DNA of 64,000 nucleotides from Conexibacter sp. SYSU D00693. Its GTDB lineage: Bacteria; Actinomycetota; Thermoleophilia; Solirubrobacterales; Solirubrobacteraceae. The stretch lies in NCBI RefSeq assembly GCF_017084525.1, contig NZ_CP070950.1:4154001-4218000 (forward strand), given 5' to 3'. Every line of letters starts with the position of its first letter. The stretch's first letter is position 1. The translations under genes and the position numbers were made by a program. Under the pieces are notes generated by a model. It did no database searches. It saw nothing but the letters and a program-made list of their open reading frames with translations, and was not told where the DNA came from. Positions 1 through 64,000 of the stretch are shown here, in pieces.

Positions 1-1
1 G

Positions 2-859
<858 letters not shown>

Positions 860-864
860 CGCTC

Positions 865-870
865 TACGCT
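865..870 (+). promoter_or_regulatory. -10 element of cobB-like sirtuin (leaderless type)
   Basis: TACGCT lies 8 nt before the ATG at 879. No purine-rich Shine-Dalgarno sequence is present. The spacing implies transcription starting at or next to the start codon. Confidence 0.6.
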
Positions 871-878
871 GAGAGCCG

Positions 879-1631
879 ATGACGCCCGCGACGACCGACC
901 GCGTCCAGCAGCTCGCCTCGCTCATCCGCGAGGCGGAGTCGGTCGTCGCGCTCACGGGCGCCGGGATCTCCGTGCCCTCGGGGATCCCGGACTTCCGCTC
1001 GCCCGGCACCGGGCTGTGGGAGGGCGTGAACCCGATGGAGGTCGCGCACATCGACGCGTGGCGGGCCGACCCCCGGCGCTTCTGGGAGTTCTACGGCCAG
1101 CGCTTCGCCTCGCTCGAGGGCAAGGAGCCCAACGGCGCGCACCGCGTGCTCGTCGAGCTCGAGCGCCGCGGGAGGCTCGACGGCGTCGTCACGCAGAACA
1201 TCGACCGCCTGCACCGCCTGGCCGGGTCCGCGAACCTCGTCGAGGTCCACGGGACGATCGACACGTCCTCGTGCCTGTCCTGTGGTGCGCGCTTCCCGCT
1301 GGACGAGGTCCGCGCGCGCCTGGCCGCGACCGGCCTGCCGGCCTGCGACTGCGGCGAGCCGCTCAAGCCCGACGTCGTCCTCTTCGGCGAGTTCCTGCCC
1401 GACGGCGCGCTCGAGCAGGCCTACGCGCTGGCGGGGACGGCCGACGTCCTGCTCTGCATCGGGTCCTCGCTGGAGGTCCACCCGATCGCCCAGTTGCCGG
1501 GGGTCACGAAGACCAACGGCGGCGAGGTCGCGATCGTCACCCGGGGCCCGACGCCCTGGGACCGCCACGCCGCGGTGAAGCTCGACGGCGACGTCGTCGG
1601 CGAGCTCGAGGCGCTGCTCGCGGCGCTGTGA
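879..1631 (+). CDS. cobB: NAD-dependent protein deacylase (sirtuin, CobB-like)
   Basis: 250 aa, normal length for a bacterial sirtuin. The NAD-binding motif GAGISVPSGIPDFR is near residues 27-40, followed by TQNIDRLH near residue 105 and the catalytic histidine in VEVHG. A zinc ribbon has CLSC then CDC (four cysteines between about residues 131 and 158), and GSSLEVHP closes the Rossmann fold. It removes acyl groups from lysines using NAD and typically controls enzymes such as acetyl-CoA synthetase. The adjacent beta-oxidation fusion suits a link to acyl-CoA metabolism, though this is inference. The start is set by a -10 hexamer just upstream. Confidence 0.93.
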   Translation: MTPATTDRVQQLASLIREAESVVALTGAGISVPSGIPDFRSPGTGLWEGVNPMEVAHIDAWRADPRRFWEFYGQRFASLEGKEPNGAHRVLVELERRGRLDGVVTQNIDRLHRLAGSANLVEVHGTIDTSSCLSCGARFPLDEVRARLAATGLPACDCGEPLKPDVVLFGEFLPDGALEQAYALAGTADVLLCIGSSLEVHPIAQLPGVTKTNGGEVAIVTRGPTPWDRHAAVKLDGDVVGELEALLAAL

Positions 1632-1634
1632 GCG

Positions 1635-2546
1635 CTAGCTGATCCGCCGGGTCACGCGCCCGTGCGCGTCGCCCTGGAACGCGCCCTTGCCGTCCTTGAA
1701 GTAGACCATCCAGCTCGGGCCCTGCAGCGGCAGGTCCATGAGCACGAGGTAGTCCACCCGCGTGGTCGGCACCCGGAGGCGTCCGGCGGCGCTGCGCGTC
1801 AGCCGGTAGGGCGCCGCGGGGTCGATCGACGCGAACGGCACGGTCTCGAGCGCGCCGGTCGCGGGCGACTCGGAGTCCACCTTCGCGGCCGCGCCGGCGC
1901 CGGCGACCGACACGTGGCGCAGGGTGTCGCCCCGCACGAGCTGCGCGTTGATCCGGTCGGGGGCGAGGCGGATGAGGCGGACCTTGCCGTGGGCCTGCAG
2001 GCGCCCGAGCGCCGGCGACAGGGCCGACTTCGTGAGCAGGGAGCCGCGCTGGAGGCCGAGGACGGGGCCGTCGTCGTCGCCCCCGCCCGGGGTGGGCAGG
2101 CTCTCGCGCCCCTCGTCGATGGCCCGCTGGACGTCGTCGATCGCGTCGCGCGCGGTGTCGACGCCGCCGTCGACCGCCGAGTACACGCCGATGCCGACCG
2201 GGACCATGATCGCCAGGACGATGAAGACGGGGATGAAGCGCAGCAGCCACCACGGACCGCGCGAGACGTCGATCGAGGCGACCGCCGGGATCTCCGTGCG
2301 CTCGGGGGCGGGGAGGTCCCACGTCATGGCCACCGGCGTGCCGACGTCGGCCGGCGCGCCGGAGGACGAGGCCGGCGCCGTGGCCGTCGCCGCCTTCGGG
2401 ATGAAGTCGTCGTCGAAGCCCGACGCCGAGGTCGTGGCGTTCGGCGCGCTGGCCGGCTGCTCGACGCTGGACGGTGCCGCACCGCGCAGCCCCGCCAGCG
2501 TGTCCTCCCCGATCTCGCGCCCGAACGCGTCGTGCTTGGCCCCCAT
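1635..2546 (-). CDS. Single-pass membrane protein of unknown function
   Basis: 303 aa starting MGAKHDAFGREIGED. The first 95 residues are polar and rich in Ala, Ser and Pro. One membrane helix runs from about residue 96 to 124 (WWLLRFIPVFIVLAIMVPVG). The remaining 180 residues, probably outside, contain a Gly/Asp linker (GGGDDD) and a region of beta character ending DGKGAFQGDAHGRVTRRIS. I do not recognise the family. The gene converges with the sirtuin gene, leaving 3 bp between the two stops, and follows fdhD on the same strand. Confidence 0.7.
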   Translation of the reverse strand: MGAKHDAFGREIGEDTLAGLRGAAPSSVEQPASAPNATTSASGFDDDFIPKAATATAPASSSGAPADVGTPVAMTWDLPAPERTEIPAVASIDVSRGPWWLLRFIPVFIVLAIMVPVGIGVYSAVDGGVDTARDAIDDVQRAIDEGRESLPTPGGGDDDGPVLGLQRGSLLTKSALSPALGRLQAHGKVRLIRLAPDRINAQLVRGDTLRHVSVAGAGAAAKVDSESPATGALETVPFASIDPAAPYRLTRSAAGRLRVPTTRVDYLVLMDLPLQGPSWMVYFKDGKGAFQGDAHGRVTRRIS

Positions 2547-2553
2547 GGACGCG

Positions 2554-2559
2554 ACGGTA
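2554..2559 (-). promoter_or_regulatory. -10 element of the 303-aa membrane protein gene
   Basis: Read on the minus strand the hexamer is TACCGT, 7 nt before the ATG at 2546. It decides this start over longer frames that run into fdhD. Confidence 0.55.
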
Positions 2560-2587
2560 CCCCGGCCCCGGCCGTCCGTGGGTGCGG

Positions 2588-3382
2588 TCAGCCCTCCGCT
2601 GCGCCGGGCGGCCTGCCACCGTCGACGACGCGCCCTCGGTCGGCGTACACGTTGACCGAGCCGCCCCGGGCGAAGCCGGCGAGCGTCATGCCGCGATCGC
2701 GCGCCAGCGAGACGGCCAGCGACGTCGGGGCGCCCACGCCGACGAGCACCGGGCAGCCCGCGAGCGCGGCCTTCTGCACGAGCTCGAAGGCCAGCCGGCC
2801 GCTCACGCACAGCACCCGGTCGTGGAGGGGGAGCAGGCCGTCGAGCAGCGCACGGCCGACGACCTTGTCCAGCGCGTTGTGGCGCCCGACGTCCTCGCGG
2901 ACGAGCAGCAGCTCGCCCGCCGCGTCGAAGAGGCCGGTCGCGTGCAGGCCGCCCGTGGCGGCGAAGCCGGGCTGGCGCAGGCCGTCGGGCAGGGCCGCCA
3001 GCAGCGCCCGGTCGACCCGCGGGCCGTCGGGCAGCTCGGGCGCGTGGCGGGCGACCTCCTCGAGCGCGCCCTTGCCGCACACCCCGCACGACGACGTCGC
3101 GTAGAAGCGCCGGCTCGACGGCTCGAAGGCGAGGTCCGCCTCGACCTCGACGACGTTGGCAGCGAGGTCCGCGGGCAGGCCGACCGACCGCGGCGGGCCG
3201 GCCAGCAGCCCCTCACCGTGCAGGAACCCCACGGCGAGCTCCTCGTCGTGGCCGGGCGTGCGCATCGTCACCGCCAGGGGCTCGCCGCCGACCCGCACCT
3301 CGAGCGGCTCCTCCACGGCGACGCGGTCCTCCACGTCGCCGTCGCGGCGCACGGAGCGGGTCAGGCGGGCGTCGGAGGCCAC
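2588..3382 (-). CDS. fdhD: Formate dehydrogenase accessory sulfurtransferase FdhD
   Basis: 264 aa. Family motifs appear in order: RTPGHDEELAVGFL near residue 45, the cysteine pair CGVCG near residue 100 that carries the persulfide, EDVGRHNALDKVVG near residue 160, SGRLAFELVQKAA, and GAPTSLAVSLARDRGMTLAGF near the end. FdhD moves sulfur from a cysteine desulfurase to the molybdenum cofactor of formate dehydrogenase in the cytoplasm. No formate dehydrogenase gene lies in this window. GTG at 3382 was chosen because a TACGCT hexamer sits 6 nt upstream and the length then fits the family; a longer frame runs back into the preceding gene. Confidence 0.93.
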   Translation of the reverse strand: MASDARLTRSVRRDGDVEDRVAVEEPLEVRVGGEPLAVTMRTPGHDEELAVGFLHGEGLLAGPPRSVGLPADLAANVVEVEADLAFEPSSRRFYATSSCGVCGKGALEEVARHAPELPDGPRVDRALLAALPDGLRQPGFAATGGLHATGLFDAAGELLLVREDVGRHNALDKVVGRALLDGLLPLHDRVLCVSGRLAFELVQKAALAGCPVLVGVGAPTSLAVSLARDRGMTLAGFARGGSVNVYADRGRVVDGGRPPGAAEG

Positions 3383-3388
3383 GCGCTG

Positions 3389-3394
3389 AGCGTA
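3389..3394 (-). promoter_or_regulatory. -10 element of fdhD
   Basis: TACGCT on the minus strand ends 6 nt before the GTG at 3382, in the 16-nt gap after the preceding gene. Confidence 0.55.
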
Positions 3395-3398
3395 GGCG

Positions 3399-4244
3399 TC
3401 AGGCGATGCCGGGGGCGGTCCGCGCGCGCAGCGCGGCCTCGGTGCGCCCGACCAGGCGCTCGACCTCGAGGATCGTCGCCTCGTCCAGGCCGCCCTGCAA
3501 CGCCATGTTCGCGGCCGCGCCGACGGCACCGCGGCCCTCGCGCAGCTCGGCCAGCCGGGCGCTGAGGTCGGTCGTCGACGCCCACGGCTCGAGCTCGGCG
3601 ATCGCCGCCTCGAGCGCGACGCGCAGCTGCAGCGCCGCCTCGCGGTGCCGGCCGCGGTCGACGTCGAGGCGCGCGCGCAGGACGAGCTCCTCGCAGGCCA
3701 GCGCGACGTCGCGGCCGCCGAGGAGCGCGGCGAGGCGCTCCTGCGGGCGCAGGGCGGCGGTCCGGCGGGCGAGCTTCCTGGGCGCCGCGCGCGGCAGCTC
3801 CTTGGCCACCGACCAGCGGCCGTGGGCGACGTCGTCGCCGACGCCCGCGCCGACGCGCACGACGATCGCCTGCTCGCGCGACACCTCGCGCACGAACGGG
3901 TCGGCCGCCGCGATGCGGTGCGCCTGCAGCACGTCGTTGAGGACCGCGATGCCCTCCTCGGCGCGGTCGTCGAGGTCCTGCTTCGCGAGCCACGCCTCGG
4001 CCTCGCCCTCGACGGGACGGGCGTCGATGACCGTGGCGCGCGCGGTGCTGACGGGCTCGACCGGCGCGCCCGCGGCTGCGGTCGCCGGCTTCTTGCCGCG
4101 CAGCAGCCGGCGCTGGGGTGCGCCGAGCGTCGCGAGCACCAGCACGTGCTCGGCCTCGCCGGCGTGGCCGCGCACGACGTAGCGCCCGTCCTGCGGCCCG
4201 AGGACGTAGGGCAGCTCGACCTGGACGAACCCGAACGCGCTCAC
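3399..4244 (-). CDS. Conserved-looking protein of unknown function
   Basis: 281 aa with a GTG start. The N-terminal 60 residues look like a small beta domain (FGFVQVELPYVLGPQDGRYVV). The remainder is strongly helical and charged (for example RHREAALQLRVALEAAIAELEPW) and could form a helical bundle or coiled coil. There is no signal peptide, membrane segment or recognisable catalytic motif. It starts 31 nt after the stop of the large wall protein and has no separate -10 hexamer, so it is probably transcribed with that gene. Function unknown. Confidence 0.7.
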   Translation of the reverse strand: MSAFGFVQVELPYVLGPQDGRYVVRGHAGEAEHVLVLATLGAPQRRLLRGKKPATAAAGAPVEPVSTARATVIDARPVEGEAEAWLAKQDLDDRAEEGIAVLNDVLQAHRIAAADPFVREVSREQAIVVRVGAGVGDDVAHGRWSVAKELPRAAPRKLARRTAALRPQERLAALLGGRDVALACEELVLRARLDVDRGRHREAALQLRVALEAAIAELEPWASTTDLSARLAELREGRGAVGAAANMALQGGLDEATILEVERLVGRTEAALRARTAPGIA

Positions 4245-4275
4245 CGGCGGGAGAGCGCGGCGAGCCCGCTCGGCG

Positions 4276-6771
4276 TCACTCGCCCTCGTGGGCGTCGCTG
4301 GCGCGCTCGGGCTTGGGGACCTCGACGGCGTACTTCGACGGCGAGGTGCGCACGGTCGGGTTGTCGATGTCGCCGAGGCGGTCGATCAGCTTGATCCACT
4401 GCGAGGGCTTGAGGACCGCGTCGAGCTTGCGCCCGTCGACGGTCTGCCCGAGCTGCGGGCGCCACCCGACGTGGATGTGGTCGGCGTGGTCGGGCAGCGA
4501 CATCGTGTTGTCCGCGCCCTCGAAGGTCATCAGCGAGATGATCTGTGCCGGCTTCATCGACCCCTGCAGGGTCAGGAGGCGGCGGATGGTCATCTCGGTG
4601 ATCGAGCCCGCGCCCTGGTGGCCGAGGATCGGGATGCCGTTGACCTTCGCGATGTCGACCGCGTTGCCCGAGCTGTGGTGCGAGACGTTGCCCGACGCGG
4701 TCATCAGCGAGTGGCCGCAGCGCAGCGAGCTGACCGACGGCTTGAGGCCGGAGGCCGACAGGAAGGACAGGGTGGCCAGCACGCGGCGGTCGATGTTGCC
4801 CGCCTGGACGTCGCGGCGGCCGCACTCGTAGAGCTCGATGCGCGGGTCCTCGGCGACCTGGCGCTGGAGCTGCTCCTTGCTCATGAGCAGGATCTGGCCG
4901 ATCGACGGCGTCTTGGCGTCGGGGCCGAAGAGCGGGTTCTTGCCCTGGGCGCGGTACACCGACGTCGACTCGAGCAGCTTCCAGCCGTCGAGGATCGGCT
5001 TCGGGTCGATGCGCGGGGCGCCGCGGCCGGCCGGGCGGATCTCGAACTGGACGTGCGAGGCCTTGGTCGGCGACGTCTTGCCGATGCGGCCCAGGATGGT
5101 GCCGGCGACGACCTTCGAGCCGACCTGGAGCGGCTTGATGCGGACCTCGGACCTCTTGAGGCCGAAGACCTGCGTGAAGTACGACTTGAACGTGGTGTAG
5201 CCCGAGAGCAGGTCCTGGTTGAGGAGCTGCTCCTCGCCGCCCGCCTTGTACGCGCGCTTGCGCGCGGGGTTGGCGAACAGGCGCTCCTTCTCGAGCGTCT
5301 GGCCCGCGCCGTCGGCGGTGTCGGCCGCCTTGGGCTTGGCGCCCGTGGTGCGCGCCTTGGCCGGCGCCGACTCCTTGGCCGGCTGGGCGCCGGCGGTGGC
5401 CGGGGCGGTGGGCTTCGGGTCCTTCTTGGCCTGCTGGTCGAGGCCGAGCTCGTCCTTGACCTCGTCGCGCGAGACCGAGAGCTTCTTCGGGACCGGGTAG
5501 CCGGCCGCGAGCTTCTTCAGGTGCGCGTACGTGTACGTGTTGCCGTAGACGTCGCGCAGCTGGATGAACCGGCCGAGGCGCTCGGTCTTGCCGATCTTCA
5601 CGATCTTGCCGTCCTGGACGGCGATGACCGGGGAGCCGGGCTTGGCGAAGATGTCGACGCTGCGACGGCCCGACTCGCTCTCGACCGGCAGCGCCGCGTT
5701 GCGGCCCTTGGCGATCCGGCGCTTCGTGTCGGCCTCGGAGACGTCGTTGGCGTAGCGCGCCTTGGCGTGGACCGGGAAGTGGCCCTGCGTGAGGCCGGTC
5801 AGCGAGCCGACGAGGTCGGCGGGCAGGCCGCCGATGAGGCGTGCGCGCAGCAGGACGGAGTCGACGTACCAGTCGGCGTGGTTGTAGGCGAAGATCGCGC
5901 CGCGCAGGTCCTTGGCGGCGTCGGCCGCCTTGAGGTAGCGCGCCGCCGCGAAGATCGCGTCGACCGGGTTGTACGGGTCCTTCTTGCCGTCCTTGTTGGC
6001 GTCAACGCCGTACTGGCGCCACGTCGACGGCAGGAACTGCATCCAGCCGACGGCGCCGGCGGACGAGACGTTCGTGTTGCGCCCGTAGTCCGTCTCGATC
6101 TCGTTGATCGCGGCCAGGACCTCCCAGCGCACGCCGTACTCGATGCCGGCGGCCTGGTAGATCGGCAGCAGGAAGGGCGGGATCCGGAACTTCTCGATGA
6201 AGAAGTTGGGGACGCCGACCGGCGCGGGGCCGAGGTCGGCGATCGAGAGGCCCGGGTTGTCGAGCGTGGGGACGCCGTCGGCCGTGCGGCCCGGGTCGGC
6301 CGGCGCCTGGTCGGCGTCGTCCTTGGCCTGCTGCTCCTCGTCCTGCGGCTGGCCGGCGGCCTGCTCCTCGCCGGCGGGCTGCTCCTTGCGCGCGGCGCGC
6401 TTGGCCTTGCCCGTGGTCTCCTGCTCGGCCTGCTCCTCGGCCTTCGGCGCATCCGGGAGGACGGCCTCGGGCTGCGTCTGGGCCGGCTGCTCCGTCGTGG
6501 GCGCCGGCTCGGGCGAGGTCGGCGTGGGGGCCGCGGCGGGGCCGCCCACCTCCTGGATCGAGACGATCGGGAGCTTGATCCCCGGGATCGGGACCTTGTC
6601 CAGCGGCGTGCCGGGCGGGACGTCGATCTGGACCGTGATCTGCTGGCCGCCCAGCAGGGTGATCACCAGCGTCCTCGGCTGCGCGGGGGCAGGGAGGACG
6701 GCGGCGCCGAAGCCGGCCGAGAACGTGCCGGCCACGAGCAGGCCGGCGGTCAGCTTCTTGCGCTTCGTCAT
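4276..6771 (-). CDS. Exported cell-wall protein: SLT transglycosylase + M23-like + M15-like domains
   Basis: 831 aa from ATG 6771. A signal peptide (MTKRKKLTAGLLVAGTFSAG then PAPAQ) is followed by about 150 residues rich in E, Q, A and P. Residues about 205-305 are a lytic-transglycosylase module with the glutamate in EIETDYGRN and the signature GAVGWMQFLPSTW. Residues about 365-585 resemble LytM/M23 (PGSPVIAVQDGKIVKIG, YAHLKKL) but the metal motif HLHFE reads HVQFE, so this part is probably non-catalytic; it is split by a Lys/Ala/Pro/Gln insert. Residues about 690-775 resemble M15/VanY (HSSGNAVDIA, DHADHIHVGW) with ligands intact. It likely trims or remodels peptidoglycan outside the membrane. 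A TTG at 6795 would add eight residues but destroys the spacing to GGAGGAG. Confidence 0.85.
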   Translation of the reverse strand: MTKRKKLTAGLLVAGTFSAGFGAAVLPAPAQPRTLVITLLGGQQITVQIDVPPGTPLDKVPIPGIKLPIVSIQEVGGPAAAPTPTSPEPAPTTEQPAQTQPEAVLPDAPKAEEQAEQETTGKAKRAARKEQPAGEEQAAGQPQDEEQQAKDDADQAPADPGRTADGVPTLDNPGLSIADLGPAPVGVPNFFIEKFRIPPFLLPIYQAAGIEYGVRWEVLAAINEIETDYGRNTNVSSAGAVGWMQFLPSTWRQYGVDANKDGKKDPYNPVDAIFAAARYLKAADAAKDLRGAIFAYNHADWYVDSVLLRARLIGGLPADLVGSLTGLTQGHFPVHAKARYANDVSEADTKRRIAKGRNAALPVESESGRRSVDIFAKPGSPVIAVQDGKIVKIGKTERLGRFIQLRDVYGNTYTYAHLKKLAAGYPVPKKLSVSRDEVKDELGLDQQAKKDPKPTAPATAGAQPAKESAPAKARTTGAKPKAADTADGAGQTLEKERLFANPARKRAYKAGGEEQLLNQDLLSGYTTFKSYFTQVFGLKRSEVRIKPLQVGSKVVAGTILGRIGKTSPTKASHVQFEIRPAGRGAPRIDPKPILDGWKLLESTSVYRAQGKNPLFGPDAKTPSIGQILLMSKEQLQRQVAEDPRIELYECGRRDVQAGNIDRRVLATLSFLSASGLKPSVSSLRCGHSLMTASGNVSHHSSGNAVDIAKVNGIPILGHQGAGSITEMTIRRLLTLQGSMKPAQIISLMTFEGADNTMSLPDHADHIHVGWRPQLGQTVDGRKLDAVLKPSQWIKLIDRLGDIDNPTVRTSPSKYAVEVPKPERASDAHEGE

Positions 6772-6830
6772 CAGGTGTCTGCTCTCCTCCAGCAACCCGG
6801 GACCGCGGGCACGACCTTCCGGGTCGCGCC

Positions 6831-6836
6831 ACCCTA
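6831..6836 (-). promoter_or_regulatory. -10 element of the 831-aa wall protein gene, with 5' leader
   Basis: TAGGGT on the minus strand would start transcription near 6824 and give a leader of about 53 nt that contains GGAGGAG, 12 nt before the ATG at 6771. This gene is therefore not leaderless. Confidence 0.4.
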
Positions 6837-6964
6837 CCAGTGCAGGTGGGCGGGTCCGGCGACGCTAACCCGTCCACAACGCAGATTGCAACGCCCCGCG
6901 TGGGGGCCATGTCGCGCCCGTTCGGGGGAGGCGGTCCTGCGTCGTACCGCGCGGGCGCGCCGGG

Positions 6965-6970
6965 TACTGT
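6965..6970 (+). promoter_or_regulatory. -10 element of the 146-aa coiled-coil gene
   Basis: TACTGT, 7 nt before the ATG at 6978. It fixes the start and excludes 46 upstream in-frame codons. Confidence 0.55.
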
Positions 6971-6977
6971 GCCGCCC

Positions 6978-7418
6978 ATGGCTGAACGCGGTGCGGACGG
7001 CGAGGGGCTGCGCGAGCGGCTCGGGCGCCAGGGCGAGGACGCGCTGGGCAAGCTGGCCCAGGAGCTGGTCGAGAACCCGATGGTGACCGGCGCGATCTCA
7101 CGGATCTTCGAGGCGAGGGAGAAGGCGGTGCAGGCCCAGGAGGTCGCGATGGGGGCGCTCAACCTGCCGTCGGCCGCGGACCTCGAGCGGCTGACCCGCC
7201 GCGTGCGGTCCGTCAGCCAGCGGCTCGAGGGGATCGAGGACGGGGTGGACCGCCTCGACGAGCGGCTCGCCTCGGGCGGCGTGGAGGCGCGCCTGCGCTC
7301 CATCGAGGAGAAGCTCGACGGGCTCGCGACGGACCTCGCGGCGCTGCGTGCGGCCCTGCCGCAGGACGGCTCGCCGGCGCCCTCGCGCGACCAGGAGCGC
7401 CTGAAGGTCGGGGAGTAG
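6978..7418 (+). CDS. Small coiled-coil protein of unknown function
   Basis: 146 aa starting MAERGADGEGLRERLGRQ. Most of the chain from residue 10 to 130 is helical with heptad-like spacing (for example VRSVSQRLEGIEDGVDRLDE), suggesting a long coiled coil. No signal peptide, membrane segment or catalytic motif is visible. The middle stretch ENPMVTGAISRIFEAREKAVQAQE and overall form resemble the 166-aa protein encoded 1 kb downstream, so both may be phasin-like or other structural proteins. This is inference only. Confidence 0.7.
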   Translation: MAERGADGEGLRERLGRQGEDALGKLAQELVENPMVTGAISRIFEAREKAVQAQEVAMGALNLPSAADLERLTRRVRSVSQRLEGIEDGVDRLDERLASGGVEARLRSIEEKLDGLATDLAALRAALPQDGSPAPSRDQERLKVGE

Positions 7419-7445
7419 GACCGTCGCGGAGGGGTGGCCACCGGC

Positions 7446-7465
7446 CGCCCCGTTCCATCGGGGCG
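7446..7465 (+). terminator. Possible hairpin terminator after the 146-aa gene
   Basis: CGCCCCG, a 6-nt loop, then CGGGGCG, 27 nt after the stop at 7418. There is no T-run. The rest of the 255-bp gap (7419-7673) shows no gene or other clear structure. Confidence 0.3.
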
Positions 7466-7673
7466 ACCGGGGCCGGAGGAGAGGCCCGCGCGACACAGAC
7501 GCTTGCGGGAGAGCGGCGCACCGGGCTGGACGGGAGAGCGAGGGCCAGGAGCGCGTCGGCTGTCTCGATCGGGCACGGTGGATCTTGCGCTGCGCGAGGC
7601 CGCCGCGCCGCCGAGGTGGCAGGCATCCGCCGGGTGCGGCCTCCCGCACCGCCCGAACGGACTGGACGACCGG

Positions 7674-8369
7674 TCAGGCGCAGCCGAGGGCGTGCGCGGC
7701 AGCGCGGCCGACGGCCTCGCCCGCGGCCTCGAGGCCCTCGGGCGAGATGCGCTCGCGGCCGCCCTCCAGCAGGTCGGTCACCGCCAGCACGCAGCCGAAG
7801 CGCACGTCGCGCCGTGCGGCGACGGCCGCCAGCGCGGCGGCCTCCATCTCGACGGCGGCGGCGCCCTGGGCCTTCCAGGACGCCGCCCGCGCGTCGTCGC
7901 GGTCGTAGAAGAGGTCGGTGGAGACGACGAGCGCCGTCGTCCCCGCCGCGTCCGCCAGCGCGGCGGCCAGCCCGGCGTCGACGGCGACGCGCTCCCCGGC
8001 GCCCAGCGCGCGGCTGGTGCCGTCCGCGGCGAGGACCTCGCCGGCGGCCAGCAGCTGGCCGAGCGCGAGGTCGCCGTCCAGCGCGCCGCACGTCCCCACG
8101 CGCACCGCGACCTCCGCGCCGAGGTCGGCGAGCTCCTCGAGGACGATGGCCGCGCTGGGCCCGCCCATGCCGGTGCTCTGGATCGTCAGCGGCGCGCCGT
8201 CCGCGGCCGTGCCGCTGTAGCCCCAGAGCCCGCGGTTGTGGTTGAACATCCGGCGGTCGTCGCCCAGCAGGACCTGCGCGAGGGCCAGCGCGCGACCGGG
8301 ATCGCCGGGCAGCAGCACGCGCGGCGCCAGCTCGGCGGTCGGGTGGACGTGGATCGGCTGGCTGGCCAC
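7674..8369 (-). CDS. Nucleoside phosphorylase (PNP/UDP family)
   Basis: 231 aa. LLPGDPGRALALAQ at the N-terminus is the phosphate-binding GDP motif. STGMGGPSAAIVLEEL and VRVGTCGAL form the phosphate/ribose site, and GAAAVEMEAAAL near residue 170 is the ribose-binding EMEAA motif. The hexameric NP-I fold is clear. Length and motifs fit either DeoD-type purine phosphorylase or uridine phosphorylase, and I cannot choose the substrate. It splits nucleosides into base and pentose 1-phosphate in salvage. GTG 8369 is supported by TATCCT 8 nt upstream; it is transcribed divergently from the next gene. Confidence 0.88.
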   Translation of the reverse strand: MASQPIHVHPTAELAPRVLLPGDPGRALALAQVLLGDDRRMFNHNRGLWGYSGTAADGAPLTIQSTGMGGPSAAIVLEELADLGAEVAVRVGTCGALDGDLALGQLLAAGEVLAADGTSRALGAGERVAVDAGLAAALADAAGTTALVVSTDLFYDRDDARAASWKAQGAAAVEMEAAALAAVAARRDVRFGCVLAVTDLLEGGRERISPEGLEAAGEAVGRAAAHALGCA

Positions 8370-8377
8370 GGCGGCGG

Positions 8378-8383
8378 AGGATA
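8378..8383 (-). promoter_or_regulatory. -10 element of the nucleoside phosphorylase, overlapping the divergent promoter
   Basis: TATCCT on the minus strand, 8 nt before GTG 8369. Positions 8382-8383 (TA) are shared with the -10 of the gene on the other strand. Confidence 0.55.
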
Positions 8384-8387
8384 GGGT
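8382..8387 (+). promoter_or_regulatory. -10 element of the 166-aa KPA-tail gene
   Basis: TAGGGT, 7 nt before GTG 8395. It overlaps the minus-strand -10 at 8378-8383 by two bases. Confidence 0.55.
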
Positions 8388-8394
8388 CCGGCCC

Positions 8395-8895
8395 GTGGCC
8401 AAGAAGAAGGACAAGAAGGACAAGGGCGCCTCGAAGCAGGAGTCGCGCTCCCGCGCCGACCAGGTGCGCAGCGCGGTCGAGCAGGCCTTCTCGGCCACGG
8501 CCGGCGGCGCCGCCGACACGCGCGGGCGCGCGCAGGACCTCGCCGAGGAGCTCCAGCAGGTCGCCACGCGCTTCCGCGACGCCGTCGAGGACCTCCGTCC
8601 GCCGACGGCCGACGAGCTGCGCGCGCTCTCCAGCCGGCTCGACGCCCTCGAGCAGCGCGTCGGCGAGCTCGAGGCCAAGCCCGCCCCCAGGCCGCCCGCC
8701 AAGCCGCGCGCCGCCGCCGCCTCGCGCACGCGCGCCGCGCGCGCGGACGCCAAGGCCACGCCGCCCAAGCCCGCCGCCAAGCCGGCGGCGGCCAAGCCCG
8801 CGCGCGGGACCGGCACGCGCGCCGCGGCCGCCAAGCCCAAGCCGGCCCCCAAGCCGTCGCCGCGCACCCCGCCGGCGGGCGACGCCTCCTCCTAG
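8395..8895 (+). CDS. Coiled-coil protein with histone/phasin-like basic tail
   Basis: 166 aa. It opens with a lysine-rich stretch (AKKKDKKDKG), then a helical region of about 80 residues (DLAEELQQVATRFRDAVEDL, ALSSRLDALEQRVGELEAK). The last 70 residues are almost only Ala, Pro, Lys and Arg, with repeated KPAAK/KPAP units. This layout of helical domain plus KPA tail resembles PhaF-type phasins and histone H1-like bacterial proteins, which bind polyester granules or DNA. No polyester synthase gene is in the window, so the partner is unknown. The start is decided by the -10 hexamer. Confidence 0.75.
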   Translation: MAKKKDKKDKGASKQESRSRADQVRSAVEQAFSATAGGAADTRGRAQDLAEELQQVATRFRDAVEDLRPPTADELRALSSRLDALEQRVGELEAKPAPRPPAKPRAAAASRTRAARADAKATPPKPAAKPAAAKPARGTGTRAAAAKPKPAPKPSPRTPPAGDASS

Positions 8896-8919
8896 CCCGC
8901 GGCCCCGCGCGCGCCGGAC

Positions 8920-9885
8920 TTGGCAGAGCGCATCCTCATCACCGGGGTCGCCAACTTCTGGGGCCAGCGCCTGGCGGAGCGGCTGCTGGCCGACGGCGCC
9001 TCGGTCGTCGGGCTCGACACACGCGACCCGGCGCCCGCGATCGCGTCGCGGATCGACCACGTGCGCGCGGACCTGCGCGCGCCCGACCTCCCCGACGTGC
9101 TGGCCGGCACGGGGATCTCGGCGGTCGTCCACAACGACGTCCCGCAGTTCCCCGAGCCGGGCCGCAGCGCGCGCCAGCTGCACGACATCAACGTCATCGG
9201 CACGCTCCAGCTGCTCGCCGCGCTCGGGCGCCTGCCCGAGGTGCGCGCGCTCGTCGTGCGCGGCAGCGCGGCGATCTACGGCTCCGAGCCCGGCGCACCG
9301 GCGTTCTTCACCGAGGACATGGACCGCCGCTACCCCCTGCGCACGCGCTGGCAGCGCGACGTCGGGGAGCTCGAGCGCCTCGTCGACTCCTTCGCGCGGC
9401 GCACGCCCGAGGTCGTCTGCTGCGTCCTGCGCCTCCAGCCGGTGCTGGGCTCGACCCTCGACACGCCGATCACGCGCCTCTTCCGGGCGCCGGTCGTCCC
9501 GACGCACCTCGGGTTCGACCCGCGCATCCAGGTCGTCCACGAGGACGACTCGATCGGCGCGCTGCACGCGGCGGTGCGCCACCCGGCGCGGGGCGCGGTG
9601 AACGTCGCGGGGGAGGGGACGGTCTCGCTGAGCCGGATGCTGCGCAAGCTGCGCCGCCCCGCGCTGCCGCTGGCCGGGCCGCTGTTCGGGCCGGCGGCCG
9701 GCGTCGCCAGCCGCGTGGCGGGCCTGCCGCTGCCCAGCGACGACGTCGTGCGCTACCTGCGCTACGGCCGCGGGGTCGACACGACGCGCCTCGTGCGCGA
9801 CGTCGGCTTCACGCCGCGCTACTCGACCGCCGCGGCCATCGAGGCCGTCGCCGCCGACGTCCGCGACGAGGCGGTGGCCGCGTGA
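8920..9885 (+). CDS. NAD-dependent epimerase/dehydratase-like SDR
   Basis: 321 aa from TTG 8920. It is an extended short-chain dehydrogenase: the N-terminal motif reads ITGVANFWGQRLAE instead of the usual GxxGxxG, D34-like LDTRDP binds the cofactor ribose, and VRGSAAIYGSE supplies the serine with YPLRTRWQRD where YxxxK would be, so the catalytic tyrosine/lysine pair is not standard. An acyltransferase gene overlaps its end by 4 nt. A pairing of an epimerase-like gene with such an acyltransferase is also found in mycobacteria (Rv0501-Rv0502). A role in lipid or glycolipid modification is inferred from that pairing. Confidence 0.8.
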   Translation: MAERILITGVANFWGQRLAERLLADGASVVGLDTRDPAPAIASRIDHVRADLRAPDLPDVLAGTGISAVVHNDVPQFPEPGRSARQLHDINVIGTLQLLAALGRLPEVRALVVRGSAAIYGSEPGAPAFFTEDMDRRYPLRTRWQRDVGELERLVDSFARRTPEVVCCVLRLQPVLGSTLDTPITRLFRAPVVPTHLGFDPRIQVVHEDDSIGALHAAVRHPARGAVNVAGEGTVSLSRMLRKLRRPALPLAGPLFGPAAGVASRVAGLPLPSDDVVRYLRYGRGVDTTRLVRDVGFTPRYSTAAAIEAVAADVRDEAVAA

Positions 9886-10727
9886 TCGGCACCGTCCTGC
9901 GCGGCGTGCGCGCCGCCGCCGACCTCGCCGCCCAGCGCGTGCGCGGCGACTTCGACGAGGACGCCTGGGGCTTCGACGAGCAGTTCGCGCGCGGCGTCGA
10001 CCCGGCCTTCGACCTCCTCTTCGACGTGTGGTGGCGGGTGAAGGTCACGGGCGTCGACCACGTCCCCGCCGAGGGCGGGGCGCTCGTCGTCGCCAACCAC
10101 GCGGGGACGCTGCCATGGGACGCCGCGATGATCGCCACCGCGCTGCGCCGGCGCACCGCCGTGCCGCGCCGGCCGCGCTTCCTGGTCGTCGATCGCGCGT
10201 TCGAGCTGCCGTGGGTGAGCGTCATGGCGCGCAAGCTCGGCGGCGCGCCGGCCTCGCCGGACAACGCGCTGCGGCTGCTGCGCGAGGGCCACGTCGTCCT
10301 CGCCTTCCCCGAGGGCGCCAAGGGCGCGCAGAAGGCGTGGTCCGAGCGCTACCGCCTCGAGCGCTTCGGCCGCGGCGAGTTCGTCGAGCTCGCCCTGCGC
10401 GCCGGGGTGCCCATCATCCCGACGGCGGTCGTCGGCAGCGAGGAGATCTACCCGCGCGTGGGCGAGCTGCCGGCGATCGGGCGGCTGCTGGGCGCCGCGC
10501 CGCTGCCCGTCACGCCGACGTTCCCGCTGCTCGGGCCGCTGGGCGCCGTCCCGCTGCCGTCGCGCTGGCGCATCGAGTTCGGCGACCCGGTCGCCCTCGC
10601 GGGCCGCTACGGCCCGGCCGACGCCGACGACCGCGCGCTCGTGCTCGAGGTCGCCGACGCGATCCGCGACATCGTGCAGGCCAAGGTCCACGAGAACCTC
10701 ATCCGCCGAGAGGGGTCGTTCGTCTGA
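9882..10727 (+). CDS. Lysophospholipid acyltransferase family protein (PlsC-like)
   Basis: 281 aa, GTG start overlapping the previous stop in GTGA. The acyltransferase core begins near residue 55 (VTGVDHVPAEGGALVVANHAG). Block I NHAGTLPWD gives the H-x5-D variant catalytic pair, and block III FPEGAKGAQKAW replaces FPEGTRS. It should transfer acyl chains to a glycerol-like acceptor at the membrane. It lies between the SDR gene and an SCP2-like gene with overlapping ends, so the three form one translation-coupled lipid operon. Confidence 0.87.
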   Translation: MIGTVLRGVRAAADLAAQRVRGDFDEDAWGFDEQFARGVDPAFDLLFDVWWRVKVTGVDHVPAEGGALVVANHAGTLPWDAAMIATALRRRTAVPRRPRFLVVDRAFELPWVSVMARKLGGAPASPDNALRLLREGHVVLAFPEGAKGAQKAWSERYRLERFGRGEFVELALRAGVPIIPTAVVGSEEIYPRVGELPAIGRLLGAAPLPVTPTFPLLGPLGAVPLPSRWRIEFGDPVALAGRYGPADADDRALVLEVADAIRDIVQAKVHENLIRREGSFV

Positions 10728-11179
10728 TGGGCACCGTCCACTGCTTCCGCTCGGCCGAGGAGGTCCGCGAGGTCCTCGACAAGGCGTTCACGCTCATGTC
10801 CGAGGACCCCGACGTCGGCCCGCGGCTGCGCGCCGCCGACGTGCCGCAGCGCTTCGAGCTGACCGACGTCGACCTCGTCGTGAACATCCGCCCGGCGCGC
10901 GACGGCGAGGAGGGCAACCTCCACTGGGAGTGGAGCGACGACGTCGACTGGGAGCCCAAGGTCGAGATGACGATGAGCTCCGAGGTCGCCAACCGGTACT
11001 GGCAGGGGCGCGAGAACATCGCGATGGCGATCACCCGCCGGCGGATCAAGGCCAGCGGCGACCTGCCGTCGGCGCTCGCCCTGCTGCCGCTCACCAAGCC
11101 GGTCTTCCCGCGCTACCGGGAGCTCGTCGAGGCCGACTACCCGCACCTGGCCCTGGAGGCCGTGGACCGTCCACGTTGA
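10727..11179 (+). CDS. SCP2 sterol-carrier-like protein
   Basis: 150 aa. Start ATG shares one base with the preceding stop (TGATG). The body fits the SCP2 fold: an N-terminal helix, a beta-sheet core (TDVDLVVNIRPARDG, LHWEWSDD), then the tail signature NIAMAITRRRIKASGDLPSALALLPL and a final helix (KPVFPRYRELVEADYP). Such proteins bind acyl or sterol-like lipids in a hydrophobic tunnel. As the last gene of the SDR-acyltransferase operon, it could present lipid substrate to the acyltransferase. Confidence 0.75.
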   Translation: MGTVHCFRSAEEVREVLDKAFTLMSEDPDVGPRLRAADVPQRFELTDVDLVVNIRPARDGEEGNLHWEWSDDVDWEPKVEMTMSSEVANRYWQGRENIAMAITRRRIKASGDLPSALALLPLTKPVFPRYRELVEADYPHLALEAVDRPR

Positions 11180-11205
11180 CAACGACCGGGCGAACGCGGT
11201 ACCCA
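11176..11205 (+). promoter_or_regulatory. Promoter with consensus -35 before the cyclase gene
   Basis: TTGACA at 11176-11181, an 18-bp spacer, and TACCCA at 11200-11205. The -35 overlaps the stop codon of the SCP2-like gene. Transcription would start near 11212, leaving a G+C-rich leader of about 150 nt. Confidence 0.55.
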
Positions 11206-11239
11206 TGAGCCACACGAACAAGGCACCAGGCCGATGCGT

Positions 11240-11255
11240 GGGAGGGTCACCTCCC
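11240..11255 (+). promoter_or_regulatory. Hairpin in the leader of the cyclase gene
   Basis: GGGAGG and CCTCCC pair around a GTCA loop. Further pairing is likely in the rest of the leader up to 11365. No known riboswitch motif was recognised. Confidence 0.35.
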
Positions 11256-11365
11256 GCGAGGCGCCGCTCCCTCGGGGACGAGCGTCGACGGCCGGCGAGG
11301 CGGGGCGTCTTCCCCGCACGTGACGGGGCTCCCACCAGGGCCCCGTCGCAGCGTCCGAGGTGCGT

Positions 11366-12559
11366 GTGAGCGAGCAGCAGCGAACCGTCCCCGCCGTTGC
11401 CCGCGCCATCGGCGTCACGCCCGCGACGCTGCGCCGGTGGATCGCCGGCGGCATCGTGCCCGCGCCGGGCGACGACGGCCTGCTGTCGGCGAGCGCCGCG
11501 GCGCACGCCCGCGTCGTCGCGCGCCTGCGCGAGCGGGGTCACACGCTCGCGCAGATCGCCAAGGCCACGGAGAGCGGCCAGCTGGCGTTCTCGTACATCG
11601 AGGACCTGCTGCCGCCGGTCGAGGGGCAGCTGTCGATCGAGGACGTCGCCGCCGACACGGGGCTCGAGCCCGCGCTGATCCAGCGGATCCTCACCGCGCT
11701 CGGGTTCAGCGCCGGCTCGCTGGACCGCCTGGGCGAGGACGACCTCCAGCTCCTGCGCTACGCCGCGGCGGTCCTGGCGGCGGGCTTCCCGCTCGTCGCC
11801 TTCCTCCAGCTCGTGCGCGTGTACGGCCAGGCGCTGGCGCAGATCGCCGACGCCGAGGTCCGGCTCTTCCACCTCTACGTCCATGAGCCGCTCATGCGCG
11901 ACGGCGTGCCGGGGTGGGAGATGGCCGAGGAGATGGAGGGCCTGGCGCGCGAGCTGCTGCCGCTCGCGTCGCCGATGATGGACCACGTCCACCAGCGCTT
12001 CCTGCAGCACTTCGTCGAGCAGGACGTCATCGGCCACATGGAGGCCGACCTCGGCGACGGGCCGCTCGACCTCGGGCGCCTGCGCGTCGCGATCGCCTTC
12101 GCCGACCTCGCGGGCTACACGCGGCTGACCGAGGAGGTCGGCGAGGAGGAGGCGGTGAGCGCCGTCGAGCGCTTCGTCGAGAACGTCGAGCACACGCTGC
12201 CCGACGACGCGCGCGTCATCAAGACGATCGGCGACGAGGTGATGATCGTCGGCTCCGACGCGGGCGCGCTGTGCGACTGGGCGGTCGGCTTCCAGCAGCT
12301 CATGGCCACGCGGCCGCTGCCGCGCATCGGCATCCACTGGGGCGAGACGCTCTACCGCGACGGCGACTACTACGGGCGCGAGGTCAACCAGGCGGCGCGC
12401 GTCGCGGCCCGGGCCGCCGGCGGCGAGGTCGTCGTGACGCGCCAGGTCGTCGAGCACGCCGGCAGGCACCTCGAGTTCCGGCTCATCGGCGAGGTGCGGC
12501 TCAAGGGCTTCAGCGCGCCGACCGAGCTGTTCCTCGCGCGGGCGCGCGACGAGGACTAG
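11366..12559 (+). CDS. Class III adenylate cyclase with N-terminal MerR-like DNA-binding domain
   Basis: 397 aa. Residues about 5-70 form a MerR-type helix-turn-helix (VARAIGVTPATLRRWIAGG). Residues about 90-195 resemble the adenylate-cyclase regulatory domain of mycobacterial enzymes (GQLSIEDVAADTGLEPALI). The cyclase domain spans about 230-390: AFADLAGYTRL and KTIGDEVMIVG carry the two metal aspartates and the lysine favouring ATP, and REVNQAARVAARA carries the transition-state Asn/Arg. All residues for cAMP synthesis are present; activity probably needs a dimer. GTG 11366 follows GAGG by 5 nt; GTG 11360 is an alternative. Its last bases overlap a convergent TetR gene. Confidence 0.88.
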   Translation: MSEQQRTVPAVARAIGVTPATLRRWIAGGIVPAPGDDGLLSASAAAHARVVARLRERGHTLAQIAKATESGQLAFSYIEDLLPPVEGQLSIEDVAADTGLEPALIQRILTALGFSAGSLDRLGEDDLQLLRYAAAVLAAGFPLVAFLQLVRVYGQALAQIADAEVRLFHLYVHEPLMRDGVPGWEMAEEMEGLARELLPLASPMMDHVHQRFLQHFVEQDVIGHMEADLGDGPLDLGRLRVAIAFADLAGYTRLTEEVGEEEAVSAVERFVENVEHTLPDDARVIKTIGDEVMIVGSDAGALCDWAVGFQQLMATRPLPRIGIHWGETLYRDGDYYGREVNQAARVAARAAGGEVVVTRQVVEHAGRHLEFRLIGEVRLKGFSAPTELFLARARDED

Positions 12560-13239
12560 CCGGCGCGGGCGGCGCGGCGGACGCCGACGAGCGCGAGCGC
12601 GGCGTCCACGATCGCCTCGCGGACCTCGTCGCGCGTGATCGGGAAGGCGGTCGCCATGCCGGGCTGGATCTCCTTGACGCCGACGCCGAGCCGGGCGATG
12701 TGGAGGGTGCCCAGGCCCTGGGCGTACAGGACGTTGGCGGTGAGGTCGGGATCGTCGACCGCGAAGGCGCCGCTGAGCATCCCGGCGCGTAGGACGCGGG
12801 CGCTCGTGCCCAGGCAGGCGCCCATGGACTGGCCGAGGCGCAGCCAGGTGCCGTCGGAGACGACGTCGCGCAGCTCGTCGGCGGGGCGGCGCATGAGCGA
12901 CAGGGCCGCGTCGGGGAACGCGGGGTGGTCGAGGCCGAACTCGGCGAAGGCGCCGCACAGGGCCTCGAGCGCGTCGGCGGGGTCCTGGTGGGCCGCCGCG
13001 GCGCCGCGCAGCAGGGCGGCGAGCTCGTCGAGGTACGTCGTGACCGTGCGGACGTAGAGCTCCTCGCGCGAGGCGAAGTGGCGGTAGATCAGCGCGCGGT
13101 TGAGGCCGAGCGCACGGGCGACCTCCTCCACGGGCGCGTCCTGGGCCCCGCGCTCGTCGAACAGCGCCCGCGTCGCGGCGACGATGTCCTCCTCGCGCTG
13201 GCGGCGCGATCCCTGGCGCGTGCGGTCCGGCGTCCCCAT
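12556..13239 (-). CDS. TetR family transcriptional regulator
   Basis: 227 aa. The HTH domain covers residues 15-60 (EDIVAATRALFDERGAQDAP, LGLNRALIYRHFASREELY). The ligand domain has no recognisable specificity. It is divergent from an acyl-CoA dehydrogenase gene, with a 60-bp gap holding a palindrome and direct repeats, so it probably represses that gene and itself in response to an acyl-CoA or fatty acid. The start is placed at ATG 13239 behind TACGGT; an upstream in-frame ATG would lie in the operator region. Confidence 0.88.
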   Translation of the reverse strand: MGTPDRTRQGSRRQREEDIVAATRALFDERGAQDAPVEEVARALGLNRALIYRHFASREELYVRTVTTYLDELAALLRGAAAAHQDPADALEALCGAFAEFGLDHPAFPDAALSLMRRPADELRDVVSDGTWLRLGQSMGACLGTSARVLRAGMLSGAFAVDDPDLTANVLYAQGLGTLHIARLGVGVKEIQPGMATAFPITRDEVREAIVDAALALVGVRRAARAG

Positions 13240-13302
13240 CCGTCCATGACCGTAACGCATGGGTGGACGACCGTGCAACGGTGTGTTACACATCCGTCCA
13301 TG
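13237..13302 (+). promoter_or_regulatory. Divergent control region: TACGGT and TACACA -10 elements, palindrome, 12-bp direct repeats
   Basis: CATCCGTCCATG occurs at 13237-13248 and 13291-13302; each copy holds the start codon region of one gene. The palindrome TGTGT-T-ACACA at 13282-13292 overlaps TACACA (13287-13292), the -10 that sits 7 nt before ATG 13300. TACGGT (minus strand, 13249-13254) is 9 nt from ATG 13239. This is where the TetR protein most likely binds. Confidence 0.45.
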
Positions 13303-14598
13303 TCTGCCATTGACGAGGCCGTCCAGGCCCAGCAGGAGACCGCTCCGGAGTCCACGGAGCCGCAGTTCTCGATGGAGCTGTCGCAGGACCTCAAGGACAT
13401 CCGCGACTGGGTCCACGGGTTCGCCGAGGACGTCGTCCGCCCCGCCGCCGCCGAGTGGGACGAGCGCGAGGAGACGCCCTGGCCCGTCATCCAGGAGGCC
13501 GCGAAGATCGGGCTCTACGGCTTCGAGGGCATGGCGCAGTTCTTCGCCGAGCCGTCCGGCCTCGGCCTGCCGGTCGTCAACGAGGAGCTCTTCTGGGGCG
13601 ACGCCGGCATCGGCATGGCGATCATGGGCACCTCGCTCGCCGTCGCCGCGATCATCGGCCAGGGCACGCCCGAGCAGATCGGCCAGTGGGTCCCGCGCTG
13701 CTTCGGCACCCCGGACGACGTGAAGGTCGCCGCCTTCTGCTCCTCCGAGCCCAACGCCGGCTCCGACGTCTCGGCGGTCCGCACGACGGCGAAGTTCGAC
13801 GAGGCCACGAACGAGTGGGTCCTCAACGGCCAGAAGGCGTGGGCCACCAACGGCGGCATCTCCGACGTCCACGTCATCATCGCCACGGTCGACCGCGAGC
13901 TCGGCGCTCGCGGCCACGCCGCGTTCGTCGTGCCGATGAGCGAAGCCAAGGGCATCGAGCAGGGCGCCAAGGTCAAGAAGCACGGCCTGCGCGCGTCGCA
14001 CACCGCCGACGTCCACCTCGACGAGTGCCGCATCCCGGCCGAGTACGTGCTCGGCGGCAAGGAGAAGCTCGAGGAGCGTCTCGCCCGCGCCCGTGAGCGC
14101 GCGGCGGGCAAGGTCCCGGCCGGCAGCCAGACGAAGTCCAACGCCTCCATGGCGACGTTCGAGGCCTCGCGCCCGACCGTCGGCGCCCAGGCCGTGGGCA
14201 TCGCCCGCGCCGCCTACGAGTACGCGCTGGACTACGCCAAGGAGCGCGAGCAGTTCGGCAAGCGGATCGTCGAGAACCAGGCGGTCGCGTTCACGCTGGC
14301 CGACATGGCGCTCGAGATCGAGGCCGCCCGCCTGCTCGTCTACCGCGCGTCCTGGATGGGCCGCAACCAGATCCCGTTCACCAAGGCCGAGGGCTCGATG
14401 TCGAAGCTCAAGGCCGGCGAGGTCGCGGTGAAGGTCACCGAGCGCGCCATCCAGATCCTGGGCGGCAACGGCTACACCCGCGAGTTCCCGGTGGAGCGCT
14501 TCCACCGCGACGCGAAGATCTACGACATCTTCGAGGGCACGGCCGAGATCCAGCGCCTGGTCATCTCGCGCGCCATCTCGGGGCTGCACATCCGCTAG
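13300..14598 (+). CDS. Acyl-CoA dehydrogenase
   Basis: 432 aa FAD enzyme. FCSSEPNAGSDVSAVRTTA and WVLNGQKAWATNGG are the flavin- and substrate-binding signatures, FGKRIVENQAV lies in the C-terminal helical domain, and the catalytic base is the glutamate in YDIFEGTAEIQR near residue 412. It introduces the trans-2 double bond into an acyl-CoA and passes electrons to ETF. A short insert (residues about 255-280, ERLARARERAAGKVP) separates the beta and C-terminal domains. Chain-length preference cannot be read. It probably answers to the divergent TetR. Confidence 0.93.
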   Translation: MSAIDEAVQAQQETAPESTEPQFSMELSQDLKDIRDWVHGFAEDVVRPAAAEWDEREETPWPVIQEAAKIGLYGFEGMAQFFAEPSGLGLPVVNEELFWGDAGIGMAIMGTSLAVAAIIGQGTPEQIGQWVPRCFGTPDDVKVAAFCSSEPNAGSDVSAVRTTAKFDEATNEWVLNGQKAWATNGGISDVHVIIATVDRELGARGHAAFVVPMSEAKGIEQGAKVKKHGLRASHTADVHLDECRIPAEYVLGGKEKLEERLARARERAAGKVPAGSQTKSNASMATFEASRPTVGAQAVGIARAAYEYALDYAKEREQFGKRIVENQAVAFTLADMALEIEAARLLVYRASWMGRNQIPFTKAEGSMSKLKAGEVAVKVTERAIQILGGNGYTREFPVERFHRDAKIYDIFEGTAEIQRLVISRAISGLHIR

Positions 14599-14613
14599 TC
14601 CGCGCTCGCGGAC
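14598..14613 (+). terminator. Short perfect hairpin at the end of the acyl-CoA dehydrogenase gene
   Basis: GTCCGCG and CGCGGAC with two bases between them, starting at the last base of the stop codon. No T-run follows. Possible terminator or processing site. Confidence 0.3.
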
Positions 14614-14622
14614 CCGTTCGTC

Positions 14623-15279
14623 GTGGCAGGCCCGCGGCTGCGCCTGGCGCTCTTCGCGCTGGCGGTGGCCGCGGGCCTGCTCGCGTTCTCGGTCCTCGAC
14701 GTGCTCGACACCCGCGACGTCCAGCAGGTCGTCGACGGCGCCGGGGCCTTCGCGCCCGTCGTCTACGTCCCGCTCTCGGCGGTCCTCGGCTGCCTGCTCG
14801 TCCCGGGCCCCGTCCTCGCCGGCGTCTCGGGCGCGCTCTTCGGCACGGCCACGGGCACGGTCGTGACCCTGAGCGCGTCGACCCTCGGCGCCGTCCTCGG
14901 CCTCTGGATCGCGCGCTGGGCCGGCCGCGACGCGGTCGCCGACCTCGGCCACGCCCGGGTGGAGGCGGTCTCCCGCGCGCTCGAGCGCCATGGCCTGGGC
15001 GCCGTGGTGGCCCAGCGCCTCGCCCCCGGCGTCCCGGACGCCCCGCTGACCTACGCCTTCGGCGTCCTCGGCCTGCAGACCTGGCAGATCGCCCTCGGCA
15101 CGCTGGTCGGGTCCGCGCCCCGCGCGTTCTCCTACACCGCGATCGGCGCGTCGCTGGACGACCCGACGGGCGCGGGCGCGATCGCGGGGGCGGTCGTGCT
15201 CATCCTCGTGACGGTCGTCGGGGCCGAGGTGGCGCGGCGGTTGTTCGTGGGCGTCCGCGCGGCGCAGCGCGGCCGCTAG
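14623..15279 (+). CDS. TVP38/TMEM64 (VTT domain) membrane protein
   Basis: 218 aa with about five hydrophobic segments. The first (LRLALFALAVAAGLLAFSVL) is an N-terminal anchor. The VTT/SNARE-associated core includes LLVPGPVLAGVSGALFG, LGAVLGLWIARWAGRDAV and the motif VVAQRLAPGVPDAPLTYAFG, close to the F/R-P-G-x-P-D signature of DedA-like proteins. These act in the inner membrane, possibly as lipid scramblases or transporters. GTG 14623 is the first start after the short hairpin. The stop overlaps that of recQ on the other strand. Confidence 0.83.
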   Translation: MAGPRLRLALFALAVAAGLLAFSVLDVLDTRDVQQVVDGAGAFAPVVYVPLSAVLGCLLVPGPVLAGVSGALFGTATGTVVTLSASTLGAVLGLWIARWAGRDAVADLGHARVEAVSRALERHGLGAVVAQRLAPGVPDAPLTYAFGVLGLQTWQIALGTLVGSAPRAFSYTAIGASLDDPTGAGAIAGAVVLILVTVVGAEVARRLFVGVRAAQRGR

Positions 15280-17369
15280 AACGCCACGGCGAGCGCCACC
15301 GGCACGACCGGCCCCCCGCCCGCGCGGCGCAGCTGCCCGCCCACCATGGCGAGCGTCCAGCCGGACCCGCGCAGGTCGTCGAGGAGCACGCCGGGACCGG
15401 GCGGCGGCGACGCCACGACGCGGAAGGCGCCGCGGACGTTGGCGGCCTGCGTCGCGGCGTTGGCCATCGCGCGCTGTGCGGGGCGGTCCTCCACGCGCTC
15501 GACCGCGGCGGCGGAGTCGACGCCCAGCCGGGAGGCGACCCGCGCGGCGAGCTCGCCGAGGCCGTCGCCCAGCTTGCGCGAGGGCACCCACGTCAGCCAG
15601 GTCGGCGCGACCACGGCGTGGTCGCGGATGAGCCTGGCCAGCGCGTCGGCGAGCTCGTCGCCCACCGACCCCGCCTGCAGGTCGCGGTCGATCTGCGGCC
15701 ACCACCCGCCGTCGCCGATCCGGGCCAGGGCGAGGCCGTCCTCGGTCCGCGCGTCCTGGGGGATCTTGCGCATGGCGCCCGAGGCGTCGGGCGCCATCTT
15801 CTTGGCCTCGAAGACGTGGGGCTGGCTGCGCAGGAAGCGCTGGGCCTCCTCGACGAGCAGCGGGTCGGGCGCGGCGGCGAAGCGCGGGCCGGCGCAGACG
15901 GCGCAGCGCCCGCAGTCCTCGGCGCCGGGGTCGTCGAGCTCCTCCTGCAGCGCGCGCATCAGGCAGCGGCCGTCGGCGCCGAGGGCGGCCATCGCGCGCT
16001 GCTCGGCGCGGCGCAGGTCGGTGACGCGCGCGTAGCGCTCGTCGTCGTAGGTCCAGTCGCGATCGGCCACCGCGGCCCACTTCGAGCCGCTGCGGCGCAC
16101 CGCGCCCTCGACGTCGAGGACCTTGAGCAGCGCCTCGATGCGCCCCGCGCCGAGGTTCACGATCGCCTGCAGCTCGCGCGAGGACCGGCCCGCGTCGCCG
16201 GCGCCGTCGAGCTCCTCGAGCACGCGGCCGACGAGCTCGGCCGACGGGAAGGCCTGGTCGATGAAGAAGTCCTGGATCGCGCGGTCCTCGCCGCCGCGCA
16301 GCAGCACGACGTCGGCGTGGTCGACGGCGCGGCCGGCACGGCCGACCTGCTGGTAGTAGGCGACGACGGAGCCGGGCGCCTGGAAGTGCACGACCCACCG
16401 CAGGTCGGGCTTGTCGTAGCCCATGCCCAGCGCGCTGGTGGCGACGACGGCCTTGACCTCGTCGGCGCGCAGGCGGCGCTCGGCCTCCTCGCGCTCCTCG
16501 GTCGGCTGCTCGCCGCTGTAGGCCAGCGCCGAGATCCCGCGGCGCTGCAGCCACTCGGCCACGCGCGAGGCGTCGCGCACCGTGAGCGTGTAGACGATGC
16601 CCGAGCCCTCCAGCTCGCCGAGGTGCTCGGCCAGCCACGCCAGGCGCTCGGCGGGCCGCGTGAGCTCGACGACCTCCAGGCGCAGCGACTGGCGCGCCAG
16701 CGGTCCGCGGTAGGAGCGCAGCCGCTCGGCCCGGCCGGAGGCCAGCTGCTCGAGCACGTCCTCGACGACGCGGTCGTTCGCCGTCGCCGTCGTCGCCAGC
16801 ACCGCGACGTCGTCGCCGAGGCGCTCGAGCATGTCGCGCACGCGCCGGTAGTCGGGACGGAAGTCATGGCCCCAGTCGCTGATGCAGTGCGCCTCGTCGA
16901 CGACCAGCAGGCCGATCGCGTCGCTGAACAGCGGCAGCAGCTCGTCGCGGAAGCGGGGGTTGTTGAGGCGCTCGGGCCCGACGAGCAGGAGGTCGACCGT
17001 GTCGCTCGCGAGCTCGTCGCGGATCGCGTCCCACTCCTCGCGGTTGGTCGAGTTGATCGTGTGCGCCCGCAGTCCGAGCCGCCGGGCGGCGCCGAGCTGG
17101 TCGCGCATGAGCGCCAGCAGGGGGGAGACGATCAGCGTTGGCCCGCTGCCGCGCTCGCGCAGCAGCGCGGTCGCCACGAAGTACACGGCGGACTTGCCCC
17201 AGCCGGTGCGCTGCACGCAGAGCACGCGCGCCCGGTCCTCGACGAGGTCGGTGATCGCCTCGAGCTGGCCCTCACGGAAGACGGCGTCCTCGCGGCCGGT
17301 GAGGGTCCGCAGGCGCTCGAGGGCGACCCCGGCGAGGGGCGTGTCGACGTCGGTGGGCACGAGGGCCAT
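15276..17369 (-). CDS. recQ: RecQ family DNA helicase with C-terminal phosphoribosyltransferase-like domain
   Basis: 697 aa. Helicase motifs: QRTGWGKSAVYF (Walker A with W for S), VVDEAHCISDWGHDFRPDY (DEAH), LATTATAND, SALGMGYDKPDLRWVVHF and YYQQVGRAGR. A zinc site C-x17-C-x2-C-x2-C ends in CGRCAVC near residue 480. There is no HRDC domain. Instead the last 100 residues end with a PRPP-binding-like loop, VLLDDLRGSGWTLAMVG, as in ComF-type phosphoribosyltransferases. It should unwind 3'-tailed DNA in repair and recombination. I know of similar fusions in actinobacteria; the tail's role is unknown. Confidence 0.9.
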   Translation of the reverse strand: MALVPTDVDTPLAGVALERLRTLTGREDAVFREGQLEAITDLVEDRARVLCVQRTGWGKSAVYFVATALLRERGSGPTLIVSPLLALMRDQLGAARRLGLRAHTINSTNREEWDAIRDELASDTVDLLLVGPERLNNPRFRDELLPLFSDAIGLLVVDEAHCISDWGHDFRPDYRRVRDMLERLGDDVAVLATTATANDRVVEDVLEQLASGRAERLRSYRGPLARQSLRLEVVELTRPAERLAWLAEHLGELEGSGIVYTLTVRDASRVAEWLQRRGISALAYSGEQPTEEREEAERRLRADEVKAVVATSALGMGYDKPDLRWVVHFQAPGSVVAYYQQVGRAGRAVDHADVVLLRGGEDRAIQDFFIDQAFPSAELVGRVLEELDGAGDAGRSSRELQAIVNLGAGRIEALLKVLDVEGAVRRSGSKWAAVADRDWTYDDERYARVTDLRRAEQRAMAALGADGRCLMRALQEELDDPGAEDCGRCAVCAGPRFAAAPDPLLVEEAQRFLRSQPHVFEAKKMAPDASGAMRKIPQDARTEDGLALARIGDGGWWPQIDRDLQAGSVGDELADALARLIRDHAVVAPTWLTWVPSRKLGDGLGELAARVASRLGVDSAAAVERVEDRPAQRAMANAATQAANVRGAFRVVASPPPGPGVLLDDLRGSGWTLAMVGGQLRRAGGGPVVPVALAVAF

Positions 17370-17471
17370 GGTGGCGCCTGGACCGGCGACCCCGCCCGAC
17401 CGCCGCAAGGTCGGCGCAGCTTCGCGCCCGAGACGTGGCGATGCGTGCGTGAGACGGCACACCCGCGTCCG

Positions 17472-17477
17472 TAGCCT
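17472..17477 (+). promoter_or_regulatory. -10 element of tilS
   Basis: TAGCCT, 7 nt before GTG 17485, with GTGAGA 17 bp further upstream as a possible -35. It fixes the start inside a longer open frame that overlaps recQ on the opposite strand. Confidence 0.6.
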
Positions 17478-17484
17478 CCCCGCC

Positions 17485-18438
17485 GTGGACCTCCTCGACC
17501 GCATCCGCGCCACGGGCCTGCTCCCGCCGGGCGAGCCGGTCGTCGTGCTGCTCTCGGGCGGCCGGGACTCCACGTGCCTGCTCGACGCCGCCGCGCGGCT
17601 GGCCGGAACCGCGAGCACCACGGCGCTGCACGTCGACCACGGCCTGCGCGGGCCGCAGGCCTCGGCGCGCGAGCGTGAGCACTGCGCGGACCTCGCCGAC
17701 CGCCTCGGGGTCGCCCTCGAGGTCCACGCCGCGCCGCCCCGCGACCCGGAGGCCGACGGCAACGTCCACGCGTGGGCGCGCGAGGTCCGCCACGCCGCGG
17801 GCCACGCCGCCGCGGCCGCCCGCGGGGCGCGCCTCGCGCTGGGCCACACGGCCACCGACCAGGTCGAGACCGTCCTCTACCGCCTCGCCACGAGCCCGGG
17901 CCGCCGCGCCCTGCTCGGCATGGCCGCGCAGCGCGAGGACGGGCTGGTGCGCCCGCTGCTGGCCGCCCGCGTCACGCGCGAGGAGACCGCCGCGCACTGC
18001 GCCGGCCGCGACCTGCCCGTCCTCGAGGACCCGAGCAACGACGACCCCGGGTTCGCGCGCGCCCGCGTGCGCCACGGGCTCGTCCCGGCGCTCGCGGCGG
18101 TCGACGCGCGCGCCAGCGACAACATCCTGCGCACCGCCGAGCTGCTGCGCGAGGAGGCCGCGGTCCTCGACGAGCTCATCGCCACGACACTCGCCGGGCG
18201 CGACCGGATCCCGCGCCAGGAGCTGCGGGTCCTCCCGCCGGCGCTGGCGCGGCTCGTGGTGCGCCACCTCGCCGAGCAGGCCACCGGTGCGCTGTGCCCG
18301 CGGGCGTCACACCGCCTCGACGAGCTGCTCGCCCTGGAGAGCGGGGCGCTCGACGTGGGCGACGGCGCGCGGCTCGTCGTCCGCCGTGGCGAGGTGCACG
18401 CCGAGCGCACGCCGCCGCTTCGCCGCTCGACCGCGTAG
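17485..18438 (+). CDS. tilS: tRNA(Ile)-lysidine synthase TilS
   Basis: 317 aa. The ATP-pyrophosphatase loop is VVLLSGGRDSTCLLDAA near residue 16. ALHVDHGLRG and LGHTATDQVETVLYRLATS are TilS signatures, and ARVRHGLVPAL marks the end of the catalytic domain. It attaches lysine to C34 of tRNA-Ile(CAU), changing its decoding from AUG to AUA. The C-terminal domain is short, as in other actinobacterial forms. hpt follows, and both precede ftsH, the classic tilS-hpt-ftsH order. Confidence 0.93.
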   Translation: MDLLDRIRATGLLPPGEPVVVLLSGGRDSTCLLDAAARLAGTASTTALHVDHGLRGPQASAREREHCADLADRLGVALEVHAAPPRDPEADGNVHAWAREVRHAAGHAAAAARGARLALGHTATDQVETVLYRLATSPGRRALLGMAAQREDGLVRPLLAARVTREETAAHCAGRDLPVLEDPSNDDPGFARARVRHGLVPALAAVDARASDNILRTAELLREEAAVLDELIATTLAGRDRIPRQELRVLPPALARLVVRHLAEQATGALCPRASHRLDELLALESGALDVGDGARLVVRRGEVHAERTPPLRRSTA

Positions 18439-18441
18439 CGT
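18436..18441 (+). promoter_or_regulatory. -10 element of hpt, sharing the tilS stop codon
   Basis: TAGCGT begins with the TAG stop of tilS and lies 11 nt before ATG 18453. Confidence 0.45.
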
Positions 18442-18452
18442 TCGGCCGGCGC

Positions 18453-18980
18453 ATGCGGGACCCCAAGATCGGCGAGATGCTCGTCCAGCCCGACCAGCTC
18501 AAGCACCGGGTCCGCGAGCTCGGGGCGGAGATCTCGCGCGACTACGCCGAGCGCGACCTCCTCCTGGTCGGGGTCCTGAAGGGCGCGGTGTTCTTCCTCG
18601 CCGACCTCATGCGCCAGATCGACATCCCGTGCGAGGTCGACTTCATGGCCGTCGCGAGCTACGGCAGCGCCACCGACTCCAGCGGCGTCGTGCGGATCCT
18701 CAAGGACCTCGACCGCCCGATCGAGGACCGCGACGTCCTCATCGTCGAGGACATCGTCGACAGCGGCCTGACCCTCCAGTACCTGCTGCGCAACCTCGGG
18801 GCGCGCGACCCCCGGTCGCTCGAGGTCTGCTCCCTGCTGACCAAGCCCGAGCGGCGCAAGGTCGAGCTGCCGATCCGCTACACGGGGTTCGAGATCCCCC
18901 ACCGCTTCGCCATCGGCTACGGGCTGGACTCCGGGGAGCGCTACCGGAACCTGCCGTACGTGGCCGCACTGGCCGACTGA
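18453..18980 (+). CDS. hpt: Hypoxanthine phosphoribosyltransferase
   Basis: 175 aa, standard length. The PRPP-binding loop is LIVEDIVDSGLTLQYLL near residues 94-110; VGVLKGAVFFLADLMRQI and the flexible-loop SYGSATDSSG are also typical. It converts hypoxanthine or guanine plus PRPP to IMP or GMP. The spacing to tilS is 14 nt and a weak hairpin (GCGGC/GCCGC, 18983-18998) follows the stop. Confidence 0.94.
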   Translation: MRDPKIGEMLVQPDQLKHRVRELGAEISRDYAERDLLLVGVLKGAVFFLADLMRQIDIPCEVDFMAVASYGSATDSSGVVRILKDLDRPIEDRDVLIVEDIVDSGLTLQYLLRNLGARDPRSLEVCSLLTKPERRKVELPIRYTGFEIPHRFAIGYGLDSGERYRNLPYVAALAD

Positions 18981-19032
18981 GAGCGGCCTGAGAGCCGCGC
19001 GCCAAGCGGGCGGGCGGTACGGGCGCCGCTGC

Positions 19033-19038
19033 TACGCT
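19033..19038 (+). promoter_or_regulatory. -10 element of ftsH
   Basis: TACGCT, 9 nt before the TTG start at 19048. Confidence 0.55.
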
Positions 19039-19047
19039 TGACCACCC

Positions 19048-21033
19048 TTGAGCAGGTTCTTCAAGAGCGCGGCGTTCCCGATCCTCATCGTCGTGGTGCT
19101 GGCGTTCTTCGCCCAGCGCCTCATCGGGGGCCAGGACAAGCAGGAGCCGCCGAGCCGCGGCGACTTCAACACCCAGCTGGCCGACGGCGCGGTCAAGACG
19201 GTGAACCTCCGGACCAAGGACCAGGTCATGGAGGTCACGCTCAAGGGCGGCAAGACCTACGAGACGGGCTACAACCGCGAGACCGCGGACACCCTGGAGA
19301 ACCAGCTCCAGGCGGCCAAGGCCCAGGGCAAGATCACGGACTACGACGTCGAGCCGTCGAAGTCCAACGGCTGGCTCAGCCTCCTGACCTACGTCCTGCC
19401 GTTCCTCATCTTCATCGGGTTCTGGATCTTCCTGATGAACCAGGTCCAGGGCGGCGGCTCGAAGGTCATGTCCTTCGGCAAGTCCCGGGCCAAGCGCCTG
19501 AGCGTCGACTCGCCGAAGATCACCTTCCGCGACGTGGCGGGGGCCGACGAGGCCGTCGAGGAGCTCCACGAGATCAAGGAGTTCCTCGAGAACCCGAAGA
19601 AGTTCCAGGCGCTGGGTGCGCGCATCCCGAAGGGCGTCCTGCTCTTCGGCCCGCCCGGCACCGGCAAGACGCTGCTGGCCCGCGCGGTCGCCGGCGAGGC
19701 GGGCGTCCCGTTCTTCTCGATCTCCGGCTCGGACTTCGTCGAGATGTTCGTGGGCGTCGGCGCGTCCCGCGTGCGCGACCTCTTCGAGCAGGCCAAGCAG
19801 AACTCGCCCTGCATCATCTTCATGGACGAGATCGACGCCGTGGGTCGCCACCGCGGCGCCGGCCTCGGCGGCGGGCACGACGAGCGCGAGCAGACGCTCA
19901 ACCAGCTGCTCGTCGAGATGGACGGCTTCGAGATGAAGGACAACATCATCCTCATCGCCGCCACGAACCGCCCGGACATCCTCGACCCCGCGCTCCTGCG
20001 TCCCGGCCGCTTCGACCGTCAGATCGTCGTCGACCGCCCCGACCGCAAGGGCCGCGCCAAGATCCTCGAGGTCCACACCCGCGGCAAGCCGCTGGCGCGC
20101 GAGATCGACGTCGACGCGCTCGCCGGCCAGACGCCGGGCTTCACCGGCGCCGACCTGGCCAACCTCGTCAACGAGGCCGCGCTGCTCGCCGCGCGCAACG
20201 GCAAGCGCGAGATCACCCAGGTCGAGCTCGAAGAGGGGATCATGCGCGTCGTCGCCGGCCCCGAGAAGAAGACGCGCGTGATGGGCGAGAAGGAGAAGCT
20301 CATCACCGCCTACCACGAGATGGGCCACGCGATCGTCGGGCACTTCCTCGAGCACGCCGATCCGGTGCACAAGATCTCCGTCGTGGGCCGCGGCCAGGCG
20401 CTCGGCTACACGATCTCGATGCCGCAGGAGGACAAGTTCCTCACCACGCGCGCCGAGCTGCAGGACACGATGGCGATGACCCTCGGCGGCCGCGCCGCGG
20501 AGGAGATCGTCTTCGGTGAGATCACGACCGGGGCGTCGAACGACCTCGAGAAGATCACCGCCACGGCCAAGCAGATGGTCATGCGCTTCGGCATGAGCGA
20601 GAAGCTCGGCCCCCGCGTCTTCGGCCACGACCACGGCCAGCCGTTCCTCGGCCGCGAGTTCTCCTCGGAGCCCGACTACTCCGACGAGCTCGCCCGCGAG
20701 ATCGACGACGAGATCCGCCGCATCGTCGAGTCCGCCCACCAGCGTGCGAAGTCGATCCTCCTCGAGCACCGCGAGGCGCTCGAGACGATCAGCCAGCTCC
20801 TGGTCAAGCGCGAGACGATCGAGAAGCACGAGTTCGAGGCGCTCCTCGACGGCAAGTCGCCCGAGGAGGTCTTCGGGCCCGACGAGCCCACCGAGGCCGA
20901 CGGCGGCTCCGCGCCCGAGTCCGCCGCCCCCGAGCGCCCGGGCCGTGAGGCCCCGCGCCCGCTGCCGCGTCCGGGTCTGGCCGGCGCCGAGGCGCGCGGG
21001 CTCGACTCGCCAGAGCGTCCGGGCCTCGCCTAG
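19048..21033 (+). CDS. ftsH: ATP-dependent zinc metalloprotease FtsH
   Basis: 661 aa from TTG 19048. Two membrane helices near residues 8-27 and 110-132 enclose the small extracytoplasmic domain. Walker [18 protein letters not shown] is near residue 200, Walker [16 protein letters not shown] near 264, and the second region of homology includes [18 protein letters not shown]. The zinc site reads HEMGH (about residues 422-426) where most FtsH have HEAGH; both metal histidines and the glutamate are kept. It degrades misassembled membrane and regulatory proteins as a hexamer. The last 50 residues are Pro/Glu/Ala-rich and poorly conserved in the family. Confidence 0.96.
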
Positions 21034-21077
21034 CCCGTCGCGCCGCCGCGAGGCGGGCGGGCTCCTGCGCGACCGAT

Positions 21078-21112
21078 GACGTGTCGTGCATGGACCACAT
21101 GCACGACACGTC
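21078..21112 (+). repeat. 15-bp perfect inverted repeat downstream of ftsH
   Basis: Left arm GACGTGTCGTGCATG (21078-21092), spacer GACCA, right arm 21098-21112 its exact complement. No T-run follows. It could be a transcription terminator without a U-tail or a large operator. Confidence 0.6.
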
Positions 21113-21144
21113 TTCGGGAGGCCCGGCGGCGCGCCCCGACACCT

Positions 21145-21161
21145 CGTGCACGTGGTGCACG
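21145..21161 (+). promoter_or_regulatory. 7-bp inverted repeat upstream of folP
   Basis: CGTGCAC and GTGCACG separated by GTG. It shares the core TCGTGCA with the larger repeat at 21078-21112 and lies 41 bp before the folP -10, where a regulator could bind. Confidence 0.4.
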
Positions 21162-21201
21162 CTCGACGGGCCATGCGAGGCCGCCCGACGGCCCCGCGCG
21201 C

Positions 21202-21207
21202 TAGCGT
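21202..21207 (+). promoter_or_regulatory. -10 element of folP
   Basis: TAGCGT, 8 nt before GTG 21216. It excludes 45 upstream in-frame codons that cross the inverted repeats. Confidence 0.55.
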
Positions 21208-21215
21208 CCCGCCGC

Positions 21216-22034
21216 GTGACGGCGACCACCGCCCCGTTCACCGTCATGGGCGTCCTCAACGTCACGCCGGACTCGTTCTCCGACGGTGGCGAGTGGTTCG
21301 GCCACGACGACGCGGTGACGCACGGGCTGGAGCTCGCGCGGCAGGGCGCGGCGATCCTCGACGTGGGCGGCGAGTCCACGCGCCCCGGGGCGCTGCCGGT
21401 CCCCGCCGACGAGGAGCTGCGTCGCACGGTCCCCGTCGTCGGGGCGCTGGCGCGCAGCGGCGCGACGGTCTCCATCGACACGAGCAAGCTCGAGGTCGCC
21501 GAGGCCGCGCTCGCCGCCGGCGCGACGTACGTCAACGACGTCACCGCCTTCCGCGCCGCCCCGGAGATGGCGGGCCTCGTCGCCGACCGCGGGGCGACGT
21601 GCTGCCTGATGCACATGCGCGGCGAGCCGCGGACGATGCAGGACGCGCCGCGCTACGACGACGTCGTCAGCGACGTGAAGGCGTTCCTGGAGCAGCGCAT
21701 CGAGTTCGCGGTCACCGAGGGCGTGCGGGAGGACCGCATCCACCTCGATCCCGGCATCGGCTTCGGCAAGGGCCTGGCGCACAACCTCGAGCTCCTGCGC
21801 CGCCTCGACGAGCTGACGACGCTCGGGTTCCCGCTGCTCATCGGCACGTCGCGCAAGTCGTTCATCGGCCGGCTGACCGGCGCGACGGACCCGCACGACC
21901 GCGTCCCCGGCACGCTGGCGACCTGCGTCATGGCCCTCGAGCGCGGCGCGACGCTCTTCCGCGTGCACGACGTGCGCGAGGCGGTCCAGGCGCTGGCGGT
22001 GGCCGCTGCTACGTTGCGCGCCGATGGCGCCTGA
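21216..22034 (+). CDS. folP: Dihydropteroate synthase
   Basis: 272 aa. FTVMGVLNVTPDSFSDGG at the N-terminus is the family signature; DVGGESTRPGA binds the pterin, SIDTSKLEVAE and YVNDVTAF follow, and LIGTSRKSFIGRLTG near residue 210 supplies the lysine and serine that bind substrate. It joins 4-aminobenzoate to hydroxymethyl-dihydropterin diphosphate and is the sulfonamide target. Its end overlaps folB by 11 nt. Start GTG 21216 chosen by -10 spacing and family length. Confidence 0.95.
   Translation: MTATTAPFTVMGVLNVTPDSFSDGGEWFGHDDAVTHGLELARQGAAILDVGGESTRPGALPVPADEELRRTVPVVGALARSGATVSIDTSKLEVAEAALAAGATYVNDVTAFRAAPEMAGLVADRGATCCLMHMRGEPRTMQDAPRYDDVVSDVKAFLEQRIEFAVTEGVREDRIHLDPGIGFGKGLAHNLELLRRLDELTTLGFPLLIGTSRKSFIGRLTGATDPHDRVPGTLATCVMALERGATLFRVHDVREAVQALAVAAATLRADGA
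22010..22015 (+). promoter_or_regulatory. -10 element of folB inside folP
   Basis: TACGTT, 8 nt before ATG 22024, inside the last codons of folP. It would let folB be expressed separately. Confidence 0.4.
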
Positions 22035-22503
22035 CCGCGACGACGACGAGCTCGACCCGCTCGAGGACGACGCCGACGACGAGGGCTTCGAGCCCGACGA
22101 GGACGACGACGAGGACGTCGCGGACCAGACCGAGGTCACGATCGAGGTCCGCGGCCTGTCGCTCTACACCCACCACGGGGTGACCGAGGCCGAGCGCGAG
22201 ATCGGCCAGCGGCTGGTGCTCGACCTGCGCCTCGAGGTGGGCGACGTCGACGCGACCGTGACCGACCTCGTCGAGGACACGATCGACTACGGCGAGGTCT
22301 GCAACGTCGTCTCCCTCGTCGCCCAGCAGCGCTCGTACAAGACCCTCGAGCGGCTGTGCTCGGCGATCGCCGACCGCCTCCTGGACCGCTACGCCGCCGA
22401 GGAGGTGTGGGTGAAGGCCGCCAAGCCCGAGCCCCCGATCCCGCTGCCGGTCGAGGAGGTCGCGGTCGAGGTCTGGCGCCAGCGCGGCGGCAGCGAGGAC
22501 TAG
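22024..22503 (+). CDS. folB: Dihydroneopterin aldolase with acidic N-terminal extension
   Basis: 159 aa, longer than the usual 115-125. The first 38 residues are nearly all Asp/Glu (DRDDDELDPLEDDADDEGFE). The aldolase core starts at TIEVRGLSLYTHHGVTEAER, with TIDYGEVCNVV holding the pterin-binding glutamate region and VWVKAAKPEPPIPLP the catalytic lysine. It converts dihydroneopterin to hydroxymethyl-dihydropterin and glycolaldehyde. The start is backed by a -10 element, so the acidic tail appears to be real. Confidence 0.92.
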   Translation: MAPDRDDDELDPLEDDADDEGFEPDEDDDEDVADQTEVTIEVRGLSLYTHHGVTEAEREIGQRLVLDLRLEVGDVDATVTDLVEDTIDYGEVCNVVSLVAQQRSYKTLERLCSAIADRLLDRYAAEEVWVKAAKPEPPIPLPVEEVAVEVWRQRGGSED

Positions 22504-23297
22504 TGGGCGACCACGCCTTCGCCGCCGAGACCGCGGTCGGTCCCGGCGGCGCCGTCACGATCTCGGACGCCTGGAACGCGCCGACCGGTCCCAACGGCGG
22601 CTACGTCGCGGCCATCGTCCTGCGCGCCATGCAGGACGCCGTGGGCGACCCGGCCCGCTCCCCGCGCTCGCTGACCTGCCACTTCCTGCGCCCGCCCCAG
22701 CCCGGACCCGCCACCCTCGAGGTCACCGTCGAGCGCGCGGGGCGGTCGGTCAGCACCCTCACGGCGAGGCTCGTCCAGGACGGAAAGCCGATGGTCCTCG
22801 CCATCGCCGCCTTCTCGCTGGCCTTCGCGTCGCCGCAGACCTGGCAGCTCGACGGCCCGCCCGACGTCCCCCCGCCGGACGCGCTCGAGCCGTTCAGGCC
22901 GCGGCCGGAGATGCCGGCGGTGGCCCACCGCTTCGAGACCCGGTGGGCGCTCGGCGGCGTGCCGTTCAGCGGCGCCCCCGACGCCGTGTCCGGCGGCTGG
23001 CTGCGCCTCGCGCACGACCGCCAGCCGCTCGACGCGCCCCTGGTCACGCTGCTCACCGACGCGTGGATGCCCGCGTCCTTCAGCCGTCTCAGCGCCCCCG
23101 CGATGGCTCCGACGATCGACCTCACCGTCCACTTCCGGGCGCCGCTGCCGCTCGCCGGCCACGGCCCGGACGACCACGTCCTCGCGATCTTCCGGTCGCG
23201 CCACGTGCAGGACGGCTTCGTCGAGGAGGACGGCGAGCTCTTCGCCCAGGACGGCCGCCTGATCGCGATGAGCCGCCAGCTGGCGATCCTCCGATGA
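22503..23297 (+). CDS. TesB-like double-hotdog acyl-CoA thioesterase
   Basis: 264 aa; GTG shares one base with the folB stop. The first hotdog has NAPTGPNGGYVAAIVLRAMQDA and TCHFLRPPQPGPATLEVTVER; the second has DAWMPASFSRLSAPAMAPTIDLTVHFR and FRSRHVQDGFVEEDGELFAQDGRLI, the usual TesB-type ending. It should hydrolyse acyl-CoA to acid and CoA. It is locked into the folate operon by overlaps at both ends (1 nt with folB, ATGA with folK), which is not explained by pathway logic. Confidence 0.82.
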   Translation: MGDHAFAAETAVGPGGAVTISDAWNAPTGPNGGYVAAIVLRAMQDAVGDPARSPRSLTCHFLRPPQPGPATLEVTVERAGRSVSTLTARLVQDGKPMVLAIAAFSLAFASPQTWQLDGPPDVPPPDALEPFRPRPEMPAVAHRFETRWALGGVPFSGAPDAVSGGWLRLAHDRQPLDAPLVTLLTDAWMPASFSRLSAPAMAPTIDLTVHFRAPLPLAGHGPDDHVLAIFRSRHVQDGFVEEDGELFAQDGRLIAMSRQLAILR

Positions 23298-23818
23298 GCG
23301 AGCAGGTCGGCTTCCTCGGGCTGGGCTCGAACGTCGGCGACCGCCGCGAGCACCTCCAGGCCGCCGTCGACGCGCTGCCGGCCCACGGCGTGCGCGTCCT
23401 CGCGTCGTCCTCGACCTACGACACCGACCCGGTCGGCGAGGTCCTCGACCAGCCGAGCTTCCTCAACGCCTGCATTCGCATCGCGACGGCGCTCTCGCCC
23501 GAGGAGCTGCTCGACGCGTGCAAGGCCGTCGAGGCCGAGCGCGGCCGGACGCTCGCCGGCCAGCCCGGCTACGTGCGCCACGGGCCGCGCCCGATCGACG
23601 TCGACCTGCTGCTGCTCGGTGACGCGCCGCACCGCTCCGGGCGTCTCACGCTCCCGCACGCCCAGGTCACCGCGCGGCGGTTCGTGCTGGTCCCGCTGCT
23701 CGAGCTCGACCTCGAGCTCACCACGCCCGACGGCACCCGGCTGGCCGACGCGCTCGCCGCGCTGCCCGTCGACGAGGGCGTGCGCCGCGAGGGCCCGCCC
23801 CTCGCCGTCGCCGCCTGA
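23294..23818 (+). CDS. folK: 2-amino-4-hydroxy-6-hydroxymethyldihydropteridine diphosphokinase
   Basis: 174 aa. GLGSNVGDRREHLQAAVDAL at the N-terminus, SSTYDTDPVG, QPSFLNACIRIAT, and the HPPK signature RHGPRPIDVDLLLLGD near residue 100 with its metal aspartates. LTLPHAQVTARRFVLVPLLEL follows. It transfers diphosphate from ATP to the pterin, giving the substrate of FolP. ATGA overlap with the thioesterase gene shows translational coupling. Confidence 0.95.
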   Translation: MSEQVGFLGLGSNVGDRREHLQAAVDALPAHGVRVLASSSTYDTDPVGEVLDQPSFLNACIRIATALSPEELLDACKAVEAERGRTLAGQPGYVRHGPRPIDVDLLLLGDAPHRSGRLTLPHAQVTARRFVLVPLLELDLELTTPDGTRLADALAALPVDEGVRREGPPLAVAA

Positions 23819-23938
23819 GCCCGGCGCCGTCCTGCGCCGGACCGCCGGCGTCCAGACCGGCCTGGCCGGACCTCAAGGCCTCCCCGCCCGCGCCGACGTC
23901 GGAGGGCACGTCCGCCGTGCGCCGGCGCGCTCCCCTGC

Positions 23939-26551
23939 ATGCCGTCCCACCTGCGCCGCACCCTCCTCGCGACCGCCGCCGCCCTGGTCGCGCTCCCCGC
24001 CGCATCCGGCCACGCCGCGACCGTCGAACGGTCGGGCGACGCGCTGCGCGTCGTCGCCGGCACGTGGGAGGCCAACACGACGACCGTGGCCGACGCCACC
24101 GCCGGCGCGGTCCTCATCACCGACGGCGCCGGCCTGAAGCTCGCGGCCGGCACCGGCTGCACCCTCGCGTCCGGGAAGGTCACGTGCCCGCTCAGCGGCG
24201 CCACCCGGCTGGAGGTCCTCGGCGGCGACCGCGGCGACACCCTCACCGCGAACGCCACGTCGGTCGCCGTCACGCTCGACGGCGGCGCGGGCGACGACCG
24301 GCTCACCGGCGCCCAGACCGCCGGGACCCTCGTCGGTGCCGACGGCAACGACACCCTCGACGGCCGCGGCGGCGACGACGTCCTCGGCGGCGGGGCGGGT
24401 GGCGACAAGCTGCTGGGCGGCGACGGCGCCGACCAGCTCGACGGCGACGACGGGGCCGACCGCCTGGAGTCCGGCACCGGCGACGACCTCCTGCGCGGCG
24501 GCGCGGGCGACGACGTCCTGAAGGCCGCCGACGGCGACGACCGCCTCGAGGGCCACGACGGCACCGACAGCCTCGACGCCGGCGCCGGCGACGACCAGCT
24601 CGACGGCGGGTCCGGCGACGACGACCTCCTGACCGGCACCGGCGACGACAGCGCCGAGGGCGGCCCGGGCCGCGACGGCCTCGACGGGGCCGACGGCAAC
24701 GACGTCCTGCGGGGCGGCGACGGCAGCGACGTCCTCGACGGCGACACGGGCGACGACCAGCTCGAGGGCGGCGCCGAGAGCGACCGGCTGGAGGGCGAGG
24801 ACGGCAGCGACCGGCTCGACGGCGGCGACGGCGACGACCGCCTGGAGGGCGACGCCGAGGGCGATCGCCTCGACGGCGGGCCCGGCGCCGACGCGCTCGC
24901 GGGCGGCGACGGCGCCGACCGCCTCGACGGGGGCGACGACGCCGACGAGCTCGGCGGTGGCAGCGGGGACGACGAGCTCTGGGGCGCCGCCGGTGCCGAC
25001 GGGCTCGACGGCGGCGACGGCGCGGACCGGCTCGACGGCGGCGCGGGCGACGACGGCCTGCGCGGGGCGCAGGGCGACGACCGCCTCGCGGGGGCCGACG
25101 GCGCCGACCGGCTCGACGGCGGCGGCGGCGCCGACTGGCTCGACGGCGGCCTGGGGCCCGACGCGATGGAGGGCGGGGAGGGCCAGGACACCGTCGACTA
25201 CACGGCGCGCCGGGCCGGCGTGCGGGTGACGCTCGACGGCAAGGCCGACGACGGCGAGACGGGGGAGGGCGACGACGTGCGCTCCTCCGCCGACGACCTC
25301 CTCGGGGGCGCCGGCAACGACGACCTGACGGGGTCCGACTGGCCCCAGCGGATCATCGGAGGCCCCGGCGACGATCGCCTCGACGGCAAGGGCGGCGGCG
25401 ACGTCGTCGAGGGCGGCGACGGCAGGGACCTCCTCATCGGAGGCTCGGGCAAGGACCTCGTCGACGGCGGCGCCGGCGACGACCACCTCTCGACCGTCGA
25501 CGCCACCGTCGAGGACCTGCGCTGCGGCGCGGGGGCCAAGGACGTGGCGGTGCTCGACAAGGGCGACAAGCCGTCAGGCTGCGAGACGCGCAAGGTCCGC
25601 ACGCCCGCCCAGGCCTCCACCGCGACGACGGCCACCACCACGGCGACCGCCGCACGGGCGACGGGGGTCAAGCGCGTCGCCGGCCATGGCCGCTTCGTCT
25701 CGATCGCCGGCCAGCCGGGCGAGCGCATCGACTCGCGTCTGGCCGCCGACGTGCAGTGGCTCATCCGCACCTTCCACGTCCGCGTGACCGACGGCTTCGC
25801 GATGTCCGGCCACGCCCGTGACGGCGAGCACCCGGTCGGCCTCGCGGTCGACCTCGTCCCCGGGCCGGGCGGCAGCTGGGCCGACGTCGACCGCCTCGCG
25901 CGCTGGGCCGAGCCGCGCCAGGGGCGCCCGCGCCGGCCCTTCCGCTGGGTCGGCTACGACGGCGACGCGGGCCACGGCCGCGGCCACCACCTGCACCTCT
26001 CGTGGCGCCACGGCGCCGCCCGGCGCGGCCGGCCCGCGGCGTGGGTCGAGCGCCTGGTCCTGAAGTCCTCCGCGGCGTCGGCCGGGACCACCGCGCTGCG
26101 CACCGCCTCGCTCGTGCGCCTCGCCCGCTCGAACCGCGCCCTCGGCCGCCGGCCGTCGATCAGGACCGGCCTGCGCGCGGTCGCCCGCTGCTCGGGCGCC
26201 GGGCCACTGCGCGAGACCTGGCAGGCGGCGGGCCGCGCCTTCGGCCTGCGCTGGAGCGTGCTGGCCGCGATCACCGAGGTCGAGTCGGGCCACGGCTGCA
26301 CCATGGGGCCGTCGAGCGCGGGGGCCATCGGCTGGACGCAGTTCCTGCCGTCGAGCTGGCGGATCTACGGGATGGACGCCGACGGTGACGGCAGGGCCAG
26401 CCCGCACTCGAGCGTCGACGCGATCTTCTCCACCGCGCGCTACCTGCGGGCCAGCGGCGCGCCGCGCTCCTACCGCCGCGCGCTCTACGCCTACAACCAC
26501 GCGTGGTGGTACGTCGACAAGGTGCTCAAGCGGGCCAGGGCGTACCGCTAG
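23939..26551 (+). CDS. Exported RTX-repeat protein fused to M15-like and SLT peptidoglycan-hydrolase domains
   Basis: 870 aa. A signal peptide (RRTLLATAAALVALPAASGHA) leads to a small beta domain. Residues about 113-517 are some 35 glycine/aspartate nonapeptides of the form GGxGxDxLx, a calcium-binding beta-roll. A Thr/Ala linker follows. Residues about 580-690 resemble an M15 carboxypeptidase (GEHPVGLAVDLVPG, GRGHHLHLSW). Residues about 750-870 are a transglycosylase module with EVESGHG and AGAIGWTQFLPSSWRIYG, plus the DADGDG calcium-like loop. It likely acts on the cell wall outside the cell, with calcium folding the repeats. The same two enzyme modules occur in reverse order in the 831-aa protein at 4.3-6.8 kb. 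Confidence 0.88.
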   Translation: MPSHLRRTLLATAAALVALPAASGHAATVERSGDALRVVAGTWEANTTTVADATAGAVLITDGAGLKLAAGTGCTLASGKVTCPLSGATRLEVLGGDRGDTLTANATSVAVTLDGGAGDDRLTGAQTAGTLVGADGNDTLDGRGGDDVLGGGAGGDKLLGGDGADQLDGDDGADRLESGTGDDLLRGGAGDDVLKAADGDDRLEGHDGTDSLDAGAGDDQLDGGSGDDDLLTGTGDDSAEGGPGRDGLDGADGNDVLRGGDGSDVLDGDTGDDQLEGGAESDRLEGEDGSDRLDGGDGDDRLEGDAEGDRLDGGPGADALAGGDGADRLDGGDDADELGGGSGDDELWGAAGADGLDGGDGADRLDGGAGDDGLRGAQGDDRLAGADGADRLDGGGGADWLDGGLGPDAMEGGEGQDTVDYTARRAGVRVTLDGKADDGETGEGDDVRSSADDLLGGAGNDDLTGSDWPQRIIGGPGDDRLDGKGGGDVVEGGDGRDLLIGGSGKDLVDGGAGDDHLSTVDATVEDLRCGAGAKDVAVLDKGDKPSGCETRKVRTPAQASTATTATTTATAARATGVKRVAGHGRFVSIAGQPGERIDSRLAADVQWLIRTFHVRVTDGFAMSGHARDGEHPVGLAVDLVPGPGGSWADVDRLARWAEPRQGRPRRPFRWVGYDGDAGHGRGHHLHLSWRHGAARRGRPAAWVERLVLKSSAASAGTTALRTASLVRLARSNRALGRRPSIRTGLRAVARCSGAGPLRETWQAAGRAFGLRWSVLAAITEVESGHGCTMGPSSAGAIGWTQFLPSSWRIYGMDADGDGRASPHSSVDAIFSTARYLRASGAPRSYRRALYAYNHAWWYVDKVLKRARAYR
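24275..25500 (+). repeat. RTX nonapeptide-coding repeat tract
   Basis: About 35 imperfect 27-bp units dominated by ggcgacgac and ctcgacggc words. They encode the beta-roll of the preceding entry. The tract may be prone to unequal recombination and misassembly. Confidence 0.9.
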
Positions 26552-27150
26552 GGCGCCAGCGCCGCCAGCAGCCCGTCGACGGTCCCCATCGCCTGGTCGC
26601 GCGCGGCCTCGCGGTCGGGCGCCCGGGCGACCCACATCGCCAGCTCGTCGAGCGCGCCGAGCAGCGCGTGGGCCAGCGGCTCGACGGGCTGCCCGCGCAC
26701 CGCGCCGGCCTCCATGCCGGCCTGCAGCGTCGCCAGGACGATGCCCAGGCCATGCTGCATGCCGATCTCGCGCCAGCGCTCCCAGCCGAGGACCGCGGGC
26801 GCGTCGAGCAGGACGATCCGCTCGACCTCCGGGGTGGCGCAGGCGTCGAGGAAGACCTGCGCGCCGTGGCGCAGCGCGCTCAGCGGGTCGGCCGCGCCGG
26901 CGCCGAGCGCCTCGGTGGCCACGCGCTGGGTGACCTCCTGCTCGACGGCCTCGAAGACCGCCTCGAAGAGCGCGGCCTTGTCCTTGAACTGGTGGTACAG
27001 CGCGCCGCGCGTGACCCCGGCGGCGCGCACGAGCTCCTCGGTCCCGACCGCGGCGTAGCCACGCTCGCCGAAGAGGCCGCGACCGGCGTCGAGGAGGGCG
27101 CCGCGGGTGGCGGCGGAGCGTTCGTCCTGGGTTCGGCGCTTGCGTTCCAT
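26548..27150 (-). CDS. TetR family transcriptional regulator
   Basis: 200 aa. HTH at residues 14-60 (ATRGALLDAGRGLFGERGYA, TEELVRAAGVTRGALYHQF, DKAALFEAVFEAVE). The ligand domain matches the common C-terminal type found with hydrolases. It is divergent from an alpha/beta hydrolase gene across a 60-bp gap with two tandem operator-like palindromes next to its ATG, so autorepression and control of the hydrolase are likely. Its stop overlaps that of the RTX gene. Confidence 0.9.
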   Translation of the reverse strand: MERKRRTQDERSAATRGALLDAGRGLFGERGYAAVGTEELVRAAGVTRGALYHQFKDKAALFEAVFEAVEQEVTQRVATEALGAGAADPLSALRHGAQVFLDACATPEVERIVLLDAPAVLGWERWREIGMQHGLGIVLATLQAGMEAGAVRGQPVEPLAHALLGALDELAMWVARAPDREAARDQAMGTVDGLLAALAP

Positions 27151-27160
27151 ACAGACTGCA

Positions 27161-27194
27161 TGTACGTTGCGTACAGGCTGTACGGAAACGTAGA
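27161..27194 (+). promoter_or_regulatory. Tandem TetR operator-like palindromes
   Basis: TGTACG-TTG-CGTACA at 27161-27175 is a perfect 6-bp dyad. TGTACG-GAAA-CGTAGA at 27179-27194 is a second, imperfect copy three bases later. Both fill the divergent promoter between the TetR and hydrolase genes. Confidence 0.6.
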
Positions 27195-27210
27195 CGACGC
27201 GGAGGACGCC

Positions 27211-28083
27211 ATGCCGGAGATCACGCTGTCGCAGGGGACGCTCGAGTACGAGGACGAGGGCAGCGGCCCGCCCGTCGTCTTCGTGCACGGCTTCCTCGTC
27301 GACGAGACCCTGTGGGCCCCGACCGCCAAGGCGCTGGGCAGCCGGGCGCGGTGCATCCGCCCGACGCTGCCGCTCGGGTCGCACCGGCGGGCCATGGGCC
27401 CCGGCTTCGACGCCTCGCCGCGCGGCGTCGCCCGCCTCGTCCTCGAGCTGCTCGACGCGCTGGAGCTCGAGGACGTGACGCTCGTGGGCAACGACACCGG
27501 TGGCGCCATCTGCCAGTTCGTCCTCGACGAGGCGCCCGAGCGCGTGGCGCGGGTCGTCCTCACGGACTGCGACTGCTTCGACCGCTTCCCGCCGCCGCCG
27601 TTCAACCTGGTCTTCGCACTGCCCAGGGTGCCGGGCCTCATGGCGCTGACCGGCGCGGCCCTGAAGCTCGCGCCGGTGCGCCGCCTGGGCTTCGGGGTCC
27701 TCACGACGCACAAGGTCCCGGCGTCCCAGCTCGAGCGCTGGTGCCGGCCCCTGTCCCAGGACCGCGCGGTGCGCGACGAGACGGGGCGCTTCCTGTCCAA
27801 CGTCGATCCGCAGGAGCTGCTCGACGTCGCGACGCGGCTGCCCCGCTACGAGGGACGGGTGCTGCTGGCCTGGGCGCCGGCCGACCGCTTCTTCCGCCTC
27901 GAGGACGGGCGCCGCCTGGCGGCGCTGTTCGGCGACAGCGAGCTGGTCGAGGTGCACGACGCGCGGACGTTCGTGCCACTCGACCAGCCCGAGGTGCTCG
28001 CTGACCTGATCGGCCGCGAGCTCGACCGCGCCGCTACGCGGTCTGCAGCAGCCCCGCGGGCGTCGAGCCCTGCAGCGGGCTGA
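27211..28083 (+). CDS. Alpha/beta hydrolase
   Basis: 290 aa with the fold's usual order: oxyanion motif VVFVHGFLVDETLW, nucleophile elbow GNDTGGA (Asp in place of Ser, as in haloalkane dehalogenases and some epoxide hydrolases) near residue 97, and later DRFFRLEDGRRL and FVPLDQPE where an acid and histidine are expected; the final histidine is not obvious. Substrate unknown; dehalogenase, epoxide hydrolase or a non-enzymatic relative are possible. GGAGG lies 5 nt before the ATG. The last 50 nt overlap the convergent GST gene. Confidence 0.82.
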   Translation: MPEITLSQGTLEYEDEGSGPPVVFVHGFLVDETLWAPTAKALGSRARCIRPTLPLGSHRRAMGPGFDASPRGVARLVLELLDALELEDVTLVGNDTGGAICQFVLDEAPERVARVVLTDCDCFDRFPPPPFNLVFALPRVPGLMALTGAALKLAPVRRLGFGVLTTHKVPASQLERWCRPLSQDRAVRDETGRFLSNVDPQELLDVATRLPRYEGRVLLAWAPADRFFRLEDGRRLAALFGDSELVEVHDARTFVPLDQPEVLADLIGRELDRAATRSAAAPRASSPAAG

Positions 28084-28759
28084 ACCACCGGTGCGCGAGG
28101 TCCGCCGCAGGGCGGCCCTCGAAGAGGGGCTGGACGTCCCCGATGGTGATGAGGAGCCGCAGCGTCGCGCCGATCTGGAAGTCCGCGGCGTTGGGCTCCT
28201 CGCCGCCGATGACGCCCTGGGCGATGAAGGCGTCGACCTGGTCGAGCTGGGCGGGCAGCGCGGCGAGGGCGTCGCGCACCGCATCGTCGGTCGCGTCGTT
28301 GAGCTTGCGCTCGATGCGCGTGGCGACCGGCGCGATCGCCCTGAGGACGGGCACCGGCATCGCCGGCAGCTTCCCACCCTCCTGGTAGCCCTTCATCGAC
28401 GCCGGGCTCTTCTGGAAGGCGGGCCAGAGGAACGTGCGCGCGACGGGCTGCAGGACCTCGTCGCCCCAGCGCTCGGCCTGCTCGACCTCGCCGCGCTGCT
28501 CGGGCGAGTGGCCGTAGAGCGGCGGCTCGGGGCGCAGCTCCTCGAGGCGGCGCATGATCGCTCGCGAGCCCTGGACCTTCTCGCCGTCGTCGAAGCGGAT
28601 CGCCGGCACCGTCCGGCCCGGGAACAGGCGCGGCATCACCGCTGCGTGCATCGGCGGCGGGAGCTCGACGGTGCGGTAGGGCAGGCCCTTGCGCTGGAGG
28701 GCCGCCTCGACCGCCGCGCAGGGGTGCGAGCCGTGGACCACGTAGAGCTTCGTCGCCAT
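28034..28759 (-). CDS. Glutathione S-transferase-like protein
   Basis: 241 aa. Residues 1-80 form a thioredoxin-like domain (KLYVVHGSHPCAAVEAALQR, RTVPAIRFDDGEKVQGSRAI, with the cis-proline TVPAI and the ES-like QGSRAI). The rest is an all-helical GST domain ending NAADFQIGATLRLLITIGD. Actinobacteria generally lack glutathione, so the thiol cofactor or role is uncertain. ATG 28759 has TAGGCT 8 nt upstream. Confidence 0.8.
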   Translation of the reverse strand: MATKLYVVHGSHPCAAVEAALQRKGLPYRTVELPPPMHAAVMPRLFPGRTVPAIRFDDGEKVQGSRAIMRRLEELRPEPPLYGHSPEQRGEVEQAERWGDEVLQPVARTFLWPAFQKSPASMKGYQEGGKLPAMPVPVLRAIAPVATRIERKLNDATDDAVRDALAALPAQLDQVDAFIAQGVIGGEEPNAADFQIGATLRLLITIGDVQPLFEGRPAADLAHRWFSPLQGSTPAGLLQTA

Positions 28760-28767
28760 GGGCCGCG

Positions 28768-28773
28768 AGCCTA
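28768..28773 (-). promoter_or_regulatory. -10 element of the GST-like gene
   Basis: TAGGCT on the minus strand, 8 nt before ATG 28759; it is back to back with the coaX promoter 30 bp away. Confidence 0.5.
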
Positions 28774-28803
28774 GTGGGGCACCACGGCGGGTGTCCCACC
28801 GCC

Positions 28804-28809
28804 TACGCT
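28804..28809 (+). promoter_or_regulatory. -10 element of coaX
   Basis: TACGCT, 6 nt before GTG 28816. Confidence 0.6.
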
Positions 28810-28815
28810 GCGGCC

Positions 28816-29583
28816 GTGCTCCTCGTGGTCGACGTCGGCAACACGCAGACCCACTTCGGCACGTGGGACGGCGAGCAGCTGGTCGAGCACTGGCGCTTCG
28901 CGACGGTGCGCACGTCGACCGCGGACGAGATCGGCGCGGCGCTGCGCAACCTGCTCGAGCTGCGCGGCGTGGGCATGGCCGACCTCGACGCGTCGATCGT
29001 GTCCTCCAGCGTCCCGCAGCTCGAGCCCGAGTGGGTCGAGATGGGCCGGCGCTACCTCGGCCACAAGACCTTGGCGGTGGGACCAGGGCTGCGCACCGGG
29101 ATGCCGATCCGCATCGACAACCCGCGCGAGCTCGGCGCCGATCGCCTCGTCAACGCCGTCGCCGCGTTCGAGTTCCTCGGCGGGCCGTGCGTGAGCGTCG
29201 ACTTCGGCACGGCGGTGAACTTCGACGTCGTCAGCGCCCAGGGGGAGTTCCTGGGCGGGGTGATCGCGCCCGGGGTCGAGGTGTCGCTCGAGGCCCTGAC
29301 CAGCCGCGGCGCGAAGCTCCCCCGCATCGACCTGGCCGCGCCCCGCAGCGCAATCGGCAAGTCGTCGGTCGACGCGATCCGCTCCGGCGTGATCTACGGC
29401 TTCGCCGCGCAGGTCGACGGCGTCATGGAGCGCATCCAGGAGGAGCTCGGCGAGGAGGCGACGACGATCGCCACCGGCGGGCTCGCCAACCACATCGTCC
29501 CGCACTGCACGTCGATCGACTCGGTCGACGACCTGCTGACGCTCAAGGGGCTCAAGCTCCTGCACGAGCGCAACGGCGCGTAG
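28816..29583 (+). CDS. coaX: Type III pantothenate kinase
   Basis: 255 aa. VVDVGNTQTHFGTWDG at the N-terminus is the ATP-binding loop of the ASKHA fold, GADRLVNAVAA near residue 110 binds pantothenate with the catalytic aspartate, and SVDFGTAVNFDVV and LGGVIAPGVEVSLEAL complete the site. It makes 4'-phosphopantothenate, the first step to CoA, and unlike type I enzymes is not inhibited by CoA. GTG 28816 fits the family length; an upstream ATG in frame is excluded by the -10 element. Confidence 0.95.
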   Translation: MLLVVDVGNTQTHFGTWDGEQLVEHWRFATVRTSTADEIGAALRNLLELRGVGMADLDASIVSSSVPQLEPEWVEMGRRYLGHKTLAVGPGLRTGMPIRIDNPRELGADRLVNAVAAFEFLGGPCVSVDFGTAVNFDVVSAQGEFLGGVIAPGVEVSLEALTSRGAKLPRIDLAAPRSAIGKSSVDAIRSGVIYGFAAQVDGVMERIQEELGEEATTIATGGLANHIVPHCTSIDSVDDLLTLKGLKLLHERNGA

Positions 29584-29633
29584 GACGCACGCGCTTCGTC
29601 GCAGGACTGCCGCGAGGACGTTGCGGACCTGCA

Positions 29634-29654
29634 CCGCCGCGCCCGACGCGGCGG
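29634..29654 (+). terminator. Hairpin after coaX
   Basis: CCGCCGCG, loop CCCGA, CGCGGCGG; the stem can extend by CAC/GTG with one bulged G. It lies 50 nt after the coaX stop and just before the DUF192 ribosome-binding site. No T-run. Confidence 0.4.
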
Positions 29655-29675
29655 GTGCCGGGGGAGGGTGGCCGC

Positions 29676-30023
29676 ATGCCTCCGCGCCTGCGCCGCCTGC
29701 CCCACCGCTCCGCCGGGCCGTTCACGCTCGCCCTCGCGCGCACGCCCCGCGCGCGCCTGCTCGGGCTCGCCGGTCTGCGGGGCGTCCCGCCGGGGACCGC
29801 GCTCGTGCTCGGTGGCACGCGGTCGGTCCACACGTGCGGGATGCGCTTCGCCCTCGACCTCGTGTGGCTCGGACGGCGCGGCGAGCCGCTGCGCGTGGAC
29901 GAGGGCGTGGGGCCGCGGCGGCTGCGGGCCTGCCGGGGCGCGCGGGCGGTGGCCGAGTGCCGCGCCGGCGAGGGGCGGGCGCTGGCGGCCACCCTGCGCG
30001 CGGGCGGCTCTACCCTGTCGTGA
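29676..30023 (+). CDS. DUF192 family protein
   Basis: 115 aa, ATG 29676 behind GGGGGAGGG. The family core is visible: ARTPRARLLGLAGLRGVPPG then the conserved THTCGMRF-like HTCGMRFALDLVWLGRRG and the closing RACRGARAVAECRAGEGRA. No signal peptide, so it is cytoplasmic here, unlike many members. Function of the family is not established. Confidence 0.8.
   Translation: MPPRLRRLPHRSAGPFTLALARTPRARLLGLAGLRGVPPGTALVLGGTRSVHTCGMRFALDLVWLGRRGEPLRVDEGVGPRRLRACRGARAVAECRAGEGRALAATLRAGGSTLS
30011..30016 (+). promoter_or_regulatory. -10 element of dusB
   Basis: TACCCT, 10 nt before ATG 30027, inside the final codons of the DUF192 gene. Confidence 0.45.
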
Positions 30024-30026
30024 CCG

Positions 30027-31034
30027 ATGCCGTCGCTGACCGACACCTGGCGCCTGGGGCCGCTCGAGGTCCCCAACCGCGTCGTGCTCGCGCCCCTCGC
30101 GGGGATCGGGACGTGGTTCGTGCGCCTGCAGGCCAAGCGCTACGGCGCGGGCCTCGCCGTGTCGGAGATGGTCTCGAGCTTCGGCATCCACCACGGCAAC
30201 CAGAAGACCGTGACGGAGATGCTGCGCCTGCACCCCGACGAGCACGTGGGCGGCCCGGTCGCCCTGCAGCTCTTCGGCCAGGACCCTGACGTCATGCGCT
30301 CGGCCGCCGCGTACGTCGCCGAGCACACCGCGGTCGACGTCATCGACCTCAACATGGGCTGCCCGGTCCCGAAGGTCTGCAAGACCGGCGCGGGCGCGGC
30401 GCTCATCAAGGACCCCGACACGGCGGTCGCCGTGGCCCGCGCGGCGCGCGAGGGCAGCGGCCTCCCGGTCACCGTGAAGCTGCGCTCGGGGCAGCGGCCC
30501 GGGGAGACCGACGGCTTCGGCCTCGCCCACCGCCTCGTCGACGAGGCGGGGGTGGCGGCGATCGGCTTCCACCCGCGCTCGGCGGCGGTCCACCACAAGG
30601 GCACGCCGGACTACGACCTCGCGGCGCAGCTCGTCGCCTCGCTGGGGGCGCCGGTGGTCCTCTCGGGCGGCCTGCGCAGCGCCGAGGCGGTCAAGGCGGC
30701 CTACGAGCACACCGGCGCGGACGCCGTGATGCTGGCCCGCGGCAGCCTCGGCAACCCGTGGCTGTTCGAGGAGGTCCTCGGCCGCCGCGCCGCCGCGCCG
30801 ACGGTCGAGGAGGTCCTCGCCGAGCACGACTGGGTGATGGACCGGGCAGTGGAGCATCTCGGCCCTGAGCGGGCTGGGCGCTTCCTGCGCAAGTTCCACC
30901 CCTGGTACGTCGAGCGCCTCGGGCTCGACCCGGTGCAGGCCAAGGCGGTCAACGCCGCGCTGCAGCAGTCGAGCACCGTCGAGGAGGCCCGTGCCGCTCT
31001 GGCGCCGGTCCGGCCGACGGTGCTTGCGGCCTGA
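30027..31034 (+). CDS. dusB: tRNA-dihydrouridine synthase (DusB-like)
   Basis: 335 aa. The FMN barrel starts with NRVVLAPLAGIGTWFVRLQA. The signature VIDLNMGCPVPKVCKTGAGAALIKDP near residue 105 contains the catalytic cysteine. VTVKLRSG, IGFHPRSA (H for FMN), VVLSGGLRS and DAVMLARGSLGNPWLFEEV follow. It reduces uridines in tRNA using NADPH. The order dusB-greA-lysS recurs in several bacterial lineages. Confidence 0.94.
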   Translation: MPSLTDTWRLGPLEVPNRVVLAPLAGIGTWFVRLQAKRYGAGLAVSEMVSSFGIHHGNQKTVTEMLRLHPDEHVGGPVALQLFGQDPDVMRSAAAYVAEHTAVDVIDLNMGCPVPKVCKTGAGAALIKDPDTAVAVARAAREGSGLPVTVKLRSGQRPGETDGFGLAHRLVDEAGVAAIGFHPRSAAVHHKGTPDYDLAAQLVASLGAPVVLSGGLRSAEAVKAAYEHTGADAVMLARGSLGNPWLFEEVLGRRAAAPTVEEVLAEHDWVMDRAVEHLGPERAGRFLRKFHPWYVERLGLDPVQAKAVNAALQQSSTVEEARAALAPVRPTVLAA

Positions 31035-31036
31035 GC

Positions 31037-31042
31037 TATCCT
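31037..31042 (+). promoter_or_regulatory. -10 element of greA with short leader
   Basis: TATCCT just after the dusB stop. Transcription near 31049 gives a leader of about 31 nt that is mostly the hairpin CGCTGC (31051-31056) / GCAGCG (31065-31070). Confidence 0.45.
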
Positions 31043-31079
31043 CCCGCGCTCGCTGCAGCCGGAAGCAGCGACCCACACC

Positions 31080-31559
31080 ATGCCTCGCGACGTCATCCTC
31101 ACCCCCGAAGGCCTCCAGAAGCTCAAGGACGAGTTGGAGCACCTCCAGACCGAGAAGCGGCGCGAGGTGGCCGAGCGCATCAAGGACGCGCGCGAGTTCG
31201 GCGACATCTCCGAGAACTCGGAGTACGACGACGCCAAGAACGAGCAGATGATGGTCGAGGCCCGGATCGCCCAGCTCGAGGAGAAGATCCGCGCCGCGCA
31301 GGTCGTCGACGCCTCCGAGCTCTCCAAGGACGTCGTCGGCGTCGGGTCGGTCGTGTCGGTCAAGACCGAGGACGGGAAGTCCGACAAGTTCACGATCGTC
31401 GGCTCGGCCGAGGCCAACCCGGCCGAGAAGAAGCTCTCCAACGAGTCGCCCGTCGGCCGCGCCCTCATGGGCCACAAGCGCAACGAGACCGTCACGGTCC
31501 AGCTGCCCAACGGCAAGACGCGCGAGTTCAAGATCACGAAGATCGACGTCGGGCTCTAG
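31080..31559 (+). CDS. greA: Transcription elongation factor GreA
   Basis: 159 aa. The N-terminal coiled coil carries the acidic tip GDISENSEYDDAKNEQ near residue 40, whose Asp/Glu pair enters the RNA polymerase secondary channel to stimulate cleavage of backtracked RNA. The C-terminal domain has the family ending SPVGRALMGHKRNETVTVQLPNG. No Shine-Dalgarno is seen before the ATG; a hairpin occupies the leader. Confidence 0.96.
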   Translation: MPRDVILTPEGLQKLKDELEHLQTEKRREVAERIKDAREFGDISENSEYDDAKNEQMMVEARIAQLEEKIRAAQVVDASELSKDVVGVGSVVSVKTEDGKSDKFTIVGSAEANPAEKKLSNESPVGRALMGHKRNETVTVQLPNGKTREFKITKIDVGL

Positions 31560-31570
31560 CCCGGCAGGCC

Positions 31571-33061
31571 GTGAGCGACGACGCGCAGGCCGCAGCCGGC
31601 GGCGAGGAGGAGATCCTCGCGGCCCGGCGCGCCAAGCTCGAGCGCCTGCGCGCCGAGGGGCTCGACCCCTTCCCGCACGCGTTCCCGGGCGTCGAGGCGA
31701 TCGCCGACGTCCGCGCCGCCCACGACGGCCTCGAGCCGGGCGCCGAGACGGCGTCCCGGCACCGGATCGCCGGGCGGCTGGCCGCCCGTCGCGGCCAGGG
31801 CAAGATGGCGTTCCTCGACCTCGTCGACCGCTCGGGCCGGATCCAGCTGCAGTCCCGCCTCGACGTGCTGGGCGAGGAGCTGCACGGGCGCCTGCTCGAG
31901 CTCGACCTGGGCGACCTCATCGGGGTCGACGGGACGGCGTTCATGTCCAAGCGCGGCGAGCTGAGCCTGCGCGTCGACGGCTTCGAGGTCCTGGCGAAGT
32001 CCCTGCGCCCGCCGCCCGACAAGTTCCACGGCCTCCAGGACGTGGAGACCCGCTTCCGGCGGCGCGAGCTCGACCTCATCGGCAACGAGGAGTCGCGCCA
32101 CCTCTTCGTCGCCCGCGCGCGGATCATCGCCACGGTGCGCCGCTACCTCGACGACGCCGGCTTCGTCGAGGTCGAGACGCCGGTGCTGCAGCCGCTGTAC
32201 GGCGGCGCCATGGCCCGCCCGTTCACGACGCACCACAACGCGCTGGACCGCGAGCTCTACCTGCGCATCGCGACCGAGCTGTACCTCAAGCGGTTGATCG
32301 TCGGCGGCCTGGAGCGCGTCTACGAGCTCGGCAAGGACTTCCGCAACGAGGGCATCTCCTACAAGCACAACCCCGAGTTCACGATGGTCGAGTTCTACGA
32401 GGCCTATGCGGACTACGAGGACATGATGCGCCGGGTCGAGGAGCTCCTGCCGCGGGTGGCCGCCGCGACGGCGGAGGTGCTCGGCAGCGCCCGCGACGAC
32501 CTCGACTTCACGCCGCCCTACCGGCGCGTGTCGCTCGGCGACGCCATCGCCGAGGCCACGGGGATCGACATCTACGCCGTGCGTGACCGCGACGCCCTCG
32601 AGGCCGCGATCCGCGAGCGGGCGATCGACATCCCCACGGCCGACCTCACCTGGCCCCAGCTCGTCGACGACCTCTTCTCGAAGGTGGTCGAGCCCACCCT
32701 GCAGCAGCCCACCTTCGTCGTGGACTACCCGAAGGAGCTCTCGCCCTTCGCCAAGGACCACCGCTCCGAGCCGGGGCTGGTGGAGCGCTTCGAGGCCTTC
32801 GCGGGCGGCATGGAGGTGGCCAACGCCTTCACCGAGCTCAACGACCCCGACGAGCAGCGCGCCCGCTTCGAGGCGCAGGTCCGGTTCGCCGCCGAGGGCG
32901 ACGAGGAGGCCCAGCCCTACGACGAGGTCTTCGTCGAGGCCCTCGAGCACGGCATGCCGCCCACGGGCGGGATCGGCATCGGCATCGACCGCCTGGTCAT
33001 GCTCCTCACCGGCCGGCGGTCGATCCGCGAGGTCGTGCTCTTCCCCGCGATGCGGGACTGA
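31571..33061 (+). CDS. lysS: Lysyl-tRNA synthetase, class II
   Basis: 496 aa. The OB-fold anticodon domain is at residues 60-160 (GRLAARRGQGKMAFLDLVD). Class II motif 2 is FRNEGISYKHNPEFTMVEFYEAY near residue 255 and motif 3 is GGIGIGIDRLVMLLTG near residue 465. It charges tRNA-Lys. The GTG start is 11 nt after greA; TAGCCC, which contains the greA stop, lies 8 nt upstream and may be a weak -10. Confidence 0.95.
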   Translation: MSDDAQAAAGGEEEILAARRAKLERLRAEGLDPFPHAFPGVEAIADVRAAHDGLEPGAETASRHRIAGRLAARRGQGKMAFLDLVDRSGRIQLQSRLDVLGEELHGRLLELDLGDLIGVDGTAFMSKRGELSLRVDGFEVLAKSLRPPPDKFHGLQDVETRFRRRELDLIGNEESRHLFVARARIIATVRRYLDDAGFVEVETPVLQPLYGGAMARPFTTHHNALDRELYLRIATELYLKRLIVGGLERVYELGKDFRNEGISYKHNPEFTMVEFYEAYADYEDMMRRVEELLPRVAAATAEVLGSARDDLDFTPPYRRVSLGDAIAEATGIDIYAVRDRDALEAAIRERAIDIPTADLTWPQLVDDLFSKVVEPTLQQPTFVVDYPKELSPFAKDHRSEPGLVERFEAFAGGMEVANAFTELNDPDEQRARFEAQVRFAAEGDEEAQPYDEVFVEALEHGMPPTGGIGIGIDRLVMLLTGRRSIREVVLFPAMRD

Positions 33062-33073
33062 GCGCGCCCGCGC

Positions 33074-33090
33074 GTCGAAGCCGCTTCGAC
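33074..33090 (+). terminator. Hairpin terminator after lysS
   Basis: GTCGAAG, loop CCG, CTTCGAC, 12 nt after the stop. No T-run. Confidence 0.45.
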
Positions 33091-33140
33091 AGCTCGTCGG
33101 AACCTCCTCCAAGGCCCCCGGCGGGGTCCAGGCCCGTTGG

Positions 33141-33146
33141 TAGACT
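33141..33146 (+). promoter_or_regulatory. -10 element in the clpC upstream region
   Basis: TAGACT, 5 nt before the ATG of a 40-codon ORF at 33152. Transcription from here would read a structured leader of about 165 nt into clpC. Confidence 0.5.
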
Positions 33147-33151
33147 GCCCC

Positions 33152-33274
33152 ATGGCCGCCGAACGGAGCCTGGTCCCCCTCAGCAATCGACCCCGAACGG
33201 TCGATGAGGTGGGTGGACCGGGTAGGTCGGTGACCCCGTACCCACCCCGTCACCAAGTCCAGACCACCACCTGA
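33152..33274 (+). CDS. Possible 40-codon leaderless leader ORF upstream of clpC
   Basis: ATG 33152 to TGA 33272-33274, beginning MAAERSLVPLSNRP. Its ATG is at the right distance from TAGACT to be the first codon of the transcript. The stop is 44 nt before clpC. It spans hairpins at 33174-33204 and beyond. The peptide has no recognisable family and could be a chance frame; its value may lie in coupling translation to the folding of the clpC leader. Confidence 0.35.
   Translation: MAAERSLVPLSNRPRTVDEVGGPGRSVTPYPPRHQVQTTT
33174..33204 (+). promoter_or_regulatory. Hairpin in the clpC leader
   Basis: CCTCA, a GCAA bulge, TCGACC, loop CCGAAC, GGTCGA, TGAGG: eleven base pairs with one bulge. Downstream GTGGGT and ACCCAC can pair again around 33206-33245. 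Boundaries are approximate to a few bases. Confidence 0.45.
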
Positions 33275-33318
33275 CCCACGCCCTCGGGCGACGCCCAAGC
33301 AGGAAGGACTTACGCCAC

Positions 33319-35925
<2,607 letters not shown>

Positions 35926-35951
35926 CGCGTCGCGCACACCACTGATGTGAT

Positions 35952-35979
35952 CGAGGGGCGGCCTGCGGGCCGCCCCTCG
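35952..35979 (+). terminator. Terminator hairpin after clpC
   Basis: CGAGGGGCGGCC, loop TGCG, and its exact 12-nt complement, 26 nt after the stop. No T-run, as is common in actinobacteria. Confidence 0.65.
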
Positions 35980-36017
35980 TGGTGCACCACCCCTCGGTGC
36001 GATGCGTCACGCGGGCG

Positions 36018-36047
36018 TTGCATGCCCCGGCGCGTTTGGGGCAGGAT
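36018..36047 (+). promoter_or_regulatory. Promoter of the cNMP-binding protein gene
   Basis: TTGCAT (36018-36023), 18-bp spacer, CAGGAT (36042-36047), then 7 nt to GTG 36055. Confidence 0.5.
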
Positions 36048-36054
36048 GGGCGCC

Positions 36055-36447
36055 GTGGACGCCTCCCGCCTGAAGAGCATCTCCGTCTTCGCCGACCTGT
36101 CGGACGAGGACCTGAGCCACATCGCCGCGCTGGCCGCGGAGGTGTCGGTGCCCGAGGGCAAGGAGCTGGTCCGCGAGGGGGACTACTCCTACGACGTGCT
36201 GGCCATCGAGGAGGGCACCGCCCGCGTGGAGCGCGGGGGCGAGACCATCGCGGAGCTCGGCGCGGGCGACGTCATCGGCGAGATGGGCGTCCTCGAGCGC
36301 TCCCAGCGCTCCGCCACGGTCATCGCGACGTCGCCCATGCGGCTCGTCACGCTCACGTCGTGGGACGTGCGCAAGCTGCGCAAGAACTCCCCCGAGGCCG
36401 TCGAGCACCTGCGCCAGCTCGTCGAGCGCCGGCGCGACCACGCCTAG
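36055..36447 (+). CDS. Stand-alone cyclic-nucleotide-binding domain protein
   Basis: 130 aa starting at GTG 36055 (VDASRLKSISVFADLSDEDL). It is a single CRP-like beta-barrel: EGKELVREGDYSYDVLAIEEG, then the phosphate-binding cassette GDVIGEMGVLERSQRSATV, which keeps the glycine-glutamate and arginine-serine expected for cAMP. There is no helix-turn-helix or other output domain, so it must act through a partner. A cAMP source, the cyclase at 11.4-12.6 kb, is in this window. Upstream ATG 36046 is less likely because it overlaps the -10. Confidence 0.85.
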   Translation: MDASRLKSISVFADLSDEDLSHIAALAAEVSVPEGKELVREGDYSYDVLAIEEGTARVERGGETIAELGAGDVIGEMGVLERSQRSATVIATSPMRLVTLTSWDVRKLRKNSPEAVEHLRQLVERRRDHA

Positions 36448-36480
36448 CGCCTCACGGTCGCCTCAGACGGGGAGGGCAGG

Positions 36481-37614
36481 ATGTGCGGCGTGCTGCTGCG
36501 CCCGCGCTCGTGCCTCGTCCTCGCCTGCCTGGTCCTCGCCGCGCTGCCGGCCCCGGCGTCGGCCGTCTTCGGCGGGCGCGTGGCCGCGCCCGGGGAGGCG
36601 CCGTGGGCCGCGACGCTCGTCAGCCCCGGCCGGCCGGTCGTGGCCGGGGAGCGCTGCAGCGGGGCGGTCATCGCGCGCGACCGGGTGCTCACCGCGGCAC
36701 ACTGTGTCCTGGGCACCGCGCCGGGGTCGCTGCGCGTGCTCGTGGGAGAGGGGCGGCTGACGGCGCTCGCGACGGCCGACGCGCGGCGCGCTCGGGCGGT
36801 CTGGTTCCCGCCGTCCTTCCGCGAGCTGCCCTCGCCGAGGTTCCCGGACTCGCCGTCGGCGAGCGCCTCGGTCGACGACGTGGCGCTCGTCCTGCTCGCG
36901 ACGCCCCTGCCGGCCGGCACGCCGGTCGCGCCGCTGGCCGAGGCCGAGCCGGCCGTCGGCGCCGCCTCGCGGACGTTCGGCCACGGCTCGACCGGGACGG
37001 GCGAGGGCGGCGGCCCGAGCGACGACCTCAAGGTGGCCGAGCAGGTGGTCCTCGGCGCCGAGGACTGCCGGCGCGACCACCCGCAGCTCCTGCGCCCTGC
37101 CGACCACCTGTGCACGCTGGCCGCGTCGCGCGCGCAGAGCTGCGGCGGCGACAGCGGCGGGCCGGTCGTCGTCGACGGCCGGGTCGCCGCCGTCGTGACG
37201 TGGGGCGGCGAGACGCAGGGGCGCGGGTGCGGCGAGGGGCTCGCCGACGTGGGCGAGCGGCTGCTCGAGCACCGGTCGGCGCTGCTGGCGCCGTCGCCGC
37301 CGGCGGCGCCGTGGTCGCGGCGGGCGCCGCGCATCACCGTCCGCGACGGCGTCGCGACGTGCCGGCGCGGGGCGTGGGGCGGCGGGGACGCCCGGTTCTC
37401 CTACGCGTGGGTCCGTCCCGAGCGGTTCGTCGCCGTCGAGCGCACGCCGGGCGGCGCGGTCAAGCGGGTGCGGCGCATCCCCGAGCGCCGGGTCGCCTCC
37501 GGCCCCCGGCTGCGCGTCCCGTCCAGCCGGCGGGTGTGCGTCGTGACGGCGCGGGGCGCCGGCGGCTGGGCCGTCGCACGGTCGTCCAACGCCGTGCCGG
37601 CCGGACGCGGATGA
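36481..37614 (+). CDS. Secreted trypsin-like serine protease (S1)
   Basis: 377 aa. Signal peptide with a long hydrophobic core (LVLACLVLAALPAPASA), then mature VFGGRVAAPGEAPWAA resembling the IVGG start of trypsins. The triad is complete: LTAAHC, DDVALVLL, and CGGDSGGPVVV; cysteines next to H and S suggest disulfides. A C-terminal tail of about 100 residues (RITVRDGVATCRRGAWGGG) looks like a separate beta domain. ATG 36481 follows GGGGAGGG; GTG 36490, 7 nt after CAGGAT, is the alternative. Confidence 0.88.
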   Translation: MCGVLLRPRSCLVLACLVLAALPAPASAVFGGRVAAPGEAPWAATLVSPGRPVVAGERCSGAVIARDRVLTAAHCVLGTAPGSLRVLVGEGRLTALATADARRARAVWFPPSFRELPSPRFPDSPSASASVDDVALVLLATPLPAGTPVAPLAEAEPAVGAASRTFGHGSTGTGEGGGPSDDLKVAEQVVLGAEDCRRDHPQLLRPADHLCTLAASRAQSCGGDSGGPVVVDGRVAAVVTWGGETQGRGCGEGLADVGERLLEHRSALLAPSPPAAPWSRRAPRITVRDGVATCRRGAWGGGDARFSYAWVRPERFVAVERTPGGAVKRVRRIPERRVASGPRLRVPSSRRVCVVTARGAGGWAVARSSNAVPAGRG

Positions 37615-37720
37615 GGGAGGCGCCTGGGCTCGGGTGAGGGAGGCGGCTCCGGGTCACCCCGAGAGGCAGCCGCACCCCGGGACTGGGGAAGGCCCCGATG
37701 ACCCGGAATCCGGCCCTGGG

Positions 37721-37726
37721 GAGGAT
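37721..37726 (+). promoter_or_regulatory. Possible -10 of the cupin gene
   Basis: GAGGAT, 7 nt before ATG 37734; the same bases follow GGGG and could instead be a Shine-Dalgarno. The 119-bp gap also holds GCGGCT/AGCCGC arms of a loose hairpin. Confidence 0.3.
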
Positions 37727-37733
37727 GCTGTCC

Positions 37734-38411
37734 ATGGCCACGGCCGGCGACGTCTTCCACAACCCCACCACCGGTGAGCGCGTCACCGTCCTGCTCGGCG
37801 CCGACGACACCGACGGCCGCTACCTGGCCGCGAGCATGGCCGTCCCGCCCGGCGACTGCCGGCTGGGCGAGCACCTGCACCCGGGGCTGGTCGAGGCCTT
37901 CGAGGTCCGCCGCGGCCGCCTGACGTTCTCGCTCGACGGCGAGGAGCGGATCGCGCGGCCCGGGGAGCGGATCGTCGTCCCGCGCGGCGCCCGCCACGAC
38001 TACTGGAACGACGGGCCGCAGGACGCGGAGATCCTGCTCGAGGTGTGGCCCGCCAAGCGCTTCGAGCAGCTCGTCGGGACGCTGATGGGCCTCGCCCGCG
38101 AGGGGCTCGTCGACGAGCACGGCTCGCCGGATCCGCTGCAGGCCGCCGTCACCGCCCGCGAGTTCCGGCGCGAGCTGGTCCTCTGCTCGCCGCCGCGCTG
38201 GCTGCAGCGGGTCGTCAACCCGGTCCTGGCCGCCATCGGCCGGCTCTGCGGGATGAAGGGCTCCTACGCCCGCCACGCGGTGCCGGTCGACCGCGTCACC
38301 GTCGAGCACTGGGACGAGCGCCCGGAGCCGGCCGCCGGCGAGCAGGCCGTCGCGGCGGTGCTCGGCCCGGTCCCGGTCGTGTCGGCCGGCGGCGGTCCCG
38401 CCGTCGTCTAG
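37734..38411 (+). CDS. Cupin-domain protein
   Basis: 225 aa from ATG 37734 (MATAGDVFHNPTTGE). The first 110 residues form a cupin barrel: GEHLHPGLVEAFEVRRGRL has the metal motif H-x-H-x5-E with G, and RIVVPRGARHDYWNDG supplies the last histidine. The C-terminal half is helical (ARHAVPVDRV, LCSPPRWLQRVVNPVLAAI) and not recognised. A sugar-modifying enzyme or a binding protein is possible. Confidence 0.82.
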   Translation: MATAGDVFHNPTTGERVTVLLGADDTDGRYLAASMAVPPGDCRLGEHLHPGLVEAFEVRRGRLTFSLDGEERIARPGERIVVPRGARHDYWNDGPQDAEILLEVWPAKRFEQLVGTLMGLAREGLVDEHGSPDPLQAAVTAREFRRELVLCSPPRWLQRVVNPVLAAIGRLCGMKGSYARHAVPVDRVTVEHWDERPEPAAGEQAVAAVLGPVPVVSAGGGPAVV

Positions 38412-38444
38412 CCGCGCCCCCGCCGCCCGTGCTTGCATGGGCAC

Positions 38445-38666
38445 ATGGCCGACGGCGCGCCCCTCGTCGAGATCAAGGTCCGCGACGACGGGCCCTACAA
38501 GGTCACGGGCCCGGTGCGCCTCGTCGACCCCGACGGCGGCACGTGGGAGGTCCCGCCCGGGGAGTCCATCGTGCTGTGCCGCTGCGGCGCCTCGCAGACC
38601 AAGCCGTTCTGCGACCGCTCGCACCGCGAAGCAGGCTTCTCCAGCTGCGAGCGCGCGCCTTCGTGA
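38445..38666 (+). CDS. CDGSH iron-sulfur domain protein
   Basis: 73 aa from ATG 38445. One CDGSH motif: CRCGASQTKPFCDRSH gives the three cysteines and one histidine that hold a 2Fe-2S cluster. The N-terminal half (VEIKVRDDGPYKVTGPVRLV) is the usual beta wrap. Probably a small redox or cluster-transfer protein in the cytoplasm. It directly precedes radA without overlap. Confidence 0.88.
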   Translation: MADGAPLVEIKVRDDGPYKVTGPVRLVDPDGGTWEVPPGESIVLCRCGASQTKPFCDRSHREAGFSSCERAPS

Positions 38667-38678
38667 CGCCTTCGTGAC
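38657..38678 (+). repeat. 11-bp tandem repeat upstream of radA
   Basis: GCCTTCGTGAC twice in a row, ending 28 bp before the radA -10. The first copy covers the CDGSH stop codon. Confidence 0.5.
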
Positions 38679-38706
38679 GGGACACGATCGCGTCCGGGAC
38701 GGCACC

Positions 38707-38712
38707 TACCGT
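38707..38712 (+). promoter_or_regulatory. -10 element of radA
   Basis: TACCGT, 11 nt before ATG 38724. Confidence 0.45.
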
Positions 38713-38723
38713 CCACGGGCCCG

Positions 38724-40115
38724 ATGCCCCGCCCCGCCACGCACTTCGTCTGCTCGGACTGCGGCGCGAGCCACGCCAAGTGGTTCGGCCAGTGCCCCTC
38801 GTGCAGCGCCTGGGGGACGCTGGTCGAGGAGCGCGCACCGGCGGCGGCGGGCAAGGGCGGGCGGTCGCGTGCCGGCGCGGGCGGTGGCGGCGCCGGCGGT
38901 GCGCCGGCGCCCAAGCCCCAGCGCCTGCGCGACGTCCGTGCGGAGGCGGCCGACCGGCTGCGGACCGGCATCGGCGAGCTCGACCGCGTGCTGGGCGGCG
39001 GGCTCGTGCCGGGCTCCCTCGTCCTGCTCGGCGGCTCGCCGGGCATCGGCAAGTCGACGCTCACCGGCATGGCCCTCGGTGACCTCGTCGGCGCGGGGCG
39101 CTCGGTGCTCTACGTCTCGGGTGAGGAGTCGGCGGCGCAGATCCGCCTGCGCCACGAGCGGCTGGAGGCCGCAGACCGCCGGGCGCTCGACGTCCCGGTG
39201 CTCGCGGAGACCGACCTCGACGCCGTCCTCGCGGCGATCGAGGCCGAGCGGCCCGACGTCTGCGTCGTCGACTCGGTGCAGACCCTCCACGCCGCGGAGC
39301 TCACCGGCGCCCCGGGCTCGGTGGGCCAGGTGCGCGAGGTCGCGGCGCGCGTCATGGAGGTGGCCAAGCGCGCCGGCACGGCCGTGGTCCTCGTCGGCCA
39401 CGTGACCAAGGAGGGCGCGATCGCCGGCCCGCGCGTCCTCGAGCACCTCGTCGACTGCGTCCTGCAGTTCGAGGGCGAGAAGGAGCGCACGTACCGCACG
39501 CTGCGGGCGTTGAAGAACCGCTTCGGCTCCACGTCGGAGACCGGCGTGTTCGAGATGCGCCAGGGCGGTCTTGTCGAGGTCCTCGACCCGAGCGCCCGCT
39601 TCGTCGGCGAGGCGACGGGCAAGCCCGGCAGCGTGGTGCTCGCCGCCATGGAGGGCTCCCGCCCGCTGCTCGTGGAGGTGCAGGCCCTCGTCTCGCAGTC
39701 CGAGCTCGTGCCGCCGCGGCGCGTCTGCACCGGCATCGACCGCAACCGCCTCGCGATGGTCCTCGCCGTCCTCGCCCGCCACGCGGGCGTCGGGGTCGGC
39801 CAGGCCGACGTCTTCGTCAACGTGGTCGGCGGCGTGCGCGTCGACGAGCCGGGCGCCGACCTCGCCGTCGCCCTCGCCGTCGCGAGCGCCGCCCGCGGGG
39901 TGGCCCTCGGCGCGCCGGACAAGCCGCTCGCCGCCTTCGGCGAGGTCGGGCTCACCGGCGAGCTGCGCACCGTCGCGCATCCCGACCGCCGCCTCGAGGA
40001 GTCCGCGAAGTTCGGCCTCGCCCGGGTCGTCTCGCCCGCCTCTGCGACGTCGCTGCGCCAGGCGGTGCGGCTGGCGCTCGGCGCGCCCGAGCGACACGAG
40101 CGGGCCGCGGCCTAG
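38724..40115 (+). CDS. radA: DNA repair protein RadA (Sms)
   Basis: 463 aa. N-terminal zinc finger CSDCGASHAKWFGQCPSC, Walker A GGSPGIGKSTL near residue 103, the RadA-specific motif LKNRFGST near residue 262, and a C-terminal Lon-protease-like domain (GVRVDEPGADLAVALAVASA). It is a hexameric branch-migration helicase in homologous recombination. A Gly/Ala-rich linker (residues 40-65) separates finger and ATPase. In many actinobacteria radA is next to disA; here they are 3.4 kb apart. Confidence 0.95.
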   Translation: MPRPATHFVCSDCGASHAKWFGQCPSCSAWGTLVEERAPAAAGKGGRSRAGAGGGGAGGAPAPKPQRLRDVRAEAADRLRTGIGELDRVLGGGLVPGSLVLLGGSPGIGKSTLTGMALGDLVGAGRSVLYVSGEESAAQIRLRHERLEAADRRALDVPVLAETDLDAVLAAIEAERPDVCVVDSVQTLHAAELTGAPGSVGQVREVAARVMEVAKRAGTAVVLVGHVTKEGAIAGPRVLEHLVDCVLQFEGEKERTYRTLRALKNRFGSTSETGVFEMRQGGLVEVLDPSARFVGEATGKPGSVVLAAMEGSRPLLVEVQALVSQSELVPPRRVCTGIDRNRLAMVLAVLARHAGVGVGQADVFVNVVGGVRVDEPGADLAVALAVASAARGVALGAPDKPLAAFGEVGLTGELRTVAHPDRRLEESAKFGLARVVSPASATSLRQAVRLALGAPERHERAAA

Positions 40116-40127
40116 CGTGAGGAGGTG

Positions 40128-40164
40128 TGTGACGTTCGAGGTCTTGGGGACCTCGGACGTCACA
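40128..40164. terminator. 16-bp hairpin between radA and the PadR gene
   Basis: Left arm TGTGACGTTCGAGGTC, loop TTGGG, right arm complementary except for one G-T pair. It sits in the 85-bp gap between convergent genes, so it can end transcription from both sides. Confidence 0.6.
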
Positions 40165-40200
40165 GACCTCGCCCGGAGCCCCGCCGAGACCCGCTGCGCC

Positions 40201-40737
40201 TTACCCCTCGACCGGCCCCGACCCCGCCGCCAGCCGCTCCCAGAAGGCGATCCACGCCTCCTGCATCGCGATGCCGGCGTCGAGCGTGTGCAGCGGCCCG
40301 GTGGCGTTGGGGAGTCCGCGGACGCGGTCGCGGATCGCGGTGAGGGTCGCGAGGCGCTCGCGGTGGGCCTCGACCTGGCGGACGGCGACGTCCGTGGGGT
40401 CGGCGCCGAAGAACACCTTCAGCAGCGCCGGCTCGCGCAGCTCGCCGCGGGGCAGGTCGGCGCCGGCGAGCCAGGCGTCGAGGGCCGCGACCCCCTCGTC
40501 GGTGATCCGGTAGTGCTTGCGGCGCCGGCCCCGCTCCTCCTGGCGCACGGTGGCGAGGCCGCGGGCGACGAGGCGGTCGGGCTCGGCGTAGAGCTGGGAG
40601 TGGGGGACCGCCCAGAAGAAGCCGACGGAGCCCGCGTGGGTGGCCTTGAGCTCGTAGGGCGTCGCCTCGCCGGCGAAGCGCAGGAGGCCGAGGACGATGT
40701 ACGAGGTCGGCGTGAGCCCGGGGTGCGGCATTGACAT
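40201..40737 (-). CDS. PadR family transcriptional regulator
   Basis: 178 aa. The winged helix covers residues 8-85 (LTPTSYIVLGLLRFAGEATP, SQLYAEPDRLVARGLATVRQ, KHYRITDEGVAALDAWL), followed by the helical dimerisation arm (VRQVEAHRERLATLTAIRDR). It is divergent from a carotenoid oxygenase gene over 57 bp and is its probable regulator. TACCGT on the minus strand (40750-40755) lies 12 nt before ATG 40737. Confidence 0.88.
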   Translation of the reverse strand: MSMPHPGLTPTSYIVLGLLRFAGEATPYELKATHAGSVGFFWAVPHSQLYAEPDRLVARGLATVRQEERGRRRKHYRITDEGVAALDAWLAGADLPRGELREPALLKVFFGADPTDVAVRQVEAHRERLATLTAIRDRVRGLPNATGPLHTLDAGIAMQEAWIAFWERLAAGSGPVEG

Positions 40738-40794
40738 GCTCCGATCAGGACGGTACGACTCGGGCACGTCACACCGGCACCGAGGGGACGCACG

Positions 40795-42210
40795 ATGACA
40801 GCGACGGCGACGAAGGGCGCTGTCCTGGGCTTCCAGGACGCCGACGCGGAGGTCACTCCGACCGAGCTGGCGGTCGAGGGCGAGCTGCCGCCCTGGCTGC
40901 GCGGCAGCCTGCTGCGGACCGGTCCGGCGCGCTGGGACGTCGGCGGACGACCGGTCAACCACTGGTTCGACGGGCTCGCCAAGCTGCACCGCTTCGCCTT
41001 CGCCGACGGGCGCGTCGACTACGCGTCGCGCTTCCTGCGCAGCCGGGCCTTCGAGGCGGCGCAGGCCGAGGGCCGCATCGCCTTCCGCGAGTTCGCGACC
41101 GACCCGTGCCGCAGCGCGTTCAAGCGCGTCACCACGCTCTTCGACCCCGCGAAGGACTTCAGCGACAACGGCGCGGTGAACGTCATGGCGCTCGGTGACC
41201 GCTGGCAGGCGCTGACCGAGACGCCGATGCCGGTGGCCTTCGACCCCGACACGCTCGAGACGCTCGGGGTCGGCCAGCCGCCGCCGGCCGGCCACCACAC
41301 CACCGCGCACCCGCACGCCGACGGCGACGAGCTCTGGGGTCACGGCGTGCACTTCGGCCCGCGCTCGAGCTACGTCGTCTACGCCCAGCGGCCCGGCGGC
41401 GACCAGCGCGTCGTGGGGCGCCTGCCGGTCCGCCGCCCCGCCTACCACCACGCGTTCTCGCTCACCCCGCGCCGCGCCGTCCTCGCCGAGGGGCCGTTCA
41501 CCGTCGACCCGCTGCGCCTCGCGCTCGGCGGACGCTCGTTCGCGGCCTCCTTCGCCTGGGACGGCGCCCACCCAAGCCGCTTCCTCGCGGTCGACCGTGC
41601 CACGGGCCGGCCCGCCGGGACGTGGGAGGCCGAGCCGTTCTTCTGCTTCCACCACGTCAACGCCTTCGAGGACGGCGAGGACCTCGTCGTCGACCTCCTG
41701 GCCTACGACGACGCCGCGATCGTCGAGGCGCTGGCGCTCGAGCGCCTGCGCGCGGGCCAGGCGCCGCCCACGCCGCAGCTGCGCCGCTACCGCCTGCGCC
41801 CCGGCGAGGACACCGCCACCGGCGAGCCGCTCGCCGAGGTCCGCTTCGAGCTGCCCGTCATCGACTACGGCCGCGTCAACGGCCGGCCCTACCGCCACGT
41901 CTGGGGCGTCGGGGCCTCCGAGCGGTCCGGGTGGTTCGACCGCATCGTCCACACCGACGTGACCACCGGCGAGCAGCGCGCATGGCACGAGCCCGGGCTG
42001 CACCCCGGCGAGCCCGTCCTCGCCCCACGCCCCGGGGCGACGAGCGAGGACGACGGCGTCCTGCTCACCGTCGCGCTCGAGCCCGCGGCGGGCACCTCCG
42101 CGCTGGTCGTCCTCGACGCCGCGACGCTCGAGGAGCGCGCCCGCGCGCGGGTCCCGCACCACATCCCGTTCGGCTTCCACGGGCAGTTCGCCCGCCGGGA
42201 GGACCGCTAG
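40795..42210 (+). CDS. Carotenoid oxygenase (RPE65/CCD family)
   Basis: 471 aa. The four iron histidines of the beta-propeller are in AHPHADGDELWGHG, YHHAFSLT, FHHVNAFEDG and the C-terminal PFGFHGQF. The N-terminus ELPPWLRGSLLRTGPARWDVG is typical. It cleaves a conjugated double bond of a carotenoid or apocarotenoid with O2, possibly giving retinal; the exact bond cannot be told. GAGGGG is 7 nt before ATG. It is followed by the cyclopropane synthase gene, with ispD and ispF 4-6 kb further on. Confidence 0.9.
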   Translation: MTATATKGAVLGFQDADAEVTPTELAVEGELPPWLRGSLLRTGPARWDVGGRPVNHWFDGLAKLHRFAFADGRVDYASRFLRSRAFEAAQAEGRIAFREFATDPCRSAFKRVTTLFDPAKDFSDNGAVNVMALGDRWQALTETPMPVAFDPDTLETLGVGQPPPAGHHTTAHPHADGDELWGHGVHFGPRSSYVVYAQRPGGDQRVVGRLPVRRPAYHHAFSLTPRRAVLAEGPFTVDPLRLALGGRSFAASFAWDGAHPSRFLAVDRATGRPAGTWEAEPFFCFHHVNAFEDGEDLVVDLLAYDDAAIVEALALERLRAGQAPPTPQLRRYRLRPGEDTATGEPLAEVRFELPVIDYGRVNGRPYRHVWGVGASERSGWFDRIVHTDVTTGEQRAWHEPGLHPGEPVLAPRPGATSEDDGVLLTVALEPAAGTSALVVLDAATLEERARARVPHHIPFGFHGQFARREDR

Positions 42211-42218
42211 GACGGCAG

Positions 42219-42224
42219 TACCGT
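42219..42224 (+). promoter_or_regulatory. -10 element of the cyclopropane synthase gene
   Basis: TACCGT, 8 nt before ATG 42233, in the 22-nt gap after the carotenoid oxygenase. Confidence 0.5.
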
Positions 42225-42232
42225 GGACGGGC

Positions 42233-43444
42233 ATGGCACGCTCCGCCACGCGCTCGTTCACCGCGGAGCTGGCTCGGGCGCTGCCCGACCGGCCCTTCGC
42301 CGTCGAGCTCTGGGACGGCACGCGACTGGATCCCACCACCGGCGACGGCGGCGGCCCGGTCTTCCGCCTGCGCGGCCCGGACGCGCTGGCCCACGTGCTG
42401 CGGGCGCCGGGCCAGCTCGGCGTCGGGCGCGCGTACGTCAGCGGCGCGCTGGAGGTCGACGACCTCGACGCCGTCCTCGAGCTGCTCAACGGCTGGAAGC
42501 CGGCGCCGATCGACGGCCGCGAGCAGCTGCGCCTCGGGGCGCTCGCCGCCCGCGCCGTCGGCCTGCGCCGGCCGCCCCGCCGCCCGGTCTCGGAGCTGCG
42601 CCCTCGTGGCCGGCGCCACAGCGTCGAGCGCGACGCCCGCGCCGTCCGCCACCACTACGACGTCTCCAACGACTTCTTCGCGCTCTTCCTCGACGCGTCC
42701 ATGACCTACAGCTGCGCGGTCTTCTCGCGCGGCGCGACGACGCTCGAGGAGGCCCAGCACGCCAAGCGCGAGATGGTCTGCACGAAGCTCGGCCTCCAGC
42801 CCGGGGAGCGCGTGCTCGACGTCGGCTGCGGCTGGGGGAGCTTCGCGATCCACGCGGCGCGCGAGCACGGTGCCCGCGTCGTCGGCATCACGCTGTCCGA
42901 GCCGCAGGCCCGCCTGGCGCGCGAGCGGGTCGCGCAGGCCGGCGTGGGCGACCGGGTCGAGATCCGCGTGATGGACTACCGCGCGATCGACGACGGCCCG
43001 TTCGACGTCATCGCGTCGATCGGGATGGTCGAGCACGTCGGCAACGTCCAGATCGACGCCTACGCGCAGCAGCTGCACCGCCTCCTGCGTCCCGGGGGCC
43101 GGCTGCTCAACCACGGCATCGCCCGGCTGCGCCACACCGACCCCGAGGCCGGGCCGTTCTCCGAGCGCTACGTCTTCCCCGACGCGGCGCCGCTGCACCT
43201 CAGCCGCGTCCTGCACGCCCTCGAGCGGGCAGGCTTCGAGCCCCACCACGTCGAGGACCTGCGCCACGACTACGCGCAGACGCTCAGCCACTGGATCGCC
43301 AACCTCGACGGCCGTCTGGACGAGGCGGTGCAGCTCGCGGGCGCCGAGCGCGTGCGCGTCTGGCGGCTGTACCTGCGTGCGGCGCGCAACGGCTTCCGCT
43401 CGGGCTTCACCTCGATCTTCCAGGTGCGGGCGAGCCGCCCCTGA
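42233..43444 (+). CDS. Cyclopropane-fatty-acyl-phospholipid synthase family methyltransferase
   Basis: 403 aa. An N-terminal lipid-binding domain (residues 1-120, YVSGALEVDDLDAVLELLNG) precedes the methyltransferase. HHYDVSNDFFALFLDASMTYSCA is the family signature, VLDVGCGWGSFAIHAA the AdoMet loop near residue 195, and ASIGMVEHVG the active-site region. It adds a methylene or methyl group from AdoMet across acyl-chain double bonds in membrane lipids. Which modification is made cannot be decided. Confidence 0.92.
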   Translation: MARSATRSFTAELARALPDRPFAVELWDGTRLDPTTGDGGGPVFRLRGPDALAHVLRAPGQLGVGRAYVSGALEVDDLDAVLELLNGWKPAPIDGREQLRLGALAARAVGLRRPPRRPVSELRPRGRRHSVERDARAVRHHYDVSNDFFALFLDASMTYSCAVFSRGATTLEEAQHAKREMVCTKLGLQPGERVLDVGCGWGSFAIHAAREHGARVVGITLSEPQARLARERVAQAGVGDRVEIRVMDYRAIDDGPFDVIASIGMVEHVGNVQIDAYAQQLHRLLRPGGRLLNHGIARLRHTDPEAGPFSERYVFPDAAPLHLSRVLHALERAGFEPHHVEDLRHDYAQTLSHWIANLDGRLDEAVQLAGAERVRVWRLYLRAARNGFRSGFTSIFQVRASRP

Positions 43445-43550
43445 CGCGGCGTCCATGCGCCGTCGGTCGCAGGGGGATAGGCTGCCGCCACCCGGAAGGA
43501 CCGACCCTGAGCAGGATCCGAGGCGGACCGCTGGAACGGGGGGTCCCTGG

Positions 43551-43556
43551 TACCAT
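43551..43556 (+). promoter_or_regulatory. -10 element of disA
   Basis: TACCAT, 8 nt before ATG 43565. A second hexamer, TAGGCT, lies near 43480 in the 120-bp gap. Confidence 0.5.
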
Positions 43557-43564
43557 CGGTGTCG

Positions 43565-44677
43565 ATGGTGCAGCGTTCCGGGGACGAGCTCACCGAGCTC
43601 GAGAGCCGTCAGGAGCCCCGGCTCGTCAAGGCGCTGGAGATGGTCGCTCCTGGTAGTGCCCTGCGCGAGGGGATCGACAACATCCTGCACGCGCGCACCG
43701 GCGGCCTGCTGGCCATCGGCGACCCCGAGGAGCTCGGCTTCCTCTTCTCCGGCGGCATCAAGCTCGACGCCGACTACTCGCCCGGCCTGCTCTACCAGCT
43801 GGCGAAGATGGACGGCGCGCTGGTCCTGAACGCCAACGCGACGAAGATCGCGATGGCCAACGTCCAGCTCATGCCGGATCCCACGATCCTCACGCTGGAG
43901 ACCGGCACCCGCCACCGCACCGCCGAGCGCGTGTCCAAGCAGACCGACGCGCTCGTCATCGCCGTCTCGCAGCGTCGCGAGGTCGTCTCGCTCTACGTCG
44001 ACGGCGCGAAGTACATCCTCGAGGACATCCCCGTCGTCCTCGCCAAGGCCAACCAGGCCCTGGCGACGCTCGACAAGTACCGGACGCGGCTCGACCAGGT
44101 CTCGACCCGCCTCACCGCCCTCGAGTTCGAGGGCGGTGCCACGTTGCACGACGTCCTGACGGTCCTCCAGCGCTCCGAGCTCGTGACGCGCATGGCCGTC
44201 GAGATCGAGCGCTACATCGTCGAGCTCGGCACGGAGGGCCGGCTCATCGAGATGCAGCTCGAGGAGACGATGGTCGGCGTCGCCGGCGACAAGGGCGCGC
44301 TCCTGCACGACTACCTGGCCGAGGACGCCGACGAGGCCTTCGCCGCCTCCCTCGACCAGCTGGGGCGCATGCCCCACCAGGACCTCCTCGACTTCGGCCG
44401 CCTCGCCGAGCTCCTGGGCTACGACCGCAAGCTCAACACGCTGGACTATCCGGTCAGCCCTCGCGGCTACCGGATCCTGGGGCGCATCCCGCGCCTGCCG
44501 AAGCTCGTCGTCACGCAGATCGTCAAGGAGTTCGGCGGTCTGGACGAGCTGCTCGCCGCCACCGACGCAGAGCTGGAGACCGTCGAGGGCGTCGGCGAGA
44601 TCAGGGCGAAGGACATCCGCGAGGGCCTTCGCCGCCTGCAGGAGATCAACCTCGTCGACCGCTACCTGCAGACGTAG
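43565..44677 (+). CDS. disA: DNA integrity scanning protein DisA (diadenylate cyclase)
   Basis: 370 aa from ATG 43565. The DAC domain carries DGALVLN near residue 82 and GTRHRTAERVS near residue 115, the DGA and RHR motifs for c-di-AMP synthesis. A helical spine follows, and the C-terminal helix-hairpin-helix DNA-binding domain is ATDAELETVEGVGEIRAKDI. It makes c-di-AMP while scanning DNA, and RadA usually inhibits it. carD follows 30 nt later. Confidence 0.95.
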   Translation: MVQRSGDELTELESRQEPRLVKALEMVAPGSALREGIDNILHARTGGLLAIGDPEELGFLFSGGIKLDADYSPGLLYQLAKMDGALVLNANATKIAMANVQLMPDPTILTLETGTRHRTAERVSKQTDALVIAVSQRREVVSLYVDGAKYILEDIPVVLAKANQALATLDKYRTRLDQVSTRLTALEFEGGATLHDVLTVLQRSELVTRMAVEIERYIVELGTEGRLIEMQLEETMVGVAGDKGALLHDYLAEDADEAFAASLDQLGRMPHQDLLDFGRLAELLGYDRKLNTLDYPVSPRGYRILGRIPRLPKLVVTQIVKEFGGLDELLAATDAELETVEGVGEIRAKDIREGLRRLQEINLVDRYLQT

Positions 44678-44694
44678 GCAGCGGTCGGCGCGAC

Positions 44695-44707
44695 AAGGAG
44701 GAACACC
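44695..44707 (+). promoter_or_regulatory. Strong ribosome-binding site before an ATT codon (carD)
   Basis: AAGGAGG at 44695-44701 then six bases to ATT at 44708. The nearest in-frame ATG (44732) is 30 nt from the site, too far for normal initiation. Confidence 0.6.
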
Positions 44708-45280
44708 ATTCCCGAGGCAACGGAAGACCAGATGCTCGAGGACCTCGAGGCCCCGGTCATCGAGAACATCCTCTTCGAGGTGGGCGACAACGTCGTCTAC
44801 CCGCACCACGGGGCGGGCAAGGTCCTCAAGAAGGAGCTGCGCAAGATGTTCGGTGAGGAGAAGGAGTACCTCACCATCAAGATCCTCCACAACGACATGA
44901 CCGTCATGGTCCCGTGTGCCAACGCCGGCATCGCGGGCCTGCGCCGCGTCATCGACGAGGAGACGGTCAAGAAGGTCCTGGCGGTCCTGCAGGACGACGT
45001 CTCGGAGATGCCCAAGAACTGGAACCGCCGGTTCAAGCACAACCGCGACAAGATCAAGACCGGCGACATCTACGAGCTCGCCGAGGTCGTGCGCAACCTG
45101 GCGCTGCGCGAGCACGAGAAGGGCCTGTCGACGGGTGAGAAGCAGATGTTCACCCGCGCGAAGAAGATCCTCGCCTCCGAGCTGATGTACGCGCTCGAGA
45201 AGGACGAGGAGGAGGCCGAGGCCTACCTCGACGACCTCCTGACGACCTCCGCCGAGGAGAAGCTGGCCAAGGCCGGCTGA
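44708..45280 (+). CDS. carD: CarD family transcriptional regulator, probable ATT start
   Basis: 190 aa from ATT 44708, or 182 aa from ATG 44732. The RNA-polymerase-interacting domain is FEVGDNVVYPHHGAGKVLKK to VPCANAGIAGLRRVID; the C-terminal helical domain has NWNRRFKHNRDKIKTGDIYE and LSTGEKQMFTRAKKILASE with the tryptophan that wedges at the -10. It stabilises open promoter complexes, notably for rRNA. The N-terminus is about 20 residues longer than mycobacterial CarD. An ATT start would make translation sensitive to initiation-factor 3, as for infC. Confidence 0.93.
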   Translation: MPEATEDQMLEDLEAPVIENILFEVGDNVVYPHHGAGKVLKKELRKMFGEEKEYLTIKILHNDMTVMVPCANAGIAGLRRVIDEETVKKVLAVLQDDVSEMPKNWNRRFKHNRDKIKTGDIYELAEVVRNLALREHEKGLSTGEKQMFTRAKKILASELMYALEKDEEEAEAYLDDLLTTSAEEKLAKAG

Positions 45281-45298
45281 GCCTTCGAGGACACGGAA

Positions 45299-45952
45299 GT
45301 GGCGGTCGCGCTGCTCGTGGCCGCCGGACGCGGCGAGCGCCTGGGATCTTCGGGTCCCAAGGCGCTCGTCGCGTTGAGGGGCCGTCCCATGCTCGAGTGG
45401 AGCCTGGACGTGCTGCGCGCGACGTGCGACGAGGTCGTCGTCGCGCTCCCGGAGGGCGTCGAGCCCCCGCCCGGGACCGTCGGCGTGCGCGGCGGTGCGG
45501 AGCGCTCGCACTCGGTGCGCAACGCGCTGGCCGCGGCGAGCGCCGGGGGCCCGGTGCTGGTCCACGACGCGGCCCGGCCGCTGCTCGAGCCCGGGACGGT
45601 CCACGACGTCCTCGCCGGCCTGGACGGCGCCGACGCCGCCATCGCAGCGGCGCGCGTCGTCGACACGACCAAGCGCACCGACCCCGGCGGCGACGTCGTG
45701 CGCGAGACGCTGGACCGCGCCACGCTGTGGGCCGTCCAGACGCCTCAGGCCTTCCACCGCGACGTGCTCGAGCGCGCCCTGGCCCAGGACGACGCCGTCC
45801 TGGCCGCCGCCACCGACGATGCGTCGCTCGTCGAGGCGCTCGGCGGGACCGTGCGCCTGGTGCCCGCCCCGCGCACGAACCTCAAGGTGACGACCCCCGA
45901 GGACCTCCTCTTGGCAGAGTCCCTGCTCGCCGCCCGCGCCGCCGCGGGCTGA
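45299..45952 (+). CDS. ispD: 2-C-methyl-D-erythritol 4-phosphate cytidylyltransferase
   Basis: 217 aa. The nucleotide loop AAGRGERLGSSGPKAL is at the N-terminus, with VHDAARPLLEPGTV near residue 90, TTKRTD, and ATLWAVQTPQAFHRDVL near 145. It makes CDP-methylerythritol in the MEP isoprenoid pathway. It begins 18 nt after carD with GAGG upstream, so carD-ispD is likely one transcript. Confidence 0.94.
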   Translation: MAVALLVAAGRGERLGSSGPKALVALRGRPMLEWSLDVLRATCDEVVVALPEGVEPPPGTVGVRGGAERSHSVRNALAAASAGGPVLVHDAARPLLEPGTVHDVLAGLDGADAAIAAARVVDTTKRTDPGGDVVRETLDRATLWAVQTPQAFHRDVLERALAQDDAVLAAATDDASLVEALGGTVRLVPAPRTNLKVTTPEDLLLAESLLAARAAAG

Positions 45953-45974
45953 TCCACCACCTCCGCCACGAGCC

Positions 45975-46802
45975 TTGCTGACCGACCTCCACGTCCACCT
46001 GCGACCGGACGGCCCCGACACGCCGGCCGAGCGCTACTTCACCGCCGCCAACGCCGAGCGCTACCGGACCGTCGCCACCGAGCGCGGGATCACCGAGCTC
46101 GGCGTGAGCGAGCACGTCTACCGCTTCACCCGCGCCCTGGACGTGTGGGACCACCAGTACTGGCGCGAGAGCGCCCGCGACGACCTCGACGCCTACGCGC
46201 GCTTCGTGCGCGAGGACACCGACCTGCTGCTCGGCATCGAGGCCGACTTCATCCCGGGCCGCGAGGACCGGATGGCGTCGCTGCTCGAGGAGCAGGAGTG
46301 GGACTACGTCGTCGGCTCGGTGCACTTCCTGGGCGACGGCGCCGTGGACTACGACCGCTTCGACGTCTGGACGTCGGGCCGGTCGGCCGACGAGGTCTGG
46401 CGCACGTACTTCACCTGGCTCGGCGAGGCCGCCGCGAGCGGGCTCTTCGACCTCCTCGCGCACCCCGACCTCGTGAAGCACTGGGGCAAGGAGCGGCCGG
46501 TCCCCGAGAAGGACCCGCGCTTCTACTACGACCTGGCGATGGACCAGATCGCGGACTCCGGCATCGCCGTCGAGGTCTCGACCGCGGGCCTGCGCAAGCC
46601 GGTGGGCGAGGTCTACCCGTCGTCGCCGTTCCTCGAGATGGTCGTCGACGCGGGCAACCCGATCGTCCTGAGCTCCGACGCCCACACGCCCGACGTCCTG
46701 GGCCACGGCTACGAGCCGACGTTGCAGTGGCTGGCCGACCACGGCGTCACCGAGCTGGCGACCTTCCGCCGGCGCGAGGTCCGCCGGGAGCCGATCGGAT
46801 GA
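45975..46802 (+). CDS. PHP-domain phosphatase (histidinol-phosphatase-like)
   Basis: 275 aa from TTG 45975. Metal motifs: TDLHVHLRPDG, GVSEHVYRF, GIEADFIPG, DYVVGSVHFL, LLAHPDLVKHWG and SSDAHTPDVLGHG. This matches the HisJ/YtvP group that dephosphorylates histidinol phosphate, but members with other phosphoesters exist. It lies between ispD and ispF and overlaps ispF in ATGA, so a link to the isoprenoid pathway or plain operon sharing are both possible. Confidence 0.85.
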   Translation: MLTDLHVHLRPDGPDTPAERYFTAANAERYRTVATERGITELGVSEHVYRFTRALDVWDHQYWRESARDDLDAYARFVREDTDLLLGIEADFIPGREDRMASLLEEQEWDYVVGSVHFLGDGAVDYDRFDVWTSGRSADEVWRTYFTWLGEAAASGLFDLLAHPDLVKHWGKERPVPEKDPRFYYDLAMDQIADSGIAVEVSTAGLRKPVGEVYPSSPFLEMVVDAGNPIVLSSDAHTPDVLGHGYEPTLQWLADHGVTELATFRRREVRREPIG

Positions 46803-47284
46803 GCGTCGTGCGGACCGGGATCGGCTACGACAGCCACCGGTTCGCCGCGGGCCGCCGGCTCGTGCTCGGCGGCGTGGAGGTCGCGCACGACGAGGGGCTC
46901 GCGGGCCACTCCGACGCCGACGTGCTCACCCACGCGGTCATCGACGCGCTGCTCGGCGCCGCCGGCCTCGGCGACATCGGCCAGCACTTCCCCGACACCG
47001 ACGAGCGCTGGCGCGACGCCGACTCGATGGCGCTGCTGCGCCACGTGCTCGGCCTCGTGGGCGACCGCGGCCTGGCCGTCGAGCACGTGGACACGACGCT
47101 CGTGCTCGAGCGCCCGAAGGTCGGGCCGCACCGCGACGCGATCCGCGTCTCCCTGGCGGCGGGTCTGGGCGTCCCTCCGGAGCGCGTGAACGTGAAGGCG
47201 ACGACGGGCGAGGGCATGGGCTTCGTCGGCCGCGGCGAGGGCGCCGCGGCGATGGCCGTCGCCACGCTCACGACGCGCGAGTAG
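46799..47284 (+). CDS. ispF: 2-C-methyl-D-erythritol 2,4-cyclodiphosphate synthase
   Basis: 161 aa. The zinc site is GYDSHRF plus GHSDADVLTHAVIDALLGA. DIGQHFPDTDERW and VNVKATTGEGMGFVGRGEG complete the signature. It cyclises CDP-methylerythritol phosphate with loss of CMP. It acts two steps after IspD. Confidence 0.95.
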   Translation: MSVVRTGIGYDSHRFAAGRRLVLGGVEVAHDEGLAGHSDADVLTHAVIDALLGAAGLGDIGQHFPDTDERWRDADSMALLRHVLGLVGDRGLAVEHVDTTLVLERPKVGPHRDAIRVSLAAGLGVPPERVNVKATTGEGMGFVGRGEGAAAMAVATLTTRE

Positions 47285-47299
47285 CGAGGCCCGCCCGGC

Positions 47300-48883
47300 G
47301 TGCACGGCGAGCTCCTTGTCCTGGCGCTGCTGCTCGGTGCCGGGCTGCTGCTCCTGCTGAGCTCGCGGACCGGCGTCCCGTACCCGATCCCGCTGGTGGC
47401 GGGCGGCGTCCTGCTGGCGTTCCTGCCGGGCGCCGAGGACGTCGAGCTGCCGCCCGAGGTCGTCCTGCTCGCCTTCCTGCCGCCGCTGCTGTACTCGGCG
47501 GCGTTCTTCTCCTCGCTGCAGGACCTGCGGGCCAACGCGCGGCCGATCGCCCTGCTGGCCATCGTGCTGGTGGTGGTCACGGCGCTCGGCGTCGCGGCGG
47601 TCGCCCACTGGGTGGTCGGGCTGCCGTGGGAGGCGGCGTTCGTGCTCGGCGCGATCGTCTCGCCCACCGACCCGGTCGCGGCCGTGCAGATCGCCCAGCG
47701 CACGCGCGCGCCGCGCCGGCTCGTGACGCTCGTCGAGGGCGAGGCGCTGGTCAACGACGCCTCGGGCCTCATCGTCTACTCGTTCGCCGTCGCCGCCGCG
47801 GTGTCCGGCAGCTTCTCGCTGGCCGACGCCACGTTCGAGTTCGTCTACAGCTCGCTGGCGGGCATCGCCATCGGCCTCGCGGTCGGCTGGCTCATCGGGC
47901 AGCTGCGCGCGCGGCTCGACGACCCGCCGGTCGAGATCGCGATCTCGCTCATCACGCCGTACTTCGCGTACCTGCCGGCCGAGGCGCTGCACGTCTCCGC
48001 CGTGCTCGCGGCGGTCACGAGCGGCTTGTTCCTCGGCTGGAACTCGCCGCAGCTCATCACGCCCCAGACCCGCATCCAGGCCTTCGTGTTCTGGGAGCTG
48101 CTCGTCTTCGCGATGAACGCCGTGCTGTTCGTGCTCGTCGGCACGCAGGTCCACGCCGCGCTCGAGGCGCTCGACGAGCGCTCGATCGGCGAGCTGCTGG
48201 GCTACGGCCTCGCGGTCTCGGCGGCGGTGACGCTCATCCGGATGGTCTTCCTGTTCCCGTGGGCGTGGCTGGCCCGGATGCTCGAGCGCTGGCGCGGCGT
48301 GCGCGAGCCACCGCCCGACGCGCGGTTCCTCGGCCTGCTCGGGTGGTCGGGCATGCGCGGCGCGGTCTCGCTGGCCGCGGCGCTCGCCCTGCCGCTCGAG
48401 ACCGACAGCGGCGCGCCGTTCCCCGAGCGCGACCTCATCGTCTTCTGCGCCTTCGCGGTGATCTTCGTCACCGTCGTGGGGCAGGGCATGACGCTCGGGC
48501 CGCTCATCGAGCGCGCGCGGATCTTCGACGACGAGCAGTCGGTCGCCGAGCAGGAGGCCGAGGCGCGGCTGCGCGCGGCGCAGGCGGCGCTCGACCGCCT
48601 CGAGGAGCTGCGCGAGGAGGACTGGGTGCGGGACGGGACCCACGAGCGCATGCGCGGGCTCTACGAGTTCCGCGTCCGCCGCTTCGAGGCCCAGCTCGAC
48701 GAGGCCGACGACGGCGACATCGAGCGCGGATCGCAGGCCTACCAGCAGCTGCGCCGGCAGGTGCTGCAGGCCGAGCGCGCCGAGATCATCCGGCTGCGCA
48801 ACCGCGGCCTCATCACCGACGACATCATGCGCCGCATCGAGCGCGACCTCGACCTCGAGGACGCGCGGCTCGAGATCGACTAG
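47300..48883 (+). CDS. Na+/H+ antiporter (CPA1 family)
   Basis: 527 aa with about twelve membrane segments up to residue 405. The ion-binding motifs are IVSPTDPVAAVQIA and EGEALVNDASGL, and GWSGMRGAVSLAAALALP is the late conserved helix. The cytoplasmic tail of 115 residues is charged and helical (EQEAEARLRAAQAALDRLEE, DIMRRIERDLDLED). It exchanges sodium or potassium for protons. GTG start 15 nt after ispF; its stop overlaps that of the convergent metalloprotease gene. Confidence 0.92.
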   Translation: MHGELLVLALLLGAGLLLLLSSRTGVPYPIPLVAGGVLLAFLPGAEDVELPPEVVLLAFLPPLLYSAAFFSSLQDLRANARPIALLAIVLVVVTALGVAAVAHWVVGLPWEAAFVLGAIVSPTDPVAAVQIAQRTRAPRRLVTLVEGEALVNDASGLIVYSFAVAAAVSGSFSLADATFEFVYSSLAGIAIGLAVGWLIGQLRARLDDPPVEIAISLITPYFAYLPAEALHVSAVLAAVTSGLFLGWNSPQLITPQTRIQAFVFWELLVFAMNAVLFVLVGTQVHAALEALDERSIGELLGYGLAVSAAVTLIRMVFLFPWAWLARMLERWRGVREPPPDARFLGLLGWSGMRGAVSLAAALALPLETDSGAPFPERDLIVFCAFAVIFVTVVGQGMTLGPLIERARIFDDEQSVAEQEAEARLRAAQAALDRLEELREEDWVRDGTHERMRGLYEFRVRRFEAQLDEADDGDIERGSQAYQQLRRQVLQAERAEIIRLRNRGLITDDIMRRIERDLDLEDARLEID

Positions 48884-50829
48884 CGCTTCAGCGTCGCGCT
48901 GCGCACGAGGCGGCGGCTGTTCGACGAGCCGTCGCGGACGCTCACGGTGAGCACGAGCTTGACCGAGCGCTGGCGGCGCAGCTTCGTGCGGGCCGCCTTC
49001 GAGAGCTTGAGGACGACGACCTTCGTGCCGGCCCGGGACAGCCGGCCCGTGGCGCGCCCGACCGTGCTGCGCAGCCGCAGCCGCTTGCCGGCCTTCGTCT
49101 CGAGGCGCGTGGTGGCGCTGATCGTGCACGCCTCGTCGCAGCCCACGGGGACCCGCAGCCCGCGTCGCAGGACCGTCGCCAGCCGCTGGCGGCCCAGGCG
49201 GATCGTGACCGTGGGCGCGCGGCGGTCGGCGCTGACGGCCGACACCGGCGGCGGCGGGGGAGCGGGCGGGGCGGGCCGGCGCAGCGCGAGCGTCAGCGGC
49301 TCGTCGTCGCGGGTCCAGGCCCAGTCGTCGACGTCGGGGCGGAAGCCCGCCGTGCCGCTCTCGCCGTTGACCACGACGGCGGTGATGCGGCCGAAGCGCG
49401 CCGGGTCGGGGAGCGTGGCGGAGGCCCGGCCGTCGGCCCCGGCGCGCCCGATGGCGGTCGTCACCTGACCGGCGCCCTCGTCGCCGCCGGTGCGGCCGAC
49501 GAGCGCGACCCCGCCGGCGAACGCGCCGCGTCCCGAGGCGACCTCGAGGGTGATCGACGGCTCCTGCGCCACGGGGACGTCGAACAGCAGGGCGCCGGTG
49601 TGGTCGAGCTGGAGGCCGACCTCGGTGCCCACGGGCAGCGAGCCGCGGCGGCGCACGGCGGCGTAGCCGTCGGGGAAGCCGGCCCCGGGCGCGCGCCACT
49701 CGGCGCTCGCGGCGGAGAAGTCGAGCAGCGCGTCGGCGAAGGAGCCCGCGCCGCGGGCGCCAAGGGCGCGGTCCAGCGCCGCGGTGGACAGGTGGCCCGC
49801 CGCGCGCGAGCCGGCCCACGCGTCGCGCAGCAGCGCGTCGCCGCCGCGGTGGGCGCGCAGCCAGTGCAGGAAGACCGCCGCGGCGTAGGCGTGGCTGTCC
49901 TCGTCGGACGGCGGCGTGGTGAGCGGGAGCTCGGGGTTCCAGGCGGTGTCGACGTAGCGGACGTAGTCGTCGATGGTGGGGAAGACGAGGTCCTCCATCA
50001 CCACGGCGGTCGCCTCGAACAGCCAGCTGTCGGCGAGGCGGTCCAGGCCGAACTGGATCGCGTGGTGGTGCTCGTGGGCGGCGGTGACGCGCAGCGCCTC
50101 GAGGCCCGTCTTGCCGCGGTACTCGGTCGGTGAGAAGTCATCGTCGATGAGCTCGAAGGCCGGGGCCGGGGCGTCGCTGGTCGCCTCGACGATCGTCGCG
50201 CCGTACAGCGCGCCGTCGAGGTCCAGGACGTAGACGTCGGTCGCGTCGCGGTTCGGGCCGGCGGCCCCGCGGCCGTCGGGCAGGGGCGTGGGCCAGCCCA
50301 GGCCGGAGGCCGTGCCGGGGCCGCCGGTGGCGGGCCGGCCGCAGACGCCCGGGGCGGTCGTGCTCTCACACGGTCCGACCTCGTCGGCGTAGACGCTGAG
50401 CGCGGTGGCGACGTAGTCGGGCACGCCGTCGAGGTCGCTGTCGGTGAGGTCGGGCGCGGCGGGCTCGACCGTCGTCCAGTGCACGCAGAAGCCGCCGCGG
50501 CAGACCCACTTGAGGCCCGCGCGCTCGGCGGGCGAGTAGACGAGGCCGCCGGGGACGCCGGCGCTGTCGTCGGGGCGGGCGAGCAGGCGGCGGGCCTCCC
50601 GGCGCTCGTCGGGCGGCAGTGCCCTGGCGGTCTCGGCGACCTGGGCGAGGGCGACCGTGGCGTCGACGTGACGCGCGCCGGGATCGCCCGCGACGACGTC
50701 CTGCGCCAGCGCGACGGCCTCGCGCGCCTCGGCGACCGTCGGGGCGGTGCGCGGGGCGGCCTGGGCCGCGGCGCAGCCGGCCGGCACGAGGGCCAGCGCG
50801 AGCACGACCGCCAGCCGGAGCCGCTGCAT
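48880..50829 (-). CDS. MXAN_6640-type putative metalloprotease lipoprotein
   Basis: 649 aa. The N-terminus RLAVVLALALVPAGC is a lipoprotein signal with cysteine 19. Asp-rich DLTDSDLDGVPDYV near residue 125 resembles a calcium loop. The zinc motif is TAAHEHHHAIQFGLD near residue 252, with LFEATAVVMEDLV downstream offering the third ligand. Residues 540-649 form a beta domain of a type common in secreted proteins of this group (VGCDEACTISATTRLETKAG). Likely a cell-surface protease; substrate unknown. Confidence 0.83.
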   Translation of the reverse strand: MQRLRLAVVLALALVPAGCAAAQAAPRTAPTVAEAREAVALAQDVVAGDPGARHVDATVALAQVAETARALPPDERREARRLLARPDDSAGVPGGLVYSPAERAGLKWVCRGGFCVHWTTVEPAAPDLTDSDLDGVPDYVATALSVYADEVGPCESTTAPGVCGRPATGGPGTASGLGWPTPLPDGRGAAGPNRDATDVYVLDLDGALYGATIVEATSDAPAPAFELIDDDFSPTEYRGKTGLEALRVTAAHEHHHAIQFGLDRLADSWLFEATAVVMEDLVFPTIDDYVRYVDTAWNPELPLTTPPSDEDSHAYAAAVFLHWLRAHRGGDALLRDAWAGSRAAGHLSTAALDRALGARGAGSFADALLDFSAASAEWRAPGAGFPDGYAAVRRRGSLPVGTEVGLQLDHTGALLFDVPVAQEPSITLEVASGRGAFAGGVALVGRTGGDEGAGQVTTAIGRAGADGRASATLPDPARFGRITAVVVNGESGTAGFRPDVDDWAWTRDDEPLTLALRRPAPPAPPPPPVSAVSADRRAPTVTIRLGRQRLATVLRRGLRVPVGCDEACTISATTRLETKAGKRLRLRSTVGRATGRLSRAGTKVVVLKLSKAARTKLRRQRSVKLVLTVSVRDGSSNSRRLVRSATLKR

Positions 50830-50868
50830 CTGCTGAGCATCGCAGGGGCTGCAAGGCGGCGCGCCGAC

Positions 50869-50874
50869 TACGCT
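50869..50874 (+). promoter_or_regulatory. -10 element of the first glycosyltransferase gene
   Basis: TACGCT, 8 nt before GTG 50883. Confidence 0.55.
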
Positions 50875-50882
50875 CCACGGCC

Positions 50883-52301
50883 GTGCTGACCGAGGACCCC
50901 GCCGCGCGACCGGTCGCCGAGGCCGGCCGCCGCCCGGGCCCCGGCCCGCTGCCAGACGTCCGCCGTCCCGGCGTGCTGCTCGTCGTGGTCGCGCTGGCGA
51001 TCGGCGCGCTCTCGCTGCTGGGGCCCTCGGCCCCGACGTACGACCCGTGGGCGTGGATCGTCTGGGGTCGCGAGGTCACGCACCTCGACCTCATGACGAC
51101 CGACGGTCCGTCGTGGAAGCCGCTGCCGGTGATCTGCACGACCGTCTTCTCGCTCTTCGGCGACGCGGCGCCCTCCCTGTGGCTCGTCGTCGCCCGGGCG
51201 GGCGACGTCCTGGCCGTGGTGTTCGGCTTCCGCGTGGCCAAGCGGCTGGGCGGTGGCGTGCCGGGGGGTCTGGCCGCGGCGGGCGCGCTGCTCGTCGCGC
51301 CGTGGCTCGTGCGCAACAGCGCGCTGGGCAACTCCGAGCCGCTGCTCGTGGGCCTGCTGCTGGCGGCGGTCGACCGCCACCTCGCGGGCGACCGGCGCGC
51401 GGCGTTCCTGCTCGGGGTGGGGACGGGCCTCCTGCGTCCTGAGGCGTGGCCGTTCCTCGGCCTCTACGGCGCGTGGCTGCTGTGGCGCCGCTACCTCGGT
51501 CCGCGGCTCGTCGTCGGCCTGGGCGCCTTCACCGTGGCGATCTGGACGCTGCCGGAGTGGTGGGGCTCGGGCGATCCGCTGCGGGCGATGTCGCGCGCGC
51601 AGAACCCCAACCCGGGGGCGGCGACGTTCGCCGACGACCCGGTGCTGCGGATCCTCGAGGACGCCGAGAAGATGCTCGTCGTCCCCGCCGAGGTCGGGCT
51701 CGTCCTCGCGCTCGTGGCGGTCGTGGTGCGCCGCGACAGGCAGCTCGCGGGCCTCGTCGCCCTCGGCGCGGCCTGGCTGGCGATCGTCGCGCTCATGACC
51801 TCGGGCGGCGGCTTCTCGGGCAACCAGCGCTACCTCATCCCGCCCGTCGTCCTGGGCATCGTCCTCGCGGGCGCCGGCGCGGGCTGGGCGCTGCAACGGC
51901 TGCGCGTCCCGGTCGTCGTCGCGGCGGTGGCGCTCGGCGCGCTGTTCGTGGCGTCGTCGACCTCGCGGCTGGACACGGCGCTGGACTCCGTCGAGTACCA
52001 GGCCGACCTGCTGGGTGAGCTCGAGGGGCTCGTGGACCGGGCGGGTGGCGCCGAGGCGCTGCGCGACTGCGGTCGCCCGTACACCGGCCCGTTCCTCGTC
52101 CCGTCGGTCGCGTGGCACCTGCACGTCCACACGACGGAGGTGGCGCTCGAGCCGCGCCCGCCGGCGGTCGTCTTCCGGGTGAACACCATCGAGGGCGCGC
52201 GGGCGGTGCCGACGCTGCGCGGGCTCGACGGCGTCGCGCAGCGGACGCTGGCGACGGCGCCCGGCTGGCGCGTCGTGGCGGCGTGCGAGGGCGGGCGGTG
52301 A
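50883..52301 (+). CDS. Polytopic membrane protein, GT39/ArnT-like glycosyltransferase
   Basis: 472 aa with about ten hydrophobic segments beginning VLLVVVALAIGALSLLGPSA. TYDPWAWIVWGREVTHLDL in the first outer loop and SALGNSEPLLVGLLLAAVDR resemble lipid-linked sugar transferases of the GT-C class, but the first-loop DE pair is not clear. The last 100 residues are a soluble outer domain. It overlaps the next gene in GTGA, so both are made together. Confidence 0.72.
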   Translation: MLTEDPAARPVAEAGRRPGPGPLPDVRRPGVLLVVVALAIGALSLLGPSAPTYDPWAWIVWGREVTHLDLMTTDGPSWKPLPVICTTVFSLFGDAAPSLWLVVARAGDVLAVVFGFRVAKRLGGGVPGGLAAAGALLVAPWLVRNSALGNSEPLLVGLLLAAVDRHLAGDRRAAFLLGVGTGLLRPEAWPFLGLYGAWLLWRRYLGPRLVVGLGAFTVAIWTLPEWWGSGDPLRAMSRAQNPNPGAATFADDPVLRILEDAEKMLVVPAEVGLVLALVAVVVRRDRQLAGLVALGAAWLAIVALMTSGGGFSGNQRYLIPPVVLGIVLAGAGAGWALQRLRVPVVVAAVALGALFVASSTSRLDTALDSVEYQADLLGELEGLVDRAGGAEALRDCGRPYTGPFLVPSVAWHLHVHTTEVALEPRPPAVVFRVNTIEGARAVPTLRGLDGVAQRTLATAPGWRVVAACEGGR

Positions 52302-53932
52302 GCGCGGCGCTGCGCCGGCTGCCGGTCGCGGTCCTCGCCGGCCTCGCGCTGGTCGCAGGGCTGTCGCTGGCCCTGCGCACGCAGGCCCTCGACGCGAAGT
52401 TCTGGATCGACGAGGGCCTGTCGGTCGGCATCTCGTCGCACGGCTTCTTCGACATCCCGGGCGTCCTGCGCCAGGACGGGTCGCCACCGCTGTACTACCT
52501 GCTGCTCCACCTCTGGATCGAGGTCGTGGGCGACGGGGAGGAGCGCACCCACGCGCTCTCGCTGCTCTTCGCGCTGACCACCATCCCCGTGGGGTTCCTC
52601 GCCGGCCGGGCGATCGCCGGCGTGCGCACGGGCTGGGCGGTCGCGGCGCTCGCGGCGTTCAACCCGTACCTGACGTACTACGCGCAGGAGACGCGGATGT
52701 ACGCGCTGGTGGCGCTGCTGTCGCTCGCCACCTGCGCGACGTTCGCGCTGGCCTACGGGGCGCGTCGCCGGGGCGCGATCCCGCTGTTCGTCGCCTGTGC
52801 CGCCGCGCTCGCCTACGCCCACAACTGGGGGCTCTTCCTCCTGGTCGGCTGCGCCGGGGCGGTGGTCGTGCTCGCGCTGCAGGACGACCGCGAGGGCCGG
52901 CGCGCGCTGCTGCGCGACGGCGTCCTGGGCTTCGGCGCGCTCGGCGTCGTCTACCTGCCGTGGATCCCGTCGCTGCTCTTCCAGGCCGCGCACACCGGCG
53001 CGCCGTGGGCCGAGCGGCCGGGGTTCGACGCGGTCATCAACGGGCTGGGCGGGCTCATCGGCGGCGAGGGCTCCGGGATCCTCGGGGTGTTCGTCGGGCT
53101 GGCGGGGCTCGGGGTCGTCCTGCGGCGACCGGGCGCGCGGCGCGATCCCACGGCGCGGGCGATCAAGGCGATCGCGCTGGCGGGCGGGCTCGGGCTGCTG
53201 GTGGCCTTCCTGGCCTCGCAGGCGTCGCCCGCGTGGGCGAGCCGGTACTTCGCGACGTTCGTCGGGCCCGTCCTGCTGCTGCTGGGCATCGGCCTGGCGC
53301 GCTACGGGCGGCTCGGGCTCATGGCGCTGCTCGTCGTCCTGCTCCTGTGGACCGACGGCCGCGAGCGCCAGCTGCGCGGCAAGAGCGACGCCTACCGGGT
53401 GGCGCGCACGCTCGAGGAGTCCCACTACGTGCGCGACGGCGACGTCGTGCTGTCGACGCACCCCGAGCAGGGGCCGCTCATGCGCTACTACCTCGGCGAC
53501 GGGCTGCGGTGGGCCGACGCGCTGGGCTGGGTCCCCGACCCGCAGGTCTTCGACTGGCGCGACGCGCTGGAGCGCCTCGAGGAGACCGGGCCGATCGCGG
53601 TCTCCCGCGAGGTCCTGCCGCAGCTCGAGACGGGCCAGCACCTGCTGCTCATCCAGCCGATCATCCGCACGAGCCAGTGGCGGGCCCCGTGGACGCGGCT
53701 CGTGCGCAAGCGCGCGGCGCAGTGGGAGCGGGCGCTGGACCACACGGGCGGCCTGCGGCGCGTCGAGGCGCTGCCGAAGTTCGAGGACCGGCGGCTGCCG
53801 CGCGGCGTGCGCGCCGTCGTCTACCGGCGCACGGCCAGGCCGCTCGTCCTGCCGCCGCCGCCCCCGCCGGCGGCAGTCGAGGTCCGAGCGCCGGCGCGCC
53901 CGAGCACCGAGGGGCCGTTCCAGCGGCCCTAG
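52298..53932 (+). CDS. GT39-family (PMT/ArnT-like) membrane glycosyltransferase
   Basis: 544 aa. The catalytic first loop is AKFWIDEGLSVGISSHGF, with the DE pair typical of GT-C enzymes that use polyprenyl-phosphate sugars. GSPPLYYLLLHLWIEVVG and YYAQETRMYALVALLSLATC follow, as in this family. About eleven membrane helices run to residue 350, then a soluble domain of 190 residues ends in a proline run. It probably adds sugar to a surface protein or lipid. Acceptor unknown. Confidence 0.82.
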   Translation: MSAALRRLPVAVLAGLALVAGLSLALRTQALDAKFWIDEGLSVGISSHGFFDIPGVLRQDGSPPLYYLLLHLWIEVVGDGEERTHALSLLFALTTIPVGFLAGRAIAGVRTGWAVAALAAFNPYLTYYAQETRMYALVALLSLATCATFALAYGARRRGAIPLFVACAAALAYAHNWGLFLLVGCAGAVVVLALQDDREGRRALLRDGVLGFGALGVVYLPWIPSLLFQAAHTGAPWAERPGFDAVINGLGGLIGGEGSGILGVFVGLAGLGVVLRRPGARRDPTARAIKAIALAGGLGLLVAFLASQASPAWASRYFATFVGPVLLLLGIGLARYGRLGLMALLVVLLLWTDGRERQLRGKSDAYRVARTLEESHYVRDGDVVLSTHPEQGPLMRYYLGDGLRWADALGWVPDPQVFDWRDALERLEETGPIAVSREVLPQLETGQHLLLIQPIIRTSQWRAPWTRLVRKRAAQWERALDHTGGLRRVEALPKFEDRRLPRGVRAVVYRRTARPLVLPPPPPPAAVEVRAPARPSTEGPFQRP

Positions 53933-53971
53933 CGCCGGGCACTGCACCGCTTCCCGGAGGACCGAGCGGTC

Positions 53972-54009
53972 CGTGTTAGCGCGTGTTAGGACCGGTTGGG
54001 AGGCGTTAG
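53972..54009 (+). repeat. Repeated GTGTTAG words upstream of the flavoprotein gene
   Basis: CGTGTTAG at 53972-53979 and 53982-53989 (10-bp period) and GCGTTAG at 54003-54009. The 122-bp gap otherwise holds only a G+C-rich leader. Possible binding sites for a regulator or an alternative sigma factor. Confidence 0.45.
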
Positions 54010-54054
54010 ACGCGTGTCGCGTCGCGCGCGCGACCGGGCAGTGTGCGGGGACGT

Positions 54055-55578
54055 ATGACGCTCGCTGACGCCGTCCCGCCCACCCTGTCGTCGGACGACG
54101 AGGGCCCGGACGCCCGCCCCTACGTCGTGATCGGCGGTGGCCCCGCCGGCCTCACCGCCGGCTACCTGATCGCCAAGCGCGGCCGGAAGGTCGTCGTCCT
54201 CGAGGCCGAGGACCAGGTCGGCGGCATCGCCAAGACGGTCGTCGACCCCGACGGCTACCGCTTCGACCTGGGCGGGCATCGCTTCTTCACGAAGAACCAG
54301 GAGGTCGACGACCTCTGGCACGAGATCATGGGCGACGAGTTCCTCAAGCGCCCGCGGATGTCGCGCATCTTCTGGCGGGGCAAGTACCTCGACTACCCCC
54401 TCAAGGGCACCGACGTCATCAAGAAGCTCGGCCCGGTCGAGCTCGTGCTCTGCGGCCTCTCCTACCTGTGGGCGGCGGTCAAGCCCAAGGGCAAGGAGGA
54501 GAACCTCGAGCAGTGGGTCTCCAACCGCTTCGGCTGGCGCCTCTACCAGCACTTCTTCAAGGGCTACACCGAGAAGGTGTGGGGCGTCTCGACGACCGAG
54601 CTGCGCGCCGAGTGGGCCGCCCAGCGCATCAAGGGCCTGTCCTTCATGTCGGCCGCCAAGGCCGCGTTCTTCGGCAACAAGGGCAACAAGATCAAGTCGC
54701 TGATCGACGCCTTCAACTACCCGCGCTTCGGGCCGGGGCAGATGTGGGAGACGATGACGACGCGCATCGAGGAGATGGGCGGCGAGGTCCGGCTCAACTG
54801 CCCGGCGACGAAGATCGAGGTGGAGGACGGCCGCGTCGTGCGCGTCCACACCCCCGACGACGTCCTCGAGCCCCGCGCGACGATCTCGTCGCTGCCGCTG
54901 CGCAACACCGTCGGCATGGCGTCGCCGACGGCGCCCAAGGAGGTCCGCGAGGCCGCCCAGGGCCTGCGCTACCGCGACTTCCTGACCGTCGCGCTCATCC
55001 TCGACGGCAAGGACCTCTTCCCCGACAACTGGATCTACATCCACGAGGACAGCGTCGAGGTCGGGCGCATCCAGAACTTCCGCTCCTGGAGCCCGTGGAT
55101 GGTGCCCGACCCGGACACCGCCTCGATCGGCATGGAGTACTTCTGCTTCAAGGGCGACGAGCTCTGGGACTCCTCCGATGAGGACCTCATCGCGCTGGCC
55201 ACCCGTGAGATCGAGCTGCTCGGCCTCGCGAAGGCGCAGGACGTCCGCCGCGGCTACGTCGTCCGCGTCCCGAAGGCGTACCCCATGTACGACGCCGAGT
55301 ACGCCGACCGCGTCGCCACCATCCGCTCCTGGCTCGACCCGCTCCAGGGCTTCGTCCAGGTCGGCCGCAACGGCCTGCACCGCTACAACAACTCCGACCA
55401 CTCGATGCTCAGCGCCATGCGCGCCGTGGACAACGTCCTCGACGGCGAGCGCCACGACATCTGGGCGGTCAACGTCGAGTCCGCGTACCACGAGGAGCAG
55501 ACCGACGCCGACTCCGAGAACCCGTACCGCAACACGCCGTCCACGCAGTACGAGCGCGAGGCGCTCGAGGCGGCGTAG
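54055..55578 (+). CDS. FAD-dependent oxidoreductase resembling UDP-galactopyranose mutase
   Basis: 507 aa. The dinucleotide fold VVIGGGPAGLTAGYLIAKRG is near residue 23, then FDLGGHRFFTKNQEVDDLW, RLYQHFFKGYTEKVWGVSTT and AEWAAQRIKGLSF, the signature of the UGM/protoporphyrinogen-oxidase-like group often found with glycan genes. The C-terminus has GLHRYNNSDHSMLSAM binding FAD. It may act on a nucleotide sugar or a lipid-linked intermediate; the reaction is unproven. It follows two membrane glycosyltransferases. Confidence 0.85.
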   Translation: MTLADAVPPTLSSDDEGPDARPYVVIGGGPAGLTAGYLIAKRGRKVVVLEAEDQVGGIAKTVVDPDGYRFDLGGHRFFTKNQEVDDLWHEIMGDEFLKRPRMSRIFWRGKYLDYPLKGTDVIKKLGPVELVLCGLSYLWAAVKPKGKEENLEQWVSNRFGWRLYQHFFKGYTEKVWGVSTTELRAEWAAQRIKGLSFMSAAKAAFFGNKGNKIKSLIDAFNYPRFGPGQMWETMTTRIEEMGGEVRLNCPATKIEVEDGRVVRVHTPDDVLEPRATISSLPLRNTVGMASPTAPKEVREAAQGLRYRDFLTVALILDGKDLFPDNWIYIHEDSVEVGRIQNFRSWSPWMVPDPDTASIGMEYFCFKGDELWDSSDEDLIALATREIELLGLAKAQDVRRGYVVRVPKAYPMYDAEYADRVATIRSWLDPLQGFVQVGRNGLHRYNNSDHSMLSAMRAVDNVLDGERHDIWAVNVESAYHEEQTDADSENPYRNTPSTQYEREALEAA

Positions 55579-55607
55579 GGCACGGGCGCCCACCGCGCGT
55601 TCGTCCC

Positions 55608-55635
55608 GACGGGCGGCCCTCCGGGGCCGCCCGTC
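55608..55635 (+). terminator. Terminator after the flavoprotein gene
   Basis: GACGGGCGGCCC, loop TCCG, then the exact 12-nt complement, 30 nt after the stop. Confidence 0.65.
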
Positions 55636-55637
55636 GT

Positions 55638-55686
55638 CGTGAGTGGGGAGTTGCGCTCGCATGTCGAGCGCAAGTCCCCACTCACG
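55638..55686. repeat. 49-bp hairpin repeat, copy 1 (3' side of the DUF559 gene)
   Basis: The left arm starts CGTGAGTGGGGAGTTGCGCT; the right arm is complementary over 22 positions with a single G-G mismatch, around loop CATGT. The stop codon of the DUF559-like gene (55682-55684) lies in the right arm. Confidence 0.9.
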
Positions 55687-56581
55687 TGCGCAGCCGGTCG
55701 TCCAGGGCAGTGAGGAGGGCGGTTCGGCCGGCGTGGACGTCTCGCCATCGAACGCGCCAGACCTCCCAACCACCGGCCTCCAGGTCGCGCTGCTTCGCCG
55801 CGTCGCGCTCACGTGCGCTCCGGGTCCCGTGGTACGCGCGGCTGTCGGCCTCGACGACGAGCCGCTGGACCCGCCAGAGCACGTCGACCTCCCAGAGCGT
55901 CCCCGACGATCCCGCCACGTGCTGGTTGAACCGAGGCGCCTTCCTCAGGGAAGCACCCCCGAGCAGCGCCTTGAGCCGTCGTTCGAGCTCGCTGCGCAGG
56001 ATGTCGGGGTCGTCGGTGAGCTCGCTGACGGCACGCCGCAGGCGTCCGGCGCCACGGTTGCCGCGGCAGCGGTCGAGGACCTCCGCAAGAGCCGCGCCAT
56101 CGAAGAGCCGCTCGCGCACCGAGGCCTCGCACGCTGCGACGAGCAGCGACGGCCGCGTGTCGGCGATGTCGAGCAGCGTCCGTGCCACCGAGGTGCACGG
56201 GATCCCGTCTCGGCTGGTGCGATCCTGCGGTGCCAGTCGGCGACGGTGCGGCGTGATCCCGTCGCAGTCACGTCCGCAGTCGCCCGTGACGGTGATGTGG
56301 ACCGTCGTCTCGGGGTTCGGCGCGATGCTCCAGAGCGCGCCGCAGGAGGTGTCGCTCAGCACCGCGTGCGCGCCGCCGGCGAGGACCGCCGCCATCCACG
56401 GCGCACGGGGGTGGAGCGCCCCGTGCCCGACGACGTACACGCCCCGGTGGACCTCCCGCAGGCGGCCCGCCTTGATGCGGCGCCGGATCGCGGGGTCCGA
56501 GAAGCCGAGCTCGGACAGCTGGGCGTGGGAGACCACCCCCTTCTGGATCGTCGCCAGGCCGGCGAGCGACCCCTCTCGCAC
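55682..56581 (-). CDS. AbiEi-like winged-helix + DUF559 endonuclease-like protein
   Basis: 299 aa from GTG 56581. Residues 5-55 are the AbiEi-type winged helix (ATIQKGVVSHAQLSELGF, RRRIKAGRLREVHRGVYVVG). The middle carries TSVARTLLDIAD, typical of this family. The last 90 residues are DUF559, a Vsr/PD-(D/E)XK-related fold: EVDVLWRVQRLVVEADSRAYH gives the acidic residues, then QRDLEAGGWEVWRVRWRDV. Such genes are often annotated as type IV antitoxin-domain proteins but have no toxin partner here. DNA cleavage or binding is plausible, not shown. A start at 56635 would make hairpin copy 2 code for the first 18 residues and is less likely. Confidence 0.82.
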   Translation of the reverse strand: MREGSLAGLATIQKGVVSHAQLSELGFSDPAIRRRIKAGRLREVHRGVYVVGHGALHPRAPWMAAVLAGGAHAVLSDTSCGALWSIAPNPETTVHITVTGDCGRDCDGITPHRRRLAPQDRTSRDGIPCTSVARTLLDIADTRPSLLVAACEASVRERLFDGAALAEVLDRCRGNRGAGRLRRAVSELTDDPDILRSELERRLKALLGGASLRKAPRFNQHVAGSSGTLWEVDVLWRVQRLVVEADSRAYHGTRSARERDAAKQRDLEAGGWEVWRVRWRDVHAGRTALLTALDDRLRT

Positions 56582-56629
56582 GTGAGTGGGGAGTTGCGCT
56601 CGGCATTCGAGCGGAAGTCCCCACTCACG
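56581..56629. repeat. 49-bp hairpin repeat, copy 2 (5' side of the DUF559 gene)
   Basis: Same sequence as copy 1 except for the loop (GCATT) and one stem base; two mismatches in 22 positions. Its outer base is the last base of the GTG start codon read on the minus strand, so the hairpin occupies the leader of the gene. Confidence 0.9.
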
Positions 56630-56696
56630 GTCCACGCGGCGATCGTGGCGCCGCGCGCGTCACGGATCACCACCGCCGCGTCACGCCTTCGCGCCC

Positions 56697-56750
56697 GCGC
56701 GCGCCCGCGCCAGCACCCGCGCGCGCCCGCGCCAGCACCCGCGCGCGCCC
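56697..56750. repeat. 22-bp tandem repeat after the histidine kinase gene
   Basis: Two full copies of a unit starting GCGCGCGCCCGCGCCAGCA (56697-56718, 56719-56740) and ten bases of a third. It lies 4 bp beyond the kinase stop. Confidence 0.75.
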
Positions 56751-56754
56751 CCGG

Positions 56755-58178
56755 TCACCCGCCCGGCGGCGCGGGCGGAAGCGCGAGGACGAAGCGGGCG
56801 CCCGGGGCGCCGCCGTCGGCGTCCGCGAGGACGAGGGTGCCCGACATCCCCGTGGCGAGCTCGCGGCCGATCGCCAGGCCGAGGCCGAAGCCGCCCTCGC
56901 CGCCGGTGCGGGTGCCGCGGCGGAAGCGCTCGAAGATCGCGTCGCGCTCGTCGTCCGGGACGCCCGGGCCCTGGTCGGTCACCTCGAGCGTCGCGCGGTC
57001 GCCGTGGTAGGCGGGCTCGACGCGGACCGTGGTGCCGGCGGGGGAGAAGCGCAGGGCGTTGTCGAGCAGGATCCGGACGACGCGGGCGACGGCGCTGGCG
57101 TCGGCGCGGGCCCAGACCGGCGCGGGCGGCGGGACGGCCTCGACCGTGACGCCCGCCTCGCGGGCGCGCAGGACGAACTCGGCGCTCACCGCGCGGACGA
57201 GCTCGCCGAGCTCGACGGGCTCGGGATGCAGCTCGACGCCGGCGTCGAGGCGGCTGAGCTCGAGCAGCTCGGTGGCCAGGACGCCGAGGCGCCGCAGCTC
57301 GCCGCGCGCCGCGCCGATCTGCGTGCGCGCGTCGCGCACGTCGACCTCGTCGAGCGCGAGGTCCTCCTCGAGCAGCTCCATCGTCCCCTGCAGCGAGGTC
57401 AGCGGCGTGCGCAGCTCGTGCGACGCCGTGGCCACGAACGCGCGGCGGGCCGCCTCCTGGCGGCGCAGCGCGACCTGCATCGCCGTGAACGCGCGCGCGA
57501 GGTCGCCGATCTCGTCCTGGCCGCGGTCGGTCGGCGGCGGCGCGTCCGGACCCTGCTCGGCCAGGCGCAGCGCGACCGCGCGCAGCCGGCCCAGCCGCCG
57601 CGACAGCGTCGACGACAGCGCCGCGCCCAGCAGCAGCGCGACGCCGAGGCCGACGAGCGCCGCGGTGAGGAACGCATCGCGCACCTCGCCGAAGACGGCA
57701 TCGATGTCGCGCTCGGGCTTGCGGACCGCCAGGACCCACAGGTCGCGGTCGCGGACCCGCAGCGGCACCGCGATGCGCGTGCCCTCGTCGGTGACCGACT
57801 CGACGGTCCGGGGCGGGTCGCCGATGAAGACCTCGTAGACGTCGTCGAAGCGGGGGCGCGACGTCTCGGTGTCCAGCCGTCGATCGGTCTGCACGAACGG
57901 CGTCGCCGGGATGAGCATCGCCCGGGAGTTCGTGCGCGCGGCGAGGTCGAACACGGCGTCGGTGACGTCCGCGCCGATCCCGCGCTCGCGCGCGAGCAGG
58001 TCCTCGAGCTGCGGGCGCAGCGAGAGCGTCGCGGCCCGCACCGACTCGCGCGACTGCTCGCGCAGGCGGTCCTGCAGCGGGGACAGCAGCGCGAGGGCGG
58101 CCACGGCGAGGGTCGCGATGGCCGTCGCGACGAGCGCGAGCGCCAGCCGACCGCGCAGGCCGAGCAGCGCGCCGCGCC

Positions 58179-58182
<4 letters not shown>
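56755..58182 (-). CDS. Two-component sensor histidine kinase
   Basis: 475 aa. Two membrane helices (residues about 12-32 and 168-188) enclose a sensor domain of 135 residues outside. A HAMP linker (SRRLGRLRAVALRLAEQG, DEIGDLARAFTAMQ) follows. The phosphoacceptor box is VATASHELRTPLTSLQG near residue 255; N box RILLDNALRFSP, G1 DQGPGVP, F box IFERFRRG and G2 GFGLGLAIGREL are intact. The GTG start overlaps the regulator stop by 4 nt. Signal unknown. Confidence 0.93.
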
Positions 58183-58880
<698 letters not shown>

Positions 58881-58890
58881 CAGGCGATCC

Positions 58891-58896
58891 AGCGTA
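58891..58896 (-). promoter_or_regulatory. -10 element of the response regulator gene
   Basis: TACGCT on the minus strand, within TATACGCT, 10 nt before ATG 58880. Confidence 0.5.
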
Positions 58897-58915
58897 TAGG
58901 CCGCGCCCGCGGCAG

Positions 58916-59407
58916 CTAGGCGACGCGCTGGCGCGCGGCACGGCGCTGCGCGGCGGTCGCGCGCAGCTGCTCGGACTCGACCTGGCGCTTGAGCTGCTGC
59001 AGCGACCGGCGCAGGTGGCCGCGGATCTGCGGTGCCGCCAGGCGCTCGGCGATCGCGCCCAGCAGCCCGGAGCCGGCGACCCCGTAGGCGAGGCGCAGCT
59101 CGACGGTCGTGCGGCCCGGACGCCTCGTGCGCAGCCGCCAGCGCCCGCGCTGGTCGGCGCCGGTGATGGACACCCACGACAGCTCCGAGCACGGCACGTG
59201 CTCGACGACCTCGACGAGCCCGCCGACCTCCGCCGAGCCGACCTGCAGCAGCGTGCGCACCCGCGTCCCGCAGCCCGAGCGCTGCTCGCCGACGACCTCC
59301 CAGCGCGTCACCCCGCGCATGAACTCGAGGTAGCGGGTGGGGTCGTCGACGAACGCCCAGACCGCCTCGGGCGGCGCGCTGACGTCGATCGACGCGGTGA
59401 CGCGCAT
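58916..59407 (-). CDS. SRPBCC (START-like, polyketide cyclase) family protein
   Basis: 163 aa. The hotdog-like helix-grip fold begins RVTASIDVSAPPEAVWAFVD, DPTRYLEFMRGVTRWEVVG, with LVEVVEHVPCSELSWVSITG in the sheet and a C-terminal amphipathic helix (RGHLRRSLQQLKRQVESEQL). These domains bind hydrophobic ligands. ATG shares one base with the acyltransferase stop, suggesting joint translation and a lipid ligand. Confidence 0.82.
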   Translation of the reverse strand: MRVTASIDVSAPPEAVWAFVDDPTRYLEFMRGVTRWEVVGEQRSGCGTRVRTLLQVGSAEVGGLVEVVEHVPCSELSWVSITGADQRGRWRLRTRRPGRTTVELRLAYGVAGSGLLGAIAERLAAPQIRGHLRRSLQQLKRQVESEQLRATAAQRRAARQRVA

Positions 59408-60405
59408 CAGCCGACCACCGGCAGCCGGCGCTCCGCCGCGAGCGCGTCCAGCGTGTCCTGCATGAGTCGCGTCACGTGCTCGTAGACCTCGTCGACGTCG
59501 GGCTCGGGCCCGAACTCCTCGCGCAGGTGGATCGGCGGCAGCGCCTCGACGACGATCTTCGACGGCAGCGGCACGTGGCCCGTGAAGTCGCCGACGACGA
59601 GCCCCCACGGCGGCGCCAGCAGGATCGGCAGCGACTTCAGCCGCGCGGTGCGGTCGAGCATGAGCGCCCGGGCGAGGCCCTTGCCCTGCGAGAGGAACAG
59701 CGCCGTCTCCTGCCCGCCGATCGACACGAGCGGGACGATCGGCACGTCGTGCTCGAGCGCGAGGCGCACGAAGCCGCGGCGGCCGTCGAAGTCGACGCGG
59801 TGGCGCTGCCAGGACGGGCGGAAGACCTCGTGGTCGCCGCCGGGGTAGACGAGCAGCGCCGCGCCCGCCTCCAGCGCCTGCCGCGCGTTCTCGGGCGACG
59901 CCGCCACCACGCCGTACTTGCGCAGGAAGCCCAGGCCCGGGAAGGAGACCACGAGGTTGTGCGCGAGCTGGTGGAAGCGCCGCTCGACGCCGAAGTACGC
60001 GGAGAACGCGAGCGTGAAGACCCCGGTGTCCGGCGTCATGTTGCCGCCCGAGTGGTTGCCCACGATGAGGACGGGGCCCTCCTCCGGGATGTTCCCCAGC
60101 CCGCGGACCTCCGCCCGGTGCCAGAGCGACGCCAGCAGCCACAGCCCGGGCAGCGACTCGCGGATGTAGTCCGGGTCGCGCTCGTCGAGGTCGGCGCTGG
60201 GCACCCGCGCCTGGACGGCGCCGGCGACGCCCTTCAGCGCGCGGGCGGGCAGCGCGGCGGCCCGTCCCACCACCGCGCCGAGCAGGGCCGACGCGCCCGA
60301 CGGGCCGGCGCCGGACGGGGCGCCGTCGTCCTCCGCGGCCGGGTCGAGGCCGCCGGGGTGGTGGCCGTTGCGCGCGGCGCGCCTGGCCGTGGAGGCCTCG
60401 GGCAT
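59407..60405 (-). CDS. Lysophospholipid/diacylglycerol acyltransferase family protein
   Basis: 332 aa. After a low-complexity N-terminus, the acyltransferase core has VLIVGNHSGGNMTPDTGVF as block I and LLVYPGGDHEVFRPS in place of FPEGT, a pattern of actinobacterial and DGAT2-like enzymes. VPIVPLVSIGGQETALFLSQ and PLPSKIVVEALPPIHL follow. It probably acylates a lipid at the inner membrane. ATG 60405 lies 6 nt after TAGCAT. Confidence 0.85.
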   Translation of the reverse strand: MPEASTARRAARNGHHPGGLDPAAEDDGAPSGAGPSGASALLGAVVGRAAALPARALKGVAGAVQARVPSADLDERDPDYIRESLPGLWLLASLWHRAEVRGLGNIPEEGPVLIVGNHSGGNMTPDTGVFTLAFSAYFGVERRFHQLAHNLVVSFPGLGFLRKYGVVAASPENARQALEAGAALLVYPGGDHEVFRPSWQRHRVDFDGRRGFVRLALEHDVPIVPLVSIGGQETALFLSQGKGLARALMLDRTARLKSLPILLAPPWGLVVGDFTGHVPLPSKIVVEALPPIHLREEFGPEPDVDEVYEHVTRLMQDTLDALAAERRLPVVG

Positions 60406-60411
60406 GGCCGG

Positions 60412-60417
60412 ATGCTA
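60412..60417 (-). promoter_or_regulatory. -10 element of the acyltransferase gene
   Basis: TAGCAT on the minus strand, 6 nt before ATG 60405; only 11 bp from the opposing -10 of the phosphatase operon. Confidence 0.5.
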
Positions 60418-60428
60418 CCCGCAGGCGG

Positions 60429-60434
60429 TACGGT
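60429..60434 (+). promoter_or_regulatory. -10 element of the receiver-PP2C operon
   Basis: TACGGT, 10 nt before TTG 60445. GTG 60433 overlaps the hexamer and is therefore less likely to be the start. Confidence 0.45.
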
Positions 60435-60444
60435 GCCGACCCCG

Positions 60445-61629
60445 TTGTCCGCCGCAGCCCCCGACAGGATCGCCAGTCCCCTGCGCGTGCTGCTCGTCGA
60501 GGACGACGAGGGCGACGCGCTGATCGTCGAGGACCTCCTCGAGGACGCCCCGCTGCCGCTCGAGCTCGTGCGCGCGCGCACCGCCGCCGAGGCGGCGCGG
60601 CTCGTCGCCCGGGTCGACTGCGCGCTGGTCGACCTCGACCTGCCCGACGCGTCGGGCCTCGAGGCCCTGCACCGCCTGCGCGCCGCCGCACCGTCGACCG
60701 CCACGATCGTCCTCACCGGCCTCGCCGACGAGTCGCGCGGCGTCGACGCCGTGGGCGCCGGCGCGCAGGACTACCTCGTCAAGGGCTCGGTCGACGGTGC
60801 CCTCCTCGCCCGGGCCATCCGCTACGCCGTCGAGCGCCGCCGGGCCGACGGCCAGCGCCGCGAGCTCGAGGCCGCCCGCCTGGAGGCCCGCGAGAACGCC
60901 CGCCTGGAGCGCGGCCTGCTCCCCAACCCGCTGGTCACGGACCCCGGCGTCCACCTGGCCGCGGCCTACCGCCCGGGCCGGCGCCGGACCCTGCTGGGCG
61001 GCGACTTCTACGACGCGGTGCAGACCGGGGACGGCGCCGTGCACCTCGTCATCGGCGACGTCGCCGGCCACGGGCCCGACGAGGCCGCCACCGGCGTCGC
61101 GCTGCGCATCGGCTGGCGGACGCTCGTCCTCAGCGGCACGCCCGACGACCAGGTCCTGCCCACGCTGCAGGAGGTGCTCGTGGCCGAGCGCCAGTCCGAG
61201 GAGGTCTTCACGACGCTCGCCGCGGTGACCATCGACCCGGACCGGCGGCGGCTGCACCTGCGCCTCGCCGGCCACCCCGCGCCGCTGCTGCTCGGCGTCG
61301 GGGGCGCCGCGGTGCCGGTCACGCCGCTGCGCAGCGGCCTGCCGCTCGGGGTCCTGCCCGACGCCCGCTGGGACGCGAGCACCGTCGACCTCCCGCGCGA
61401 CTGGGCGCTGCTGCTCTACACCGACGGCATCGTCGAGGGCCAGACGACCGCCGGCGACGGCGCCCGGCTCGGCGACGCGTGGCTGGCCGCGCAGCTCACC
61501 CGCCACGTCACCCAGGAGCCGGGCTGGCGGCGGATGCCCGAGACCCTGCTCTCGGACCTCATCGCCGCCGCGGAGCGCGAGAACGGCGGCCCGCTGGCCG
61601 ACGACGTCGCGATCCTGCTGGTCTCGTGA
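60445..61629 (+). CDS. Receiver domain fused to PP2C (RsbU/SpoIIE-type) serine phosphatase
   Basis: 394 aa. Receiver residues 10-125: [34 protein letters not shown] with the phospho-Asp, DYLVKGS. A short coiled coil ([20 protein letters not shown]) leads to the PP2C domain: [37 protein letters not shown] and ADDVAILLV supply the metal aspartates. Such enzymes dephosphorylate anti-sigma-factor antagonists in partner-switching stress control. No antagonist or anti-sigma gene is adjacent. The kinase gene overlaps its stop. Confidence 0.9.
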
Positions 61630-63169
61630 CGACCCGCCGCCTGACGGTCGGCGGCTGGTTCGCCGCGGTGGTCGGCGTGGCGACGCTCGTCGCCCTCGCG
61701 GCGATCGTCGCGTGCCTGCTGGCCCTCAGCCGGCTCTCCGACGCCCGCAACCTCGTGCTCGACCAGCTCGACCCCGCCGCCTTCGCCACCCAGCGGCTGC
61801 GGGCCGGCCTGCTCGACGAGGAGACCGGCGTGCGGGGCTTCGCCCTCGTGCAGCGCGACGACTTCCTCACGCCGTTCACCCGGGGCCGCGTCCGGACCGG
61901 GCGGGCGCTGCGCGAGCTCGACGGCCTCACCCGCGACGAGGACCTGGAGTCGCTCGCGACGGACGTCGCCCGCGTGCGCACCTCGGCGTTCCTGTGGCGC
62001 GTCGGCTACGCGCAGCCGACCGTCGATCGCGTCCGCGCCGGCGGCACGAGCCAGGCGCGCGGGCTCACGGCGGAGGAGGGGCGCCGGCGCTTCGACCAGG
62101 TGCGCCGCAACCTGGCGACCCTCGACCGGCGCGTGCTCGCGCTGCGGGCCGAGGGCCGGGTCGACCAGCGCGACGCGGCCCGCGACCTCAACCGGCTGCT
62201 CGTGCTCGCCGGCGTGGTCATCGTCCTCACCCTCGTGCTCGCCGGCTTCCTGCTGCAGCGCGTCGTGATCCGCCCGGTCAACCGGCTCGGCGAGAGCGTC
62301 CGGCGGGTGTCCGAGGGCGGCTTCGGCCTGCCGGTGGAGCCGACCGGCCCGGCGGACGTGCGCCGGCTGGGCGCCGACGTGGAGGCGATGCGCCAGCGCA
62401 TCGAGGACGCACGGGCGATGCTCGAGGCCCAGGCCACCGACCTCCAGCGCTCCAACGCCGAGCTCGAGCAGTTCGCCTACGTGGCCTCCCACGACCTCCA
62501 GGAGCCGCTGCGCAAGGTCGCGAGCTTCTGCCAGATGCTCGAGCGCCGCTACGGCGACCAGCTCGACGAGCGCGGTCGCCAGTACATCGACTTCGCGGTC
62601 GACGGCGCCAAGCGGATGCAGCAGCTCATCAACGACCTCCTCGCGTTCTCCCGCGTCGGGCGCGTCACGCGCCCGCACGAGGAGGTCTCGCTGGCGGCCG
62701 TCGCCGAGCGCGCGCTGAGCTCGCTGGAGACGGTGGTCGAGGAGACGGGGGCCACGATCGAGCTCGCCGACGACCTGCCGACGGTGCACGGCGACGCCAC
62801 GCTCCTGGCGCTCGTCCTGCAGAACCTCATCGGCAACGCGATCAAGTTCCGCCGGCCCGACGTCGCGCCGGTGGTCCGCGTCACGTGCGAGGGGCGCGAC
62901 GACGGGCACTTCGAGCTCGCGGTGGCCGACAACGGCATCGGGATCGAGGAGCAGTACGCCGACCGGATCTTCGTGATCTTCCAGCGGCTGCACGCGCGCG
63001 AGGCCTACGAGGGCACGGGCATCGGGCTGGCAATGTGTCGCAAGGTGGTCGAGTACCACGGCGGCGAGCTGTGGCTGGACACCACGCGCGACCCCGCCGA
63101 CGGGCCGGGGTCGACGTTCCGCTTCACCCTGCCCGTCGAGACCCCAGACGACGGACAGGAGGGCCCCGC

Positions 63170-63173
<4 letters not shown>
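61626..63173 (+). CDS. CHASE3-HAMP histidine kinase (phytochrome-type HisKA)
   Basis: 515 aa, GTG overlapping the previous stop. TM1 is at residues 8-32; the CHASE3 sensor contains [22 protein letters not shown]2 is near 195-215; HAMP follows. The dimerisation box [20 protein letters not shown] is the phytochrome-like form. ATPase: [53 protein letters not shown]. It could phosphorylate both neighbouring receivers. Confidence 0.92.
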
Positions 63174-63631
<458 letters not shown>

Positions 63632-63639
63632 CCGCCGCG

Positions 63640-63645
63640 TAGGCT
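63640..63645 (+). promoter_or_regulatory. -10 element of cysS
   Basis: TAGGCT, 7 nt before GTG 63653. Confidence 0.6.
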
Positions 63646-63652
63646 GCCGGGC

Positions 63653-64000
63653 GTGCGCGACGTCCGCCTGCACGACACGAAGACCGGGGCGCTCAAGGCC
63701 CTCGAGCCGCGCGAGGGCCACGTCGGCATCTACGCCTGCGGCCCGACGGTCTACAACCGCATCCACGTCGGCAACGCGCGGCCGTTCGTCGTCTTCAGCC
63801 TGCTCAAGCGCTTCCTCGAGCGCGAGGGCCTGCGGGTCACGTTCGTCGCCAACGTCACCGACGTCAACGACAAGATCTACGACGCCGCGCGGGCGCGGGG
63901 GATCGGCTCCGAGGAGCTCGCGCGCGAGATGACGGCCCACTACGTGGCCGACACCGACGCCCTGGGGCTGGGCCGGCCCGACCACGAGCCCAAGGCGGCC
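63653..64000 (+). CDS. cysS: Cysteinyl-tRNA synthetase, 3' end outside window
   Basis: The first 116 codons are present. VRLHDTKTGALKALEPREGH opens the protein, YACGPTVYNRIHVGNARPFV carries the zinc cysteine and the HxGN (HIGH-type) motif, and FVANVTDVNDKIYDAARARG is the family's characteristic follow-up. KMSKS would be beyond the edge. It charges tRNA-Cys. MshC, the related mycothiol ligase, is possible in principle, but the motif spacing and the ispD-ispF neighbourhood fit CysS better. Confidence 0.92.
   Translation, partial: MRDVRLHDTKTGALKALEPREGHVGIYACGPTVYNRIHVGNARPFVVFSLLKRFLEREGLRVTFVANVTDVNDKIYDAARARGIGSEELAREMTAHYVADTDALGLGRPDHEPKAA

Follow-up and report, generated by a model that had tools for sequence, protein, structure and literature searches.

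A gene of Conexibacter sp. SYSU D00693 that encodes a predicted AbiEi-nuclease fusion was found to be bracketed by two near-identical 49-bp palindromes, and palindrome bracketing of DUF559-type genes was found to be general, extending beyond this one locus. We lean, with modest confidence, toward reading the gene and its two palindromes as a unit resembling REP/RAYT systems, with an unrelated nuclease that recognizes the palindromes of its own gene and is responsible for spreading them. This reading builds on the observed association of genes with palindromes, the matching of the two ends, the gene-specific palindrome families, the dispersed solo copies, the species-specific co-occurrence and the domain architecture.

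The window refers here to the whole 64,000-nucleotide stretch of DNA that was analyzed, and the features of the unit within it are listed in Table 1. A sequence-only reading had placed two near-identical 49-bp palindromes around a single gene, with the stop codon inside one hairpin and the start codon touching the other; alignment confirmed the palindromes, and both codons were located as described. Each palindrome was composed of 22-bp arms and a 5-nt loop, and the pair was 44/49 identical when aligned as direct repeats and 91% identical over 53 nt when aligned as inverted repeats. The ORF extends over 55682-56635 on the minus strand, with its TGA falling within the first palindrome and the likely GTG start sharing the last base of the second; use of an alternative upstream GTG (56633-56635) would make the ORF read through the 5′ palindrome. 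The neighbors of the gene were read as a flavoprotein and a sensor kinase, and no toxin ORF (AbiEii nucleotidyltransferase) was identified between these two. A terminator-like hairpin of the flavoprotein gene (55607-55636) stops 1 bp short of the first palindrome and lies outside the unit. The bracketing is not due to chance, since palindromes of this quality occurred at a background rate of 0.028 per kb in comparison loci and 13 copies of the palindrome (family A) were detected genome-wide.

Table 1. Features of the palindrome-bracketed unit, in window positions.
Feature	Position	Strand	Remarks
3′ palindrome of unit	55638..55686		49 bp; stop codon lies inside; family A
5′ palindrome of unit	56581..56629		49 bp; abuts the start codon; family A
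AbiEi-nuclease fusion CDS	55682..56581	(-)	299 aa; GTG 56579-56581; stop TGA 55682-55684
N-terminal AbiEi-like module	56009..56581	(-)	Residues 1-191; predicted palindrome-binding part; PADLOC and structure match
C-terminal Vsr/EDxHD-type nuclease domain	55685..55999	(-)	Residues 195-299; E200, D233, E244, D246, H251 and D260 conserved

DUF559 is akin to Vsr and other PD-(D/E)XK nucleases. Pfam analysis of the window protein identified AbiEi_4 and, at the C terminus, DUF559, with MTES_1575 just under the cut-off and no HUH/Y1 domain, while the PADLOC AbiEi models matched residues 6-177 (E-value 9.6e-33). When the AlphaFold2 model (mean pLDDT 92.6) was compared with known structures, residues 1-191 matched the whole AbiEi antitoxin 6y8q (Z 12.8, 181/195 residues), and residues 195-299 matched the I-Bth0305I homing-endonuclease domain 3r3p (Z 12.4, rmsd 2.1) as well as Vsr bound to DNA (Z 10.9). 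In an alignment of 68 sequences, D233 and E244 were invariant, with E200, D246, H251 and D260 conserved at 90% or above. These domain matches and the predicted fold identify the window protein as a fusion of a complete AbiEi-type antitoxin/repressor with a Vsr/EDxHD homing-endonuclease domain. The catalytic-type residues appear intact, as would be expected for an active nuclease; exact catalytic equivalence is not established, and cleavage is inferred.

AbiEi is reported to bind cooperatively to two 23-bp inverted repeats that are separated by 3 bp within its own promoter, bending the DNA (PMC7319586); this operator spans 23 + 3 + 23 = 49 bp and thus has the same size as the window palindromes. 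The 5′ palindromes also occupy the position expected of an AbiEi operator, an agreement of size and site for which there are no binding data. I-Bth0305I is reported to form a dimer on a target almost 60 bp long (PMC3943268). The AbiEi homology of the protein, the 49-bp operator geometry and the placement of 5′ copies at the start codon all speak for pure autoregulation, the main rival, by which the palindromes are AbiEi-type operators, the 5′ copy represses its own gene, the other copies form a regulon or act as decoys, and the nuclease has some other task, such as defense or repair, and moves no DNA. We regard this explanation as unlikely, as it leaves the 3′ copy at the stop codon unneeded and the nuclease unexplained; further evidence against it is given with the solo copies of other genomes below.

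Of the 13 family-A copies in the 4.43-Mb single-contig genome, two bracket the gene and 11 are solo, and other palindrome families were dispersed as well, so that solo hairpins, which the sequence-only reading had named as a check, were indeed present. Nearly all family-A copies were positioned between predicted genes, with convergent gene pairs flanking 6 of the 11 solo copies, as judged from the gene predictions of a basic GC-frame caller. The half-sites of most copies differed at one conserved position, resulting in a G.G or C.C stem mismatch depending on orientation. The solo copies were single palindromes and not gene-deleted units; no gene remnants were found beside them, and neither a constant tetranucleotide (GTAG or CGTC tag) next to family-A copies was evident by eye nor a target-site duplication at the palindromes obvious by inspection. 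Family A was not detected in any of 36 relatives, six congeners included, and the congeners had no DUF559 gene of more than 42% identity to the window gene. The absence of both locus and family from the congeners ruled out one outcome that would have refuted a mobile unit, namely a conserved locus without independent copies. A clean empty site between the flavoprotein and kinase genes, also proposed as a check, was sought in the congeners and not found, as the flavoprotein orthologs there precede different genes and DNA; no polymorphic insertion was found either. A single scan of the named genome collection with alignment A1 returned two weak matches. The DUF559/AbiEi-type family appears to be chromosomal, given that few or no plasmids and phages were found to carry it.

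Additional repeats were observed around the solo palindromes. A further dispersed palindrome, roughly CAACTGCGAACCGGTCCGCAGTTG and without an assigned gene, adjoined the family-A solo copies at L029, L033 and L040. A motif near GCACTGAGGAGGGGA, often accompanied by GCGTCCTCC, was located on one side of many solo palindromes (L030, L033, L034, L036, L063 and L071); the GCACTGAGGAGGGGA-type intergenic motif was also present upstream of the DUF559 genes L077/L079 and may belong to mosaic repeats.

Nine further DUF559-type genes of the Conexibacter genome, each aligning over the protein length, were examined and all were found to have end palindromes of differing sequence. Matched pairs at both ends were detected for five of the nine, and dispersed copies elsewhere likewise for five; the remaining four genes had a palindrome at the 5′ end. 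The matched pairs were as follows: (i) the gene at 1475255 was bracketed by family B (2 + 7 other copies); (ii) the gene at 3399582 was bracketed by family C (2 + 6 other copies); (iii) the gene at 513747 had an inverted pair, 85% identical over 79 bp, with relatives at three other places; and (iv) the genes at 839152 and 962645 were each flanked by a pair, of which one and two further copies, respectively, were detected within the ~170 kb of the genome that was covered. Families D, E and F had 3, 1 and 2 solo copies, a count that covers only ~170 kb of the genome. A duplicated repeat block at G000:C1:3788224-3788562 (L063) contains two family-B palindromes, ~289 bp apart, whose flanks are repeated as well. 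The palindromes of different DUF559 genes were mostly unrelated in sequence, so that the pairs expected around other genes of this type did recur, each with its own unrelated sequence. As read from the sequence, five genes, among them the window gene, have their stop codon within the first arm of the 3′ palindrome.

These positions bear on a reading of the palindromes as mere transcription terminators or mRNA hairpins that were duplicated by chance; a terminator together with a translational block was the alternative offered by the sequence-only reading. Many solo copies do lie just past stop codons or between convergent genes, as terminators would; however, no T-tract terminator was predicted, the flavoprotein gene already has a terminator-like hairpin of its own, the 5′ copies overlap the start of their own gene (with the start codon read in the loop in four paralogs), and the sequences are family-specific and absent from the congeners. 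This explanation is therefore held to be extremely unlikely, and an outcome in which the hairpins were found only as ordinary terminators beside unrelated genes did not occur. A search of Rfam for known RNAs gave only sub-threshold chance matches.

The generality of the bracketing was evaluated at the order level, where 50 DUF559 genes, including those of this genome, were compared with 198 control genes from the same loci. A strong palindrome was detected at the 5′ end of 18% and at the 3′ end of 16% of the DUF559 genes versus 0.5% each for the controls, and the 5′ and 3′ flanks matched each other (direct score of at least 25) in 9/50 DUF559 genes versus 0/198 controls (Fisher 3e-7). With the discovery genome left out, matched flanks at this score were found for 5/40 DUF559 genes. 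Across the phylum, matched flanks with a best score of at least 22 were found for 22/68 genes compared with 2/55 controls (Fisher 3e-5). End palindromes with a score of at least 12 were 26-57 bp long (median 46.5 bp), 49 bp being the commonest length. At the chosen thresholds, matched ends could not be detected for about two thirds of the DUF559 genes outside this genome, and no significant correlation was found between palindrome and protein similarity (Mantel r 0.22, p 0.08). DUF559/AbiEi genes were present in 98 of the 198 actinobacterial genomes sampled.

The recurrence of matched pairs with unrelated sequences at DUF559 genes, and not at controls, also argues against the palindromes being REP/MITE-like elements moved by another enzyme, for instance by the RAYT-like Y1 transposases of this genome, with the DUF559 genes having merely acquired them. 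Three Y1_Tnp genes in the genome make such a spreader conceivable; however, families A, B and C were not recognized beside Y1 genes, and one Y1 gene is accompanied by 31-bp hairpins of its own, distinct from these families, leaving this explanation very unlikely. The gene in question (G000:C1:3380575-3380850) is bracketed by the 31-bp hairpins TGCGAMGMAGGGGACTGTCCCCTTCTTCGCA (L154: 1338-1368, 2106-2136), an in-genome unit of the REP/RAYT type, and, as these hairpins differ in sequence, the REP/RAYT-type and DUF559-type systems appear to coexist in this genome.

Similar arrangements were detected in other genomes. In another genus of the family (G027), the palindrome of one DUF559 gene was present in 17 copies. 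In a member of another family of the phylum (G076), the gene lies between two copies of a near-perfect 50-bp palindrome that are 98% identical to each other, and 15 solo copies were found, each at most 90% identical to the bracketing palindrome; several of these directly follow stop codons, and the setting was convergent for three or four of eight. Two half-site types were observed in both family A and G076 (L264-L282), and most solo copies mix the two, giving a conserved stem mismatch or bubble; the gene-bracketing copies of G076 are perfect palindromes, unlike most of its solo copies. In Tsukamurella tyrosinosolvens NCTC13231, two 42-bp palindromes in inverted orientation flank the gene for WP_068740572.1, with a solo copy on another contig of the assembly that fills the gap between two convergent stops, six bases from each. 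Autoregulation would not account for such copies, as many are promoterless and lie between convergent genes or after stops, including the convergent copies of family A and G076 and the one in Tsukamurella. It is also not favored by a nuclease-free AbiEi-AbiEii operon of Microbacterium, in which no matched palindrome pair and no matched 3′ copy were found (n = 1, a weak control); an AbiEi-domain gene of Rhodococcus, equally weak as a control (n = 1), had no matched pair either.

The unit was compared with known systems. In REP/RAYT systems ('REPtrons' and TIRtrons; PMC3733652, PMC6006769), a gene is likewise flanked by a palindrome family that is also dispersed, copies lie mostly between convergent or co-directional genes, and several gene-specific families occur per genome. 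The differences are that the REP/RAYT enzyme is an HUH/Y1 transposase whereas that of the window unit combines AbiEi with a Vsr/EDxHD nuclease, that REP palindromes are 20-40 bp long compared with ~49 bp, and that no fixed GTAG/CGTC tag like that of REPs was evident by eye beside the family-A palindromes. By layout alone, the unit would in our judgment count among the REP-like systems, with its enzyme setting it apart. The REP survey of PMC3733652 did not cover actinobacteria. With the AbiE type IV toxin-antitoxin system (PMC7319586), the window unit shares AbiEi in sequence and predicted fold, and its palindrome equals the 49-bp operator in size; unlike AbiE, its AbiEi is fused to a nuclease, lacks an adjacent AbiEii toxin gene, and has a palindrome that is also placed 3′ and dispersed. 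Residues 195-299 share their catalytic fold with I-Bth0305I (PMC3943268) and Vsr, yet the window gene is free-standing and chromosomal, has no intron, carries an AbiEi-type DNA-binding module and is bracketed by its putative target. Caulobacter VsrA (PMC12907096) shares the DUF559/Vsr-like nuclease domain, with a proposed role in mismatch repair and no palindrome bracket reported. CGTC-type REPs, those of Caulobacter included, are without a known enzyme (PMC3733652), and a link to the DUF559 VsrA of Caulobacter (PMC12907096) may be possible. No paper that ties DUF559 or AbiEi-nuclease fusions to palindromic repeats was found in the open-access literature, and the earlier statement that no system of this form has been described remains standing within these limits.

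Because both ends of a gene carry matching palindromes whose sequence changes from gene to gene, the two ends must be kept similar by a process of copying. In the REP/RAYT-like reading, which is our preferred one, the duplex palindrome would probably be bound by two protein molecules at its two ~23-bp half-sites, much as AbiEi binds its operator, and occupancy of the 5′ palindrome would switch the gene off. Breaks introduced by the nuclease domain at palindromes or close to them would be repaired with another copy as template, which would carry palindromes, and occasionally the whole palindrome-gene-palindrome unit, into sites that tolerate them, mostly just 3′ of stop codons. Palindrome binding, cleavage, break repair and movement of the unit are all inferred, with binding resting on the homology to AbiEi and the agreement in operator size. 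The initial proposal that the gene and its hairpins form one REP/RAYT-like unit is nonetheless supported by the recurrent pairs, the solo copies and the absence from congeners. Whether these units represent a new class of selfish DNA, widespread in actinobacteria, in which the 49-bp operator of an AbiEi-nuclease is both the switch and the site of cutting and copying, with each gene spreading a private family, is close to an even call, and we put this forward only tentatively.

REP-type palindromes are among the commonest bacterial repeats. The only enzymes known with REP palindromes are HUH transposases, and a large group of CGTC repeats has no assigned enzyme (PMC3733652). If the proposed reading is true, a second, unrelated enzyme family with the REP layout would suggest that enzyme-palindrome partnerships had independent origins. 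The large uncharacterized 'DUF559/AbiEi' gene family would thereby gain a role, and many natural pairs of a nuclease and a long recognition site would become available, each directly testable.
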